Part shown: one piece after another, positions 1 to 64,000 of the stretch
Layout of the letters: every line of letters starts with the position of its first letter
Numbering within the stretch: the first letter of the stretch is position 1
Assembly (NCBI RefSeq): GCF_038397715.1
Contig: NZ_CP151633.1
Location: forward strand, 3,224,001-3,288,000
Source of the DNA: Microbacterium sp. LWO14-1.2
GTDB taxonomy: Bacteria; Actinomycetota; Actinomycetes; Actinomycetales; Microbacteriaceae
Reading direction: 5' to 3'
DNA: 64,000 nt
Notes under the pieces: generated by a model
The model's input: only the letters and a program-made list of their open reading frames with translations
Told to the model about the DNA's origin: nothing
Database searches by the model: none
Position numbers and translations under genes: made by a program

Positions 1-643
1 GACGGCCGTGGTCGCTTTCGCGCTGTTCCTCGTCTGGCGTGTGGTCCTGCGCCCCGGCGTGGGGGAGCTCCTGCCCCTCGCCGTCTCCCGCAGACTGCCC
101 AGGGACTGGTCGACGACCGGTGCCGCTGCTGTCCGCGCCGCTGTGCTCGGGATGCCGCGGCGCCCGCTGTATCCCGTGGTGCTGGCGGTGTCTCTCGTGC
201 TCGGCGTGCTGTCGCACATCGTCTGGGATCTGTTCACGCACGAGGGGCGATGGGGAGTCGCCGCGTTCCCGGTCCTCGACGAGATGTGGGGCCCGCTCAC
301 CGGGTACAAGTGGCTGCAGCACGGGTCGAGCATCCTCGGCCTGGTCGGCATCGGGGTATGGATGCTGCTGCGGCTCGATCGTGCCGAGGAGCGTGACGAC
401 GTCGTGCGGTCGGTGCCCGCCGCGATCCGTCTCGCCTGGTGGATCTCGCTGCCTGCTCTTCTGGTGGCTGCCGTGGTCGTCGGCTACGCCCTCTTCGGCC
501 CGTTCACCGAGGACTTCACCGTCCAGCATCTCGCCTATCGGGTGCTGCCACCGGCCTGTGCGCTCTGGGGAGCAGCGACGCTGGCGCTGTGTCTCTCGGT
601 GCCGCTGTTCCGTCGGTTCCGTCGCGCTCACCAGCGCGGCTGA
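1..643 (+). CDS. DUF4184 family integral membrane protein (5' end outside window)
   Basis: The frame is open from the first bases of the window, so the start lies upstream; a GTG at position 8 is only an internal codon. The visible 213 residues contain about four hydrophobic segments separated by Arg-rich loops, and a central stretch with HIVWDLFTHEG and WLQHGSS. The two His-Asp/His-Gly motifs between membrane helices are typical of the DUF4184 family, a set of uncharacterised actinobacterial membrane proteins that resemble the YdjM/DUF457 putative membrane metal-dependent hydrolases. No function is established. The last codons overlap by 16 nt, tail to tail, with the stop of the opposite-strand CoA-transferase gene, so there is no room for a terminator between them. 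Confidence 0.7.
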   Translation, partial: TAVVAFALFLVWRVVLRPGVGELLPLAVSRRLPRDWSTTGAAAVRAAVLGMPRRPLYPVVLAVSLVLGVLSHIVWDLFTHEGRWGVAAFPVLDEMWGPLTGYKWLQHGSSILGLVGIGVWMLLRLDRAEERDDVVRSVPAAIRLAWWISLPALLVAAVVVGYALFGPFTEDFTVQHLAYRVLPPACALWGAATLALCLSVPLFRRFRRAHQRG

Positions 644-1977
644 TCGCGCCCCCATCGGCGCGGGGGCGCGAACTCGACCCCGGGAAGCGCCGGTCGCGCC
701 GTCGTGAGGCGGAGCCCGTCGATGTCGAAGGCGGCGACGTGCGGGGCGGTGTCGAACTCGCCGACCGGCTGCGGCTCGTGCCGCCGCGGCATGGTGAGCA
801 GTTCAGCGGCCACCCGGCGGAGCGAGGTGCTGATGTGCCACCCGCCGCCGGTCGCCTCACGGTGCCGGAGCGCGGCCACGATCGACGCGGCGAGCAGATA
901 GCCGGCACTGTGGTCGAGAGCCTGGGCGGGCAGCACGCCGGGCCGGATGCCGTCGGGGGACTCGACCGCGGCGATCCCCGATTCCGCCTGCACGAGGCTG
1001 TCGAAACCGGCGCGGTCGGGCTGGTCGCGCCCCCACGCGCTGAGCTCGGCGACGACGAGGGACGGATGCCGCGCGAGGAGGTCGCCCGCAGTGAGGCCGA
1101 GGCGGGCGAGCGACGAGGGGCGGTAGCCGAGGACCACCACGTCCGCGTGTTCCAGCAGCTCCCGGAAGCGTTCCGTCCTGGCATCGAGGCGAGCGGAGCG
1201 CTTCCCCTGACCGGTGTCGAAGTGCTGCCACTCCGGCTCGGGAAGATGCGGAGGGTCCAGGCGCAGGACATCGGCTCCGAGCAGCGCGAGCGATCTCGTG
1301 CAGACGGGACCCGCGATGACACGCGTCAGGTCGAGCACACGGATGCCGTCCAGCGGCCGAGTTCCCGCGCCGATCCGCCCGGTGGCCGTGGTGATGGCGG
1401 TGGAGGTGGCGTTCACGGTGGAGCGGTCGGCGGTGCCCTCCATCTGCAGCAGGGGAGACCGACGGAGCTCATCGTCGACGGCCGGCTGCTCGGAACGGAC
1501 CTGCACGGCGAGGCCGCCCGCGGCGACGACGGCGTCGACGACGTCCCGGGATGTCCTGTCTCTCACCGCCTCCTCGAGATCATGGGCGGAGGACTCGTCG
1601 CGCAGGGCGAGTCCGCTCCGCAGTGCGGCAGCGTGGTGGGGGTAGTTCGCATGGGTGCGGATCCAGCCGTCGGTTGTCTGCCAGAAGCCGGACAGCGGCG
1701 CCCAGACCGTCGGCGCCGTGCCGTCGATCGTGAGCACGCGGTCGCTGCGGTAGGACATCGCGATGCGGCGCGGGTCGGGGCGAGTGCGGATGCCGGTGAG
1801 CAGCCCGAGAGCGCGCACGCTGGACCAGGCGAGCTCCGCCGTGGCGAGTCGCGAGGGGAGCGGCACCTCGCCGGCCGACTCGAGGTGGTCGTCAGCCCCG
1901 CGGGGGCGGATACCGAGGTCCGTCCAGACGCGTTCCAGGAGGGCGGAGGCGGCAGCCGAGGAAGAGCGGGAGGACAT
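628..1977 (-). CDS. CaiB/BaiF (class III) CoA-transferase family protein
   Basis: A 449-residue protein if translated from the ATG at 1977; longer in-frame extension to 2187 is possible but reads like non-coding sequence. The C-terminal half carries the family signature IRVLDLTRVIAGPVCTRSLA followed by LLGADVLRLD, the nucleotide-fold region of formyl-CoA/carnitine CoA-transferases, and later a DVVVLGYRPSSLARLGL segment. The N-terminal half (VWAPLSGFWQTTDGWIRTH) resembles the second part of the family domain, so the domain order looks permuted or duplicated, as in several actinobacterial members. These enzymes move CoA between carboxylic acids through an aspartyl-CoA intermediate. I could not assign the catalytic Asp with confidence, and the substrate is unknown. 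It is transcribed away from the rRNA promoter region. Confidence 0.75.
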   Translation of the reverse strand: MSSRSSSAAASALLERVWTDLGIRPRGADDHLESAGEVPLPSRLATAELAWSSVRALGLLTGIRTRPDPRRIAMSYRSDRVLTIDGTAPTVWAPLSGFWQTTDGWIRTHANYPHHAAALRSGLALRDESSAHDLEEAVRDRTSRDVVDAVVAAGGLAVQVRSEQPAVDDELRRSPLLQMEGTADRSTVNATSTAITTATGRIGAGTRPLDGIRVLDLTRVIAGPVCTRSLALLGADVLRLDPPHLPEPEWQHFDTGQGKRSARLDARTERFRELLEHADVVVLGYRPSSLARLGLTAGDLLARHPSLVVAELSAWGRDQPDRAGFDSLVQAESGIAAVESPDGIRPGVLPAQALDHSAGYLLAASIVAALRHREATGGGWHISTSLRRVAAELLTMPRRHEPQPVGEFDTAPHVAAFDIDGLRLTTARPALPGVEFAPPRRWGRDQPRW

Positions 1978-2191
1978 CCTCAGATGGTACGACGGCGAGA
2001 GAGTCCGCGGTTTCGGCCCCTGGACTGGGGAAACGCCTGCGCGGATGCCGACGACACGCCCGGGCTGCCCCTCCCGATTTGCCAGACCCCCGGAATCCGC
2101 GTAACTTATTACTTGTTCGCCCCACAGGGAAGCGGAGAGGCCGAGAGCTTCACCCCCCTCAAGCGGAGAACCACCTCCCACATCCACTCAC

Positions 2192-2220
2192 TTGTGAGAA
2201 CTGACGCGTGCGTCTAGGAT
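2192..2220 (+). promoter_or_regulatory. Candidate upstream rRNA promoter P1
   Basis: TTGTGA at 2192-2197 and TAGGAT at 2215-2220 are separated by 17 nt, a good match to a housekeeping sigma promoter, about 350 bp before the 16S gene. It lies in the 590-bp gene-free stretch between the CoA-transferase start and 16S. Seen in sequence; activity is inferred. Confidence 0.5.
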
Positions 2221-2289
2221 GGGAGATCCACCCCTTCTGCGGCTGTCATCAGCTGCGCAGCGGATCTGAGATCCGCGCCGCGCGCCGAT

Positions 2290-2317
2290 TTGACAAGCGA
2301 GACAGGGTGGGTAAGAT
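2290..2317 (+). promoter_or_regulatory. Strong candidate rRNA promoter P2
   Basis: A perfect -35 TTGACA (2290-2295) is followed after 16 nt by TAAGAT (2312-2317). This is the best promoter-like sequence in the window and stands about 250 bp before the 16S gene, upstream of the conserved leader motif at 2375. A short hairpin TTGCCCTTCGGGCC follows the predicted start point. Confidence 0.7.
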
Positions 2318-2374
2318 TGAGAAGTTGCCCTTCGGGCCTGACTGTGATGGTTGGGTCGGGGGAGCGTCCGATCC

Positions 2375-2394
2375 TTGAGAACTCAACAGCGTGC
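2375..2394 (+). promoter_or_regulatory. Conserved rRNA leader motif (antitermination/processing element)
   Basis: TTGAGAACTCAACAGCGTGC in the leader recurs in modified form as TTGAGAACTACACAGTGGAC at 4381-4400, just before 23S. A motif of this form is a known feature of actinobacterial rRNA leaders and spacers and is linked to antitermination and precursor processing. The paired occurrence is seen directly; the role comes from knowledge of such leaders. Confidence 0.6.
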
Positions 2395-2567
2395 ACTTGT
2401 CAAATGCCAAATAACCTCGTTCCTGCTTCGGCAGGGTGAGATTCCTTTGGATCAAAGACCAGCCCTTCGGGGTTGGCATTCGGATGAAGTCAGCAATGAA
2501 TTTGTCTCTTTGGTCAGCATCAAACTCGCTGCGTCATCGTTTTCCCGGTGGTGTATGCATTTCTTTT

Positions 2568-7613
<5,046 letters not shown>

Positions 7614-7715
7614 CACCGTTCGTTGGTGCTTGCGTCCACTGAGTGGTTCTCGATGTACGGTCGAGAACCGCATAACTAGACTTTGTCGTTATGCAACGAT
7701 TGAAACATCAATAGT

Positions 7716-7832
7716 GTTTCGGCGGCCATAGCGTGAGGGAAACGCCCGGTTACATTCCGAACCCGGAAGCTAAGCCTCACAGCGCCGATGGTACTGCAGG
7801 GGGGACCCTGTGGGAGAGTAGGACACCGCCGG
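7716..7832 (+). rRNA. rrf: 5S ribosomal RNA
   Basis: About 117 nt, starting GTTTCGGCGGCCATAGCG and ending in GGACACCGCCGGAC. The terminal stem (GGCGG with CCGCC) and the conserved CCGAACCCGGAAGCTAAGCC loop are present. It follows 23S by about 100 nt. Confidence 0.97.
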
Positions 7833-7844
7833 ACTCCTTTTAGA

Positions 7845-7878
7845 CGAAATGGCCACCCAAAGCTGGGTGGCCATTTCG
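7845..7878 (+). terminator. rRNA operon terminator hairpin
   Basis: A perfect 15-bp stem, CGAAATGGCCACCCA paired with TGGGTGGCCATTTCG, closes on a 4-nt loop (AAGC) 13 nt after 5S. There is only a weak T-rich tail, as is common for actinobacterial terminators. It stands 33 nt before the next gene. Confidence 0.85.
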
Positions 7879-7910
7879 CGTTAACAACACACACGAGAAC
7901 AGGGAGCACC

Positions 7911-9581
7911 ATGCCGGAAGAGGAAGAGCGCCGTCCGCGTCGCAACGACGACAGAGGACCGCGCCGAGACCGCGCTTCCGGGCCCCGCTCCGATCAGCCA
8001 CGCCGTGACGGCGGTGCCCCGCGTCGCGAGGGTGGATACAACCGCGATGGAGCCCCGCGTCGCGAAGGCGGCTACAACCGCGATGGAGCCCCGCGTCGCG
8101 AGGGTGGCTACAACCGTGACGCTGGACAGCGTCGCGAGGGCGGCTACAACCGCGATGGCGGACAGCGTCGCGATGGCGGCTACAGCCGCGATGGGGCCCC
8201 GCGTCGCGAGGGTGGATACAACCGCGATGGAGCCCCGCGTCGCGAGGGCGGGTACAGCCGTGACGGTGGTGCCCCGCGTCGTGAGGGCGGGTACAGCCGT
8301 GATGGTGGTGCCCCGCGTCGTGAGGGTGGTTACAACCGTGACGGTGGACAGCGCCGCGAGGGTGGCTACAACCGTGACGGTGGACAGCGCCGCGAGGGCG
8401 GCTACAACCGCGATGGCGGACAGCGTCGCGATGGCGGCTACAACCGTGACGGTGCCCCGCGTCGCGAGGGCGGCTACAACCGTGATAGCGGACAGCGTCG
8501 CGAAGGCGGCTACAACCGCGATGGCGGACAGCGCCGCGAGGGCGGTTACAACCGCGATGCGCGGAGCCCTCGGCGCGATGGTTCCGCGCCGCAGTCCGAA
8601 CGCGGCCGGTCCTTCCCGCAGCGCGGGGGAGCGGGCCGTGAACGCCCGTTCCAGGCTGCGGACGAGCGCCCCCGGCACAACGATCCGGCGTTGCCGGAGG
8701 ACGTGACCGCGCGCGACCTGCACCCGTCCGCTCGGAACGAGCTGAAGACGCTGAGCAAGGAGAACGCGGAGCACGTCGCTCGCCATCTCGCGATGGCATC
8801 CCGTCTCATCGACGAGGACCCTGCTCTTGCACACCAGCATGCTCTCGCCGCCTCGCGTCGAGCCGGCCGCATCGCCATCGTGCGGGAGACGCTGGGCATC
8901 ACCGCCTACGCGAACGAGGACTTCGCGCTCGCCCTCCGCGAGCTCCGCACGTACCGTCGGATCTCCGGCAAGGACGACCAGATCGCCCTGATGGTCGACA
9001 GCGAGCGCGGCATCGGACGCCCCGATCGTGCGCTCGAGACGGGCCGCGCCGTCGACCGCAGCGAACTGACGACGCCGGTTCGAGTCGCTCTGGCGATCGC
9101 CATGTCCGGTGCGCGTCTCGATCAGGGCGACCTGGAACTGGCTCTGGGTGAGCTCGAGATCCCGGAGCTCGATCCCGACCGCGCGTTCGAGTGGAGTCCG
9201 GCACTGTTCTCTGCGCGTGCCGCTGTGCTCGAAGACCTCGGGCGCACTGACGAAGCAGCGTTCTGGGCGCACCGTGCCGAGGTCGCTGCCGAAGCGCTCG
9301 GAGTCGACGAAGCCGGCGACGAGGAGATCTTCGTCGAAGACGGCATGATCGACGACATCGAAGACCTCGACGAGGACTCCGACGCCGCCGATGCGGATGC
9401 CGGAGCGGAGCCCGACGACGAAAACGACGACGAGAACGAGGACGTCGTCGAGCCCGAGCCGTCGATCGAGGACGAGGTCCGCGAACTGCTCGGCGAGGAC
9501 GAGACCGACGCGCCCGTATCCGAGGCCGCCGAGACCGAGGCCGAAACTGACGAGGGGCGCGACTCCTCCAAGGAGGTCTGA
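7911..9581 (+). CDS. Arg/Gly/Tyr-repeat protein with TPR-like C-terminal domain
   Basis: A 556-residue protein from the ATG at 7911, 8 nt after GGGAG. Three parts are visible: a basic N-terminus; residues 34-216, made of 15 near-identical 12-13-residue repeats of the type GGQRREGGYNRD or GAPRREGGYNRD; and residues about 250-460, all-helical and TPR-like (HVARHLAMASRLIDEDPALA...). The C-terminal 90 residues are almost all Asp/Glu. The Arg-Gly-Tyr repeats look like an RGG-type, disordered RNA-binding tract and the acidic tail could compensate its charge. Homologues in related genomes are sometimes labelled 'primosomal protein', which nothing in this sequence supports. Position right behind the rRNA operon and ahead of a HAD phosphatase suggests a ribosome or RNA-linked role, but this is inference. 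Confidence 0.75.
   Translation: MPEEEERRPRRNDDRGPRRDRASGPRSDQPRRDGGAPRREGGYNRDGAPRREGGYNRDGAPRREGGYNRDAGQRREGGYNRDGGQRRDGGYSRDGAPRREGGYNRDGAPRREGGYSRDGGAPRREGGYSRDGGAPRREGGYNRDGGQRREGGYNRDGGQRREGGYNRDGGQRRDGGYNRDGAPRREGGYNRDSGQRREGGYNRDGGQRREGGYNRDARSPRRDGSAPQSERGRSFPQRGGAGRERPFQAADERPRHNDPALPEDVTARDLHPSARNELKTLSKENAEHVARHLAMASRLIDEDPALAHQHALAASRRAGRIAIVRETLGITAYANEDFALALRELRTYRRISGKDDQIALMVDSERGIGRPDRALETGRAVDRSELTTPVRVALAIAMSGARLDQGDLELALGELEIPELDPDRAFEWSPALFSARAAVLEDLGRTDEAAFWAHRAEVAAEALGVDEAGDEEIFVEDGMIDDIEDLDEDSDAADADAGAEPDDENDDENEDVVEPEPSIEDEVRELLGEDETDAPVSEAAETEAETDEGRDSSKEV
8010..8558 (+). repeat. 15 tandem 36-39-bp coding repeats
   Basis: Fifteen consecutive 36- or 39-bp units encode (G)G[AQ][PQ]RR[ED]GGY[NS]RD. 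Units differ mainly at third codon positions and at the AP/GQ choice. Two units carry an extra Gly codon, so unit number and length can vary without breaking frame. Confidence 0.95.
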
Positions 9582-9587
9582 GGCACG

Positions 9588-10625
9588 GTGGGACTGTTCT
9601 CGAAGAAGCAGGCGCAGCCCACGCCCCTCGACGGCGTCGACGCTGTGCTGGCCGACCTCGACGGAGTGGTCTACGCCGGGCCCGGCGCGCTGCCGTTCGC
9701 GGTCGACAGCCTGAACCGTGCTGCAGAGTCGGTGCGTCTCGGCTACATCACGAACAACGCCTCACGGACCGACGCCTCCGTTGCCGCGCACCTCAGCAGC
9801 CTCGGACTCGACGTCGCCCCGGCCGATGTGATCACCAGCCCGCAGGCGGCGATGCGACTGCTCGCAGGGATCGTGCCCCCGCCGGCGACCCTCCTCATCG
9901 TGGGTGGGGACGGGCTCGTCGACGAAGCCGAGAAGGCCGGCTACACCGTCACGCGCTCGGCCGAGGATTCACCCGCTGCCGTGGTGCAGGGCTTCGCCCC
10001 CGAGGTGGCCTGGACCGACCTCGCCGAGGCTGCGTTCGCACTCAAGGTCCCGGAGGAAGAAGGCGGCATCCCCTGGATCGCCACCAACACCGACTGGACG
10101 ATCCCCCGGGAGCGCGGCGTCGCACCCGGCAACGGCACGCTGGTGTCCGCGGTCCACACGGCGATCGGCCGACTGGCCACGGTCGCGGGCAAGCCCGAGG
10201 TGCCGATCTTCGAGGAGGCCCTGTCGCGCTTCGGCGCGCAGAAGCCCCTGTTCATCGGCGACCGCCTCGACACCGACATCCTGGGCGCGGTGCGCGCCGG
10301 GATCGACTCGGCGCTGGTGCTCACGGGCATCGACCGCCCGAAGCACGTGCTGGCGGCTCCCGAGGGGTCGCGCCCCACGTTCATCCTCCGCGATCTCCGC
10401 GACCTGCACGAGCCGTATCCGACCGTCTCGGTGAGAGACGGCATCCACTCCGTGAACGGTGCGTCCGTCCGTGTCTCCGGGGCGGACGTCGAGATCCTCA
10501 CGGAGGGCGACGAGCAGATCGATCTGCTCCGGGCCGGTGCGTCCGCGATCTGGGCGTCCGGAACCCCGGTGTTCGTGCTCCGCGTACCGGGGCGTCTCTA
10601 CGACGACCCGTTCCACCGGCCCTGA
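9588..10625 (+). CDS. HAD-superfamily (subclass IIA, NagD/pNPPase-like) phosphatase
   Basis: 345 residues from GTG at 9588, preceded by AAGGAGG in the end of the upstream gene. HAD motif I is ADLDGVVYAG (nucleophile D23, acid D25), motif II is in GYITNNASRT (residues about 53-62), and the metal-binding motif IV is FIGDRLDTDI near residue 225. The cap placement between motifs II and III and the GGDGLVDEA stretch fit subclass IIA enzymes such as NagD, 4-nitrophenylphosphatase and glycerol/phosphoglycolate phosphatases. The C-terminal 50 residues are a family extension common in actinobacteria. The natural substrate cannot be read from the sequence. It leads into the tlyA group and is probably co-transcribed with the repeat protein. 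Confidence 0.88.
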   Translation: MGLFSKKQAQPTPLDGVDAVLADLDGVVYAGPGALPFAVDSLNRAAESVRLGYITNNASRTDASVAAHLSSLGLDVAPADVITSPQAAMRLLAGIVPPPATLLIVGGDGLVDEAEKAGYTVTRSAEDSPAAVVQGFAPEVAWTDLAEAAFALKVPEEEGGIPWIATNTDWTIPRERGVAPGNGTLVSAVHTAIGRLATVAGKPEVPIFEEALSRFGAQKPLFIGDRLDTDILGAVRAGIDSALVLTGIDRPKHVLAAPEGSRPTFILRDLRDLHEPYPTVSVRDGIHSVNGASVRVSGADVEILTEGDEQIDLLRAGASAIWASGTPVFVLRVPGRLYDDPFHRP

Positions 10626-10675
10626 CGACGGGCGGGCGGTCGCCGTGGCTCCGGCGCGCTGTCGCAGCCGCCGCG

Positions 10676-10681
10676 TACAGT
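10676..10681 (+). promoter_or_regulatory. -10 box of a probable leaderless promoter for the tlyA operon
   Basis: TACAGT ends 6 nt before the GTG start at 10688. With transcription starting about 7 nt after a -10 box, the mRNA would begin at the start codon itself. No convincing -35 is visible. Confidence 0.5.
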
Positions 10682-10687
10682 AGAGAC

Positions 10688-10864
10688 GTGAGCGATGAGA
10701 CGACGAACGAGCCGACCGACGGTCTGTGGAGTCGCCTGCGCCTGATCGAGGGACAGCCGCTGGCTGCGCGAGCAGACGCGTACTCCGGGCTGCACGACGA
10801 ACTGTCCCGCCGCCTCGACAGCGGCGCGCGCCTCGATCAGCGCGACGCCCCTGGAGCGCGATGA
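10688..10864 (+). CDS. Small conserved actinobacterial protein upstream of tlyA
   Basis: A 58-residue protein starting at GTG 10688. It reads MSDETTNEPTDGLWSRLRLI then EGQPLAARADAYSGLHDELSRRL and ends in a polar tail. The LW.RLRLIE.QPL..RA..Y..LHDEL pattern is, to my knowledge, seen in small proteins directly before tlyA in many actinobacteria. Its stop overlaps the tlyA start (ATGA), showing translational coupling. It is amphipathic helical, with no known function. High third-position G+C and the overlap argue that it is a real gene despite its size. Confidence 0.75.
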   Translation: MSDETTNEPTDGLWSRLRLIEGQPLAARADAYSGLHDELSRRLDSGARLDQRDAPGAR

Positions 10865-11658
10865 CGCGACTCGACGCCGCCCTCGCCGCGCGAGGACTCG
10901 CTCGTTCGCGAACGCACGCTGCATCGTTGATCACGGAAGGTCTCGTCAGCATCGACGGACGGCCCGTGATCAAGCCTTCGACGTCGGTGTCGGACATGGC
11001 GGAGATCACCGTCGCCTCTGCCGATCACTACGTCGGCAGAGGCGCGCACAAGCTCATCGCCGCCCTCGACGCGTTCGGGATCGACGTCGACGGACGCCTC
11101 GCGCTCGACATGGGCGCGTCGACGGGCGGGTTCACGCAGGTGCTGCGCGAGCGGGGCGCCCGATCGGTGCTGGCCGTCGATGTCGGACACGACCAGCTCG
11201 CGGCCTCGGTCGCCGCCGACCCCGGGGTGGTGCTGGTCGAGGGCTACAACGTCCGTCACATGACGCCCGACAACCTCCGCGTCGCGACGGGCGAGCCGCA
11301 GGCGCCGGACCTCGTCGTCGGCGACCTGTCGTTCATCTCCCTCGAGCTGGTGCTGCCCGCCGTCGCGGCGGTCGCCGCCCCCCGAGCCGACGTCGTGCTG
11401 CTCGTGAAGCCGCAGTTCGAGGTCGGTCGCACCGCGGTGCGCGGAGGACTCGTCACGGACCCCGCCACGCGCGCCGACGCCGTCGCGAGAGTCGTCTGGA
11501 GCGCCTGGGACAGCGGGCTCGGCATGCTCGGCATCCTTCCCTCGCCGATCCTCGGCACGCACGGGAACACGGAATATCTCGTACACCTCGCTCCGGGCCG
11601 GGGTACGGATCCGTCAGAATGGTCGGAACGCATCAACACACTGGCAGGGGGCCGATGA
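10861..11658 (+). CDS. tlyA: TlyA family rRNA (cytidine-2'-O)-methyltransferase
   Basis: 265 residues. Residues 1-60 form an S4 RNA-binding domain (RLDAALAARGLARSRTHAAS). Residues 65-250 are an FtsJ/RrmJ-type SAM methyltransferase with motif I LDMGASTGGFTQVL, then DLVVGDLSFISLELVLP and KPQFEVGR. In mycobacteria TlyA methylates 2'-OH of cytidines in 16S and 23S rRNA and its loss gives capreomycin resistance. The ATG at 10861 overlaps the preceding small gene, and the stop overlaps the nadK start (ATGA), so the operon is translationally coupled. Confidence 0.93.
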   Translation: MTRLDAALAARGLARSRTHAASLITEGLVSIDGRPVIKPSTSVSDMAEITVASADHYVGRGAHKLIAALDAFGIDVDGRLALDMGASTGGFTQVLRERGARSVLAVDVGHDQLAASVAADPGVVLVEGYNVRHMTPDNLRVATGEPQAPDLVVGDLSFISLELVLPAVAAVAAPRADVVLLVKPQFEVGRTAVRGGLVTDPATRADAVARVVWSAWDSGLGMLGILPSPILGTHGNTEYLVHLAPGRGTDPSEWSERINTLAGGR

Positions 11659-12569
11659 ACGAGCGCAACATCCTGGTCGTCGCCCACGCCAGGCGCACCG
11701 ACACCGTCGAAGCCGCCCGGCGCGTCGTCGAGGCGCTGAGAGGAGCAGGAGCCCTCCCGGTCCTCGCGGGCGACGACAGCGCGGATCTCAGCGCGGTCGA
11801 CCCCTTCTTCGCCGACGTGGACGTTCTCGGCGACACCGTCACCCAGGAGGAGCTCGAACTGGCGATCGTGCTGGGCGGGGACGGGACGATCCTCCGCGCG
11901 GCGGAGCTCGTGCGGGGCTGCTCGGCTCCCGTGCTCGGCATCAACATGGGGCACGTGGGCTTCCTCGCCGAGATCGACCGCGACGACATGGACGCCGCCG
12001 TGCGTCGCGTCATCGACCGCGACTACGACGTCGAGGAACGTCTGGCGCTCTCGGTGCGAGTGAAGGATGCCGACGGCGCTGTCGTCTACGAGACCTTCGC
12101 CCTGAACGAGGCGACCGTCGAGAAGGGCAGCCGCGAGCGCATGATCGAGGTCGTGCTCGAGATCGACGGACTGCCACTGTCGAGCTTCGGCTGCGACGGC
12201 ATGGTCGTGTCGACACCCACCGGGTCGACCGCCTACAACTTCTCCGCCGGCGGGCCGGTGATCTGGCCCACCGTCGAGGCGATCGCCGTGGTGCCGCTGT
12301 CGGCGCATGCTCTCTTCGCGAAGCCGCTCGTGGTGAGCCCCGACGCCGCCGTCGCGATCGAGATGCTCGACGGGACGACGGGCTCCGGCATCCTCTGGTG
12401 CGACGGTCGACGATCGCACGACCTGCCGCCCGGCGCGCGGGTCGTGGTGCGACGGTCCTCCCGCCCCGTGCGACTGGCGCGTCTGCACACCGCCGAGTTC
12501 ACGAATCGTCTCGTGCGGAAGTTCCAGCTGCCTGTCGCGGGCTGGCGCGGACAGGGGGCGGGCGCGTGA
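11655..12569 (+). CDS. nadK: NAD kinase
   Basis: 304 residues. It phosphorylates NAD to NADP with ATP. The diagnostic LGGDGTILRAAE motif (about residues 74-85) contains the catalytic GGDG, followed by GINMGHVGFLAE, then NEATVEKGSRERMIEV (the NE-short motif), and the conserved GSTAYNFSAGGPV near residue 195. Length is normal. Start ATG 11655 overlaps the tlyA stop, and the recN GTG overlaps its own stop. Confidence 0.96.
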   Translation: MNERNILVVAHARRTDTVEAARRVVEALRGAGALPVLAGDDSADLSAVDPFFADVDVLGDTVTQEELELAIVLGGDGTILRAAELVRGCSAPVLGINMGHVGFLAEIDRDDMDAAVRRVIDRDYDVEERLALSVRVKDADGAVVYETFALNEATVEKGSRERMIEVVLEIDGLPLSSFGCDGMVVSTPTGSTAYNFSAGGPVIWPTVEAIAVVPLSAHALFAKPLVVSPDAAVAIEMLDGTTGSGILWCDGRRSHDLPPGARVVVRRSSRPVRLARLHTAEFTNRLVRKFQLPVAGWRGQGAGA

Positions 12570-14248
12570 TCGAGGAGATGCGGATGCAGGGGCTCGGCGT
12601 GATTGCCGACGCCGTCCTCCCGCTGGGCGCAGGCTTCACCGCGATCACCGGCGAGACCGGCGCGGGGAAGACGATGGTCGTCACGGGTCTCGGACTGCTG
12701 CTGGGGGCTCGCGCCGACTCGGGCGCCGTGCGCGCCGGTGCCGCGCAGGCCTCGGTCGCGGGGGTCTGGATCGTGCCCGAGAAGGGCGAGGTCGCCGACA
12801 TCGTCGCCGACGCCGGCGGCGAGCTCGAGCCGGCGGGCGCCGGCTCAGCCGAGCTGTACGTCTCCCGCACCCTGAGCGCAGAGGGACGCAGTCGCGCGAG
12901 CGTGGGCGGACGCGCCGCGCCGGCCGGAGTGCTGTCGTCGTTGGCCGACGAACTCGTCGTCGTGCACGGGCAGTCGGAGCAGCTGCGGCTGCGGTCGGCC
13001 GCCGCGCAGCGCGACGCCCTCGACCGGTTCGGCGGTGCACCGATCGCGACCGCGCTCGGGGCCTACGCGGCAGCCTTCGCGCGCTGGCGCGACCTGGATG
13101 CCGAGATCGCCGACATCACCCAGAACCGCGACCGTCGAGCCGAGGAGGCCACGAGGCTGCGCGAGTCCCTCGCACTGATCGAGGCGACAGCACCGGAGCC
13201 CGGAGAAGACGTCGAGCTCACCGCCCGCGCCGAGCGCCTCGCCAACGCCGAGGACCTGCGTCTCGCCGCGACCCTCGCTCACAACGCGCTGTCGAACGAG
13301 GAGGGAGAGCCTGACGCCTCCGTTCTCGTCGCAGAGGCGCGTCGATCGCTCGAGCGCGTGACCGACTCGACTCTCACCGACATCTCCGCCGGTCTCGCCG
13401 ACATCGGGTACCGCGTCGCCGACCTCGCCGGGCAGCTCTCGGCCTACCTCGCCGACCTCGACGAGTCCGGACCCCACGAGCTCGCCGCCGTCGAAGAGCG
13501 TCGCGCAGCGCTCGGAACACTCGTGCGCGCGCACGGCTCCCTCGACGAGGCGCTCGAGCTCTGGCGCACCGGAGCGACCAGGCTCGCCGAGCTCGACGAC
13601 GACGGCTACCGCATCACGCGACTCGAAACCGAGCGCGACGCCGCCCGCAGCGAGCTCGACGACCTCGCCGCCGCGCTGACCGCAGAACGCACCGCAGCGG
13701 CGGCCCGCCTCGGCGCCGCCGTGACGGAAGAGCTGCACGCCCTGGCGATGCCCGACGCGACGCTCGAGGTGGCGGTCACCCCTGGCGCGGAGAGCGCGCA
13801 CGGTCGCGACGACGTCGGCATCCTGCTCGCGCCGCATCCGGGCGCCGAGCCGCGCTCGGTGTCGAAGGGCGCCTCGGGAGGCGAACTGTCCCGTGTGATG
13901 CTGGCCATCGAGGTCGTCATCGCCGGCACCGACCCCGTCCCGACGTTCGTGTTCGACGAGGTCGATGCCGGGATCGGCGGAGCCGCGGCGATCGAGGTCG
14001 GCCGACGACTCGCCCGACTCGCAGAGAAGTCGCAGGTCATCGCGGTGACCCACCTCGCGCAGGTCGCAGCCTTCGCGAACAACCACCTCTCGGTCGTGAA
14101 ATCGCACGACGGAGCGGTCACGGCCTCCAGCGTCCGCCGACTCGAGGGGGAGGAGCGCGAAGCCGAGATGGCCAGGCTGCTCTCCGGACTCGCCGATTCG
14201 GACGCCGCACTCACCCATGCCCGCGAACTTCTCAGCCTCGGCGTCTGA
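12566..14248 (+). CDS. recN: DNA repair ATPase RecN
   Basis: 560 residues from GTG 12566, overlapping the nadK stop by 4 nt. Walker A is ITGETGAGKTMVVTGLGLLL (about residues 27-46); a long central coiled-coil segment follows; the C-terminal half has the ABC signature SKGASGGELSRVMLAIE and Walker B TFVFDEVDAGIGGAA, then the His-switch VTHLAQVAAFA. RecN is an SMC-like cohesin used in double-strand break repair. In enterobacteria it is SOS-induced; here it lies inside a housekeeping operon and I see no SOS box before it. Confidence 0.96.
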   Translation: MIEEMRMQGLGVIADAVLPLGAGFTAITGETGAGKTMVVTGLGLLLGARADSGAVRAGAAQASVAGVWIVPEKGEVADIVADAGGELEPAGAGSAELYVSRTLSAEGRSRASVGGRAAPAGVLSSLADELVVVHGQSEQLRLRSAAAQRDALDRFGGAPIATALGAYAAAFARWRDLDAEIADITQNRDRRAEEATRLRESLALIEATAPEPGEDVELTARAERLANAEDLRLAATLAHNALSNEEGEPDASVLVAEARRSLERVTDSTLTDISAGLADIGYRVADLAGQLSAYLADLDESGPHELAAVEERRAALGTLVRAHGSLDEALELWRTGATRLAELDDDGYRITRLETERDAARSELDDLAAALTAERTAAAARLGAAVTEELHALAMPDATLEVAVTPGAESAHGRDDVGILLAPHPGAEPRSVSKGASGGELSRVMLAIEVVIAGTDPVPTFVFDEVDAGIGGAAAIEVGRRLARLAEKSQVIAVTHLAQVAAFANNHLSVVKSHDGAVTASSVRRLEGEEREAEMARLLSGLADSDAALTHARELLSLGV

Positions 14249-14254
14249 GCGAAC

Positions 14255-14263
14255 TGTTAGGAT
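14255..14263 (+). promoter_or_regulatory. Extended -10 promoter for pyrG, probably leaderless
   Basis: TG-T-TAGGAT (extended -10; hexamer 14258-14263) ends 8 nt before GTG 14272. The spacing predicts an mRNA whose first codon is GTG 14272 or that starts just before it. Confidence 0.5.
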
Positions 14264-14271
14264 AGAAGCCC

Positions 14272-15969
14272 GTGATGAACTCTTCTTCTGCGGGGCCCAA
14301 AAACGACACGACCAAGCACATCTTCGTGACTGGTGGTGTCGTTTCGTCTTTGGGCAAGGGGCTCACCGCGGCCAGCCTCGGCAACCTGCTCACCGCTCGC
14401 GGACTCCGCGTCGTGATGCAGAAGCTCGACCCGTACCTGAACGTCGATCCCGGCACGATGAACCCGTTCCAGCACGGTGAGGTCTTCGTCACCGACGACG
14501 GCGCCGAGACCGATCTCGACATCGGCCACTACGAGCGCTTCCTCGACATCAACCTGTCGCAGGCGGCCAACGTCACGACGGGTCAGATCTACTCGCAGGT
14601 CATCGCGCGCGAGCGCCGCGGCGAGTACCTGGGCGACACCGTGCAGGTGATCCCGCACATCACCGATGAGATCAAGCGCCGCATGCGCCTGCAGGCGACC
14701 GAGGACCCGCAGCCCGACGTCATCATCACCGAGGTCGGCGGCACCGTCGGCGACATCGAATCGCAGCCGTTCCTCGAGTCCGCCCGTCAGCTGCGTCACG
14801 AGCTCGGCCGCGACAACGTGTTCTTCGTGCACGTCTCTCTGGTGCCGTTCATGGGGGCGTCGGGCGAGCAGAAGACCAAGCCCACTCAGCACTCGGTGGC
14901 TGCGCTCCGCCAGGTCGGCATCCAGCCCGACGCGCTCGTGTTGCGCAGCGACCGTCCGGTCAGCGAGAGCAACCGCAACAAGATCGCTCTCATGTGCGAC
15001 GTGGATGCCGAGGGCGTCATCAACACGGTCGACCTGCCGAGCATCTACGACATCCCCTCGACTCTCAACGAGCAGGGGCTGGACTCGTACATCGTGCGCC
15101 GCCTCGGCCTCGACCAGAAGGCGGAAGAGGTCGACTGGACGCGCTGGAACCGCGTGCTGCACGCCGTGCACAACCCGAAGCACGAGGTCACGATCGGGCT
15201 CGTCGGGAAGTACATCGATCTGCCGGACGCCTATCTGTCCGTCACCGAGGCGATCAAGGCCGGCGGCTTCGCGCAGGAGACCAAGGTCAACATCCGGTGG
15301 ATCCCCTCCGACCTGTGCGAGACGCCCGACGGTGCCCGAGAGCAGCTCGCGGCGCTCGACGGCATCTGCGTGCCAGGCGGATTCGGCATCCGCGGCATCG
15401 AGGGCAAGCTCGGCGCGTTGAAGTTCGCACGCGAGCAGGGCATTCCGACCCTCGGTCTCTGCCTCGGCCTGCAGTGCATGGTCATCGAGTACGCGCGTGA
15501 CGTCGCCGACATCGCCGGCGCGTCGTCGACCGAGTTCGACCCCGAGACCAGCGAGCCCGTCATCGCCACCATGGCCGAGCAGGTCGAGATCCTCGACGGC
15601 GGCGACCTCGGGGGCACCATGCGGCTCGGCCTCTACCAGGCGGCTCTCGCCGAGGGGTCGCTGGCCCGCGAGGTCTACGGCGCGCCGATCGCGTCCGAGC
15701 GCCACCGCCACCGCTACGAGGTCAACAACGCCTACCGGTCGCGTCTGTCCGAGGCGGGACTCGTGTTCTCGGGGCTGAACCCCGAGCTCGACCTCGTCGA
15801 GTACGTCGAGCTGCCGCGCGACGTGCACCCGTACTACATCGCCACGCAGGCGCACCCGGAGCTCCGCTCGCGTCCGACAGACCCGCACCCGCTCTTCCGT
15901 GGACTGGTGGGCGCCGCGATCGAGCGCCACCGCGCGAGCGAGCTGTTCGATGTCGAAGCCGATGCCTGA
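14272..15969 (+). CDS. pyrG: CTP synthase (glutamine-hydrolysing)
   Basis: 565 residues from GTG 14272 (the second codon but one is ATG 14275, an equally possible start). It converts UTP to CTP with ATP and glutamine. The synthetase domain begins [20 protein letters not shown] and contains the [20 protein letters not shown] region. The class I glutaminase domain has the oxyanion region [11 protein letters not shown], nucleophile Cys in [16 protein letters not shown], and the His-Glu pair in [12 protein letters not shown]. Length matches the family. It is separated from recN by its own promoter and overlaps the NUDIX gene by 8 nt. Confidence 0.97.
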
Positions 15970-16552
15970 GAACCCGGTCGCCGCGGGCGAGCTCCGCGAC
16001 GAGGCCTTCGAACCCGAGGTGCTGCAGAGCGACCTCGCGTTCGAGGGCGCCGTCTGGAACGTCCGCGACGACCGCGTGCGCTACGGCGACGGTGAGATCC
16101 GTCGGCAGTACGTCGAGCACACCGGCGCGGTCGCGATCCTCGCGCTCGATGACGACGGGCGGGTGCTGCTGATCCAGCAGTACCGGCATCCGATCCGTCA
16201 CCGCGACTGGGAGCTGCCCGCCGGTCTGCTCGACGTCGACGGCGAGGAGCCGCTGGCTGCGGCGCAGCGGGAGCTGGCGGAGGAGGCGGATCTGGTCGCC
16301 GCCCACTGGGAGCCGCTCGTCTCGTCGTGGACCACTCCCGGGGGCAACGACGAGGCGATCCACATCTTCCTCGCGACCGGGGTCTCGGCCGCGCCGTCCG
16401 CGCACCAGCGCGAGGACGAGGAAGCCGACATCCGTGTCGAATGGGTTCCGCTCGACGCGGTGATCGCGGCGGTCATGGCGGGGCGGATGCGCAACGGCAT
16501 CCTCACCATCGGCGTGTTGGCGACCGCGCAGAGGCTGCGCGACCGGGCCTGA
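15962..16552 (+). CDS. NUDIX hydrolase, ADP-ribose pyrophosphatase type
   Basis: 196 residues from ATG 15962. The NUDIX box is present as [20 protein letters not shown] plus EADL, with the REx2EE metal-binding core intact. The preceding [18 protein letters not shown] is typical of ADP-ribose pyrophosphatases, which split ADP-ribose to AMP and ribose-5-phosphate. It sits between pyrG and xerD, as in many actinobacteria, overlapping pyrG and leaving 2 nt before xerD. Confidence 0.9.
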
Positions 16553-16554
16553 GC

Positions 16555-17457
16555 ATGCAGCTCGACCGCGCGCTCGACTCGTACCTGCGCCATGTGACGA
16601 TCGAGCGCGGTCTGAGCGATCACACGATCGCCGCCTACCGGCGCGATCTCGCCGGATACCTCGAGTGGCTGACCGCAGACGGCATCGCCGACACGGCGGA
16701 GATCACTCCCGCGGTCGTCGGGCGCTTCATCGCGGAGCGGTCCTCCGGTGAGCCCGCACCGGCGGCCACGAGCCTCGCGAGACTCCAGTCGTCGGTGCGT
16801 GGCTGGCACCGCTTCCTCGCGCGGGAGGGCATCGAGGACGACGATCCGAGCGGCCGCCTCCGTCCGCCGAAAGCTCCGCGTCGGCTGCCGAAGGCCCTCA
16901 CGATCGATCAGGTCGAGCGGCTGCTGGCGGCGCCGTCGGCCGAGGAGCCGATCGGCATCCGCGACCGTGCACTGCTCGAGCTGCTCTACGCCACCGGCGC
17001 TCGTGTGTCGGAAGCGGTGGGCCTCGACGTCGACGACGTCTCGCACGGCGACGTGCTGCGGCTGCGAGGCAAGGGCTCGAAGGAACGCATCGTGCCCGTC
17101 GGCTCGTATGCGCGCGCGGCCGTCGACGCGTACCTCACGCGCGTGCGCCCCGGTCTCGCGGCCAAGGGGCGGGCGTCGGCGCGGCTGTTCCTCGGCGCCC
17201 GCGGGGCGCCCCTCTCGCGTCAGAGCGCCTGGCTCGTGATCCGGGATGCCGCCGAGCGCGCGCAGATCACGTCCGAGGTGTCGCCGCACACGCTCCGGCA
17301 CTCGTTCGCGACCCACCTGCTGCAGGGCGGCGCCGACGTCCGCGTGGTCCAGGAACTGCTCGGACACGCCTCGGTCGCCACGACGCAGATCTACACCCAC
17401 GTGTCCGTGGACACGCTGCGCGACGTCTACGCGACCTCGCATCCGCGAGCGCGCTGA
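16555..17457 (+). CDS. xerD: Site-specific tyrosine recombinase XerD
   Basis: 300 residues. The N-terminal SAM-like domain (about 1-90) is followed by the catalytic domain with all expected residues: Arg in [13 protein letters not shown], Lys in [25 protein letters not shown] (His, Arg), [13 protein letters not shown] (His and the Tyr nucleophile). It resolves chromosome dimers at dif together with XerC. Chromosomal location in the classical pyrG-nudix-xerD order supports XerD rather than a phage integrase. Confidence 0.93.
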
Positions 17458-17516
17458 GCGTCTCGGATGCGGGTGTCGGATCCCGCTCTTTCGACGGCTG
17501 TCGTCAGTCCGCAGAG

Positions 17517-17525
17517 TTATCCACG
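17517..17525 (+). promoter_or_regulatory. DnaA-box-like sequence
   Basis: TTATCCACG, one mismatch from the TTATCCACA consensus, between xerD and the lipoprotein operon. A single site with no cluster, so not an origin. Confidence 0.3.
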
Positions 17526-17542
17526 TCATCCATTTGGGGGAC
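17525..17542 (+). promoter_or_regulatory. Shared 18-bp motif GTC-NN-CCATTTGGGGGAC, copy 1
   Basis: GTCATCCATTTGGGGGAC lies 74 bp before the lipoprotein start. The same motif, identical in 16 of 18 positions, occurs at 49346-49363 in another intergenic region. Its ends are self-complementary (GTC...GAC). Possibly a regulator site; the regulator is unknown. Confidence 0.4.
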
Positions 17543-17615
17543 GCGAGGATTCGTCCGACTTCCCTATGCTTGCCCGAGACCTCCGACCACCGGTCGGCCG
17601 ACGAAGGAGCAAGAC

Positions 17616-18635
17616 ATGCGTACCACCGGTCCTCTCGCGGCGGGAATCGCCGCGACCGCCCTGGCGCTCACCCTGACCGGATGCGCAGGCCCGTCCGCAG
17701 ACGAACTCAGCTACGAGGACTCGCCACTGGGGCAGTACCTCTCGTCCGCCTACGGCGGCGACCTCTCCGAGGAAGAGCAGCAGAAGAAGTGGGAGGAGCA
17801 GCAGCGCGCCCAGGAGGAGCTCATGGCCGAGTGCATGGCTGAGGAGGGTTTCGAGTACAAGCCCAACGTGCAGAACACGGGCACCTCCGTCTCGGTCGAA
17901 GACATCGAGTGGGAGCCCGAGAAGAAGGAGTGGGTCGAGAAGTACGGCTATGGCATCGTCAACAGCCCCTACTCCGAGAACGCAGACGAGGGCACCGCGG
18001 AGGAGTACGTCGACCCGAACCAGGAGTACATCGAATCGCTGTCGGAGTCGGAGCAGACCGCCTACTACGAGACCGCCTACGGCGTGCCGCCGGAGGAGGA
18101 CGAGCTCGCCGAGGACGGCAGCTTCGAGTACAACTGGGAGGACGCGGGGTGCCAGGGGTGGGCCCAGCACGAGCAGCAGGGTGAGGACCCGTGGCAGGCG
18201 GACGAGTTCGCCGACCTCCGCAAGAAGATGGAGAAGCTCTGGAGCTCCACGCAGGAGTCGCCCGAGTTCAAGGAGCTCAACGCCGCGTGGTCGTCGTGCA
18301 TGGACGACGGGGGAGAGCCGGGATTCTCGGCGCAGATGGACGCCCAGCAGTCCATCGCCGACGAGTCGAGCAAGATCTACGACGAGGCGTACGGCGACGG
18401 GTCCACCGAGGTGGACACGGAGTCGCCCGACTTCGTCGACCCGTCGTCGAGCCCTGAGATGAAGGCGCTCGGCGAGCGCGAGATCGAGCTCGCTCTCGTC
18501 GACCTCGAGTGCCGCACGAAGACGTCGTACACGGCCGAGTCCCTGAAGATCCAGTTCGCGCTGGAGGAGAAGTTCATCGCGGAGAACAAGGCGGACCTCG
18601 AGGCGTTCAAGGCCGCGGCCGAGCAGAACAACTGA
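17616..18635 (+). CDS. Secreted acidic lipoprotein, unknown function
   Basis: 339 residues from ATG 17616 with GAAGGAG 8 nt before it. A lipoprotein signal peptide ends in the lipobox LTLTGC (Cys at about residue 23). The mature part is strongly acidic and Tyr-rich and repeats a Cys-containing pattern (LMAECMAEEGFEYKP, SSCMDDGGEPGF, LVDLECRTK). No known enzyme motif is seen. It starts an operon with the membrane-fusion protein, ATPase and permease behind it (1-nt gap, then 4-nt overlaps), so it is probably the extracellular partner or substrate-handling protein of that exporter. Similar lipoprotein-exporter groups exist in Microbacteriaceae; role unknown. Confidence 0.8.
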   Translation: MRTTGPLAAGIAATALALTLTGCAGPSADELSYEDSPLGQYLSSAYGGDLSEEEQQKKWEEQQRAQEELMAECMAEEGFEYKPNVQNTGTSVSVEDIEWEPEKKEWVEKYGYGIVNSPYSENADEGTAEEYVDPNQEYIESLSESEQTAYYETAYGVPPEEDELAEDGSFEYNWEDAGCQGWAQHEQQGEDPWQADEFADLRKKMEKLWSSTQESPEFKELNAAWSSCMDDGGEPGFSAQMDAQQSIADESSKIYDEAYGDGSTEVDTESPDFVDPSSSPEMKALGEREIELALVDLECRTKTSYTAESLKIQFALEEKFIAENKADLEAFKAAAEQNN

Positions 18636-18636
18636 C

Positions 18637-20211
18637 ATGAGGGACGACGAGACTCCGACGACCGAACTGCCTGCAGAGCTCCTTCCCGAGCACGACGACC
18701 TCGTTGCCGAGGACGGCGGCGGGGCCGCGGCGACATCCCGGGTGAGTGGATGGGGCCGCATCCTCCGGGGCAACCGGACCCTGTGGATCGTCGCGCTGTG
18801 CGCGGTGGTCAGCCTGGTCGCCGGCCTCCTCGTCGGTCGCTTCCTGATCGCGCCGGCGCAGGCGAGCGAGGCGCCTGATCCCGGCCTGGTCACCGTGCCG
18901 GTCGAGTTCGGTCCGCTGAGCAACGACGTCACCCTGCGTGCGGACGTCGGGTACGCAGACGCCGTCGAGGTCACCATCGACACCACCGGGGGAGGGAGCG
19001 TCGTGACCGGGGCCGTTCCCGAAGTCGGCGCCACCCTGTCCCCGCTGTCCATCGCCCTCGAGATCGAGGGCCGGCCCGTGATCGTGCTCCCCGGCGAGCT
19101 GCCCTCGTACCGGACGCTCCGCGTCGGCGTGTCCGGTCCGGACGTGCTGCAGCTGAAGCAGGCCCTCGTCAGCGTGGGCATCGATGCCGGAGACGTGTCA
19201 TCGAACCTCTTCGACCAGGCGACGGCCAACGCGGTCGGCCAGCTCTACGCGCAGGCGGGGTACCCGCTGCCCGCCCCCGAGGAGGGGGCGGAGGATGCCG
19301 TGCGGTCCGCCGAGGAGGGTGTGCGCTCGGCCAAGAGCGAGGTCTCCCGTGCCCAGCAGGAGCTCACCGCAGCAGGCGCGGGGCCGTCGAAGGTCGAGAG
19401 CTTCCAGGCCGATGTCGCCGTCGCCAAGGCCGAGCAGGCGCTGGCCGACGCACGGAACGGCGTCGAAGGGGCGCCGACCGTCCAGCAGGCGGAGTGGGAT
19501 CTGCAGACAGCCCGTCTGGAGCGCGATCAGCTGTGGGCCGCGAAGAACACCGGTGCCGAGAGGGCCGCGCTGGACGCGGCACGGGCACAGGTCGACTCCG
19601 CGAATCAGGCTCTCGAGAGCGCTCGGCAGAGCGTGCTCCCGTATCTGCCCTCCAGCGAGGTGCTCTTCCTCACAGAGCTCCCGCGTCGCGTCGACGCTGT
19701 CGAGGTCAAGCGCGGCACGACGATCTCGGGTCCGGTGATGACGGTCTCCGGTGCGACCGTTCGACTGACGGGCGCGGCTGCCGAGGCGGACGCCCGGCTG
19801 CTCCAGGTCGGCTCCGAGGGGATCTTCGAGCTGCCGGACGGCACCGAGCACCGCGCGGTCGTGTCGGAGCTCAAGCCCGGCAAAGACAGCAAGGCGCGAT
19901 GGGAGGTGCTGTTCGAACCGGATCCGCTCACGCCGGAGCAGATCACCGCGCTGCAGGACAGCAACGTGCGGGTGCGGATCGCCGTGGGCGCGACCGACGG
20001 CGACGTGCTCTCCGTGCCGCTCGCAGCCCTCACCGCCGGCCCGGGCGGGGAGTCCCGCGTGCAGGTCGTCGAGTCCGATCCCCGTGACGGGGAGGACGCC
20101 AAGACGCGCCTCGTCGTCGTGGAGACAGGACTCGCGGCCAAGGGCGCGGTGGAGGTGACGCCCGTCGACGGCGACCTCGAAGAGGGCGAGCTCGTGGTGG
20201 TCGGAGAGTGA
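18637..20211 (+). CDS. Membrane-fusion (HlyD/MacA-like) protein with peptidoglycan-binding domain
   Basis: 524 residues. An acidic cytoplasmic N-terminus of about 45 residues precedes one transmembrane helix (LWIVALCAVVSLVAGLLVGR). Outside the membrane, a barrel-sandwich start (VEVTIDTTGGGSVVTGAVPE) is followed by a peptidoglycan-binding type 1 fold (SYRTLRVGVSGPDVLQLKQA), then a long coiled coil (about residues 220-335, AEEGVRSAKSEVSRAQQEL) and a C-terminal beta domain. This is the layout of periplasmic adaptor proteins of MacAB-type exporters adapted to Gram-positive cells. Works with the next two genes. Confidence 0.85.
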   Translation: MRDDETPTTELPAELLPEHDDLVAEDGGGAAATSRVSGWGRILRGNRTLWIVALCAVVSLVAGLLVGRFLIAPAQASEAPDPGLVTVPVEFGPLSNDVTLRADVGYADAVEVTIDTTGGGSVVTGAVPEVGATLSPLSIALEIEGRPVIVLPGELPSYRTLRVGVSGPDVLQLKQALVSVGIDAGDVSSNLFDQATANAVGQLYAQAGYPLPAPEEGAEDAVRSAEEGVRSAKSEVSRAQQELTAAGAGPSKVESFQADVAVAKAEQALADARNGVEGAPTVQQAEWDLQTARLERDQLWAAKNTGAERAALDAARAQVDSANQALESARQSVLPYLPSSEVLFLTELPRRVDAVEVKRGTTISGPVMTVSGATVRLTGAAAEADARLLQVGSEGIFELPDGTEHRAVVSELKPGKDSKARWEVLFEPDPLTPEQITALQDSNVRVRIAVGATDGDVLSVPLAALTAGPGGESRVQVVESDPRDGEDAKTRLVVVETGLAAKGAVEVTPVDGDLEEGELVVVGE

Positions 20212-20927
20212 CGTCGCTCACCGAGCCCGCGTCGGCGGCGCCGGATGCCGTGCAGGCCGGGCCGCTCGTCGAGCTCAGAGACGTCACGAGGTCGTTTCCC
20301 GGCCCACCGGAGGTGCAGGCGCTCAAGGGAGCCACGCTCTCGATCGCTCCGGGCGACTATCTCTCGATCGTCGGGCCCAGCGGCTCAGGCAAGTCGACGA
20401 TGTTGAACATCCTCGGACTCCTCGACCGTCCCAGCGTCGGCGAGTACCGTCTGGCCGGCTCGCTCACGGGAGATCTGTCGGACGACGAGAGAGCCGCCGT
20501 GCGTGCGCGCTTCATCGGGTTCGTGTTCCAGTCGTTCCACCTGCTGCCGCGCCGCAGCGTGCTCGACAACGTGCTGATGCCCATGCTGTACAGCGGGGTT
20601 CCGCGTCGCGAGCGCGAGTCCAGGGCACAGGACGCCCTGCAGAGAGTGGGTCTCGGTCATCGGGTCGACTTCCTGCCGAACTCTCTGTCCGGTGGCGAAC
20701 GGCAGCGTGTCGCCGTGGCGAGGGCCGTCGTCAGCGGGCCACGGCTCCTTCTCGCCGACGAGCCCACCGGCAACCTCGATCAGCGGACCTCGGGAGAGGT
20801 GATGTCGCTGTTCGAAGAGCTCAACGACGACGGACTCACGCTCGTGGTCATCACGCACGACGACGGGGTCGCGCGGCGGGCACGCCGCTGCATCCGCATC
20901 GCCGACGGCCGATTGAGCGAACTGTGA
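20208..20927 (+). CDS. ABC transporter ATP-binding protein (MacB/LolD type)
   Basis: 239 residues from GTG 20208, overlapping the upstream stop by 4 nt. Walker A SIVGPSGSGKSTMLNILGLL, Q-loop in VFQSFHLLPRRSVLDNV, signature LSGGERQRVAVARAVV, Walker B LLLADEPTGNLDQ, H-loop VVITHDD. The DEPTGNLD form and the spacing identify the MacB/LolD subfamily, which powers mechanotransmission-type export rather than substrate uptake. Confidence 0.93.
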   Translation: MTSLTEPASAAPDAVQAGPLVELRDVTRSFPGPPEVQALKGATLSIAPGDYLSIVGPSGSGKSTMLNILGLLDRPSVGEYRLAGSLTGDLSDDERAAVRARFIGFVFQSFHLLPRRSVLDNVLMPMLYSGVPRRERESRAQDALQRVGLGHRVDFLPNSLSGGERQRVAVARAVVSGPRLLLADEPTGNLDQRTSGEVMSLFEELNDDGLTLVVITHDDGVARRARRCIRIADGRLSEL

Positions 20928-22240
20928 TCCGGATGCCATGGCGCAGACGGCCGGCGCACGACGCCGCGGAGCCCGCCGTCGAAGACGGACCGACCTCCCT
21001 CGTCGCCGGGGTGGCTCACGCGGACCGCTTCACGTTCCAGGATTTGGTCGCCGAGGCCACTTCCGACATCGGTTCGCGCCCGGCGCGGCTCGTCATGACG
21101 ATCCTGGGCACCGTGCTCGGCATTGCCTCGCTCGTCGCGACCATCGGATTCGCGCAGACGGCGGCGGCTCAGATCGCGAGCCAGTTCGACGGCGCAGCCG
21201 CGACCCGTGTGGTCGTGCAGGCGACCGAGGCGCAGTCGGGGTCGCAGAACAAGAGCGTGGCCGCGGGGCGTCTGCCCTGGGACTCGCCCGACCGCGTCGA
21301 ACTGCTGGCCGGTGTCGAGAGCGCGACACTGCTCGGCGAGGTGGAGCTCGCGGAGGGCGAGACGATCACTGCCGTGCCCGTCAACGACCCGGCGGCCGCA
21401 GCCGTCGCCTCGCCTCGTCTGTTCTCGGCATCCGCCGAACTGCTCGACACCGCGGAGGGCGGGCTCGTCACCGGGCGGTTCTTCGACCGCGGTCACGATC
21501 AGCGAGCCGACCGCGTCGCCGTGCTCGGCAGCCGTCTCGCAGAGCGCATGGGCATCAACCGCGTCGACTCGCAGCCCTCCGTCTTCATCGCGGGCGTGGC
21601 GTACGCGGTCGTCGGGATCGTCGACGGCATGGACCGGCGCAGCGAGCTCCTGGATGCCGTGATCATCCCGACCGGTTCGGCCAGAGCCGACTTCGGGCTC
21701 GAAGCGCCGTCGGAGCTCGACATCAGGATCGACGTCGGCGCGGGACCGCAGGTCGCCGAGCAGAGCGTGCTGGCGCTCGCGCCCGACGACCCGGAGAGCC
21801 TCGAAGCCCGCGCGCCGTCCGGATCGTCCGATCTCAGCCAGAGCGTCCAGGCGGACGTCAACGTCGTGTTCCTCATCCTCGGAGTCATCGCCCTCCTCGC
21901 CGGAGGTCTCGGCATCGCGAACGTCACCCTGCTGTCGGTCATGGAGCGGATCGGGGAGATCGGCCTGCGTCGCGCGCTCGGTGCGACCCGGCGTCAGATC
22001 GGCGCGCAGTTCATGGTCGAGTCGATCGTCATCGGGTTCATCGGCGGTCTGATCGGGTCCGCTCTCGGGGTGGTCGCGGTGATCGTCGTCGCCGCGGTGC
22101 AGGGCTGGACGCCGGTCACGGATCCGCTGGTCGCCGTCGCGGGAGCATTCCTCGGCGCTCTGGTCGGCTGGGGGTCGGGCTGGTACCCCGCTCGGCGCGC
22201 CGCGCGGATCGAACCGGTCGCAGCTCTGCGGGGCGGGTGA
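20924..22240 (+). CDS. MacB/FtsX-family ABC transporter permease
   Basis: 438 residues from GTG 20924. One helix near residues 45-65 (MTILGTVLGIASLVATIGFA) is followed by a large extracytoplasmic MacB-PCD domain (about 70-300) and three C-terminal helices, with the FtsX-type turn ERIGEIGLRRALGATRRQIG between them. This four-helix topology is typical of mechanotransmission permeases. Forms the transporter with the ATPase and the fusion protein. Confidence 0.92.
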   Translation: MIRMPWRRRPAHDAAEPAVEDGPTSLVAGVAHADRFTFQDLVAEATSDIGSRPARLVMTILGTVLGIASLVATIGFAQTAAAQIASQFDGAAATRVVVQATEAQSGSQNKSVAAGRLPWDSPDRVELLAGVESATLLGEVELAEGETITAVPVNDPAAAAVASPRLFSASAELLDTAEGGLVTGRFFDRGHDQRADRVAVLGSRLAERMGINRVDSQPSVFIAGVAYAVVGIVDGMDRRSELLDAVIIPTGSARADFGLEAPSELDIRIDVGAGPQVAEQSVLALAPDDPESLEARAPSGSSDLSQSVQADVNVVFLILGVIALLAGGLGIANVTLLSVMERIGEIGLRRALGATRRQIGAQFMVESIVIGFIGGLIGSALGVVAVIVVAAVQGWTPVTDPLVAVAGAFLGALVGWGSGWYPARRAARIEPVAALRGG

Positions 22241-22309
22241 TCGGGGCATCGACAGGGTCCTTCGGCCCGCTCGCCGCGCGGCGAGGGGGCTCCGCCGCAC
22301 GCCTGCCGC

Positions 22310-22315
22310 TACAAT
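22310..22315 (+). promoter_or_regulatory. -10 box for the parA-scpAB operon
   Basis: TACAAT 30 nt before the GTG of parA, in a 104-bp gap after the permease. No good -35. Purine-rich GGGAGCAGGAG lies between it and the start and supplies the ribosome-binding site. Confidence 0.45.
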
Positions 22316-22344
22316 CGACCAAGCACGAGGGAGCAGGAGAAGCG

Positions 22345-23235
22345 GTGGCGGAGAAAGCGGCGAAGTCCAGGGCGAAGGCACGGAAGGCCGACGAGACACC
22401 CCTCGGACCGACCGGCCGGCCGTATCACGGGTTCCCCACCCCTGAGCCGCTGGCCTCGCACGGACCGGCTCGGATCATCGCCCTCTGCAACCAGAAGGGC
22501 GGCGTGGGCAAGACCACGACGTCGATCAACCTCGCCGCAGCCCTGGCGGAGTACGGCCGCAAGGTGCTCGCCGTCGACTTCGACCCGCAGGGCGCCCTGT
22601 CGGCGGGTCTCGGCATCCAGACGCACGACGTGACGACGATCTACGATCTGCTTCTCGACACCAAGCGCGATGCGCATGAGGCGATCGTGCACACGAGCGT
22701 CGACGGCCTCGACGTGATGCCCGCGAACATCGACCTCTCTGCCGCGGAGGTGCACCTCGTCAACGAGGTCGCCCGCGAGACGATCCTCGCGCGGGTGCTG
22801 CGTCAGGTCGCGGGGGAGTACGACGTCATCCTCATCGACTGCCAGCCGTCTCTCGGGCTGCTGACGGTGAACGCGTTGACCGCCGCTCACGGCGTCATCA
22901 TCCCGCTCGAGTGCGAGTTCTTCGCGCTTCGCGGCGTCGCTCTGCTGATCGAGACGATCGACAAGGTGCGCGACCGTCTGAACCCCTCCATCACCATGGA
23001 CGGACTGCTCGCGACGATGTACGACCCGCGCACGCTGCACTCGCGCGAGGTGCTGGAGCGTGTGGTCGAGGCGTTCGGCGACGACGTGCTCGAGACCGTC
23101 ATCGGTCGAACCGTCAAGTTCCCCGACGCGTCCGTCTCCGGCGTCCCCATCACCGAGTTCGCTCCGGAGCACGCCGCCGCCCAGGCGTACCTGCGGCTGG
23201 CGCGGGAGCTGGTCGCCCGTGGCGCCGTCGCCTGA
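22345..23235 (+). CDS. ParA/Soj-family ATPase
   Basis: 296 residues from GTG 22345. After a basic 45-residue N-terminus comes the deviant Walker A CNQKGGVGKTTTSINLAAAL, Walker A' VDFDPQGALSAGLGI, and Walker B YDVILIDCQPSLGLLTVNAL. The start was chosen because the in-frame sequence further upstream overlaps the permease gene in another frame. In actinobacteria a ParA paralogue regularly precedes scpAB; it is distinct from the oriC-linked ParA and its exact role is unclear, but a chromosome-organisation function with condensin loading is the natural inference. scpA overlaps its end by 17 nt. Confidence 0.9.
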   Translation: MAEKAAKSRAKARKADETPLGPTGRPYHGFPTPEPLASHGPARIIALCNQKGGVGKTTTSINLAAALAEYGRKVLAVDFDPQGALSAGLGIQTHDVTTIYDLLLDTKRDAHEAIVHTSVDGLDVMPANIDLSAAEVHLVNEVARETILARVLRQVAGEYDVILIDCQPSLGLLTVNALTAAHGVIIPLECEFFALRGVALLIETIDKVRDRLNPSITMDGLLATMYDPRTLHSREVLERVVEAFGDDVLETVIGRTVKFPDASVSGVPITEFAPEHAAAQAYLRLARELVARGAVA

Positions 23236-24097
23236 CGAGACCCCCGAGACGCTCGCGTCCGTCGAGTCGGACGAGGCGACAGCCGCGGCATCCGAGACGC
23301 CGTCGGCCGAGTCCGAGGCAGGGTTCCGGGTCTCGCTGTCGAACTTCGACGGACCGTTCGACCTGCTGCTGAACCTCATCTCGAAGCACGAGATGGACAT
23401 CACCGAGGTCTCGCTGAGCGCCGTCACGAACGAGTTCATCGCCTACCTGCAGCACCTCGACGACGACGAGGAACTCGATCAGGCATCGGAGTTCCTCGTC
23501 GTCGCAGCCACCCTCCTCGACATGAAGGTCGCCGGACTCCTCCCTCAGGGAGAGCTGGTGGATGCCGAGGCCGTGGCGCTCCTCGAAGCGCGCGACCTGC
23601 TGTTCGCGCGGCTGCTGCAGTACCGCGCCTTCAAGGAGGTGTCGGCCTGGTTCGCGCGCTGCCTGCAGCGGGAGGATCGCCGGCACGTCAGGGCGGTCAG
23701 GCTCGACGAGAAGCACCGCACGCAGACCCCCGAGCTCGTGTGGTCGCTGAGCGTCGACGACTTCGCGGCTCTCGCTCTGCTGGCCTTCGCGCCGAAGGAG
23801 ATCCCGCACGTCGGCCTCGACCATCTGCATGCTCCGCTCGTCAGCATCCGCGAACAGGCGGCGATCGTCGTCACGCTGCTGCGCGGCGCGGAGTCGCTGA
23901 GCTTCCGCGAGCTGGTGTCCGGCATCCGCGAGCCGGGCATCGTCGTGGCCCGGTTCATCTCCGTGCTGGAGCTGTACCGGCACGCTGCGCTGAGCTTCGA
24001 ACAACTGGAACCGCTCGGCGAGCTGACGCTGCGCTGGGCCGCCGACTCCTGGTCGGACGAGACACTCGCGAGCCTGGGGGCCGACTATGACCGATGA
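23219..24097 (+). CDS. scpA: Segregation and condensation protein A
   Basis: 292 residues from GTG 23219, inside the end of parA. The kleisin N-terminal domain starts FRVSLSNFDGPFDLLLNLIS KHEMDI... (about residues 36-60), and the family hallmark FDGPFDLLL is exact. The C-terminal winged-helix part includes SFRELVSGIREPGIVVARFI SVLEL. ScpA bridges the two Smc heads and recruits ScpB. An acidic 35-residue extension precedes the domain. scpB begins 11 nt before its stop. Confidence 0.94.
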   Translation: MAPSPDETPETLASVESDEATAAASETPSAESEAGFRVSLSNFDGPFDLLLNLISKHEMDITEVSLSAVTNEFIAYLQHLDDDEELDQASEFLVVAATLLDMKVAGLLPQGELVDAEAVALLEARDLLFARLLQYRAFKEVSAWFARCLQREDRRHVRAVRLDEKHRTQTPELVWSLSVDDFAALALLAFAPKEIPHVGLDHLHAPLVSIREQAAIVVTLLRGAESLSFRELVSGIREPGIVVARFISVLELYRHAALSFEQLEPLGELTLRWAADSWSDETLASLGADYDR

Positions 24098-24704
24098 CCT
24101 GACCGCACCGGCCGAGCAGGAGGCGGTGGACCGGACGGCTCCCACCGAGACTCCGCTGGCCGAGCGGATCGAGGCGATTCTGCTGATCATCGACGAGCCC
24201 ATCGGCCTGGTCGCCCTGGCTGCGGCCGTCGGATCGCCCGTGCCGGCCGTACGACAGACGATCGAGGCGCTGGTCGAGGACTACGACGGCCGGGGTGCCG
24301 GTCCGCGGCGCGGCTTCGAGCTGCGCGAGGTGGGCGGTGGCTGGCGTCTGTACGTGCGCGAAGACCACGACTCCCTCGTCGCCGAGTTCGTCGGCGGTCA
24401 GGCACCCGCACGGCTGTCGCAGGCGGCTCTCGAGACCCTCGCGGTCATCGCCTACAAGCAGCCCGTCACGCGCAGCCAGGTGGCGTCGATCCGGGCCGTC
24501 AACGTCGATTCGGTCGTGCGCACGCTCCTCGCACGAGGACTGATCACCGAGCTCTTCGCCGACTCGGAGACGGGCGCGATCAACTACGGCACCACCGACG
24601 CGCTGCTGCAGCACCTCGGGATCAACTCGCTCGACGAGCTGCCCCCGATCTCGCCGCTGCTCGACGACGGCGCCGATGGTTTCGATGAAGGAGTGGTCCG
24701 GTGA
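24087..24704 (+). CDS. scpB: Segregation and condensation protein B
   Basis: 205 residues from ATG 24087. Two winged-helix units are visible: RIEAILLIIDEPIGLVALAA at the start, and the second containing LSQAALETLAVIAYKQPVTR SQVASIRAVNVDSVVRTLL, the best-conserved ScpB signature, followed by NYGTTDALLQHLGINSLDEL. It dimerises and binds ScpA in the condensin complex. Its last codons (DEGVVR stop) are duplicated 71 bp downstream; see the repeat entry. Confidence 0.94.
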   Translation: MTDDLTAPAEQEAVDRTAPTETPLAERIEAILLIIDEPIGLVALAAAVGSPVPAVRQTIEALVEDYDGRGAGPRRGFELREVGGGWRLYVREDHDSLVAEFVGGQAPARLSQAALETLAVIAYKQPVTRSQVASIRAVNVDSVVRTLLARGLITELFADSETGAINYGTTDALLQHLGINSLDELPPISPLLDDGADGFDEGVVR

Positions 24705-24771
24705 GCAGGCACCGTATCTCCGCCGGCGACCGCGGCAGCGCACGATCCTGTTCCGATGAAGGAGTGGTCCG
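24683..24771 (+). repeat. 18-bp direct repeat spanning the scpB end and the rluB ribosome-binding site
   Basis: CGATGAAGGAGTGGTCCG occurs at 24683-24700 and 24754-24771, each followed by a base and TGA or ATGA. The unit contains the GAAGGAG ribosome-binding site. Between the copies runs a 24-residue open frame (GTG 24701 to TGA 24775) that ends in the same DEGVVR sequence as ScpB; it is probably a by-product of the duplication and not a functional gene. Confidence 0.8.
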
Positions 24772-25569
24772 ATGACCGGCTTTTCCCCCGACAGCGCACC
24801 CGAAGGTGTCCGACTGCAGAAGGTGCTCGCCGCGGCGGGGGTCGCATCCCGCCGGGTCGTGGAGCAGTACATCGTCGAGGGGCGGATCCGTGTGAACGGC
24901 CGCGCCGTGACCGAGCTGGGAACGCGCATCGACCCGGAGACCGATCTCGTCGACGTCGACGGGACGGCCGTGCAGCTCGATGTGTCCAAGCGCTACGTCA
25001 TGCTCAACAAGCCGACGGGTGTCGTCAGCAGCATGCGCGACGAGAGCGGCCGCCCCGACCTCCGCCGTTTCACGAAGGACTTCGAGGAGCGCCTGTACAA
25101 CGTCGGCCGCCTCGACGCCGAGACCAGCGGTCTGCTCGTGCTCACGAACGACGGCGAGCTCGCCCACGTCCTCGCGCACCCGTCGTTCGGCGTCACCAAG
25201 GTGTACATCGCCAAGGTCGACGGAGCGGTCACTGCGCAGACGATCTCGAAGCTCACGAAGGGGATCGAGCTGGAGGACGGTCCGATCGTCGCCGACAAGG
25301 CGCGGCTCCTGGACACCTCCCGCGGGTCGAGCCTCGTCGAGCTCACCCTGCACTCCGGTCGCAACCGGATCGTGCGTCGCATGATGGCGGCAGTGGGACA
25401 TCCCGTCACCGAGCTCGTTCGCCGCCAGTTCGGCCCGCTGCACCTGGGAACCCTCCCGGCCGGCCGCACGCGTGAACTGACTAAAATCGAACTCGGTGCG
25501 CTGCTGACTCTGGCGCGCCGTGATTCCGGTGTCGCCGCGGCGCCAGGCGAGCAGCAGGAGAACGAGTGA
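24772..25569 (+). CDS. rluB: RsuA/RluB-family pseudouridine synthase
   Basis: 265 residues from ATG 24772 with a good GAAGGAG site. An S4 domain (VRLQKVLAAAGVASRRVVEQ) at the N-terminus is followed by the catalytic domain with VMLNKPTGVVSS, and the catalytic Asp in VGRLDAETSGLLVLTNDGEL. The HSGRNRIVRRMMAAVGHPV motif is typical of the RsuA/RluB/E/F group. Probably modifies 23S rRNA near the peptidyl-transferase centre, as RluB does; precise site not derivable. Confidence 0.9.
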   Translation: MTGFSPDSAPEGVRLQKVLAAAGVASRRVVEQYIVEGRIRVNGRAVTELGTRIDPETDLVDVDGTAVQLDVSKRYVMLNKPTGVVSSMRDESGRPDLRRFTKDFEERLYNVGRLDAETSGLLVLTNDGELAHVLAHPSFGVTKVYIAKVDGAVTAQTISKLTKGIELEDGPIVADKARLLDTSRGSSLVELTLHSGRNRIVRRMMAAVGHPVTELVRRQFGPLHLGTLPAGRTRELTKIELGALLTLARRDSGVAAAPGEQQENE

Positions 25570-26717
25570 CCGAGACGACGAGTGCGCCCGGCGGGGCGCC
25601 GACGACCGGCGTGTCCGCGCCGCGCGTCGCGACCCGTCTGTCGGGCACCGTGCGCATCGTCGGCGCCGGCCTGCTCGGCGCGAGCATCGGGCACGCCCTC
25701 CGGGCGAAGGGCGTCGACGTCGTGCTCGCCGACACGTCTCCGGCTCAGCTGCGTCTCGCGATCGACTACGGCGCCGGTCGGGCTGCGACGGATGCCGACA
25801 CCCCCGCGCTCGTCGTGGTGGCTGTACCGCCCGACGTCACTGCGGATGTGATCGAGGCGGAACTCGCACGGTTCCCCGAGGCCGTGGTCACGGATGTCGC
25901 GAGCGTGAAGCTGGAGCCGTTCGCCGCCCTGCAGAAGCGCGGCGTCGACATCACCCGCTACATCGGCTCCCACCCGCTCGCCGGTCGGGAGCGCGGCGGA
26001 GCGATCTCCGCGCGAGCCGACCTGTTCATCGGGCGACCGTGGGTCGTCTGCCGAGACGGGGACACGAAGGCCTCCGACCTCGCTCTCGTCGAGGCTCTCG
26101 CTTTGGACGTCGGCGCCATGCCTCTCGAGATGACACCGGAGGAGCACGACCGGTCGGTCGCGCTCACATCGCACGTGCCGCAGGTCGTCGCGAGCCTGCT
26201 CGCCGCGCGGCTCGCCGTCGCCGACGAGGGCGCGCTGCGTCTGTCGGGTCAGGGCGTGCGCGACACGACGCGCATCGCGGCATCCGCGCCCGAGCTGTGG
26301 GTGCAGATCCTCGGCGCGAACGCCGGACCGGTCGTGGAGATCCTCGACGCGCTGGCAGACGACCTCCGCGAGGTGTCGGATGCGCTGCGGGCTCCGGACG
26401 CCCCCGGTGCACGGCGGGTGGTCGCGGAGACGATCAAGCAGGGGAACGACGGTGTCGAGCGCCTGCCGGGCAAGCATGGCCAGAACCATCGCTTCGAGAG
26501 CCTCGTCGTCATGGTCGACGACACCGCCGGCCAGCTCGGGCGACTGTTCGGAGAACTGGGCGAGCTCGGTGTCAACGTCGAGGATCTGCGCCTCGAGCAC
26601 TCGCCTGGTGCGCAGTTCGGCCTCGCCGAGATCAGCGTCGACCCTGCGGCGCTGCACGGTGCGATCACCGGACTCCAGGAACGCGGCTGGCGGATTGCAG
26701 GGGCGACCAATGACTGA
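25566..26717 (+). CDS. tyrA: Prephenate dehydrogenase
   Basis: 383 residues from GTG 25566, overlapping the rluB stop. The NAD-binding fold starts [20 protein letters not shown]; conserved DVASVKLEP and [13 protein letters not shown] follow. The helical dimerisation domain covers about residues 190-290. A C-terminal ACT-like domain ([36 protein letters not shown]) suggests feedback control by tyrosine. Product 4-hydroxyphenylpyruvate leads to tyrosine. It overlaps cmk by 8 nt. Confidence 0.92.
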
Positions 26718-27384
26718 CTTCATCGCGATCGACGGGCCCGCGGGTTCCGGCAAGTCGAGTGTCTCGAAAGCCGTCGCTCGACGGCTCGGTTTCGGCTATC
26801 TCGACACGGGATCGGCCTATCGGGCCCTCGCCTGGCACGTCCTCGACCGCGGTGCGGACACCGACGATGCGGATTCGGTGCGCGTCGCAGCATCCGACTT
26901 CCCGGTCCGGCTGGGGCTCGACCCCGACGACCGTACGGTGCTCGTCGGCGATGCCGACGTCACCGACGCGATCAGGGAGTCGCGGGTCTCCGGTGCCGTG
27001 AGCGGTGTCGCGCGCGTGCCCGAGGTGCGCGAGCAGGTCAACCGCCTGTTCCGCACGCTCGTCGCCGAGGCCCCCTACCCGGCCGTCGTCGTGGAGGGCC
27101 GTGACATCACCACCGTCGTCGCGCCCGACGCCCCTGTTCGGATCCTGCTCACCGCCGCGCCCGAGGTGCGTGCAGCGCGCCGCGCCGGTGAGCTCGCGGG
27201 CGAGAACGCCCAGGCCGTCGCCGAGGCGCTGCACAAGCGCGACGCCTCAGACAGTGCGGTCGTCGACTTCCTCAACGCCGCGGACGGCGTCGAGGTCGTC
27301 GACTCGACCGCGCTCGATTTCCCCCAGACCATCGACGCCGTACTCGCGGTGATCGAACGACTCCGAGGAGCACACCGTGGCTGA
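26710..27384 (+). CDS. cmk: Cytidylate kinase
   Basis: 224 residues. P-loop [20 protein letters not shown] at residues 6-25, the [13 protein letters not shown] substrate segment, and [20 protein letters not shown] with the conserved GRDI. It phosphorylates CMP and dCMP. Length fits. ATG 26710 lies within the end of tyrA; der starts 8 nt before its stop. Confidence 0.95.
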
Positions 27385-28897
27385 CGACGAATACGAAGGC
27401 GGCCCCGACCAGCTCGCCGAGAAGATGGACGCACTCGACGAGGAGCTGGCCGAACAGCGCGCGGAGACTCTGCGCGCCGGTCTCGCCGACTACGAGCTCG
27501 ACGACGAGGATGCCGCGCTCCTCGCCGGTGTGGCGCTCGGCGAGGACGGCATCCAGTTCCTGCCCGCGTTGCCCGTCGTGGCGATCGTGGGGCGCCCGAA
27601 CGTCGGCAAGTCCGCGCTCGTGAACCGCATCCTCGGTCGCCGTGAGGCCGTCGTGGAGGACACCCCTGGTGTCACGCGCGACCGCGTCACGTACAAGGCC
27701 GAGTGGAACGACCGTCGCTTCACACTCGTGGACACCGGCGGGTGGGAGCCCGACGCGAAGGGCATCGACCGTTCCGTGGCCGCGCAGGCCGAGGTCGCCA
27801 TCGACCTGTCGGACGTCGTTCTCTTCGTCGTCGACGCGATGGTCGGCGCCACCTCCACCGACGAGCACGTCGTGAAGCTGCTGCGCAAGAGCGGCAAGCC
27901 GGTCTTCCTCGTCGCCAACAAGATCGACGACAGCCGCCAGGAGCCCGAGGCCGCCGCGCTGTGGAACCTCGGTCTCGGCGAGCCGCATCCGGTCTCGGCG
28001 ATCCACGGTCGCGGCGTCGCCGACCTGCTGGACGCCGTGCTGAAGAAGCTGCCGGACGTCTCGGCTGTCGCGAAGGCGGAGATCGGCGGCCCGCGCCGCG
28101 TCGCCATCCTCGGGCGTCCGAACGTCGGCAAGTCCTCGCTGCTGAACAAGGCTGCGGGCGAGGAGCGCGTGGTCGTGAACGACCTCGCCGGCACCACGCG
28201 CGACCCGGTCGACGAGATCGTCGAGCTCGGCGGCAAGCTGTGGACGCTCGTCGACACCGCCGGTATCCGTCGCCGAGTGCACATGGCGCAGGGTGCCGAC
28301 TTCTACGCGTCGCTGCGGACCTCCGCCGCGCTCGAGAAGGCCGAGGTCGCGGTCGTCGTGCTCGATGTGTCGGAGACGATCAGCGAGCAGGACGTGCGCA
28401 TCATCGACCTCGTGCTCGAGTCGGGCCGTGCCCTCGTGCTCGCGTTCAACAAGTGGGACCGTCTGAACGACCTCGACCTCGAGAACGCCGACCGCCGTCG
28501 GTACCTCGAGCGCGAGATCGAGCAGGACCTCGCGCACGTCGCCTGGGCCCCGCGGGTGAACATCTCGGCGAAGACCGGTCGTCACCTCGACAAGCTCGTG
28601 CCGGCGCTCGAAACCGCTCTGGAGAACTGGGATCGCCGCATCCCCACGGGTAAGTTCAACGCCTTCCTCGCCGAGCTCGTGGCCGAGCACCCGCACCCGC
28701 TGCGCGGCGGCAAGCAGCCGCGCATCCTCTTCGGGACGCAGGCGTCGACCCGCCCGCCGACGTTCGTGCTGTTCACGACCGGATTCCTCGACCCCGGGTA
28801 CCGTCGCTTCATCCAGCGTCGCCTCCGCGAGCTGTACGAGTTCGAGGGAACGCCCATCGTCGTCAACATGCGCGTCCGCGAGAAGCGCCAGCGCTGA
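27377..28897 (+). CDS. der: Ribosome-assembly GTPase Der (EngA)
   Basis: 506 residues from GTG 27377. An acidic 65-residue N-terminal extension precedes two tandem GTPase domains: first G1 [16 protein letters not shown] with DTGGWE and NKID, second G1 [16 protein letters not shown] with DTAGIRRR and NKWD. A C-terminal KH-like domain ends in RVREKRQR. Der acts in 50S subunit maturation. Last gene of the parA-der operon, followed by a terminator. Confidence 0.96.
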
Positions 28898-28908
28898 TCA
28901 TCGAGCCT

Positions 28909-28943
28909 CGACGGGCCGTCCGCTTCCCGCGGGCGGCCCGTCG
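28909..28943 (+). terminator. Terminator after der
   Basis: A 15-bp stem with one G-T pair (CGACGGGCCGTCCGC with GCGGGCGGCCCGTCG), loop TTCCC, 11 nt after the der stop; no long T tract. Confidence 0.75.
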
Positions 28944-29003
28944 CTGTTCCCGCATGTGACCGGCGCGAGTGCCGATGCCCGGATGCTGTGAAAGGCTGAG
29001 GGG

Positions 29004-29936
29004 GTGACTGTCGTTCCTCCTGCCGCCGGCGAACCGCGTCGCCCGGACGGGCCTCGCAATCCCGGTGACGCCTGGGTCGTGGCCCCGACCGGGGAGAAGT
29101 ACTGGGGTCGCTTCGGTGCCGCAGGACTGCTCGCCGTGGATGCCGAGCGGGGCATTCTGCTGCAGCACCGAGTGGCCTGGAGCCACTTCGGGGGCACCTG
29201 GGGTCTGCCCGGTGGCGCGCTGCACGAGGGGGAGAGTGCGATCCTCGGCGCGGTGCGGGAAGCGCAAGAGGAAGCCGGGGTGCCGGATGCCTCGGTGCGT
29301 CCGAGGTTCACGAGCGTGCTCGACCTCGGAATCTGGTCGTACACGACCGTCGTCGCTGATGTCGTCGAGCCTTTCGAACCGGTGATCAGCGACCCGGAGA
29401 GCGTCGCGCTGGAGTGGGTGCCGCTCGACGAGGTGTCGTCGCGGCCGTTGCACCCGGGTTTCGGTAACGCGTGGCCGATCTTGCGCAGGCTTCTCGATGT
29501 CCGCCCGTCCGTGGTCGTCGATGCGGCGAACGTGGTGGGCTCGGTGCCGGACGGTTGGTGGAAGGACCGCGCCGGTGCGGCGACCCGGCTTGCTGACGAA
29601 CTGAACGGGTTGGCGGTGGGTGCCGACGATCTCGATCTCGGCGGCACGTCGTGGTTCCCTCCCGTCGCGTTCGTCGTGGAGGGTGCTGCCCGAGGTATGG
29701 ACGCCCCCGACGTGGATGAGTCCGACGCCCTCCTGCCCGCGGGTATCGTGTCGGTCGTCGCGGCCGAGGCGGCGGGCGATGATGCGATCGTCGCCGAGGT
29801 GGAGCGACGGGTCGCGCGGGGGGAGTACGTGGTGGCGGTGACGAGCGACCGTGAGCTGCGGGAGCGGGTGTCGGCCGCCGGAGCGGCGCAGGTGCGCTCT
29901 GCGGGCTGGCTCCGCGGCGTGCTCGACGCGCGGTGA
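29004..29936 (+). CDS. NUDIX hydrolase fused to a NYN/PIN-like domain
   Basis: 310 residues from GTG 29004. Residues about 25-160 are a NUDIX hydrolase: GLPGGALHEGESAILGAVRE plus AQEEAGV gives the complete NUDIX box. From about residue 168 the sequence turns into PSVVVDAANVVGSVPDGWWK, the D-x-x-N start of NYN (YacP-like) nucleases, with later Asp residues in VVAVTSDRELRERV. The second part therefore looks like a PIN-fold RNase, where the Asp in VVDAANV and that in TSDREL would bind metal. A combined nucleotide-cleaning and RNA-cleaving role is inference. Stands alone between the der terminator and a tandem repeat. Confidence 0.8.
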   Translation: MTVVPPAAGEPRRPDGPRNPGDAWVVAPTGEKYWGRFGAAGLLAVDAERGILLQHRVAWSHFGGTWGLPGGALHEGESAILGAVREAQEEAGVPDASVRPRFTSVLDLGIWSYTTVVADVVEPFEPVISDPESVALEWVPLDEVSSRPLHPGFGNAWPILRRLLDVRPSVVVDAANVVGSVPDGWWKDRAGAATRLADELNGLAVGADDLDLGGTSWFPPVAFVVEGAARGMDAPDVDESDALLPAGIVSVVAAEAAGDDAIVAEVERRVARGEYVVAVTSDRELRERVSAAGAAQVRSAGWLRGVLDAR

Positions 29937-29940
29937 CGCT

Positions 29941-30080
29941 CTGCGGCTCCCGGTGAGAGTGAGCGGCTCCCGGTGAGAACGGGCCGCTCCTGCTGAAAGC
30001 CGACGGCGCCCGCTGGGAACGGGCCGCTCCTGCTAAGAGCCGACGGCGCCCGCTGAGAACCGGTCGCTCCTGCTGAGAGC
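29941..30080. repeat. Seven tandem 20-bp units between convergent genes
   Basis: Exactly seven 20-bp units fill the gap between the NUDIX/NYN gene and the DUF222-HNH gene. Units read like GAGCGGCTCCCGGTGAGAAC and GGGCCGCTCCTGCTGAGAGC, with the two forms alternating to give a 40-bp higher-order period in the last five units. No spacers, so not a CRISPR array. Confidence 0.9.
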
Positions 30081-30083
30081 CGC

Positions 30084-31538
30084 TCACACGAACATCACCC
30101 GGCGTCGCGGCGGATCGGTGTACTGGCGACCGAGCGGGCTCGTCCAGGTGACCTCGCCGCCCGGGCCCTGCTGCGCCGTCCACCGATGCCGATCATCGAT
30201 ATCGGGGTGCTTCAGCGAATGGTGGGTCGTGCAGAAGTGACTGAGGTTGTCGAGGCGCGTGCGACCACCGCGGGCATGATCGTGGTTGTGATCGATCTCG
30301 CACCGGTGCACCGGCATCCGACACCCTGGGAATCGACAGTGCTGATCGCGTGCCCGGAGGAATCGTCGCATCGCTTCCGTCGGCGTGTAGGTGTCGGTCT
30401 CGACGACGAGGCCGGCGGGATCGAGGAAGAGACGCGACCAGCCGGTGTGGCGTCCCGCCAGCGCTCGGGCGATGTCGGGGTCGAGCGGACCGTATCCGTC
30501 GAGCTCTGCGGGGCGGTCGTCGGCGCCGGCGAGGGTGTTCGCGGCGACCGTGACCTGGATCCGAGGGTGGACGGCATCGAGACCCGACCCGAGCGCGTCA
30601 CTCGGAATCGCCGCCAGGAGAAGATCGGCGAGAAGGTCGGCACGGATCTGATCGAGCGTCCGCTCGTCGGAGGGAAGGTGCTCGATCGCCGTGCTGGTGG
30701 GGTCGGTCAGGGGGTCGGTGAATGCTCCGAGCGGGTCGGTCGTGAATGTGCCGCCTTCGCCGTGGATGACGCCTTGCTCGTAGGACTCGAGTCGCGGGTC
30801 GTCGGGGGAGAGCTCGTCGGCGTCGATACCGTCGGTCGCGGGCTCGAGCACAGGCAGCACCGGTTCGCGGTTGTCGCGGCCACGGACGATCTCGCGTGCC
30901 AGACGGGTGAGCCGATCGGCGATCGCGACGGCGATCCACTCAGGGAGAACCGCTGTCAGCAGAGCCAGCCCGTCGTCGACCGAACGCACGCTGACGCAGC
31001 GCTCGTCTTTCGCGCGCCGGTGGCGTTCGACGACCGTCTCGCCGGCGAGGGCCGACGCGACCTGCCTTGCATGGGCGCGCGTGCGGGCGGCTGTGTCCTG
31101 CTCGGCGACCACGAGCACCGCGGCCTCGAAGAGGGCGAGCGTCTCGGCATCCACTCGTCGGCTGTGTACTGCGTCACTCACGACGGCACTGGCGTGGACG
31201 ATCTCGCGCACGTGGGCGACGGTGATCGTTCCTGCGGCGAACGCTGCTCGCACGGAAGGCAGATCCCGCGACAGTGTGCGGGCGTCGGTGAACGACTGCT
31301 CGACGGCTCCGCGCGAGAGGCGCGCGCCAGCCGAATACTCCGACAGCATCGACCGGTAGATGGAATCGCGGTGGAAGGGGTTCTCGGCGACGTCCGCATC
31401 GTGAACGGCGATCCGCTCGATCAGGAGCTCGGACGCTTCCGCCTCGAGGGCGGCGATACGGCGCCTCTTGTCGGTCCAGGCGTCGAGCAGGCGCTGCCGC
31501 TCCTCGAGATCGAGGTCGAGGTCGGTACGCCGGGTCAT
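30084..31538 (-). CDS. DUF222 (13E12-type) protein with HNH endonuclease domain
   Basis: 484 residues. The N-terminal 330 residues form the helical DUF222 domain found in the 13E12 repeat family of mycobacteria. The C-terminal HNH nuclease reads RFPGCRMPVHRCEIDHNHDH then ARGGRTRLDNLSHFCTTHHS, with the conserved Cys pairs and the HNH residues. Its mRNA is probably leaderless: TAAACT (31545-31550) lies 6 nt before the ATG. An SOS box overlaps this promoter, which agrees with LexA control known for several mycobacterial 13E12 genes. Function is unknown; a DNA-damage-linked or mobile nuclease is plausible. Confidence 0.9.
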   Translation of the reverse strand: MTRRTDLDLDLEERQRLLDAWTDKRRRIAALEAEASELLIERIAVHDADVAENPFHRDSIYRSMLSEYSAGARLSRGAVEQSFTDARTLSRDLPSVRAAFAAGTITVAHVREIVHASAVVSDAVHSRRVDAETLALFEAAVLVVAEQDTAARTRAHARQVASALAGETVVERHRRAKDERCVSVRSVDDGLALLTAVLPEWIAVAIADRLTRLAREIVRGRDNREPVLPVLEPATDGIDADELSPDDPRLESYEQGVIHGEGGTFTTDPLGAFTDPLTDPTSTAIEHLPSDERTLDQIRADLLADLLLAAIPSDALGSGLDAVHPRIQVTVAANTLAGADDRPAELDGYGPLDPDIARALAGRHTGWSRLFLDPAGLVVETDTYTPTEAMRRFLRARDQHCRFPGCRMPVHRCEIDHNHDHARGGRTRLDNLSHFCTTHHSLKHPDIDDRHRWTAQQGPGGEVTWTSPLGRQYTDPPRRRVMFV

Positions 31539-31548
31539 GCCTCCAGTT

Positions 31549-31564
31549 TAGAACAAATGTTCGA
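31549..31564 (-). promoter_or_regulatory. LexA/SOS box upstream of the DUF222-HNH gene
   Basis: Read towards the gene: TCGAACATTTGTTCTA, 11 of 12 defined positions of the actinobacterial consensus TCGAAC-N4-GTTCGA. It overlaps the -10 box by 2 nt and starts 11 nt before the ATG, an ideal repressor position. Confidence 0.8.
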
Positions 31565-31575
31565 GCGCGAACCGG

Positions 31576-31959
31576 TCAGAGGTCGAAGATACCGGCATCC
31601 TCGTCGCCTCGTCCGCGCAGACGGTCGATGTCCCGCCGCTCGCGCTTCGTCGGGCGTCCGGCGCCACGGTCGCGCACGCCGACCATTGCCTGGGGCTCGC
31701 GCTCCGGCGTCCGGTCCTCGTAGGCCGCCGCAGCGAGGGGAGCGCCCACGCGCTTGACGAGCAGCTGTCGCACGATCAGGATGCGGTCGAAGCCGGCGAT
31801 GCGGATGCGCAGCTCGTCACCGATGCGGACGTGCTGCGCGGCCTTGACCTTATCGCCGTTCAGGCGCACGTGCCCCGCGCGGCATGCGGTCGTGGCTGCC
31901 GATCGCGTCTTGTACACGCGCACGGCCCACAGCCAGCTGTCGATGCGTGCGGCGTCCAT
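31576..31959 (-). CDS. S4-domain RNA-binding protein (Hsp15-like)
   Basis: 127 residues. RIDSWLWAVRVYKTRSAATT ACRAGHVRLNGDKVKAAQHV is an S4 domain of the heat-shock Hsp15 type, which in E. coli rescues stalled 50S subunits carrying nascent chains. The C-terminus is basic (RPTKRERRDIDRLRGRGDED). Start ATG 31959. It stands alone, upstream of and in the same direction as the HNH gene. Confidence 0.85.
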   Translation of the reverse strand: MDAARIDSWLWAVRVYKTRSAATTACRAGHVRLNGDKVKAAQHVRIGDELRIRIAGFDRILIVRQLLVKRVGAPLAAAAYEDRTPEREPQAMVGVRDRGAGRPTKRERRDIDRLRGRGDEDAGIFDL

Positions 31960-32055
31960 GAACAGGGTCTCCGGATGGTGAGCGGGGCGGGTCGGTCAGG
32001 CGCGTCGACGGACGAGCGCCCGGCGGGTCTCCTCATCGTAAGGTGCGGGGGCAGG

Positions 32056-32511
32056 TCAGGACTCGACGGTCACCTGCGTGATCTGGCCGTCAGCGCCGAG
32101 GTGCACGGCGGGCCAGTATCCCTCGGGGAAGTGCTCGCCGCACGTGTCGATCAGGTGCAGGACGACGGTTCCGTCGGCGGAGGCCTCGATAGTCTCCAGG
32201 GTGAGATCGGATGCTGCGGCGTCGAGATCGGCCTGCTCGGGCGTGCCGGTGCTGAACGCCGTGACGACGGCGTCCGATGCGAGGCGTCGCAATGCGGGGA
32301 GGGCGGCGATCGTCTCGCGGACGTGCGGGACGAGCCCGCCCGCTTCGTCGGCGGTCGTTCCCTCGAGCATGAGTTCCAGCTCGACCTCGTCGACCGTCAC
32401 GGTGCCGGCGTACCAGTCGTGGGTGAGTACCGTGCCGTCGCTCAACTCGGTCGTCGCGCGGCTGAGGGTGCCGAGTTCGGGGTCGTCGATGGTCGGGTGC
32501 TCGTCGCTCAT
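32056..32511 (-). CDS. DUF2004 family protein
   Basis: 151 residues, acidic, no signal peptide or membrane segment. The central LELMLEGTTADEAGGLVPHV RETIAALPALRRLASDAV and the C-terminal DLTLETIEASADGTVVLHL followed by GEHFPEGYWPAVHLGADG match DUF2004 proteins, whose function is unknown. Soluble cytoplasmic protein by appearance. Confidence 0.7.
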   Translation of the reverse strand: MSDEHPTIDDPELGTLSRATTELSDGTVLTHDWYAGTVTVDEVELELMLEGTTADEAGGLVPHVRETIAALPALRRLASDAVVTAFSTGTPEQADLDAAASDLTLETIEASADGTVVLHLIDTCGEHFPEGYWPAVHLGADGQITQVTVES

Positions 32512-32548
32512 GCGTCCACGCTACCTGCGCCGGGAGGAAGGGCGCGGA

Positions 32549-33133
32549 TCATGCCGACAGGTCGAGTGCGACGAGAGGGCGACCCGGTTTGAGTTCCGCT
32601 CGCTCGGAGAAGCCTTGCGCGGTGAACGTGCTCAGTGTGCCGTGGAACAGCTCGTTGCTGTGCTGCTTCTCGCCGCGTGTGTCGACGGGGTATCCCTCGA
32701 TCAGGCGCGCGCCGGAGTCGCGGGCGAACGCGACGGCAGCGCGCAGCAGCTCGCGGTTGAGTCCCGATCCGCGGTGCTCTCGACGCACGACAAAGCACGT
32801 GATCGCCCATACCGAGTCGTCCTCGAACGGTTCGCTCGTCGCCGCAGCGATCGCACGCGTGTGCGCGAGACGTGCCTGCGGAGGACGCGGACCGACGCGG
32901 ATCCACCCGGCCGCCTCGCCGTCGACGTACGCGATGATGCCCGGTGGCGGGCCCGCGTCGACCTCGGCGCGGAACATATCCGTGCGCTCGGGGGTGGTGG
33001 TCTGATTCCAATCCTTGTTACGGAGCATCGGCCAGATGCACTGGCAACTGGCGCCATCGCCACCGCCGGTCAGCGCATGCTGCACATCGTTCCACCGAGC
33101 GGTCGTGGCCAGTTCGGTCGTGATCGTCGCCAT
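32549..33133 (-). CDS. GNAT family N-acetyltransferase
   Basis: 194 residues from ATG 33133. The acetyl-CoA-binding motif A is WAITCFVVRREHRGSGLNRE, with the usual V...R..G.G form, followed by LLRAAVAFARDSGARLIEGY. The N-terminal part has a conserved CQCIWPML stretch seen in a group of actinobacterial GNAT proteins. Substrate unknown. Confidence 0.85.
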   Translation of the reverse strand: MATITTELATTARWNDVQHALTGGGDGASCQCIWPMLRNKDWNQTTTPERTDMFRAEVDAGPPPGIIAYVDGEAAGWIRVGPRPPQARLAHTRAIAAATSEPFEDDSVWAITCFVVRREHRGSGLNRELLRAAVAFARDSGARLIEGYPVDTRGEKQHSNELFHGTLSTFTAQGFSERAELKPGRPLVALDLSA

Positions 33134-33250
33134 GCAGCGACGCTACGCCGAGCCTCCGACACTGTGCAACGCCCGGCCGACAGCCGGTTCGCGGAGGCGG
33201 CTCGGGTCAGGCTAAGATAGGGGAGTTGCCTGCGCGAGAGTGCAGAACAA

Positions 33251-33316
<66 letters not shown>

Positions 33317-33327
<11 letters not shown>

Positions 33328-33344
33328 GAGGGGCTGTTGGCAAT
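33317..33344 (+). other. attL: tRNA-Pro 3' end plus left arm of the island
   Basis: CAGCCC (33317-33322), 8 bp GACCAGAG, then GGGCTGTTGGCAAT (33331-33344). The last 14 bases are the perfect inverted copy of ATTGCCAACAGCCC at the right end. Confidence 0.85.
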
Positions 33345-33364
33345 ACTGATTGCAGAACAGCTAG

Positions 33365-33411
33365 AGAAAAGGGAAGGGCACCTGCTTCGAGCAGGTGCCC
33401 TTCCCTTTTCT
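33365..33411. terminator. Perfect 22-bp hairpin at the left edge of the island
   Basis: Two arms of 22 bp (33365-33386 and 33390-33411) pair without mismatch around the loop TCG. The arms start AGAAAAGGGAAGGGCACCTG. With T-rich ends on both strands it can terminate in both directions: behind tRNA-Pro and behind the leftward transposase-like gene. Confidence 0.8.
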
Positions 33412-33570
33412 GCATCTATGGGATCGGATTCGGGTTCAGATCATTGCGTCCGAACCATCCTGGAGACGAAAACACGAACGCGCCCGGTTTTCGGGCGCGT
33501 TCGATTGTCCTTTGTAACGAGGAGCGTGCCGGGCGTGCCGCCGGCGGGCGTCGTCAGTGAGCGGAGCGGT

Positions 33571-35517
33571 TCACGTGCGCATCGGTGTCAGGGTGACCTG
33601 ATCCATTGTGTCGGGCGACGTGGTTGTCGATGACGATGTTCGACTGCGTCGAGGGACGCTGAGGTCGCCGTTGCCCATGGTCTTCATGTAGCGGTTGGCC
33701 CAGACACGGTCGCGGCGACGGATGGTGCGGACACGTGGAGTCGTGCGCGCTCGTTCGGTTTCTTGGTCGCTGAAGAACGCTGCGATCTTCCGGATGTTGT
33801 GGGCCACGATGAGGAGCGTGACGAGGATCTGTGCGGCGGTGATTCCGCGCACGCGGCGGCGACCGGGGGTCTCGATGTCCGCGTCGCCCGATGCCTTGAG
33901 CTGATGGTTTCCGGACTCGACAGTGTTGCGGGCGTGGTCGTGGAAGGTCTCCCACTCTTCGGTGCCGTAGTCGAAAGCCTGTTGTGGGGCCTGCATCTCA
34001 GTGAGGTCGAACGCGGCCGAGTGCTGCTTGCAGATGGTGTCGAGGAACTCTTCTTCAAGAGTTTCGGGCTCGACCTCGGGGCGGGCCTTCTTGGCAGCGT
34101 TGACCATCATCTCGCGGAGAGGGCAGGTCACAGTCGGGCTGGGGCCGAGGACCGGGCAGCACAGCATCACCTTTCCATCGGGGGTCTTCGCTTTGTCTTT
34201 GACGTGCAGCTGGAAGGCCTTTCGCTCTGCGATGCGGGCGCGGTGAGTTTGAACGTCGATCACGTCGCCGAGACGATCCGGTGTGGCGTTCAGGAGCGGC
34301 TTCGGCGTGCTCGGGCAGTAGACGTCGCCTTCGACGAACAGAGCGCCGTGCTGGCCACCCTTCACCCCGACACGCTCGGAGCGGTAGTCCGTGGACGGGG
34401 TGAAGCCGGTCTTCAACGCTGGCTTCAGAAGCCGGAACGGCTTGGCATTGGCCCAGTACTGCTTATCGGCATCGGCGATGCCCGGCGCGAGTCCGAGGGT
34501 CGCTGCCGACGCGAGCAGGAGCGCGGCTTCTTCGGCGACTTCCATGTTCGGGATGCTTAGCGACGCCGCAACAACGAGGCTTGGGAAGCGCTTGGACCCG
34601 GGCTGCTCGGCGTCGACGCGGACGGCGAGGTTCGCTACCCATCCCCAGTCGTAGTCCGCCGACTTCCCGCGTTCAGGTGCGGTCTGGTCAATCTCGCCCT
34701 TCTGGTTGTCGACGCGCTCAGCTTTGCCGCTCTTAACGTGCCACCCGGCGAAGGCGTCCACGGGGCCAGGGGAGAGCTCGCCGAAATCGGCTCCCTTCTC
34801 AGCCTTGACCTTGCTCGCGAGGTGCTTGCGGCTGTACCCCTTGGTGGTGGGTGTGCCGATGTAGGTCTGGTCGAAGGAGAGATCTAACTGCTTCGAGGCC
34901 CGACGCACAGCTCGCGGCTGGAGCATGAACGTCATACGGATAAACAGGCGGGTGTACTCGTCCAGACGCGCCTTGTACTTCTCCGCGCGCTCTGCGTCGT
35001 GATTGCGGAGGATCTCCTGGATCTGAGTGTGGGTCTTGGCGGTGTAGAGCTCCTGCGGGTAGGGGTCCATCAGGGTCTTCATTCGGTGGAACGCGCGAAT
35101 CGTGTTCGAGTACCAGCGCTTCGTCGAGGCGACATGGGTTGCGAAGCTCGTCGGCGTCTCAGGCAAGTCGAGGAGCGCGCTGGACTTCGTGGAGAGCCTG
35201 TGCTGCAGTACGTACGCGGCCCGCCTGATGTGCAGCGGTGCCCCTTCCTGGGCAAGAAGGAGGAGCGCGGTGAGCAGCGCGCGGTATGAGATCCTCGCGG
35301 GTCGGCCGCCCATTCCGTCGCGGTTGGCATCCTCGGCGGCCCAGCGGTCGAGCTGCTCGAGGATACCGGACTGCCGCACGCGGGTTTCTGCCAAGGTCAC
35401 AGTGGCGTCGTCGAACTGCTGGAGGTCACGGCCGCGGCCGAGGACCTCGCGCTCGGTGATGCCGCACTCGTCGTTGTCGTCGAAGGCGCGGTAATAGTCG
35501 ATGTCAACGGAGGTCAT
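33571..35517 (-). CDS. Transposase-like protein with probable DDE domain
   Basis: 648 residues from ATG 35517. I do not recognise a named IS family with certainty. Three acidic positions could form a DDE triad: Asp in LDLSFDQTYIG (about 213), Asp in GIADADKQYWA (about 347), and Glu in TVESGNHQLKAS (about 534), the last resembling the E-region of IS1182/IS4-like transposases. A conserved CCPVLGPSPTVTCPLR segment has a possible metal-binding Cys pattern. It follows the recombinase remnant with stop and start overlapping (TAATG), so the two are translationally coupled. No terminal inverted repeats tight around this gene were found; it may be a recombination partner of the integrase and not an independent IS. 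Confidence 0.6.
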   Translation of the reverse strand: MTSVDIDYYRAFDDNDECGITEREVLGRGRDLQQFDDATVTLAETRVRQSGILEQLDRWAAEDANRDGMGGRPARISYRALLTALLLLAQEGAPLHIRRAAYVLQHRLSTKSSALLDLPETPTSFATHVASTKRWYSNTIRAFHRMKTLMDPYPQELYTAKTHTQIQEILRNHDAERAEKYKARLDEYTRLFIRMTFMLQPRAVRRASKQLDLSFDQTYIGTPTTKGYSRKHLASKVKAEKGADFGELSPGPVDAFAGWHVKSGKAERVDNQKGEIDQTAPERGKSADYDWGWVANLAVRVDAEQPGSKRFPSLVVAASLSIPNMEVAEEAALLLASAATLGLAPGIADADKQYWANAKPFRLLKPALKTGFTPSTDYRSERVGVKGGQHGALFVEGDVYCPSTPKPLLNATPDRLGDVIDVQTHRARIAERKAFQLHVKDKAKTPDGKVMLCCPVLGPSPTVTCPLREMMVNAAKKARPEVEPETLEEEFLDTICKQHSAAFDLTEMQAPQQAFDYGTEEWETFHDHARNTVESGNHQLKASGDADIETPGRRRVRGITAAQILVTLLIVAHNIRKIAAFFSDQETERARTTPRVRTIRRRDRVWANRYMKTMGNGDLSVPRRSRTSSSTTTSPDTMDQVTLTPMRT

Positions 35518-36053
35518 TAGGCGACCTCCGCTCCGACGAGCTGAGCAGTGAAGTCAGCGACATCCAGCACGTTCGCGTGCTCGTAGTACCGGACGAGCGT
35601 CGAGTAGTGCTCGAAGCCGGCCACTTCACGGAGAACGGGCAGCGGCACGTTGTTGTTGATGTGGTGCAGCAGCCACGCCGCACGAAGGGCCGCAGGAGTG
35701 GGACGGACGGGCGCGGGGTGGTCGGTGAGGAAGGACTGGATGATGCGGGGCGGGTACTCGGCGATCCACGGGCCCCGAAACACACGCTGGTCGGAGTCGG
35801 AGTCGGAGTCGGAGTCGGAGTCGGAGTCGGAGTCGGAGTCGGAGTCGGAGTCGGAGTCGGAGTCGGAGTCGGCGCGGCCGTCGATGCTGCGCAGCAGCAC
35901 GCGAGCCCAGGCGTGACGCACCGGCACCCGTCGGGCGCGCTTGCCGAGGACCTCGACGCAGACGATGTTGCCGTCGCGGTGGATGTCGGCGACGCGGACG
36001 TTGACGATCTCGGCCGCGGTCAGTCCGGCGCCGCCGGCGAGACCGAGGAGAGC
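35517..36053 (-). pseudogene. 5'-truncated tyrosine recombinase (integrase) with (Ser-Asp) repeat
   Basis: The frame is open from just after an in-frame TAG (36054-36056) to TAA at 35517. It begins ALLGLAGGAGLTAAEIVNVR, the middle of a tyrosine-recombinase catalytic domain, so the N-terminal core-binding half is missing. In this region the usual catalytic Arg (G-x-R-x-x-E) is replaced by Thr. The C-terminal part LRAAWLLHHINNNVPLPVLR, then FEHYSTLVRYYEH, keeps Arg and the Tyr nucleophile position. A 26-residue (Ser-Asp)13 tract splits the domain. It may be a decayed integrase of the island, or a member of a divergent recombinase-like family with a lost start. An internal ATG at 35927 could still give a short product. 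Confidence 0.65.
35791..35870. repeat. Hexanucleotide microsatellite, 13 x TCGGAG
   Basis: Thirteen perfect TCGGAG units plus a partial TC. On the minus strand they encode (Ser-Asp)13 inside the recombinase remnant. Changes in copy number keep the frame. Confidence 0.97.
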
Positions 36054-36132
36054 CTAGGGTGGCGGTGCTGTCCGTCTTGCGGCCCACCCTCGTATGCGGT
36101 GCTGTCCTCATGGAGCGGACGCCGGCGCAACC

Positions 36133-36846
36133 TCATGGTTGGCTATTCCACGCCGCGAACTGCTTGCGCTGTCGACGCTCTCGGATACCTTCCTGGAGGC
36201 GTAGCTTCACGAATCTCCCCCAGTCGCGGAAGAACTGTGGACGCCTCGTCCCGAGTTCAGGCAGAGGCGAGTAGTAATCGCGGTCGTTCGGCCCAAACGG
36301 GGTAGACGTCCCCTCGCGGTAGGTGATGTAGTCATAGGGTTCGTGCCCCGGCGCGTGATGGCGCACGAAGAAAATCGCGGAGCCGTCGTACTCGTCGCCG
36401 TCCGGGTTGACATGCTCGATCCACTTCCAAGGTATGTGGCCAGTCTTCGCCACGTTGGGTGCTGGTGTCTTGGTCGGCGTCAATGTGCGCCGCCCCTTGT
36501 CAGCCCAATAGCTCTTCTGCCCGCCCAGGATGACTTCGATGCCGCTGTGGTCAATCTCGATGATCTCGGGTCCCGTGTACGCATACCCACGCCAGGTCAG
36601 AACGTTTGAGCCGTCGTATCCGCGCGCGTATCGGGCGGCGTTCATCACGATGATCTTGCTGTTCAGGCCGTCCTTGCGAATAGGTCCCAGCACTTTCCAT
36701 GCTTGCTCCGTCAGTTCTGCGTCCCGCTGCTGACGCTCCCGGAATGACAGCCGACGTCCGATCTGAAAGATCGCCAGGGTGACCCCGAGCGAGGCTACGG
36801 CGACGAGAAGGGAGACGAAGTCCACCCAGGAGAACGAGCCAGTCAT
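36133..36846 (-). CDS. Membrane-anchored protein of unknown function
   Basis: 237 residues from ATG 36846. One N-terminal transmembrane helix (FVSLLVAVASLGVTLAIFQI, residues about 9-28) is followed by a basic stretch (RRLSFRERQQRDAELTE) and a cytoplasmic soluble domain with many aromatic residues (DYITYREGTSTPFGPNDRDY). I do not recognise the family. Divergent from the HEPN-like gene that starts 102 bp away. Codon use is somewhat less G+C-biased than core genes, as expected for island cargo. Confidence 0.6.
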   Translation of the reverse strand: MTGSFSWVDFVSLLVAVASLGVTLAIFQIGRRLSFRERQQRDAELTEQAWKVLGPIRKDGLNSKIIVMNAARYARGYDGSNVLTWRGYAYTGPEIIEIDHSGIEVILGGQKSYWADKGRRTLTPTKTPAPNVAKTGHIPWKWIEHVNPDGDEYDGSAIFFVRHHAPGHEPYDYITYREGTSTPFGPNDRDYYSPLPELGTRRPQFFRDWGRFVKLRLQEGIRERRQRKQFAAWNSQP

Positions 36847-36948
36847 GACGACCACGCTAGCGGCCCTCGGCCATGGTGAGCGGGCGACTCCTCCCCGGAG
36901 GTAGGTGCCTCGCGGTAGGTTCGCCGATACAACGAGCAGAGGATCTTC

Positions 36949-38331
36949 ATGGCGAACACCTTGACCGCCGACGATGTGCGCGTGGGATACATCGACACCC
37001 CCGACCTCGAGGAAGCGTCCGTCGCCGCTGCCCTGGTCTCCGATCACGCAGGGGCGTTGCTGCGCATTCCCTATGTGCGAAACCCGAACGCCCCCGGCAC
37101 GGGCCGTTTCAGCACGGTCAGCCAATGGTTCCATCACAACGAGTCCGCGATCCCGTCGACCATCATCTTCACGGACGCTCGAGGAAGCGTCACGTTGAAC
37201 GGGGTACGTTTCGCGGGCTCCTCCGGTGGCGCGGTAGACGAAGGTCGCCTTCGCGCGAGAACTGTGATCTTCAATAATCCCCGCACGTTCCAAGACGAAT
37301 ATCGGGTGGGGCAGGTCACCTCGATGATTGACGGGCTGCAGGAGTTCGCAGGCTTCCGCCCCGTCTCCCTCGACGTCACCCGTGTAGATAACAGGAACCG
37401 AGTCACGGTGGTCGTGGAAGCTGACGAACACGTGGATTGGGAGGTCGACGACGTTGCCTACGAGGTGAGCGCGAATGCGTCATGGGAGGGCCAGGAAGGT
37501 ACACGCTTCACCATTCACAACGCCGCCCCGCTGCTCACGACCACGATCCGGAACGGAGCCACGCCGGCAGAACACCTTCAGGCCCAACGCCCCATTCGCG
37601 CTCTGCTGATCCTCGCTCACGGCCGGGCCCTGTTCTGGCGCCAGCATCTTCTGCGCGACGAAGAGTTCCCCACGTGGATGATGGCGGGTGAACCGCAGGC
37701 TGCGAGCTCGGTACCCGTGCAGTTAGCGGCGACGGTGCGTGAGGCGGAACGCACTCCCACTCCGGACCGTGACCTTGTGTCTCCACTGCTCAGCCTCTCC
37801 GACGTCGGTCCGGACGGGATGTCACGGTGGGTGCGCCTGTATGGCGAGGACAACTTCCGTCGAGCGGTGGAACCGGTGGTCGAGGTGTTGAATGGGGCGA
37901 CGAAGTTCCTCGAGCCTCAGCTGATGATGCTTGCCATCAGCTTGGACCGATTCGGGGCACACAGTTTCGCAGACGGTCGCCAGCGTCGGCTGTCTCAGAC
38001 GATCCTCCGCTGCATCGAACGTGCGAACCTGGACTGGCCGAGTATTGGCCCTCGGGTGGGAATTGCAAAGGCTCTCGCGAACATGAACAACGACCTGAAA
38101 CATCCCGACCGTGGCAGCTACCCGGACGGGGATGCCTTAGCGGTCATGGTCGATCTGGCGAAGGTCATAGCTCGGGCGCAGCTGTTCCCACTGTTGGCGG
38201 TGCCTGACGAGCGCCGCGAGAGCTTTTTCGGGTGGGGTGATGCGGGCAGCGCCGTCCGGGCATTCGGGGCGGCCGGGATCACCGTCGACGAAGCCGGAGC
38301 GATCCATCGGCGGGCATCGTCTTCGGACTGA
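36949..38331 (+). CDS. Possible ApeA-like HEPN protein
   Basis: 460 residues from ATG 36949, with AGAGGA 9 nt before. The N-terminal 210 residues are beta-rich and begin with a short VGYIDTPDLEEASVAAAL segment similar to the start of ApeA-type proteins. The C-terminal 160 residues are helical and contain MNNDLKHPDRGSYPD near residue 380, the place where HEPN proteins carry R-X4-6-H; here the Arg is replaced by Asn-Asp before the Lys-His. ApeA is a known single-gene antiphage protein acting by abortive infection. Assignment is by overall layout; the altered motif makes nuclease activity uncertain. Confidence 0.5.
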   Translation: MANTLTADDVRVGYIDTPDLEEASVAAALVSDHAGALLRIPYVRNPNAPGTGRFSTVSQWFHHNESAIPSTIIFTDARGSVTLNGVRFAGSSGGAVDEGRLRARTVIFNNPRTFQDEYRVGQVTSMIDGLQEFAGFRPVSLDVTRVDNRNRVTVVVEADEHVDWEVDDVAYEVSANASWEGQEGTRFTIHNAAPLLTTTIRNGATPAEHLQAQRPIRALLILAHGRALFWRQHLLRDEEFPTWMMAGEPQAASSVPVQLAATVREAERTPTPDRDLVSPLLSLSDVGPDGMSRWVRLYGEDNFRRAVEPVVEVLNGATKFLEPQLMMLAISLDRFGAHSFADGRQRRLSQTILRCIERANLDWPSIGPRVGIAKALANMNNDLKHPDRGSYPDGDALAVMVDLAKVIARAQLFPLLAVPDERRESFFGWGDAGSAVRAFGAAGITVDEAGAIHRRASSSD

Positions 38332-38442
38332 CCGCCAACCACGGGGTGAGCGAAACCGGTGACCTTCACGTCGCCGACACGACGGTCGGGCTGAGTCCGC
38401 AACGGGAGCGGTGACTCGCCACGAGGGCTTCGGCGCACGACG

Positions 38443-39276
38443 TCACGCACGCTCGCTTCCCGGGACGTCCGCTCCCGCCAGACGGTCCTTGAACACTTCC
38501 ACGAAGGACCTCCACTGGTCCCCGAGCTCTTCATCGAGCGCGGGCACCACAGGGGCGCCGCTGTTCGCGTCATACTCTGCGACGTATACCTTCGTCAGCA
38601 TCGGCTCTTCCTGGTCTGATGCCACGACTTCTTCTTCGAAGATGTCACCGAGGTCGGGGATGATTCCATCGACGTGGAAACGCGCGACGACGTCGAGCGT
38701 TATGAGGGAGAGCGCCATCAGCCGAGCCACAATCGGCACCGCCGCACGAAAGCGTTCGGTGACCCCAAACACCTGCCCTTCCTCTCTCCGCGAGCTGTCC
38801 GCATGCACAACATCGCCATAGATCCAAGAGAACGCGAGCGCGTTGTCGCTGATGCGCATCTCCGTGCTGTCGGGGGCTTTCACCCGCATCTCGTAGAAGC
38901 CGACCTGCTTTCCTTTCGGGTCAACCGCTGCCCATTGCCGTTTCAGCTCGCGCAACGATTCGAGCGCACTCGCTGACACGTTCGCCTTCCGGGCGAAGTA
39001 GAGCAAAGCGTTCACTACCTTGGCGTGGTACGTGTCCTCATCGTTGAGCGTCAGCGGGCGAACACGAGCAGCCGCACTCTCGACAACTTCTTCGTCTGGT
39101 AGTTCGCGGGTCACGGTGAGCGCCCCGGTCTCACGAGCGACGTGGACGGTGATTCGAGGGTTCTGGAGTTTCTGAAGGGTGTCGATGTCTTGGGCGAGCG
39201 AGTGCGCTTGAATGCGCCGCGCACGCAGTACGAACGACTGGAGAGCAGCACGATGACGTGCAACGTGGTCCGTCAT
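38443..39276 (-). CDS. Uncharacterised island protein
   Basis: 277 residues from ATG 39276. Soluble, mixed alpha/beta; recognisable pieces include a charged helix (ALESLRELKRQWAAVDPKGK), VFGVTERFRAAVPIVARLMA and an acidic segment LGDIFEEEVVASDQEEP. No signal peptide, membrane segment or known catalytic motif. It is convergent with the HEPN-like gene (111 bp between stops) and divergent from the SEC-C gene (183 bp between starts), so it and the SEC-C gene may share a regulatory region. Confidence 0.55.
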   Translation of the reverse strand: MTDHVARHRAALQSFVLRARRIQAHSLAQDIDTLQKLQNPRITVHVARETGALTVTRELPDEEVVESAAARVRPLTLNDEDTYHAKVVNALLYFARKANVSASALESLRELKRQWAAVDPKGKQVGFYEMRVKAPDSTEMRISDNALAFSWIYGDVVHADSSRREEGQVFGVTERFRAAVPIVARLMALSLITLDVVARFHVDGIIPDLGDIFEEEVVASDQEEPMLTKVYVAEYDANSGAPVVPALDEELGDQWRSFVEVFKDRLAGADVPGSERA

Positions 39277-39459
39277 GTGATGAGTATGGAGCCTTTCACC
39301 CATTCGCCTTGATGGGCGTGCCGGGCCGGTCGATAAGCGGCTCGAGATCGCATGAGTGACCTGCCCACGACGTGTGCCTTGCGGCAACAGGAAATGTTGC
39401 CGAACCGCCGTCGCGACCGGCGGCGAAGCATTGTCGTAGCTCCGGTATAGCGTGTCAGC

Positions 39460-40977
39460 ATGAACCCGCTTGCTCCCTTCCACCGCCAAGATCCTTGTTG
39501 GTGCGGGTCAGGGAGAACGTATCGGCTGTGCCATAAGAAGCAGGCGTCCGCGCGGTCAGAGCCTGGCGCGCCTGTGCCACCGGACGGCGACGACTTCATC
39601 AGCATTAGCCCACGAGTACGTCTCGCCCGTTCTGCCATCAGCACCATGATGCCTGCAGGTACGCCGCTGACGATGCCCGCGCGGACCCCGACTCCGCGCG
39701 CGGTGGCGTCCAGCCCCTTCGAGCGAGCACTCGCGGAGACCTCTACTGCGGGTGACGCGTCCGACGCAGAGGAACTCGGCAGGATGCGAGTCACGTTGCT
39801 GCGCGAACTTGCTCGACTCCCGGACACAGCCACACCCGTGCCGGATAACATCGCTGAGGCCATCGCGTCGTTTGCGGTCGAAGCATGGAAGACGGCTGGT
39901 CGCCTTCGGCAGACGACCCCCCGGCGCACCATCGTCTGGAACGAGGAACTCGCGGTGACCGAGTTCATCGGGCGAACAATGCTGCTTGCTGACCACGTGC
40001 TCTTCCCCGACCGCGTGCTCCGTGCCCTAAGCGGCAGCCCGATGACCGCCGACATCCGTCGAGCCGCGAACAACGAGCTGCAGTTCCAGCATCTCATTCG
40101 CGCAGGCCACGCGCTCCCCATGCCTGACGGAGCGGCGCAGGCTCTCGGCGGTGCCCGCATCTACGAGGGGACCGAAGCCGCCCTCGCCAACCCGTCCCTC
40201 CTCTCCTACGTTCGTTCCCAGCTCGTCCTCGAAGGCCCCACCGCACGGGAGGTCCTTTTCGTGAACGCTATCGACGACATTGAGCACAACACGGGCATGT
40301 GGTTCCACGGCCACACGGACCTCACCCACGCCGATCTCGAGGACCGCGAGGTCGGTTTCCGGATGCTGGGGAACTACGACCCCGGGTACGACTACTCAGC
40401 CTGGATCGACCAGGTGACGAACAGCGCGCTGGCGAAGTACGTGCAGCGAACTGAACGCCGTCTGACAGTGTCCGAAGTGCTCGGCGCCGACTATGTCGCC
40501 ACGTCCCCGTTCGAGGCGCGTGTCCTGCAGCGACGGGGCGGGCATACCCCTGGAGCGCCAGGGGCGACGATGTGGGCGGACGTGCCTACCCTCCGCGACG
40601 TGACGGCGAAAGACCTCGCGCGGATGCTCTCCGAGGACGACGCCATCGAGGACTTGCGCGGCCGGGTGCGAATCGCGATGGCGACCACCCCGGATTTCGT
40701 GGGCCAGGTTGCAGGAGTGCAGGCGGTTGCCTCTGACATTGAGAACGCCTCTCGGACGCTGGCGAAACGTATCGGCACGTCCCGCAGCTATGCAATGGTC
40801 ATCCCAGCAGCTGTTGGTGGGCTGGGGATGGTCGTCGGCGCCGCAGGAGGAGTGGCGGGGTTTGCGGCAGGAGCGCTGGGGGTGATTGCATCGCTCAGTC
40901 CGTACCTCGGTGAGCGCCTGAACCATCGACGCGAGGCGGCGTACCTGTTGACGATGCCTCGGCGCAGACGCAACTAA
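39460..40977 (+). CDS. SEC-C zinc-motif protein with C-terminal membrane hairpin
   Basis: 505 residues. The N-terminus is an SEC-C zinc motif: DPCWCGSGRTYRLCHKK, with Cys13, Cys15, Cys24 and His25. The long middle part is helical and of unknown family. Near the C-terminus two adjacent hydrophobic segments (AMVIPAAVGGLGMVVGAAGG and VAGFAAGALGVIASLSPYLG, about residues 444-485) form a membrane hairpin, and the chain ends RRRRN. Zinc-finger at one end and membrane insertion at the other suggest a sensor-effector protein, perhaps of abortive infection type. This is inference. Confidence 0.6.
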   Translation: MNPLAPFHRQDPCWCGSGRTYRLCHKKQASARSEPGAPVPPDGDDFISISPRVRLARSAISTMMPAGTPLTMPARTPTPRAVASSPFERALAETSTAGDASDAEELGRMRVTLLRELARLPDTATPVPDNIAEAIASFAVEAWKTAGRLRQTTPRRTIVWNEELAVTEFIGRTMLLADHVLFPDRVLRALSGSPMTADIRRAANNELQFQHLIRAGHALPMPDGAAQALGGARIYEGTEAALANPSLLSYVRSQLVLEGPTAREVLFVNAIDDIEHNTGMWFHGHTDLTHADLEDREVGFRMLGNYDPGYDYSAWIDQVTNSALAKYVQRTERRLTVSEVLGADYVATSPFEARVLQRRGGHTPGAPGATMWADVPTLRDVTAKDLARMLSEDDAIEDLRGRVRIAMATTPDFVGQVAGVQAVASDIENASRTLAKRIGTSRSYAMVIPAAVGGLGMVVGAAGGVAGFAAGALGVIASLSPYLGERLNHRREAAYLLTMPRRRRN

Positions 40978-41155
40978 TCGCAGGCGAGTAGTGGGGAACA
41001 CCAGCCAGCTGATGAAGTCTCTCAGCTCTTGTTGCGGGTCCCAGAGTGTCGGTCAAAGGCGCCTATCAGCGCAATTCTTATCACGCTGCACGAAACGCGA
41101 CTCGGTGCCCAAGAGAGTCATCTCTTGGATCACGGCGAGACATCAACCCTTCGCA

Positions 41156-41507
41156 TCAAGAGCTCCATGCCCACGCATCATGTCGAGCTTCCCGCAACGC
41201 CTCTTCGAGGCGTCCTCCGTATAGCCGTGAGATGTTTCGGGGCGGATGCTTTTCGAGCAATGCGACGTTCAACCACTGCGCCCAGGTCCACGGGCCGTTT
41301 ACCCCGGTCCTCGACTATCTTCCCATCCTGGACCTGAAACGACGGGAACAGGTAGATGTCGTCCTCAGTGTGCAGCATGAGGAGGCGGAGATCGTTCCCC
41401 GCTTTCATGGCCTCGGCCTCGGTCCACCGGAGGGTGCGGGCCATGCTCGACACCGTGTAGCAAGGACCGACGATCTCAGCCCACTGGCTCGGCTCTTCCT
41501 CAGTCAT
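41156..41507 (-). pseudogene. Small MbcA/Xre-antitoxin-like gene broken by a frameshift
   Basis: ATG 41507 overlaps the phosphoesterase stop by 8 nt. The first frame gives WAEIVGPCYTVSSMARTLRW and LLMLHTEDDIYLFPSFQVQD, a pattern I associate with small antitoxin-like partners. Past about 41310 this frame turns into Arg-rich noise, while the next frame carries the expected ending: WTWAQWLNVALLEKHPPRN, then YGGRLEEALREARHDAWAW, stop at 41156. One base lost or gained near 41300-41315 explains this. It could be a real mutation, an assembly error or, less likely, programmed frameshifting. Confidence 0.65.
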
Positions 41508-42501
41508 GAGTTCTCGCCGAGGGTGCGGGTGTGGCGTCGGCGGACGTCTTCGAGGATCTCTCGAGTCCGCGAACTCCGTCGACGTAGTCCCGAGCGTCCC
41601 GAAGCGCTTGAGCGGAGGGCCTCAATCCGTCCAGGACTCCTGAGTGCAGGGACTCGGCGACGCCGTTCATCCGCTGCTCCCGCGTGCGACGAGAACCGTC
41701 GTCGTCGTTGGCAAGTCCGCGGAGTATCGCCAGGCTCGGGGTGGCCATCCGCAGGTTGTTCATATCGAGTATTCCGAGGTTCCACTCATGGCCCTCTCGC
41801 CCGAGGCTCGCCACACGACGGCCATCCGCAGTCTTCCCGCCTGCCCCGACATGCAGATGTCCGTGCGCGAGAAGTTCTGGGCGCACGGCGTCCCACACCT
41901 GGCTGACCCGTGCGCGGGATGCCGCGGACGCCTCCAACGCCGCCTTCGGGAAGCGGTGCGGGTTCGTGCGGAGGATTTCACGGACGCGACGAACGGGGGT
42001 GTTGGCCGGGGACTCGTGGGTGAGCATCAGGTCGGCGGGGCCGCCGGCGATGGCGTCGGCGACGTGCTCGTCGGTGATGGCTTCGTCTGGCCACCAGGTC
42101 AACCCTTCGATCCTCGACTGGCGGTCGACAGAGGAGGCGCCACCGAGCGAGAGAACTGAACGCCCACCGATGGTGAGGCGCGCTGGTCGGGGGAGTAGCC
42201 ACACGAGCTTAGAGACCCGCACGGCTTCGCCGGGGTACTTGGTCATGAGCGTGGTGATCTCGCCCCACGGTTCATGATTCCCTCCGGTCACGTAGATACC
42301 TGTGATGTCCGTCTCAGCGAGAGCCTCGTCGATTTCGTCCGCGGGCATCCACCAGTCGCCGAGCTGAAGGATGCTCACCACGGCCGGTGCGAGGTGCGGG
42401 AGCGCCCGCGACAGCATCCGGATCCAACCGACGTTGCCGTGGACGTCCCCCAATACGGCGACTCGCTGGTCCGGCAATGTGATGTCGGCTGTGTGTGCCA
42501 T
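41500..42501 (-). CDS. Calcineurin-like metallophosphoesterase
   Basis: 333 residues from ATG 42501. All metal-binding blocks are present: GDVHGN (residues 18-23), LGDWW, GNHEPW, THES and GHLHVG. Such proteins hydrolyse phosphomonoesters or diesters, including nucleic acids and cyclic nucleotides. The C-terminal 80 residues are a helical, polar extension. It forms an operon with the frameshifted small gene, whose start lies inside its end. This pairing resembles toxin-antitoxin gene order, but no toxin activity can be claimed. Confidence 0.8.
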   Translation of the reverse strand: MAHTADITLPDQRVAVLGDVHGNVGWIRMLSRALPHLAPAVVSILQLGDWWMPADEIDEALAETDITGIYVTGGNHEPWGEITTLMTKYPGEAVRVSKLVWLLPRPARLTIGGRSVLSLGGASSVDRQSRIEGLTWWPDEAITDEHVADAIAGGPADLMLTHESPANTPVRRVREILRTNPHRFPKAALEASAASRARVSQVWDAVRPELLAHGHLHVGAGGKTADGRRVASLGREGHEWNLGILDMNNLRMATPSLAILRGLANDDDGSRRTREQRMNGVAESLHSGVLDGLRPSAQALRDARDYVDGVRGLERSSKTSADATPAPSARTHD

Positions 42502-43060
42502 CACGTACACGGGCGTCTCCCATCTAGATGGCGACGCGACGGATCCCGCTCGCGCGCCCGGTGAGGATCGGCCTCCCATGTGGTTAAAGAACAAGCACAG
42601 AACTATCGCACGACTTGTGGTTGAGTCGGCGAAACGTGCACACTATCGACATGTCCGGTTCGAGCGGGTTGCTACGAGATGAGGACCAACTCATGGGCAC
42701 GCGCTATTAGGGGGGACCGTTTCGACCACCTTCCGCGTTGGACCGAGTCTCCCGGCGAGTGTGGCGGGCGCGCGGGGTGGATCGAGTGGCCCGGGTTTGA
42801 ATGGCGCGAGGAGATGTGTACCAAGCCAGAGATACCCCGTAGGGTGATGCGGGAGGGCGCGCCGATGTATCCGCCCCTACGGGAGACTGTCGCGTTTGCG
42901 ACTCAAATCCGTCTCGCGCTATGCTCGCTCCAAAGGGTGCATCGGGATCAGTCCCCGCCTGGTTCGTGACCAGAGCACTCACAGAGCAGGGTGATTCAGG
43001 TTCGAGGCCTGGCGTCTCAATTGAGGAGATGTAGCTCAACAGGAAGAGCGCCCTCTTTTT
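42502..43060. other. 559-bp gene-free stretch with tRNA debris
   Basis: No convincing protein gene. The left part (42.5-42.9 kb) has only short open frames without ribosome sites. The right 65 bases contain two tRNA-like halves (next entry). A possible promoter for the leftward phosphoesterase must also lie here, but I see no clear box. Confidence 0.6.
42996..43060 (+). pseudogene. tRNA remnants: a 3' half followed by a 5' half
   Basis: Positions 42996-43012 form a T-arm (TCAGG-TTCGAGG-CCTGG) followed by CGTCTCAA, an acceptor 3' strand with discriminator. Four bases later, 43025-43031 GGAGATG, TA, D-arm GCTC-AACAGGAA-GAGC and the start of an anticodon arm with a T-run (Lys TTT-like) form a tRNA 5' half. 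The two acceptor strands pair at 6 of 7 positions. The 5' half breaks off where the next gene ends. Either debris of a tRNA array or, less likely, a permuted tRNA. Confidence 0.5.
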
Positions 43061-43936
43061 TTAGGCCAGGTGACGGTCCAGAGCATCTTGCAGCTCTTCT
43101 TCAGTCAAGTTGAGCGCTTGGTATCCATGCATCTTCGCGAATCCCTTTACGCTACGACGCTTCTGAGTGATGTCGCCGCGCCGCGGCTCCGATGCCCAGT
43201 CCCGGATCAGCAGGTCGGCCCAAACCTCTCCCGACAGAAGGCCCTGGAGGCCCACATTCGCCGCTTCCGCCATTCTCTTCGTGAGCGCAAGCGCAGCAGT
43301 TAGCTCGCTGATGCCAATGTGTACGCGATCCCCGGGTTGGTATCGGCGAAGCGGGCGACCGGTGACCGTGTTCCAGAGTAGTTCGGCCTGTTGCGAAAGT
43401 GCCGCGGAGCGCGTGGCCAGAGTGTTTGTAGCGAAGCCGCCGGTGTGGATATGGGAGTTCCTCGCGACTCGTAGGTAGTGGAACAAATCCAGCGCGTCCG
43501 AAGGAAAGGCGACTGACGCCGTCGTCGCGAACCTTTCGTGGATATTACTCATCCCCAAGTTGGTTAGAGACGGGCTGTTGCTTGGCAATGCGAGTTCGAG
43601 CATCTCTCGGAACAGATGCTCGTGGATGGCCAGAACTTGCGGAACGGCCAGGATTCCGAGAAGGTCTTCCGCGTCGTTGAGCACGTAGCGCGCGACATCG
43701 CTTCGAAGATTGAACCGTTGGATGTGTTCGATGCTCGGGAATATCTCAGACAGAGGTCGCTCGGCTCCCTCTGTGAGAGCGAGTAGTTGCGAAGCCAGCT
43801 TTGAGCCGGCCAGCAAGCCCATCATTGCGTTGTTCGTCTGGATCCTCTGTTGTTCGTATGCTCGGAACTCTAGATACGCTACGACTGGCACGGAGCATCT
43901 CGCATTCTGCAGGGAACGGTGGCCGCTGCGAACCAC
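43061..43936 (-). CDS. HEPN-like protein with RN-X3-H motif
   Basis: Up to 291 residues from GTG 43936; GTG 43891 is an alternative, and neither has a strong ribosome site. The protein is largely helical. Residues 155-165 read LRVARNSHIHT: Arg159-Asn160-X3-His164 fits the HEPN ribonuclease signature R-N-X3-5-H. The C-terminal 130 residues hold basic stretches (SEPRRGDITQKRRSVKG). HEPN proteins are frequent toxin or abortive-infection effectors. Base composition is clearly lower in G+C than the core genome. Its stop codon cuts into the tRNA remnant. Confidence 0.6.
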   Translation of the reverse strand: MVRSGHRSLQNARCSVPVVAYLEFRAYEQQRIQTNNAMMGLLAGSKLASQLLALTEGAERPLSEIFPSIEHIQRFNLRSDVARYVLNDAEDLLGILAVPQVLAIHEHLFREMLELALPSNSPSLTNLGMSNIHERFATTASVAFPSDALDLFHYLRVARNSHIHTGGFATNTLATRSAALSQQAELLWNTVTGRPLRRYQPGDRVHIGISELTAALALTKRMAEAANVGLQGLLSGEVWADLLIRDWASEPRRGDITQKRRSVKGFAKMHGYQALNLTEEELQDALDRHLA

Positions 43937-44498
43937 AATAGTGCCCGCTCGCGTAGCGCCGATTCAAATTTGCTTGACGGACAACTCATGAACCGCGCGG
44001 TGGCCGAGATCGGTCGATGACCACGAAGATGTCGAATGCGCCCAGGCGCCGAGCACGTGCGAGTCAACACTGGAGCGGTCCCGGCCTGGCCGTTGACTCT
44101 CGCGTCGCTCGCACGCGCTTTCGGCATGAATCTGCGACGCTGCAACGTGAAAAGCGAGCGCGGTCAAGTGGAGCGCGCGACGACCGCGTCCTCCCAAGGC
44201 CGTCTCTGGCCGAGATGGATACTTCCGGGACCCATCCAGAGACTTGGGACCGACCTACTCCGGCACTGTTCGCCCCCCCCCCACGTCGCATGCGTTAGCC
44301 GTACGCGCTAGCTCACGAGGGCCGGTTCCCTGCTCTCGGAAGGCGGTACCGCGTTGAATGAGGAGGAATGTCGCGGCGACGTCTTCGTTGGTGAGGCCGT
44401 TGGGACCGGTTCGCGGACCTAGGCGCTCGTTCAGCTGGCGGCTAGTGGCATATCGTCGGCAGGATGGGGGTTCCATGGAGGTTCGCTAAAGTTCTCAC
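43937..44498. other. 562-bp stretch with no convincing gene
   Basis: Short open frames on both strands overlap one another, with no good start site or recognisable product. A run of ten C lies near 44272. At the right end TAAAGT (44487-44492) stands 6 nt before the Fic gene ATG, a probable leaderless promoter. If the Fic toxin has an antitoxin, it is not recognisable here. Confidence 0.55.
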
Positions 44499-45254
44499 AT
44501 GGAGTACATCGACGACGACGACCTGATGACGATTCGCAGACGTCTCGCTACGGGGGAGCTCGCAAGTCAAGATTTCGGTGCTACCGATCCGCTGAGGCCG
44601 AACGGTCTTGCGAGCGCAATCGCTCGCCAGACGGCAGGGCTCGGCAGCTACCGAAAGTACGACACCGTCGCCACAGTCGCAGCCACTCTCTTCTACGGCC
44701 TCACACTCAATCACCCGTTCGAGAACGGAAACAAACGGACAGCACTCGTCACGATGCTTGTGTTCCTGCAGAGAAATCGAACTCTGCTGGTGGGAACCAC
44801 CGAGGACGAACTTTACGAAATGGCTACAGGCGTGGCGGCTCACGAGTTTCCGATTCCTGAGGGGATCGAGCGCGACGCCGACTCCGAGGTCGCCGCCATC
44901 GGGGCCTGGCTGAACGAACGCACTCGGCCTTTGGGTCGCGGAGACAAGAACCTGAAGTTCAAGGACTTTCGCATTCAGCTCGAGTCGCAGGGTTGCGAGT
45001 TCGCGCTGCCGAACAAGAACTTTGTGAAGGTGTACCGGCGCACAGACGAAGGCGAGTTCAGCGCACGCATGGGCTACCCGCGCGCTCACTTCACAGTCCC
45101 GGTGCAGGAAGTGAAGCGCGTTCGCAAGCTGCTCAGGTTGGACGAGGCGCACGGATTTGACTCTGGTGCCTTCTACGAAGACGACCTCGACGCCGTGGTG
45201 GACGGCTTCGTCAATACTTATCGGCAGGTACTGGATCGACTGGCGCTAACTTGA
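44499..45254 (+). CDS. Fic/Doc-family protein with extra C-terminal domain
   Basis: 251 residues from ATG 44499. The Fic core motif is intact as NHPFENGNKRTALVTMLVFL (His72, Asn78, Lys79, Arg80). The N-terminal DFGATDPLRPNGLASAIARQ and the GNK form point to Doc-type toxins, which modify translation factors (Doc phosphorylates EF-Tu). Residues about 150-217 (KFKDFRIQLESQGCEFALPN then KVYRRTDEG, RAHFTVPVQEVKRVRKLL) are an added domain with a helix-strand-strand-strand-helix feel like HicA/YcfA RNA-binding toxins. No antitoxin is visible. Followed after 48 bp by DUF6615 and the glycosylase, all in one direction. Confidence 0.8.
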   Translation: MEYIDDDDLMTIRRRLATGELASQDFGATDPLRPNGLASAIARQTAGLGSYRKYDTVATVAATLFYGLTLNHPFENGNKRTALVTMLVFLQRNRTLLVGTTEDELYEMATGVAAHEFPIPEGIERDADSEVAAIGAWLNERTRPLGRGDKNLKFKDFRIQLESQGCEFALPNKNFVKVYRRTDEGEFSARMGYPRAHFTVPVQEVKRVRKLLRLDEAHGFDSGAFYEDDLDAVVDGFVNTYRQVLDRLALT

Positions 45255-45302
45255 ACTGACAGATCGTCGCGGTGCTAGACCTCGAACGAGGGTCGCGGAA
45301 GG

Positions 45303-46316
45303 ATGCACTGCGTAGTATTCATGGGAGCTCCGGGCGAACAGATGAACGCAATTGCAAAGGCATTCAAGCACGCACGAACGGTCGCTTGTGCTCACATGGC
45401 TGCTTGCGAGGCGGTGAACCTTTTCTGGGGTGAAACTGCGATCACAGAAATGCTCCTCGCCCACACCGCGCCGGCGGTGACCGTGGTCCCATTCACCCAG
45501 CGGGCAGAGGCGCTGAGCGGGGCCGATTGGATCTGGTGGTGGGTGGACGGATCTGCCGCTTACGGGATGCTTGTGCAGGCGAAGCGTGTCGTCATTAGCG
45601 GCGAGCATTGGAACTTTAAGTTCGACTATCGTTCTAAGCGCTCTGCGCGACTGCAACGCGAAGTGCTTGTCGACACCGCGTCGGCTCTCGGGGTTCTCCC
45701 CGTACACGCCCTTTACCTCGGAACTGGAGAGTACAGAAGTTGGGCTCGATGTGCTGGAGGTCACCAACCAATTCGGTGCCCGGAGTGCACTCGCAGGACC
45801 ATCTCGCTCATGCCCGCTCTCCTCGCCTCAGACCAACTCGTAGACGACGCACCCTCAACTTACGAATGGTCGGTGGCCTTGGAGGACCTGTGGACCCCGC
45901 CTCCGGGCGGTGCCCTTCTTATACCGGCGGTGGAGCGGGCTATGTCGCCTGAGCTCAAGAGCTTCCTCAAGAGCGACAGTTCTACCGGTGTGCGCGCCGT
46001 CGCCCGGTCGATGGTCGACAGGGTCCTTAAGGCCGGTGCTGGCCAGTTCTCTGCAGCCATGACAGAGACTGCTCCGCCCTCGGCAGGTGCTCACGACCAC
46101 CTTGGCAGCATCTTCGAGAACTTGCCCGCCGACGCCATGCACGGCGGTATCCGATACTTCGACCACGTGCTCACTCCGCTGAAGCACTCACCACCGCCAT
46201 ACGTGCTTGACATCATCGCGGGCGACGTGGATGACGATGCGCTTCAGGCGCAGATGCCAGAAACCGTCGGCGGCATCACCGTCGTTCAGACGCCTCGCGT
46301 TCGCGAAGAGCGGTGA
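45303..46316 (+). CDS. DUF6615 family protein, putative PD-(D/E)XK nuclease
   Basis: 337 residues from ATG 45303, GCGGAAGG just before. Residues 44-95 contain E-T-A-I-T-E, GADWIWWWVDG and MLVQAKR: an acidic helix, an Asp (75) on a strand, then Q-x-K (92-94) on the next strand. This is the order of PD-(D/E)XK nucleases of the Mrr-like Q-x-K type. Cys150, His154, Cys159 and Cys162 (RCAGGHQPIRCPEC) may bind zinc. I believe it belongs to DUF6615; the nuclease reading is mine. The C-terminal 150 residues are of unknown type. The glycosylase gene starts 7 nt after its stop. Confidence 0.6.
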   Translation: MHCVVFMGAPGEQMNAIAKAFKHARTVACAHMAACEAVNLFWGETAITEMLLAHTAPAVTVVPFTQRAEALSGADWIWWWVDGSAAYGMLVQAKRVVISGEHWNFKFDYRSKRSARLQREVLVDTASALGVLPVHALYLGTGEYRSWARCAGGHQPIRCPECTRRTISLMPALLASDQLVDDAPSTYEWSVALEDLWTPPPGGALLIPAVERAMSPELKSFLKSDSSTGVRAVARSMVDRVLKAGAGQFSAAMTETAPPSAGAHDHLGSIFENLPADAMHGGIRYFDHVLTPLKHSPPPYVLDIIAGDVDDDALQAQMPETVGGITVVQTPRVREER

Positions 46317-46323
46317 GATTTCG

Positions 46324-47016
46324 ATGGCCAGTGTGAACGACTACGCCCGACTGCCGGAGGACTGGGCGCGTGCGGTCGCCGCCACCGGATACGACCTTGC
46401 CCAGGTCTACGCTGCTCTGGACAACATATACGGTGGTCCGGGAACGCATCCAATATCACCACCAGCACGCGCGGACGTCTTCCGAGCGTTTCACCTGACA
46501 CCACTTGCGGACGTGCGAGTGGTCATCATTGGCGAAGACCCATACCCTGACCCGAGCCAAGCCCACGGACTGGCATTCTCCACGCCACCCACCTACCTGG
46601 GCGAACGTCCGACTTCCCTCGGGCGCATCTTCGGCGCCCTGAGAAGGGACCTAGGTTTGCTGCCTTCACAAGACGACCTGAGCCCATGGGCGCAGCGCGG
46701 CGTGTTGCTCCTCAACGTGGCGCTGACTCACCGCGCGGGAAGCGCTATGCCAGACCTGCCCACGTGGAGACGATTCACTGAAGAGGTGCTCGGCGTCATC
46801 GACCGTCAGCTTCAAGAGGTCGCCTGGCTGCTGTGGGGAGACTTCGCGAACGACATCGCCGACTCCGTTCCGCGCACCAACCAACGACACAGGACGTTCC
46901 GCAATGCTCATCCTCGGGCTGGGCGCGCGAAGCGGTCAACTCTTGCCCAGTCGCCGCCGTTTCTCGCAGCGAGCACATTCCTGGGAACCGATCCACATAT
47001 CTACTGGACCCTCTGA
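46324..47016 (+). CDS. Divergent family-1 uracil-DNA glycosylase
   Basis: 230 residues from ATG 46324. VRVVIIGEDPYPDPSQAHGL AFS matches the Ung water-activating loop, with Asp72, Tyr74 and Phe85 in the places of E. coli D64, Y66 and F77. VLLLNVALTHRAGSA gives Asn131 (N123, same 59-residue spacing), and NAHPRAG gives His196 (H187). Two pocket-loop residues differ: Gln63 is Glu71 and His67 is Pro75. So the fold and catalytic set are kept while the base pocket may be altered. It is not the core ung by context: it closes a cargo row in an island, directly behind DUF6615. DNA glycosylases are known antiphage effectors against modified DNA. Confidence 0.8.
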   Translation: MASVNDYARLPEDWARAVAATGYDLAQVYAALDNIYGGPGTHPISPPARADVFRAFHLTPLADVRVVIIGEDPYPDPSQAHGLAFSTPPTYLGERPTSLGRIFGALRRDLGLLPSQDDLSPWAQRGVLLLNVALTHRAGSAMPDLPTWRRFTEEVLGVIDRQLQEVAWLLWGDFANDIADSVPRTNQRHRTFRNAHPRAGRAKRSTLAQSPPFLAASTFLGTDPHIYWTL

Positions 47017-47097
47017 GGCACGGCCCGCAGGAAAAACGGTGGAGCTCTACAGGAAAGTAGGTTGTGCTGATGCCCTGCATGTGGCGTCACGACGCCA

Positions 47098-47116
47098 ATT
47101 GCCAACAGCCCGACCA
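47098..47116 (+). other. attR of the tRNA-Pro island
   Basis: ATTGCCAACAGCCC (47098-47111), perfect inverted copy of the left arm, followed by GACCA, so that CAGCCCGACCA repeats the tRNA-Pro 3' end. Confidence 0.85.
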
Positions 47117-47120
47117 CAGA

Positions 47121-47152
47121 AAGGCCCGGAACTCGCAAGAGGTCCGGGCCTT
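47121..47152 (+). terminator. Displaced tRNA-Pro terminator
   Basis: AAGGCCCGGA pairs with TCCGGGCCTT, with a longer imperfect extension. It lies 4 nt behind attR, where the terminator of tRNA-Pro would have been before the island entered. Confidence 0.7.
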
Positions 47153-47194
47153 CTGCATGCCCGGCACGATGTCGATCGCGCCGCGAAGGAACGC

Positions 47195-48148
47195 TCAGGA
47201 ACCGGGGAGCAGATCCACCGTCCCGTTCGCCACGATCGACCCGATGGGGATGCCGATCTCGTCCCCGAGAGCGGCGATCAGGCGAGCCGCTTCGACGGCG
47301 CGGCTCGACAGAGCGAACTCTTCGCCGCGGGCGGCGAGAGCCTCGGCATCCCAGCCAGCGACGGTGAGACCGATGCCGACGACCGTCGAGCCCGATTCGG
47401 TGATCGCGTTGAGCTTCACCGCGATGATGGGGGCGTCGAGTGCCGCGTCATCCGTTCCGTAGCCGACGCCCAGCGCGCCGGAGTCCCGCAGCGCGGCGAG
47501 TCCGTCGAAAAGGTCGGTGAGTCTCGGGTCCGGCGTGCTGTCACTGGTGACGGTCGCGTCGTCGTACGGGCCGCTGTCGGCGGACCACCTCATCGACCAG
47601 AGGACTCGTCCGAACTCCTCCTCGAGGGCCGCGGACGCGATGGCGGCCCTTACGAGTTCTGCGGCATCCGAGAAATCGCCCGTCCGCACCGAGGCGTCGG
47701 CGTTCACGCCTCCGTCTTCGCGGACGGAGACCGTGACGCCGTCGAAGCGCTGAAGGGTCGCGGCGACAGCACTGGCTTCGCCCGCAGTCATGGCCGCGGG
47801 CGGGGCACCGAAGACCGTCGAGCGGCTTGCGGTATCCAGGCTCTTGACGATGCAGGGGGAGTCGCCGGGCGCTGCCCATACGCGCTCGAGCACTCGAGCG
47901 AGCTCGTCTTCGGCGACACCGTCGTTCATCTGCACTCGCAGCGTGCACCTCGGCATGACATTGATGTTCCGCTCGACGACGTACACCGACACCTCGCCGC
48001 TGTCGCCGACGACGTCCTCCACGAGCGCGACGGCTCCCGGTGCGGCACGCGACATGGGTGTGCAGGCGAGGACGATCGTTACGATCACGACGAGAAGCGC
48101 GCCGCTCAACACAGCCATGGTCACACCGCGTCGACGCCCCCGAGTCAT
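47195..48148 (-). CDS. Secreted lipoprotein of unknown function
   Basis: 317 residues from ATG 48148. Signal peptide with Arg-rich start, hydrophobic core VLSGALLVVIVTIVLAC and lipobox VLAC (Cys about 29). The mature part is rich in small residues with two repeated half-domains resembling BON or beta-alpha-beta repeats (VSVYVVERNINVMPRCTLRV, GVTVSVREDGGVNADASVR). No catalytic motif. First gene outside the island on the right, so part of the core genome. Confidence 0.7.
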   Translation of the reverse strand: MTRGRRRGVTMAVLSGALLVVIVTIVLACTPMSRAAPGAVALVEDVVGDSGEVSVYVVERNINVMPRCTLRVQMNDGVAEDELARVLERVWAAPGDSPCIVKSLDTASRSTVFGAPPAAMTAGEASAVAATLQRFDGVTVSVREDGGVNADASVRTGDFSDAAELVRAAIASAALEEEFGRVLWSMRWSADSGPYDDATVTSDSTPDPRLTDLFDGLAALRDSGALGVGYGTDDAALDAPIIAVKLNAITESGSTVVGIGLTVAGWDAEALAARGEEFALSSRAVEAARLIAALGDEIGIPIGSIVANGTVDLLPGS

Positions 48149-48202
48149 GCTCCGACCCTATCGGTCGGTCGTCGAGCGCGTCCCACGCGGCGCGGCTGGG
48201 CC

Positions 48203-49063
48203 TCAGGCGAGCGCGCCGACGAGCGCCGCCAGCCCCTCCGCGTCGTGCGGCGCGTGCCCGCGGGCGTCGTTGTCGAAGTACACGTAGACGTCTCGGGGGA
48301 GGCCGTCGCTCGAGCCCGATCCATCGGCCCAGGCGCTGACGATCCCGGCCCACTCCGCGAGCTCGGCCGCCGTGTAGCCGCTGTGGTACAGCATCTGCGC
48401 GCCATGCAGCCGGACATAGGCGAAGTCGGCCGTGAGCGCGTCGAACCGGGGCCAGCGGCCGGCTGTGTCTGCGGCGACGAGGGCCGTGCCGTGCCTCTGC
48501 AGCAGTCGGAGCGCTTCCGGATCGGCGAAGGTGTCCGACCTCGGCTCGAGCGCGTGACGCAGGGGCCGGTCCTCGTCGATCTCCAACCAGGCCCGGCCGT
48601 CGAGACGCTCGTCGTGCCGTCTCGCGAGCTCGAGCGCCTCGCCGGTGGATGCGGGGAGGCTCGCGAGGAACGCCTCGACGAGGTCGGCGTCGAAGATCTG
48701 GCGCTCCGGCAGCTGCCACAGGATCGGACCCAATTGGGCGCCGAGGGCGAGGACACCGGATGCGAAGAAGTTGGCCAGCCCCTGCTCGGCGTCGCGCAGG
48801 CGGAGCATGTGCGTCACGTACCGGGAGCCCTTGACCGCGAAGACGAAATCCTCGGGCACCTCGGACCGCCAGCGAAGATAGCTCTGCGGACGCTGCAGCG
48901 AGTAGAACGACCCGTTGAGCTCCGCACTCGAGAAGTGCTCGCCGATGTGCTCGAGCTCGCGACGCTGCGCGAGACCCTTCGGATAGAAGTCGCCGCGCCA
49001 GCTGGCGTACTTCCACCCGGAGACGCCGATGCGGATGCGACCGTTCGGTCGAGCTGCGGTCAT
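48203..49063 (-). CDS. DUF72 family protein (YecE-like)
   Basis: 286 residues. Starts RIRIGVSGWKYASWRGDFYP and contains the family features AELNGSFYSLQRPQSYLRW, FVFAVKGSRYVTHM, and YVRLHGAQMLYHSGY near residue 220. DUF72 proteins have a TIM-barrel fold and are widespread; a nuclease-like or sugar-related role has been suggested but none is proven. Stands alone with 54 bp to the lipoprotein gene downstream. Confidence 0.9.
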   Translation of the reverse strand: MTAARPNGRIRIGVSGWKYASWRGDFYPKGLAQRRELEHIGEHFSSAELNGSFYSLQRPQSYLRWRSEVPEDFVFAVKGSRYVTHMLRLRDAEQGLANFFASGVLALGAQLGPILWQLPERQIFDADLVEAFLASLPASTGEALELARRHDERLDGRAWLEIDEDRPLRHALEPRSDTFADPEALRLLQRHGTALVAADTAGRWPRFDALTADFAYVRLHGAQMLYHSGYTAAELAEWAGIVSAWADGSGSSDGLPRDVYVYFDNDARGHAPHDAEGLAALVGALA

Positions 49064-49457
49064 GGGTGCACGATCCTCCCTGGAGGACCGACGCTAGAAC
49101 CTGGGTGGACGCAGAGGGAGCGGGGTTGACGGACGCTTCCGGGCGCAGTACGCGAGCCGCGGGTGGGATCGGGACTGGTTGCCCTCTCGAGTCATCCGCC
49201 CCAGTTGGATCGCTCGAGAGGGCCCACCGTCCTACCCGGACGGAGGGGGAGGGCGGCGAAGATCTCGCTGCTCTCTTCGGCTGTTCTCCCCATAAGTCAG
49301 CCGGTAGCCCCCGCTACTCTGAGCAGAATATCGCTAATCCTGCTTGTCCGCCATTTGGGGGACAAAGAAATGTACGAATGTTTCTTCCGAGTTTTCGGTG
49401 CTCGGTGAGAATCGCACCCGGGGTTGCCTTCGGCATCCGCGCTCCTAGAGTGGATCC
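49064..49457. other. 394-bp divergent intergenic region with AT-rich middle and shared motif
   Basis: Separates the leftward DUF72 gene from a rightward small gene. The segment 49300-49400 is unusually A+T-rich for this genome and contains the 18-bp motif at 49346. Short open frames here have no support. Confidence 0.6.
49346..49363 (+). promoter_or_regulatory. Shared 18-bp motif GTC-NN-CCATTTGGGGGAC, copy 2
   Basis: GTCCGCCATTTGGGGGAC, 16 of 18 identical to the copy at 17525. Here the flanks extend the symmetry (TGTCC and GGACA). It is 95 bp before the ATG at 49458. Confidence 0.4.
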
Positions 49458-49844
49458 ATGGACAGAAGGCTCGTGCTGAACGCCCACCTCGCCGTCGCGC
49501 GAGGGCACCGCGTCGACGTCATGGAGGCCGTCGACGAAGAGAGCGGGCGAGCGTCGGTGCTGCAGATCGTCGATCTCGACAGCGGCATCCGCTTCGTCCG
49601 GGACGAGACCGCACGCGGCGACGTCGTGCGCTGGTCGGGGCGCGTCCTCGACTGCACCGTCACGATCGGCGCGGGAGCACGCACGGTGCTCACGGTCGAC
49701 GTCGAGGGAGACGGCGCCGGAGCGACGAACGCCCGCGCGGCGCTTCTCGGCGCCGACGCCGCGGTCGAGGCGGCCAAGGCCGAGGCCGACCGCTGGGGCG
49801 GATCAGACGGAGTGCCCGAGCCGGAGACCGACCGCTTCTGGTGA
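49458..49844 (+). CDS. Small conserved hypothetical protein
   Basis: 128 residues from ATG 49458. A compact beta-rich domain (GIRFVRDETARGDVVRWSGR, LDCTVTIGAGARTVLTVDVE) with a charged, Ala-rich C-terminal helix and a polar tail. No signal peptide or known motif. Codon use fits the core genome, and AGAGTGGATCC before the start offers only a weak ribosome site. Confidence 0.65.
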   Translation: MDRRLVLNAHLAVARGHRVDVMEAVDEESGRASVLQIVDLDSGIRFVRDETARGDVVRWSGRVLDCTVTIGAGARTVLTVDVEGDGAGATNARAALLGADAAVEAAKAEADRWGGSDGVPEPETDRFW

Positions 49845-49850
49845 CCCGCT

Positions 49851-49919
49851 GACCCGGTGACCTCGCGTCCCGGCGTCCCGGCGTCCCGGTGACCTCGCGT
49901 CCCGGCGTCCCAGTGACCC
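49851..49919. repeat. Short tandem repeats between convergent genes
   Basis: A 24-bp unit beginning GGTGACCTCGCGTCCCGG occurs twice without change (49856-49879 and 49888-49911), and within it the 8-mer GTCCCGGC is itself repeated. Like the 20-bp repeats at 29941, it fills the gap between two convergent genes. Confidence 0.85.
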
Positions 49920-49940
49920 GTTGATTCACCGCTCGCGAGA

Positions 49941-52900
49941 TCAGCGGAAGTCCCTGGAGCGGTGTGCGACACCGGTCCGCAGGTCTTCGAACGCGTCGGC
50001 GAGGATGTTGATCACGCCCTCGGGGGATCGCTCCAGGATGCCGCGGATGATGAGCGCCGGCGAATCCCGAGCGATCCGGCGATAGCGCGCCCACACGCCG
50101 GTCGAACAGATGACGTTGACCAGACCGCTCTCGTCCTCGAGGTTGAGGAACGTGACGCCCGCCGCGGTCGCCGGTCGCTGCCGGTGCGTGACGAGTCCAG
50201 CGACCTCGACCCGACGGCCGGTCTCGTGCGACTGCAGGTCACGGGAGGAGAGCACGCCCCGATCCGTCAGCGCCGCACGGAAGTGCGCCATCGGATGGTC
50301 GTCGGTGGAGACTCCGGTCGCCCACAGGTCCGACGACAGCTGCTCGTAGCTCGACTGATCCGCGAACAGCGGCGGCTGCACCGAGACCACGGTCCCCGGC
50401 AGGAAGCGCGATCGATCCTCGGCCGCCGCCCCCGCGAGCCACATCGCCTCCCGTCGTTGCAGCCCCAGCGACTCGAAGGCCCCGGCTGTGGCCAGAGCCT
50501 CCAGCTGCGCGGCCGTGGCGTCGGTCCTCCGCACGAGATCGTGCAGGTCGCGGTAGGGGCCGTGCGCCTCGCGCTCCGAGACGATCCGCTCGGCGAGCGG
50601 GAGCCCGATGCCGCGGACGCCGCTGAGACCGAGCCTGACCGCATACCCGCCGTCGCGCCGGTGCGCCGCCGACTCGTCGGACAGCGTCCTGTCGAAGCGA
50701 GGCGTATCCGGCTGATCGGCCGCACGGCACGAGTCGAGGCCCGTCGGCATCCGCTCCGTCGTCTCCGTGAGCGGCTCGAGGGTGTCGGTGGCGCCCGAGG
50801 CGTGCAGGTCCGGTCGGCGGACCTCCACCCCGTGACGGCGCGCATCGGACGTCAGCGTCGCCGGCGAGTAGAAGCCCATGGGCTGAGAGCGCAGGAGCCC
50901 GGCGAGGAACGCCGCGGGATAGTGCAGCTTCAGCCAGGAGCTGGCGTACACGAGCAGCGCGAACGAGAGAGAGTGCGACTCCGCGAAGCCGAAGTTCGAG
51001 AACGCCTGGATCTGCGCGTAGATCCGGTCGGACTGATCCTTCGAGAGGCCGCGCCGCGTCATCCCCGCGTAGAGCTTGTCGCGCACCTTCTCGATCTTCT
51101 CGAGACCGCGCTTGGAACCCATCGCCCGCCGCAGCAGATCGGCCTCGTCGGCCGTGCAGTCGCCGATCGCGGTGGCCATCTGGATCAGCTGCTCCTGGAA
51201 GATCGGGATGCCGAGGGTCCGCTCCAGGATCGGCTTCAGATCCTCGTGCGGGTATGGGACCTCCAGCACCACCGGCTCCTCGCCCCTGGCGGCGCGGGCG
51301 CGGTTCTCCTCGTCGAGCGCGTCCTTCGCCATCTTCCGGCGGACGAACGGATGCACGGCCCCGCCCTGAATGGGGCCGGGGCGGATCAGTGCGATCTGGA
51401 TCGCCAGGTCGTAGAACCGGCGCGGCTGCAGGCGGGGGAGCAGACCGATCTGCGCCCGGGACTCCACCTGGAACACACCGATCGAGTCGGCGCGGCAGAG
51501 CATGTCGTAGACGGCCGGCTCCTCCTTCGGCAGCGTCTCCAGCGTCCACTCCTCCCCGGTGGCATCGCGGATCAGATCGAAGCAGTGCTGCAGGGCGGCG
51601 AGCATGCCCAGGCCCAGCAGGTCGAACTTCACGAGTCCCATCCAGGCCGCGTCGTCCTTGTCCCACTGGATGACGGTGCGGTTCTCCATGCGGGCGTGCT
51701 CGACGGGGACGACCTCGCCCACCGGCCTGGCCGTGAGCACCATGCCGCCGGAGTGGATGCCGAGGTGCCGGGGAGCCTTCAGCAGCTCGCCCGCGTATTC
51801 GAGGACGTTCGCCGGGATGTCGTGCTCGTCCGCGACCTCCAACCCCGAGCTCCAGCCGTCGACCTGGCGGGACCACGCGTCCTGCTGCCCCACGGAGTGC
51901 CCGAGCGCCCTCGCCATGTCGCGCACGGCGTTCTTGGGTCGGTACTGGATGACGTTCGCGACCTGCGCGGCGCGCTCCCTCCCGTACTCGCGGTACACCC
52001 ACTGGATGATCTCCTCGCGGCGGTCGGAGTCGAAGTCCACGTCGATGTCCGGCTCCTCCGAGCGGGTGGTCGCGAGGAACCGCTCGAACGGCAGCCGGTA
52101 GAGGATGGGGTCGACCGCGGTGATCCCCAGCAGATAGCAGACCGCGCTCGCCGCAGCCGAGCCGCGGCCCTGGCACAGGATGCCGCGGCGCCGCGCCTCG
52201 GCGACGATGCCGTGCACGATGAGGAAGTAGCCGGGGAAGTCCTTCTCCTCGATGACGTCGAGCTCGCGGTGGATGCGTCGGCGGCCCTCGTCGTCCAGCC
52301 GCGGGTACTTCGTCGGCACGGCCTCCCACACGAGGTGCCGCAGCCAGGTCATGGGGGTGTGCCCCTCCGGCACCTCCTGCTTCGGGAGGGCCGGCCGCGC
52401 ACGGCGCAGCGGGAAAGCGGATGCCGCGGCGATCTCGAGCCCGGTGGAGATCGCCCCGGGGTAGCGGCGGAACCGGGCGGCCATCTCGGCGCCGCTGCGC
52501 AGGTGCGCGCCCCCGTGCGCGGGGAGCCAGCCGTCGAGGTCGTCCATGCTGCGCACCGCTCTGACCGCCGAGACCGCCTCGGCGAGAGCGGCCCTGTCCG
52601 GTGTCGCGTAGTGGACGTTGTTCGTCGCCACGACAGGGAGCCGCAGCCTTCGGGCGAGGTCGGCGAGGGCGTCGTTGCGGCGGGTGTCCTGCGGGTCGCC
52701 GTGGTCGAAGAGCTCGACGACCACGCGGTCCCTGCCGAAGAGGTCGACGAGACGCCGCAGCGGGGTCATCGCGTCGCCGGCCTCGAGCCCGCGGCGGACG
52801 GCGCCCTTGCGGCATCCGGTGAGCACCGTCCAGTGCCCGTCCGCCGTCGCCGCGAGCTCGTCGATGTCGTAGACCGGCCGCCCCTTCTCCCCGCCGCGGA

Positions 52901-53405
52901 GGTGCGCTCCCGTCATCGATGCCGACAGGCGGTGGTAGCCCTCCAGGCCGTCGGCGAGCACGAGCAGATGATCGCCGACGGGGTCGGCCGCCCCGCGCTG
53001 CGGTCCGTCGAGGCCCAGGGAGAGCTCGGCGCCGTACACGGTCTGCACCTGCACCTCCATCAGCTCCGCCACCTCGGCGAAGCGCGCCGCGCCGTAGAAG
53101 CCGTCGTGGTCGGTGAGGGCCAGCGCGGTGAGGCCGAGCCGTTCGGCCTCGGCCAGGAGGTCCTCCGGTGACGACGCCCCGTCGAGGAAGGAGTACGACG
53201 AGTGCGCGTGCAGCTCGGCGTAGGGCGCGGGGTCGGTCGGACGGGTGACCGCTGTCGGGGGGTTCCGCTTCTTCCGGGTGCTGACCGGTCCGGGGTCGGG
53301 ACGGTCGAGCCGGGGTTCGGGGCCGCCGATCGGATACGGCGACTCCTCGCCGCTCAGAGTGCGCTCGAGCTCGCGCCAGGTCTGCGGGGGATTGTGCCAC
53401 CCCAT
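49941..53405 (-). CDS. dnaE2: Error-prone DNA polymerase DnaE2
   Basis: 1,154 residues from ATG 53405. A 55-residue leader precedes the PHP domain (YAELHAHSSYSFLDGASSPE, LTDHDGFYG). The polymerase core has the catalytic EEPDIDVDFDSDRREEIIQW; helix-hairpin-helix and OB-fold regions follow (RVEVAGLVTHRQRP, GLVNVICSTGVWARYRR). DnaE2 carries out translesion synthesis and damage-induced mutagenesis together with ImuA' and ImuB. Its ATG overlaps the imuB stop (ATGA). Expression should follow the SOS promoter at 55742. Confidence 0.95.
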   Translation of the reverse strand: MGWHNPPQTWRELERTLSGEESPYPIGGPEPRLDRPDPGPVSTRKKRNPPTAVTRPTDPAPYAELHAHSSYSFLDGASSPEDLLAEAERLGLTALALTDHDGFYGAARFAEVAELMEVQVQTVYGAELSLGLDGPQRGAADPVGDHLLVLADGLEGYHRLSASMTGAHLRGGEKGRPVYDIDELAATADGHWTVLTGCRKGAVRRGLEAGDAMTPLRRLVDLFGRDRVVVELFDHGDPQDTRRNDALADLARRLRLPVVATNNVHYATPDRAALAEAVSAVRAVRSMDDLDGWLPAHGGAHLRSGAEMAARFRRYPGAISTGLEIAAASAFPLRRARPALPKQEVPEGHTPMTWLRHLVWEAVPTKYPRLDDEGRRRIHRELDVIEEKDFPGYFLIVHGIVAEARRRGILCQGRGSAAASAVCYLLGITAVDPILYRLPFERFLATTRSEEPDIDVDFDSDRREEIIQWVYREYGRERAAQVANVIQYRPKNAVRDMARALGHSVGQQDAWSRQVDGWSSGLEVADEHDIPANVLEYAGELLKAPRHLGIHSGGMVLTARPVGEVVPVEHARMENRTVIQWDKDDAAWMGLVKFDLLGLGMLAALQHCFDLIRDATGEEWTLETLPKEEPAVYDMLCRADSIGVFQVESRAQIGLLPRLQPRRFYDLAIQIALIRPGPIQGGAVHPFVRRKMAKDALDEENRARAARGEEPVVLEVPYPHEDLKPILERTLGIPIFQEQLIQMATAIGDCTADEADLLRRAMGSKRGLEKIEKVRDKLYAGMTRRGLSKDQSDRIYAQIQAFSNFGFAESHSLSFALLVYASSWLKLHYPAAFLAGLLRSQPMGFYSPATLTSDARRHGVEVRRPDLHASGATDTLEPLTETTERMPTGLDSCRAADQPDTPRFDRTLSDESAAHRRDGGYAVRLGLSGVRGIGLPLAERIVSEREAHGPYRDLHDLVRRTDATAAQLEALATAGAFESLGLQRREAMWLAGAAAEDRSRFLPGTVVSVQPPLFADQSSYEQLSSDLWATGVSTDDHPMAHFRAALTDRGVLSSRDLQSHETGRRVEVAGLVTHRQRPATAAGVTFLNLEDESGLVNVICSTGVWARYRRIARDSPALIIRGILERSPEGVINILADAFEDLRTGVAHRSRDFR

Positions 53406-54943
53406 CAGCGGTACCGCCCCTCGGCCCACCAGCGGTCGCCGGCCGAGAAGACCAGCCACGCGCGGTCGTGGCCGTCGACGATCTGCAGTCGATGGCCTCT
53501 CTTGCCGCCGGTGCTCTCCCAGCGCCTCTCGTGGATGGGCCAGGGGCCGGCCCAGGCGCGCACCTCGTCGCCGTCGATGCGTGCGGGGACCGCGGAGAGC
53601 GCCCCTCGCTCGTCGATGCTCACCGACTCCCCGTCCGATGTCTGCACGCCGATGGGCCGAGGGGGCCGGAAGACCTCGGCGGGAAGCGGGTCGGGGAGGC
53701 TGCCCGGCCAGGGGCGATCGGGGTCGCGCGGCGCGATGGGCCGTTCGCCCCAGGGCGTGAGCACCTGTCGGTCGGCGAGCCAGCGCCCTCCGGAGAGCGC
53801 GGCCGTCACGACGCCCTGATGGCCCAGCATCGTCTGCACGCGGGAGACGGCGTGGTGGAGGCGTTCGTCCGTGCCCGAGCCGAAGAGGCCCGGCTGATGA
53901 TGGGCGGCGTCGTCGACGGCTGTCGGCACGATGCGCACCATCGCGATGCCGCCGAAGGCCCGCGCCTCGTCGACCGGCTCCTTCGCCGACTCGGCCGCCA
54001 GCGCCTCGAGCTGCCAGCGCACGCGGTCGACGAGGTCCGCCGCATCGAAGCAGGTCGGGTGCAGCCACGTGCGGGAGTACACGCGCCCGTCGTCGTCGGT
54101 GAGGTCGATGCGCACCTCCGTGCACACCACAGAGGCGTCGGCCAGGGCGAGCATCACCGCATCCGAGGTCTGCCGCACCGCGAAGGCCACCTGGTCGGCG
54201 CCGGCCAGCGGGGTCTCGAACTCGATGGAGCGCACGAGCTCCGGGTCGGGCGGACGGGGCACGACCGCCCGGGAGTCCGCGCCGGCCGCGAGGGCGTGCA
54301 GCCGGGCCCCGCGCTCGCCGAAGCGGTCGCGGACCTCGATCGCGTCGAGCCGGGCGAACTCGCCGAGAGTGCGCACCCCGAGGCGGGTGAGCAGCCCCGT
54401 GAGCTGCTCGTCGCGCAGCACACCGACGGGCAGAGGATGCAGGAACTCCTCGGCACGTCCGGAGGGCACCACCGTGCAGGGGCCTGTGCCCCGGGCGGCG
54501 AGCTCTGCGGTGAAGGGGCCGTCGGCGACCCCCACGCGCACCTCGGGATACCCCGCCTCGCCGAGGATGCGGATCAGCGCGTGACCGGCTTCCGGTTCGC
54601 CGTCGTGGTAGCGCGAGATGCCCCGTGCCCGCAGCGCGGCGAGGCCGGGGCGCAGGAGGGCGGCGCCCGGTGCGTGCTTCTCGATGAGCTGCAGCACGGG
54701 CAGGAACGCCCGCTCGTCCCGCGCCGGATCGTGCGGGAGCACCCGCAGCGACGAGATGTGCCCCTGCGCGACGCGGCGGCGCTGCCCCGCGCGCACACCG
54801 TGCTCTCGCGCCGACGCCGTGCAGGCGACCACCGTGTTGGCGTGCACGATCGCGGTGGGCGGATGCGGCGGCGCTCCGCCCAGGGCCGCGCGCAGCGGCC
54901 AGTCGGGGAACCAGAGGACCAGGACGCGCAGGGGAGCGGTCAT
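53405..54943 (-). CDS. imuB: Mutasome accessory protein ImuB (Y-family polymerase-like)
   Basis: 512 residues from ATG 54943. Starts LRVLVLWFPDWPLRAALGG and continues through a Y-family palm/thumb (LLTRLGVRTLGEFARLDAIE, the helix-hairpin-helix) and little-finger region (QVAFAVRQTSDAVMLALAD). The metal-binding Asp/Glu set of active Y-family polymerases is absent, as expected for ImuB, which works as the clamp-binding hub that brings in DnaE2. The C-terminus is Trp-rich. Coupled by ATGA overlaps to both neighbours. Confidence 0.92.
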   Translation of the reverse strand: MTAPLRVLVLWFPDWPLRAALGGAPPHPPTAIVHANTVVACTASAREHGVRAGQRRRVAQGHISSLRVLPHDPARDERAFLPVLQLIEKHAPGAALLRPGLAALRARGISRYHDGEPEAGHALIRILGEAGYPEVRVGVADGPFTAELAARGTGPCTVVPSGRAEEFLHPLPVGVLRDEQLTGLLTRLGVRTLGEFARLDAIEVRDRFGERGARLHALAAGADSRAVVPRPPDPELVRSIEFETPLAGADQVAFAVRQTSDAVMLALADASVVCTEVRIDLTDDDGRVYSRTWLHPTCFDAADLVDRVRWQLEALAAESAKEPVDEARAFGGIAMVRIVPTAVDDAAHHQPGLFGSGTDERLHHAVSRVQTMLGHQGVVTAALSGGRWLADRQVLTPWGERPIAPRDPDRPWPGSLPDPLPAEVFRPPRPIGVQTSDGESVSIDERGALSAVPARIDGDEVRAWAGPWPIHERRWESTGGKRGHRLQIVDGHDRAWLVFSAGDRWWAEGRYR

Positions 54944-55731
54944 CCGGCCACCGCCAGCGGGTACTCGGGCGGGGCCGAATCATCGTCGCGCCGGGTCGGC
55001 AGCGCGGTCAGCTCGGTGATGGTCTCCGCAGCCGTCTGCTCGGAGATCGCCTCGACGGCACCGTGGCTGCCCGGCAGGCGTACCCGCACGCTCGCGCCCA
55101 TCGGGGTGTGCTTGGTGCGCGCGGTCACGGTCGCCGTCGATCCCTCGATCAGCCCCCACCCCTCGCCGATGCCCTCCCACTGCTGGTCGTGCAGGCGGAT
55201 GGCGCCCTCGCTCTGCGGCCACGCACCGGAGTGCGCTGACTCGGTGACCAGCAGGGTGCTGCCTCGATCGCGCAGCCGGGCGCTCAGGCGGGAGACGTCG
55301 GCATCGCGCACCCGTCCTCCCGGCTGCACGGCGATGAGGGGTACGACCTCGGCGAGAGCGGAGGTGGCGGCGAGCCAGCGGTCGCCGGGGTCGGGGACGA
55401 GGATCAGCCGCGGCAGCTCGATCCCGAAAGCGGCGGCCGCCTCGACGCCCAGCGTGGGCATGCCGACCACCGCGCACCAGAGGCCTCGTCGGGAGGCGGC
55501 GCTGAGCAGGGCGAGCACGAGACTCGGGGAGGGCGACACCGTGTATGCGGCGCCGGCCTGCAGGCCCTGATCGGGGAGCAGCGGGGCGAGGGCCTCGTCG
55601 ACCGGGAGCAGGGGGAGGTCGCTGCGGCGGCGCTGCATGCGGCTGATCTCTCGGCGCAGTCGGAGCACCTCCCCGGCGCGGGAGTCTCCCGCCGGGGAGA
55701 TCGTCGACATCGCATCGAGTCCGATCCCCAT
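54940..55731 (-). CDS. imuA': ImuA' (RecA-like mutasome component)
   Basis: 263 residues from ATG 55731. The frame is open up to 55800, but a start beyond 55731 would run into the SOS box and promoter, so 55731 is chosen; it has GGAAG 3 nt before it. RecA-fold traces: a central LVLALLSAASRRGLWCAVVG MPTLG and LILVPDPGDRWLAATSALAE. It is the first gene of the imuA'-imuB-dnaE2 cassette. In mycobacteria its homologue is needed for DnaE2-dependent mutagenesis. Confidence 0.88.
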   Translation of the reverse strand: MGIGLDAMSTISPAGDSRAGEVLRLRREISRMQRRRSDLPLLPVDEALAPLLPDQGLQAGAAYTVSPSPSLVLALLSAASRRGLWCAVVGMPTLGVEAAAAFGIELPRLILVPDPGDRWLAATSALAEVVPLIAVQPGGRVRDADVSRLSARLRDRGSTLLVTESAHSGAWPQSEGAIRLHDQQWEGIGEGWGLIEGSTATVTARTKHTPMGASVRVRLPGSHGAVEAISEQTAAETITELTALPTRRDDDSAPPEYPLAVAG

Positions 55732-55741
55732 GCTTCCATCC

Positions 55742-55757
55742 TCGAACGTATATTCTA
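55742..55757 (-). promoter_or_regulatory. LexA/SOS box and promoter of the imuA'-imuB-dnaE2 operon
   Basis: Read towards imuA': TAGAATATACGTTCGA, 10 of 12 defined positions of TCGAAC-N4-GTTCGA with a perfect right half. Its first six bases are also a good -10 box (TAGAAT), with TTGTTG 18 nt upstream as a -35. LexA binding would cover the promoter. Confidence 0.75.
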
Positions 55758-55846
55758 ATATTTCAACTGGAGGAACAACAATAGTTCGAACCTCCGACAT
55801 CCCTTTCGCGAACGGTCATGTCGGAGGCCCTGTCTACGCTGGGCCC

Positions 55847-56137
55847 ATGCAGATCGAGTTCGAGAGCGCCGTCACCCGCTGGGAGAAGCGGGTCGACGAC
55901 TGGTTCTTCGCGACCATGCCCGAGGAGATCTCGCTGGAGATCCGCGAGCTCCCCGCCCCGCAGCGCGGGTTCGGCTCCCTGCGCGTGCGCGCGCGCATCG
56001 GCGCATCCCTCTGGAGCACGTCGATCTTCTTCGACGGGGCGGCCTTCGTGCTCCCGCTCAAGAAGGCGATCCGAGACGCCCAGGGCATCACCGAGGGCGA
56101 CGTGGTGCTCGTCGACCTCGACATCATCGATCTCTGA
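55847..56137 (+). CDS. DUF1905 domain protein
   Basis: 96 residues from ATG 55847. QIEFESAVTRWEKRVDDWFF, then LRVRARIGASLWSTSIFF, and AFVLPLKKAIRDAQGITEGD VVLVDLD form the small DUF1905 beta barrel, whose C-terminal piece is very typical. Function unknown. Divergent from the imu operon with about 90 bp between the promoters. Confidence 0.85.
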   Translation: MQIEFESAVTRWEKRVDDWFFATMPEEISLEIRELPAPQRGFGSLRVRARIGASLWSTSIFFDGAAFVLPLKKAIRDAQGITEGDVVLVDLDIIDL

Positions 56138-56148
56138 CCAGCCCGCGG

Positions 56149-56157
56149 TTATCCACA
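56149..56157 (+). promoter_or_regulatory. DnaA-box-like sequence
   Basis: TTATCCACA, a perfect consensus DnaA box, alone, 42 bp before the prepilin-peptidase start. Possibly chance or a DnaA-controlled promoter. Confidence 0.35.
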
Positions 56158-56198
56158 CCCGTCCCGCGCCGGGGCCGGGCATTCCCTAGCCTTCCCGA

Positions 56199-56669
56199 AT
56201 GGATCCGCGACCCGTACTCATCGTCCTCGTGCATCTCGGCCTCCTCGTCGTCGCCGCCCGGCTCGTCGTGATCGACCTCCGCACCCACCGCCTGCCCGAC
56301 CGGATCGTGCTCCCGACCCTCGGCGCACTGGTGCTCGTAGCGCTCGTCGACGCCGTCCTCACGCAGGACGCGACACCGCTGCTCCGAGGCGGGGCGGGAC
56401 TCCTCATCCTCGGCGGCTTCTACGCGCTCCTGCGTCTCCTCAGCCGCGACGGGATGGGCGGCGGAGACGTCAAACTCGCCGCCGTGATCGGCCTGGTGCT
56501 CGGCTGGCACGGCTGGCAGGAACTCGTCGTCGGCGCCGCGGCCGCCTTCCTGCTCGGGGCTCTCTTCGCCTGCGCGCTGATGCTCCTCCGCCGCGCGAAC
56601 GGTGCCACCCGCATCGCCTTCGGCCCGTGGATGATCGCCGGCGCGGTGCTCGGCCTCGCCGTGGGCTGA
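56199..56669 (+). CDS. A24-family prepilin peptidase
   Basis: 156 residues with four or five transmembrane helices. The two catalytic Asp are visible: VIDLRTHRLPDRI (first Asp) and GMGGGDVKLAA (G-x-G-D motif). Short form without the N-terminal methyltransferase domain, as in Gram-positive TadV/PilD-like enzymes. It would cleave type IV pilin-like or competence pseudopilin precursors; no pilin genes are in the window. Confidence 0.88.
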   Translation: MDPRPVLIVLVHLGLLVVAARLVVIDLRTHRLPDRIVLPTLGALVLVALVDAVLTQDATPLLRGGAGLLILGGFYALLRLLSRDGMGGGDVKLAAVIGLVLGWHGWQELVVGAAAAFLLGALFACALMLLRRANGATRIAFGPWMIAGAVLGLAVG

Positions 56670-56704
56670 GAACGGAATCGAGGCGACGGGACTATGGTGA
56701 GCAC

Positions 56705-56920
56705 ATGGCACTCGCACGACTTCACGGAGGCCCGCTCGACGGGCAGATCATCCCTCTCGACGACGACGCGGACGACAAGCTGATCGTCCCCTATAGCGAG
56801 ACGCAGGTGGTGTACAACCGCCGCGGAGACGCGCAGAACACCGGCGACTCCGACGGCCCCACCGAACTGGACTACTGGTTCGACGAGTCCCTCGAGGAAC
56901 TCAACCCCTCGGATGACTGA
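56705..56920 (+). CDS. Small conserved hypothetical protein
   Basis: 71 residues from ATG 56705. ARLHGGPLDGQIIPLDDDAD, then LIVPYSETQVVYNRRGD and an acidic tail. The HGGPLDG.. start occurs in many short actinobacterial proteins of unknown role. TATGGT (56693-56698) ends 6 nt before the ATG, again a leaderless-type promoter. The CYTH gene overlaps its end by 8 nt. Confidence 0.75.
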   Translation: MALARLHGGPLDGQIIPLDDDADDKLIVPYSETQVVYNRRGDAQNTGDSDGPTELDYWFDESLEELNPSDD

Positions 56921-57545
56921 TCCGCACGACCGCGCCGCGCCCTCGCGCGTCGTCGAGGTCGAGCGCAAATACGACGTCGACCTGGGAACGCCGCTGCCCG
57001 ACTGGCGCGGCCTTCCCGGCGTCGACGCGGTGTCGGCCGGCGAGGTGCGCGAGCTCGACGCCCGCTACCTCGACACGGCGGATGCCGCGCTGTCGCGTTC
57101 GGGAGTGGCGCTCCGACGCCGCACCGGAGGCCCCGACGCCGGCTGGCACATCAAGGGTCCTCGTGAGGGCGACGGACGTCTCGAGATGGGGTGGCCGCTC
57201 GGAGACGACGAGTCCGTGCCGCCGGCGATCGTCGATACGCTCGCACGGTGGACGACGGCCGAGCTGATCCCGCTCGCACGCATCGAGAACCAGCGCACCG
57301 CCTACCTGCTCACCGGGCCGGACGGCGTGATCGCCGAGTTCGTCGACGACCACGTCAGAGCCACGGATCTGCGTCAGGACGTGCGGCGCGAATGGCGCGA
57401 GTGGGAGCTCGAACTGGGGCCGGCAGCCCCCGCCGACGCCGACGGGCGCGAGGCGCTGTTCGCCGCTGCGGAACAGGCGATCTCCGCCGTGGGCGGGCGC
57501 GCAGCGGCATCCGATTCCAAGCTCGCGAGAGCACTCGGCTTCTAG
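56913..57545 (+). CDS. CYTH domain protein (inorganic triphosphatase type)
   Basis: 210 residues. The N-terminal VVEVERKYDVD has the E-x-E-x-K signature; further tunnel residues are in LDARYLDTADAALSRSGVAL RRR, GWHIKGP, and REWREWELELG. CYTH phosphohydrolases act on triphosphates within a beta-barrel tunnel; bacterial members are usually tripolyphosphatases or class IV adenylate cyclases. The short single-domain form with no CHAD fits triphosphatase. Substrate not proven. Confidence 0.88.
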   Translation: MTDPHDRAAPSRVVEVERKYDVDLGTPLPDWRGLPGVDAVSAGEVRELDARYLDTADAALSRSGVALRRRTGGPDAGWHIKGPREGDGRLEMGWPLGDDESVPPAIVDTLARWTTAELIPLARIENQRTAYLLTGPDGVIAEFVDDHVRATDLRQDVRREWREWELELGPAAPADADGREALFAAAEQAISAVGGRAAASDSKLARALGF

Positions 57546-57596
57546 GGGAGCGCAACCCCCTTCCGACTCCGGGGCGGCTCGTGCTTGAGTGACAGG

Positions 57597-58754
57597 ATGA
57601 GCCGTCCCGCTGTACTCCGATCGCTGCACACGATCGTCCCCGACACCGTCCTCCCGCAAGACGAGGTGCGCGATCTGTTCGCCTCGCAGCCCGACGTCGG
57701 TCGTCTCGGCCGTCGGCTCATCGGCGCCTCCTTCAACGGATCGGGCATCGACAGCCGGCACACCGTCATCGCGGAGCTGTCGCAGGCCGTGCAGAGCGAG
57801 GACCCGACGTTCTTCGACCGCGAGTCGGGGCTGCTGCTCGCACCTGGAACCAAGACGCGCAACGAGGTCTACGTGCAGGAGGCGACTCCTCTGTTCATCG
57901 CCGCCGCCCGCGGCGCGCTCGATGCCGACCCCGACCTGCAGGCGGCCGATGTCACCCACGTCATCACGGTCTCCTGCACGGGCTTCCACGCCCCTGGGCC
58001 GGAATACGAGATCGTCCGCGCGCTGGGTCTGCGCGACAGCGTGCAGCGGTACCACCTCGGATTCATGGGGTGCTATGCGGCGATGCCCGCGCTGAAGGCC
58101 GCGAGCCAGTTCTGCGCGGCCGACCCGGAAGCGGTGGTGCTGGTGGTGAGCGTCGAACTGTGCACGCTGCACCTGCGGTCGTCCGAGGACCCCGACCTCA
58201 TCGTCGCGTGCTCGCTCTTCGCCGACGGCGCCGCTGCCGGAATCGTGACCGCCCGCGAGCTGCCGACGGAGGAGCGCGGAGTGGTGCTCGACGGCTTCCA
58301 CACCGCGATCGCCGAGGAGGGCGAGAAGGACATGGCGTGGACGATCGGCGACAGCGGCTTCGAGATGATCCTCTCGACGGCGGTGCCGCAGATCATCGGA
58401 GAGACGATCATCGGCGCCCTCCGGCCCCTGTACGCCCGCGACGAAGACCTGGCGGAGGCCTTCGATCAGGGTCGGGTCGGAGACCGCGTCGAGCACTGGG
58501 CCATCCATCCCGGCGGGCGCAGCATCCTCGATCGCATCCAGGATCGACTGCATCTCAGTGACGAGCAGATGTCGCCGGCGCGCGAGACCCTGCGCGAGAA
58601 GGGCAACATGTCGAGCGCGACGATCCTCTTCGTGCTCAAGCGGATCCTCGACGAGGGGGCCCGGGACGGGTCCCGCGTGGCGGCGATGGCCTTCGGGCCC
58701 GGACTCACGGCGGAGAGCGCGCTGATGACCGTGGTCGCGCCGGATACCGCATGA
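57597..58754 (+). CDS. Type III polyketide synthase (chalcone/stilbene synthase family)
   Basis: 385 residues from ATG 57597 (a TTG at 57585 is an alternative). The catalytic triad is readable: Cys in HLGFMGCYAAMPALKAA, His in HWAIHPGGRSILDR, Asn in LREKGNMSSATILFVL. The thiolase fold is complete (VTHVITVSCTGFHAPGPEYE). Makes small aromatic polyketides, such as alkylresorcinols or pyrones, from acyl-CoA starters and malonyl-CoA. The methyltransferase gene overlaps its stop (ATGA), so the product is probably methylated. Confidence 0.92.
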   Translation: MSRPAVLRSLHTIVPDTVLPQDEVRDLFASQPDVGRLGRRLIGASFNGSGIDSRHTVIAELSQAVQSEDPTFFDRESGLLLAPGTKTRNEVYVQEATPLFIAAARGALDADPDLQAADVTHVITVSCTGFHAPGPEYEIVRALGLRDSVQRYHLGFMGCYAAMPALKAASQFCAADPEAVVLVVSVELCTLHLRSSEDPDLIVACSLFADGAAAGIVTARELPTEERGVVLDGFHTAIAEEGEKDMAWTIGDSGFEMILSTAVPQIIGETIIGALRPLYARDEDLAEAFDQGRVGDRVEHWAIHPGGRSILDRIQDRLHLSDEQMSPARETLREKGNMSSATILFVLKRILDEGARDGSRVAAMAFGPGLTAESALMTVVAPDTA

Positions 58755-59461
58755 ACCACGACCTCTCCGTCCGAGACGTGCGCGTGCGCGAGCTCATGGA
58801 CGAGGCCGACGCCGATCTCGGGATGCTGGAGCGCACCTATGAGCGGTTCGGGATCGTGAACGCGCTCGTCTCCCGGCCGGGGCTGCTCTACCGGCGAGAC
58901 ATCCGTCCCCGCGCACGGCGCGGACCGGTGCGCATCCTCGACATCGGGGCGGGCGGAGCCGACGTGTGCCGCCTCGTCGCGGCCCGTCTGCGGCGCGACG
59001 GGCTCACGGGCTCGATCACCGCGCTCGATGCGGATGCGCGGGCGATCGACTGGGCCGCACGGCACGACCGAGGGGCGGGCATCCAGTACCGACATGCCCT
59101 GTCGTCGGAGCTCGTCGCCGAAGGCGCGCAGTTCGACGTCATCTTCTCGAACCACGTGCTGCACCACCTCGGCGACGGCGAGCTGCAGGGCATACTCGCC
59201 GACTCTCGGCACCTCCTCGCACCGGGCGGGATCGTGGTGCACCGCGACATCGCCCGCAGTCCGGCCGCCTACGCGCTGTTCGCGGCCGCGACCTGGCCGT
59301 TCGCGCGCACTCTGTTCCGCGGCTCGTTCATCCGCGAGGACGGTCTCATCAGCATCCGACGCTCGTATACGCCGCGCGAGCTCGCCGCAGCGGTCCCCGA
59401 GGGATGGCAGGTGCGCGGCAGGCTCCCGGCCCGACTCGAGGCGACCTGGCAGGAGACCTGA
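58751..59461 (+). CDS. Class I SAM-dependent methyltransferase
   Basis: 236 residues from ATG 58751. Motif I VRILDIGAGGADVCRLVAAR, then ITALDADARAIDWA and FDVIFSNHVLHHLGDGELQG, the methyltransferase 11/25 pattern. The C-terminal part has a hydrophobic stretch (YALFAAATWPFARTLFRG) that may contact a lipid-like substrate. In related actinobacteria the partner of a type III polyketide synthase; an O- or C-methylation of its product is the natural inference. Confidence 0.88.
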   Translation: MNHDLSVRDVRVRELMDEADADLGMLERTYERFGIVNALVSRPGLLYRRDIRPRARRGPVRILDIGAGGADVCRLVAARLRRDGLTGSITALDADARAIDWAARHDRGAGIQYRHALSSELVAEGAQFDVIFSNHVLHHLGDGELQGILADSRHLLAPGGIVVHRDIARSPAAYALFAAATWPFARTLFRGSFIREDGLISIRRSYTPRELAAAVPEGWQVRGRLPARLEATWQET

Positions 59462-59470
59462 CGAGACGCA

Positions 59471-59507
59471 CGAAGGCCCGGCACCGCCTGAGCGGACCGG
59501 GCCTTCG
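59471..59507. terminator. Bidirectional terminator between the methyltransferase and lpdA
   Basis: CGAAGGCCCGG pairs with CCGGGCCTTCG (11 bp), 9 nt after the methyltransferase stop and 12 nt before the lpdA stop on the other strand, so it serves both. Confidence 0.8.
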
Positions 59508-59518
59508 AGACGTCGTGA

Positions 59519-60916
<1,398 letters not shown>

Positions 60917-60925
60917 GCGTCCAGC

Positions 60926-61609
60926 CTATCGCTCTGACGGGGTGCCGGAATCGGGTTCCGAGGGGTCGGCGGCGGCGGTCTCGGCGTCGCGGGCACGGCC
61001 CTTCAGGGCGACCGCGATGACACCCGCGACCGCTGCGGCGAGCACGCCGGCGATCGCGAGGAGCCAGATCCAGGTGGTGGCCGATGACCCGTCCTCCGCC
61101 GCGGCCGCGGAGGGCTGGGGCGTCGGCGTCGCGGCCGGAGCGGCCGTCGCCTCCGCGGACGGGGTCGCCTCGGGCGTGGCGCTCGGGTCGGGAGTGGGGG
61201 CGGCGACCGTGCTGTTCGCGACGGTGAAGTCGAACTCGCCCGAGGTGGGGTGGCCGTCGCTGGAGACGATCTTCCAGATCACGTGATAGCCGCCCGCTGC
61301 CGCCTCTGCGACGAGCGGCTGCGTGACGATCGCGCCGTCCACGGTGGCGGCTCCGTCCGTGACCGACGCGCCCGAAGCGTCGGTGACGACCACCTCGGTC
61401 GCGCCGGCGCCGTCGATGAGCTTCGCGCTGAAGGTGAGGGTCAGTGCGGCGGGAAGAGTGTCGACCGTGCTGTCCGCCTCGGGGGACGAGCCGAGGATGC
61501 TGTCGTGCGCCGAGGCGGGGAGCGGCGCGGCGAACAGGAGGAACGCCGTGAGCAGCGCGGCGGCCAGGGCGACGGGGACGAGAGGACGACGACGGGCGAC
61601 GGTTTTCAC
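60926..61609 (-). CDS. CopC-domain copper-binding membrane-anchored protein
   Basis: 227 residues. Signal peptide (VPVALAAALLTAFLLFAAPL) ends at ASAHDS, giving the typical N-terminal His of mature CopC. The CopC domain continues with SSPEADSTVDTLPAALTLTF and WKIVSSDGHPTSGEFDFTV, whose His is the second copper ligand. A Pro/Ala/Thr-rich linker (ATPEATPSAEATAAP) leads to a C-terminal membrane helix and a short acidic tail inside. No CopD partner is in the window. Likely copper binding at the outer face of the membrane. Confidence 0.9.
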   Translation of the reverse strand: MKTVARRRPLVPVALAAALLTAFLLFAAPLPASAHDSILGSSPEADSTVDTLPAALTLTFSAKLIDGAGATEVVVTDASGASVTDGAATVDGAIVTQPLVAEAAAGGYHVIWKIVSSDGHPTSGEFDFTVANSTVAAPTPDPSATPEATPSAEATAAPAATPTPQPSAAAAEDGSSATTWIWLLAIAGVLAAAVAGVIAVALKGRARDAETAAADPSEPDSGTPSER

Positions 61610-61709
61610 ATCCCCAGCCTAGGAGCGGCCGATATACGACGGCTGAGTGCCGATCGGCCCTCCCGCGAGCACCCGCCGATCAGTTAGTCTGGACGCTTAG
61701 GAGGGCACA

Positions 61710-62195
61710 GTGACAGACAGCGAAAGCCGACCGGGCGGAGACGCCGCGATCCACCGTTCCGGCGAGCAGAGGCACGACGTGACGCAGACGTTCGGGCACG
61801 ACTCCGACCTCTCGTTCGTGCCGTTCGGCGTGGAGTTGACCGACGTCGAGCAGGGCGCCATCGCGGCCCTTCCTGCGGGCTCGGCACTCCTCCTCGTCCG
61901 TTCGGGCGCCCTCGCCGGCGCCCGCTACCTCCTCGACACCGACGTGACGACCGTCGGGCGCCACCCGGAGGCCGACATCTTCTTCGACGACGTGACGGTG
62001 TCGCGGCGTCACGCGGAGATCACCCGCAGCGGGTCGACCTTCGAGATCATCGACCAGCGGTCGCTCAACGGCACGTACGTGAACGGCGAGCGGGTCGACC
62101 GCAGCGTCCTCGTCGACGGCTCGGAGCTGCGTGTCGGCAAGTTCCGGCTGAACTTCTTCGTCTCCCCGGTCGATCGAGTCGCGGCGAACGCCTGA
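61710..62195 (+). CDS. garA: FHA-domain regulator (GarA/OdhI-like)
   Basis: 161 residues from GTG 61710 with AGGAGGG 6 nt before. The FHA domain covers residues about 65-150: TTVGRHPEADIFFDDVTVSR RHAEI and LNGTYVNGERVD contain the Gly-Arg, Ser-x-x-His and Asn phosphothreonine-binding residues. The N-terminus has a Thr pair in DVTQTFGHDSDL, where kinases phosphorylate GarA and OdhI. Those proteins inhibit 2-oxoglutarate dehydrogenase and control glutamate metabolism. Context garA-ftsR-merR is conserved in actinobacteria. Confidence 0.85.
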   Translation: MTDSESRPGGDAAIHRSGEQRHDVTQTFGHDSDLSFVPFGVELTDVEQGAIAALPAGSALLLVRSGALAGARYLLDTDVTTVGRHPEADIFFDDVTVSRRHAEITRSGSTFEIIDQRSLNGTYVNGERVDRSVLVDGSELRVGKFRLNFFVSPVDRVAANA

Positions 62196-62878
62196 TGGCG
62201 GCTTCCCCCGCCCGTGAACGCTCGGCGTCCGCGGGCCTTCTGAGCATCGGTCAGGTGCTCGCGAGGCTCACGCCGGAGTTCCCCGACCTGACGTCGAGCA
62301 AGCTGCGCTTCCTCGAGGTCCAGGGCATCGTCACCCCGTCGCGGACCGAGTCCGGCTACCGCAAGTTCTCACAGGCCGACATCGAGCGTCTGCGCCTCGG
62401 CCTCACGCTCCAGCGCGATCACTACCTCCCGCTCAGCGTGATCCGCGAGCAGCTCGACGAGGCGGAGGCGGGAGGGGATGCCGCGCTCACGGCCCCGCCG
62501 TCCATCGCGCCGACTCCGCGTCGGTACCGCCGCGATGAGCTGCTGTCCGCGGCAGGAGCCGGGCCGCAGCTGCTCAACGACGCGATCAGCACCGGCGTCG
62601 TCACCGCGCAGGAGACCTATCCCGAGTCGACCGTCGCGCTGATGCGCGGTCTCGTCGCTCTCGACCGGCACGGCATCGAACCGCGTCACCTCCGCTCGCT
62701 GCGGCAGAGCGCCGACCGCGAGGTCGCGCTCATCGAGTCGGCGCTGTCGGCTCTGCTGCGTCGTACCGATGCCGCATCCCGTGGCAAGGCGGGGGAGATG
62801 GCGCCGAATCTGGCAGCCAAGATCGACGAGGTGCGGTCGCACTTCGTGAAGGAAGCGATCGCGAAACTGCTTTCGTAA
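62195..62878 (+). CDS. ftsR: MerR-family regulator (FtsR-like)
   Basis: 227 residues; ATG 62195 shares a base with the garA stop. The winged helix-turn-helix is LLSIGQVLARLTPEFPDLTS SKLRFLEVQGIVTPSRT then GYRKFSQADIERLRLGLTLQ. This MerR type with the TPEFPDLTSSKLRFLE recognition region equals Rv1828 of M. tuberculosis and FtsR of Corynebacterium, an activator of ftsZ. The C-terminal part is a long helical domain with no metal-binding Cys. Confidence 0.85.
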   Translation: MAASPARERSASAGLLSIGQVLARLTPEFPDLTSSKLRFLEVQGIVTPSRTESGYRKFSQADIERLRLGLTLQRDHYLPLSVIREQLDEAEAGGDAALTAPPSIAPTPRRYRRDELLSAAGAGPQLLNDAISTGVVTAQETYPESTVALMRGLVALDRHGIEPRHLRSLRQSADREVALIESALSALLRRTDAASRGKAGEMAPNLAAKIDEVRSHFVKEAIAKLLS

Positions 62879-62888
62879 CGAACTGATT

Positions 62889-62911
62889 GCGACACACCTT
62901 CGAGGTGTCGC
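62889..62911. promoter_or_regulatory. Inverted repeat before the second merR gene
   Basis: GCGACAC...GTGTCGC, 7-bp perfect arms around 9 nt, 11 nt after the ftsR stop. With TTGCGA as -35 and a weak GGATGT 19 nt later it has the long-spacer layout of MerR-controlled promoters. It could instead be a weak terminator. Confidence 0.45.
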
Positions 62912-62977
62912 GGATGTCGTTGCCGCTGCCGGGGGCCTGCTCTACCGTGGAGGTAACGGCTCCAGAGAGGAATTCAG

Positions 62978-63523
62978 ATGAATGCGGACGAGCGTGCAGA
63001 CGACCCGCGGTTCGTGACCGAACTCCTCTTCACCGACGGCCTGCCGGCGATGGACGACGAGGTCGGCTACCGCGGTGCGGTCGCCGCCCGTGCCGCCGGC
63101 ATCACCTACCGTCAGCTCGACTACTGGGCCCGCACCGAGCTCGTCGAGCCCACCGTGCGCGGCGCGAGCGGCTCGGGCTCGCAGCGCCTGTACGGCTTCC
63201 GCGACATCCTCGTGCTGAAGCTCGTCAAGAGCCTGCTCGACACCGGCATCTCCCTGCAGCAGATCCGCACCGCCGTCGACGAACTGCGCCGTGCCGGCAT
63301 CCGCGACCTCGCCGGCACCACTCTCATGAGCGACGGCGCCTCGGTCTACCTGTGCACGTCGAACGACGAGGTCATCGACCTCGTGAGTCGGGGACAGGGC
63401 GTCTTCGGCATCGCCGTCGGCAAGGTGCTGCGCGAGGTGGAGTCGACCCTGGTCGAGTTCGACCCGACCGCGCCGGACCCCGTCGACGAGCTCAGCGCCC
63501 GTCGCGCCAAGCGCTCGGCCTGA
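62978..63523 (+). CDS. MerR-family transcriptional regulator (Rv1830-like)
   Basis: 181 residues from ATG 62978, AGAGAGGA 8 nt before. MerR DNA-binding part GYRGAVAARAAGITYRQLDY WARTELVEPTVR and LYGFRDILVLKLVKSLLDTG. The C-terminal domain (GVFGIAVGKVLREVESTLVE) is short. It equals the second MerR gene of the garA cluster in mycobacteria (Rv1830). The DUF151 bifunctional-nuclease gene that lies between the two merR genes in mycobacteria is absent here. Confidence 0.85.
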   Translation: MNADERADDPRFVTELLFTDGLPAMDDEVGYRGAVAARAAGITYRQLDYWARTELVEPTVRGASGSGSQRLYGFRDILVLKLVKSLLDTGISLQQIRTAVDELRRAGIRDLAGTTLMSDGASVYLCTSNDEVIDLVSRGQGVFGIAVGKVLREVESTLVEFDPTAPDPVDELSARRAKRSA

Positions 63524-63570
63524 TCCCGTCGGGATCGCTGGACCAGTCGGAACCGCACCGCGTACGGAGA

Positions 63571-63593
63571 ACGCCCGCTCGATGAGCGGGCGT
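63571..63593. terminator. Terminator between merR and the ParA-like gene
   Basis: ACGCCCGCTC pairs with GAGCGGGCGT (10 bp) around GAT, in the 102-bp convergent gap. Confidence 0.75.
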
Positions 63594-63625
63594 TTCGCGC
63601 AGGGAGAGGGCTCAGGGCCGTCGGC

Positions 63626-64000
63626 TCACGCCTGGGCGCCGGACTCCGAGACAGGGATACGACCGGTGCGGATGATTCGGTCGAGGAGCTGGTCGAAGTC
63701 GGCGGCGAGCTCCTGGGCGGAGTCTCCCGGCCAGATGTGCAGCGGCTTCGCCGCGCCCTGCGCCTGCTGCAGCGACGTGCGCTCCGGCAGCTGCGGCGAG
63801 AGGACGAGCGGGCCGAACATGTCACGCAGCTCCTTGATACGGAACTGGTGCTCGATCGACTGCGGGCGCACGCGGTTCACGACGATGCCGAGCGGCTGCA
63901 GGCGAGGGGAGAGGCCTCGGCGGATCTCCTCGATCGCGCGCAGCGCACGGTCGGCTGCGGCGACGGAGAACAGGCCGGGCTCGGTGACGACCATGACACG
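63626..64000 (-). CDS. ParA/MinD-like ATPase (5' part outside window)
   Basis: The last 124 residues of a ParA-type protein; the start and Walker A lie beyond the window. Visible are RVMVVTEPGLFSVAAADRAL (the strand after Walker B), LGIVVNRVRPQSIEHQFRIK and LPERTSLQQAQGAAKPLHIW, typical of an actinobacterial ParA paralogue encoded close to the garA-merR cluster. It would bind ATP and polymerise or associate with the membrane or nucleoid; its cargo is unknown. Confidence 0.8.
   Translation of the reverse strand, partial: RVMVVTEPGLFSVAAADRALRAIEEIRRGLSPRLQPLGIVVNRVRPQSIEHQFRIKELRDMFGPLVLSPQLPERTSLQQAQGAAKPLHIWPGDSAQELAADFDQLLDRIIRTGRIPVSESGAQA

Follow-up and report, generated by a model that had tools for sequence, protein, structure and literature searches.

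Three open reading frames on the forward strand lie at the right-hand end of a mobile island beginning with a tRNA-Pro gene in Microbacterium sp. LWO14-1.2, the genome of which is a single contig of 3.78 Mb (Table 1; 'the window' denotes the whole 64,000-nucleotide stretch analysed). Their coordinates bear out the arrangement described in the first-pass annotation, with all three genes reading in one direction and separated by gaps of 48 and 7 bp. The tRNA-island setting was likewise borne out. This tRNA gene is the sole one in the window, and 89 bp separate the end of gene C from a direct copy of its 3' end. The same tRNA-Pro is present in another genome of the genus (G174), where both flanks are orthologous to those of the window (76% and 74%) and enclose an unrelated 8.6 kb of ordinary-looking genes.

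Table 1. Position and assignment of the genes and island features in the window.
Feature	Position	Strand	Remark
tRNA-Pro(GGG), likely island attachment site	33251..33327	+	ARAGORN; same tRNA and orthologous flanks in G174
Possible integrase C-terminal remnant	35517..35927	-	PF00589 match (E=0.0041) with 17.4 bits against a cut-off of 27.1
Fic/Doc protein gene	44499..45254	+	Neighbour, judged to lie outside the B-C pair
Gene B, DUF6615-like, PD-(D/E)XK-type predicted fold	45303..46316	+	Likely true start 45342
Gene C, divergent Ung-fold uracil-DNA glycosylase	46324..47016	+	Second Ung-type gene of the genome
Direct 11-bp repeat of the 3' end of tRNA-Pro, where the island likely ends on the right	47106..47116	+	

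A 14-bp inverted repeat, GGGCTGTTGGCAAT, was also seen, with one arm beside the tRNA (33331-33344) and the other at the opposite island end (47098-47111). At the same tRNA-Pro hotspot in G174, a UdgX-like glycosylase (L093, 14858-15520, +) adjoins the DUF72 flank; it is so labelled for its KRRIH motif, a mark of UdgX.

Gene B had been described as a DUF6615 putative nuclease. The family match proved marginal, with 24.2 bits against a PF20320 cut-off of 23.8 and 103 of 289 profile positions covered; the relatives from M. luteum (21.8 bits, below cut-off) and from plasmid pASPHE301 (11.5 bits) score lower still. The predicted fold resembles those of PD-(D/E)XK nucleases such as Hjc, RecU and EcoRV, apparently with the same core order alpha-beta-beta-beta-alpha-beta, which carries D75 and the Mrr-like QxK motif. 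Gene B differs from these enzymes by a Gln where an acidic residue is usual, by a Cys/His cluster (C150-H154-C159-C162) and by its C-terminal part. The D...Q-x-K pattern noted earlier was confirmed, as D75, Q92 and K94 are invariant in all 74 rows of an alignment comprising 69 of the 120 relatives listed, four loci and the window protein; E44/E49 are further residues of note. Met14 aligns with the starts of the relatives (M in 63 of 74 rows), so the true start probably lies at 45342, 87 bp past the Fic gene. A PDB sequence search with the gene B profile gave nothing with E below 0.23, the two patterns used found no copy of B in viral contigs, and DUF6615 was unmentioned in the literature searched. 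Gene B probably encodes a DNA-cutting enzyme.

Gene C matches PF03167 (7e-9) and is assigned an Ung fold by structure prediction. It retains D64, Y66, F77, N123 and H187, which agrees with the earlier description of a kept catalytic set with Gln63 changed to Glu and His67 to Pro. Among 18 C-type rows the catalytic Asp is present in 17, and the catalytic His, Tyr66 and Asn123 in all; position 63 is Glu in 17 and Asn in one, and a further member of the clade, in G201, has Gln. The intercalation loop reads HPRAGRA, with Gly in the Leu191 column, as opposed to the HPSPLS form with its apical Leu/Phe, and this column holds Gly or Ser in 18/18 C-type rows and Gly in 6/6 rows of a sister group. On these alignments, Glu at position 63 marks the C clade, and loss of the apical Leu191 marks that clade together with the wider Gln-type sister group. 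The His67Pro change was rejected as a sign of new specificity and is not distinctive, being ordinary in actinobacterial Ung: of 21 ordinary Ung loci examined, 16 could be read with the motif, and 12 of these have Pro, as does the genome's own Ung.

Gene C also falls below the NCBIfam Ung equivalog cut-offs (best 136.3 bits against 162; TIGR00628 127.5 against 185.75; all five matched models under cut-off), and the same genome encodes an ordinary Ung besides. It thus differs from the family 1 enzymes of M. tuberculosis, E. coli and C. burnetii by these scores, by E63 and G/S at 191, and by being an accessory gene beside a housekeeping Ung. C-type genes were found in four of 366 genomes of the genus; draws from the family (1/398) and the order (1/396) each returned the window genome alone, and one holder outside Microbacterium is named in the protein listing, a Salinibacterium (P0125). 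Every best match among plasmid and phage records lay below 60% identity, and the 18 Ung-like loci found in viral contigs with the C alignment were all at or below 42%.

We next consider how closely B and C are linked. Three of 366 genus genomes hold B, namely the window genome, G095 (65%; taken to be M. luteum) and G176 (36%), and in the first two B adjoins C, in M. luteum with stop and start overlapping as ATGA. The chance of finding C in both of two randomly drawn close-B genomes is 9e-5, shared ancestry disregarded. Since the M. luteum pair sits near chromosome syntenic with 56-64 kb of the window, the two pairs may descend from one insertion. A third B-C contig is proposed by inference from P0002 and P0123, each on a contig of length 27,452. 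A further candidate, P0003 and P0132 (both on 1,656), was rejected, as the summed coding lengths of 1,773 exceed the contig and P0132 belongs to another subclade.

A related arrangement was found on the Arthrobacter-group plasmid pASPHE301, where a B relative (35%) is followed 24 bp on by a glycosylase gene. Annotation places the product in the UDG family (PF03167 at 23.2 bits, against a cut-off of 24.3), and its relatives are called TDG/Mug by some sources; it differs in type from C, and the pairing of nuclease and glycosylase therefore appears to have arisen at least twice. Both this glycosylase (91%) and the genes that follow it (92-96%) recur on the sister plasmid pZXY23, with an OGG-like glycosylase replacing B. 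A cassette shared by Arthrobacter-group conjugative plasmids (L110, 4168-9517; L108, 6070-11488) comprises a TDG/Mug-type glycosylase, a hypothetical gene, DUF1643 and DNA methylases, and its first gene is a DUF6615-like nuclease in one form and an OGG-like glycosylase in the other. Nothing related to DUF1643 with a glycosylase was found in the literature searched, and no B was recognised adjoining the relative (44%) of the plasmid TDG/Mug gene in G1180.

The analysis shows predicted folds and motifs, two B-C adjacencies in the genus and a nuclease-glycosylase adjacency on a plasmid; enzyme activities, a uracil target, cooperation and a role in defence are inferences. The reading that we favour, tentatively, is that B and C form a two-gene, uracil-directed, DNA-targeting defence module within the tRNA-Pro island. 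C, separate from the housekeeping Ung, would strip uracil from phage DNA as it enters or replicates, leaving abasic sites; B, as a PD-(D/E)XK-type nuclease, would cut the same DNA at or near these sites, or be guided or licensed by C.

It is also quite possible, if somewhat less so, that B and C are independent defence-island genes that have come to lie side by side, each acting alone, B then being a type IV-like or structure-specific nuclease. Most of the B loci examined have no C. An Ung relative, sought by similarity to C, was near B in 0 of 19 genome loci, several of them cut by contig ends, and 17 of these 19 genomes, when searched, gave Ung-type matches solely at or below 41% identity. 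A glycosylase was annotated beside B in one of the 14 plasmid loci opened, from 24 plasmid records with a B relative. These screens used BLAST with C and P0241, a loose motif within 1.5 kb downstream and Pfam on some neighbours, and divergent glycosylases near B may escape them. Conversely, G278 and G201 have C, and neither B nor PF20320 was found in them. Each of the two genes must therefore be able to function in the absence of the other. The swap on pZXY23, where the cassette otherwise matches, also favours independence. Against it stand the stop-start overlap in M. luteum, the maintenance of the pair across lineages that are 62-67% identical, and the second adjacency on pASPHE301. Co-occurrence, which the first-pass annotation had proposed to look for, was seen in two genus genomes, with one plasmid analogue; most of the B relatives examined lack a glycosylase neighbour.

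All three other C-type loci of the genus sit amid restriction or other defence genes: the M. luteum locus near an OLD/GajA-like ATPase and type I M and S genes, that of G278 near type I M and R genes and ShosA, and that of G201 near Dsr1-like SIR2 genes, a NaeI-like enzyme and a NERD piece. The island neighbours in the window are weaker as defence genes, being an ApeA-like gene below cut-off and the Fic gene with partial PADLOC PDC-S23 matches. As a control, one housekeeping-Ung neighbourhood (eight proteins, too small a sample for a rate) had two ABC-ATPase-type proteins as its PADLOC matches. The ApeA-like gene (36949-38331, +) has a weak match to the ApeA N-terminal domain (22.2 against 25.5 bits) and no match in the PADLOC search, and is a candidate abortive-infection gene.

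Ung is normally a repair enzyme, and C has kept the fold and the catalytic residues. C could accordingly be an accessory repair enzyme rather than a weapon, guarding host or mobile element against uracil, or mending damage done by B. We regard this as unlikely, given that the genome already has an ordinary Ung, that C is confined to four of 366 genus genomes, and that its other three loci lie amid defence genes.

A change of target was considered less probable again. On this reading, along lines suggested in the first-pass annotation, C would act like Brig1 and Brig3 on a hypermodified phage base, and B would cut the abasic DNA; an antiphage role of glycosylases is proven (PMC11078745, PMC13160076), and Gln63 to Glu alters the pocket strand. 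Tyr66 is described as sterically barring 5-methyl pyrimidines, Asn123 as picking uracil over cytosine and Leu191 as entering the duplex (PMC3989344). Because Tyr66 and Asn123 are retained, in 18/18 C-type rows, uracil would be the likeliest target of C, and the sequence argues against hypermodified bases; the clade member in G201, moreover, has Gln rather than Glu. Since Leu191 is absent, base flipping by C is expected to be weaker, or assisted by another factor.

The Fic/Doc gene has a Fic domain above cut-off (PF02661 6e-10, DOC_P1 4e-15). That Fic, B and C make up one system, as the same strand and short gaps of the row had suggested, is very improbable, because the Fic relatives closest in the genus, in G067 (73%) and G090 (63%, with an interrupting stop), are in genomes with no B or C, either genome-wide or beside Fic, and in M. 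luteum the gene upstream of B encodes an ATPase. Fic was accordingly rejected as a third component; the unit is B with C rather than the three-gene row, and Fic appears from these comparisons to be independent cargo. At E 1e-20, Fic matches were found in eight of 361 genus genomes, the window genome included. No antitoxin was recognised adjoining the Fic gene. A calcineurin-like phosphoesterase gene of the same island (41500-42594, -) encodes a C-terminal stretch resembling VbhA, a Fic antitoxin, below cut-off (23.4 against 25.9 bits), and may possibly be a separated antitoxin.

Returning to the two-gene module, the altered loop of C suggests a more specific, and doubtful, version in which the cell keeps C for defence as a second Ung that inhibitors do not block, with B breaking its abasic sites. 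Uracil-DNA phages and their Ung inhibitors have been described, and for several such phages no inhibitor is known (PMC10303552). Phages with uracil DNA or uracil-bearing intermediates can silence the housekeeping Ung through the DNA mimics Ugi, p56 and SAUGI. Ugi and p56 act by trapping the loop's apical Leu/Phe, and in vaccinia UDG an Arg at the apical position suffices against the Ugi block (PMC3794593). C and its relatives lack this residue, with Gly or Ser at the apical position, usually flanked by Arg, and might for that reason escape. Gly/Ser would have to equal Arg in effect; Glu63, present in most of the clade, adds a negative charge that should weaken binding of acidic DNA mimics by repelling them. 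The island Ung would then keep generating abasic sites while the host Ung is blocked, and B would convert them to breaks and perhaps also compensate for the missing intercalating Leu. If so, inhibitor escape would explain a second Ung in a defence island despite the good one of the host, the loop change would be a host answer to phage Ung inhibitors and a step in an arms race, and further inhibitor-proof glycosylases would be recognisable by this loop in the Gln-type sister group.

Antiphage glycosylases are a recent theme, with Brig1 reported in 2024 and Brig3 in a 2026 preprint. Both are proven effectors in defence islands: Brig1, with a fold closest to family 4 UDG, removes alpha-glucosyl-hmC, and Brig3, which shares an operon with a partner enzyme, the hydrolase BapA, removes 5hmC (PMC11078745, PMC13160076). 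C is likewise a glycosylase in a defence-gene setting and, as with Brig3, has a partner; compared by description, it differs in its Ung fold and in the nuclease type of that partner. Type IV (modification-dependent) restriction is similar in that B-C would hit a non-standard base with no protecting methylase, and differs in that recognition is proposed to occur through base excision. Base-excision restriction enzymes are described as turning abasic sites against foreign DNA (PMC10273834), a use of such sites like that proposed here, where C is an Ung-fold enzyme. No Ung-nuclease defence pair was found in the literature searched (titles and abstract openings), and such a pair would bring a second class of enzyme into base-excision immunity.

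Relatives of B also occur in other company. Those in L013 and L018 adjoin Hma genes, and on three Streptomyces plasmids (L111, L120 and L121) DUF6615-like genes lie next to ComF and DprA, an arrangement reminiscent of ShosTA. In G201, two overlapping ORFs (L030, 7286-8559, -) lie downstream of the C-type gene; the second, of 233 aa, has no Pfam match and looks PD-(D/E)XK-like by eye (HEADVLVIP...FLVIEAKYW), and this locus is possibly another glycosylase-nuclease neighbourhood.
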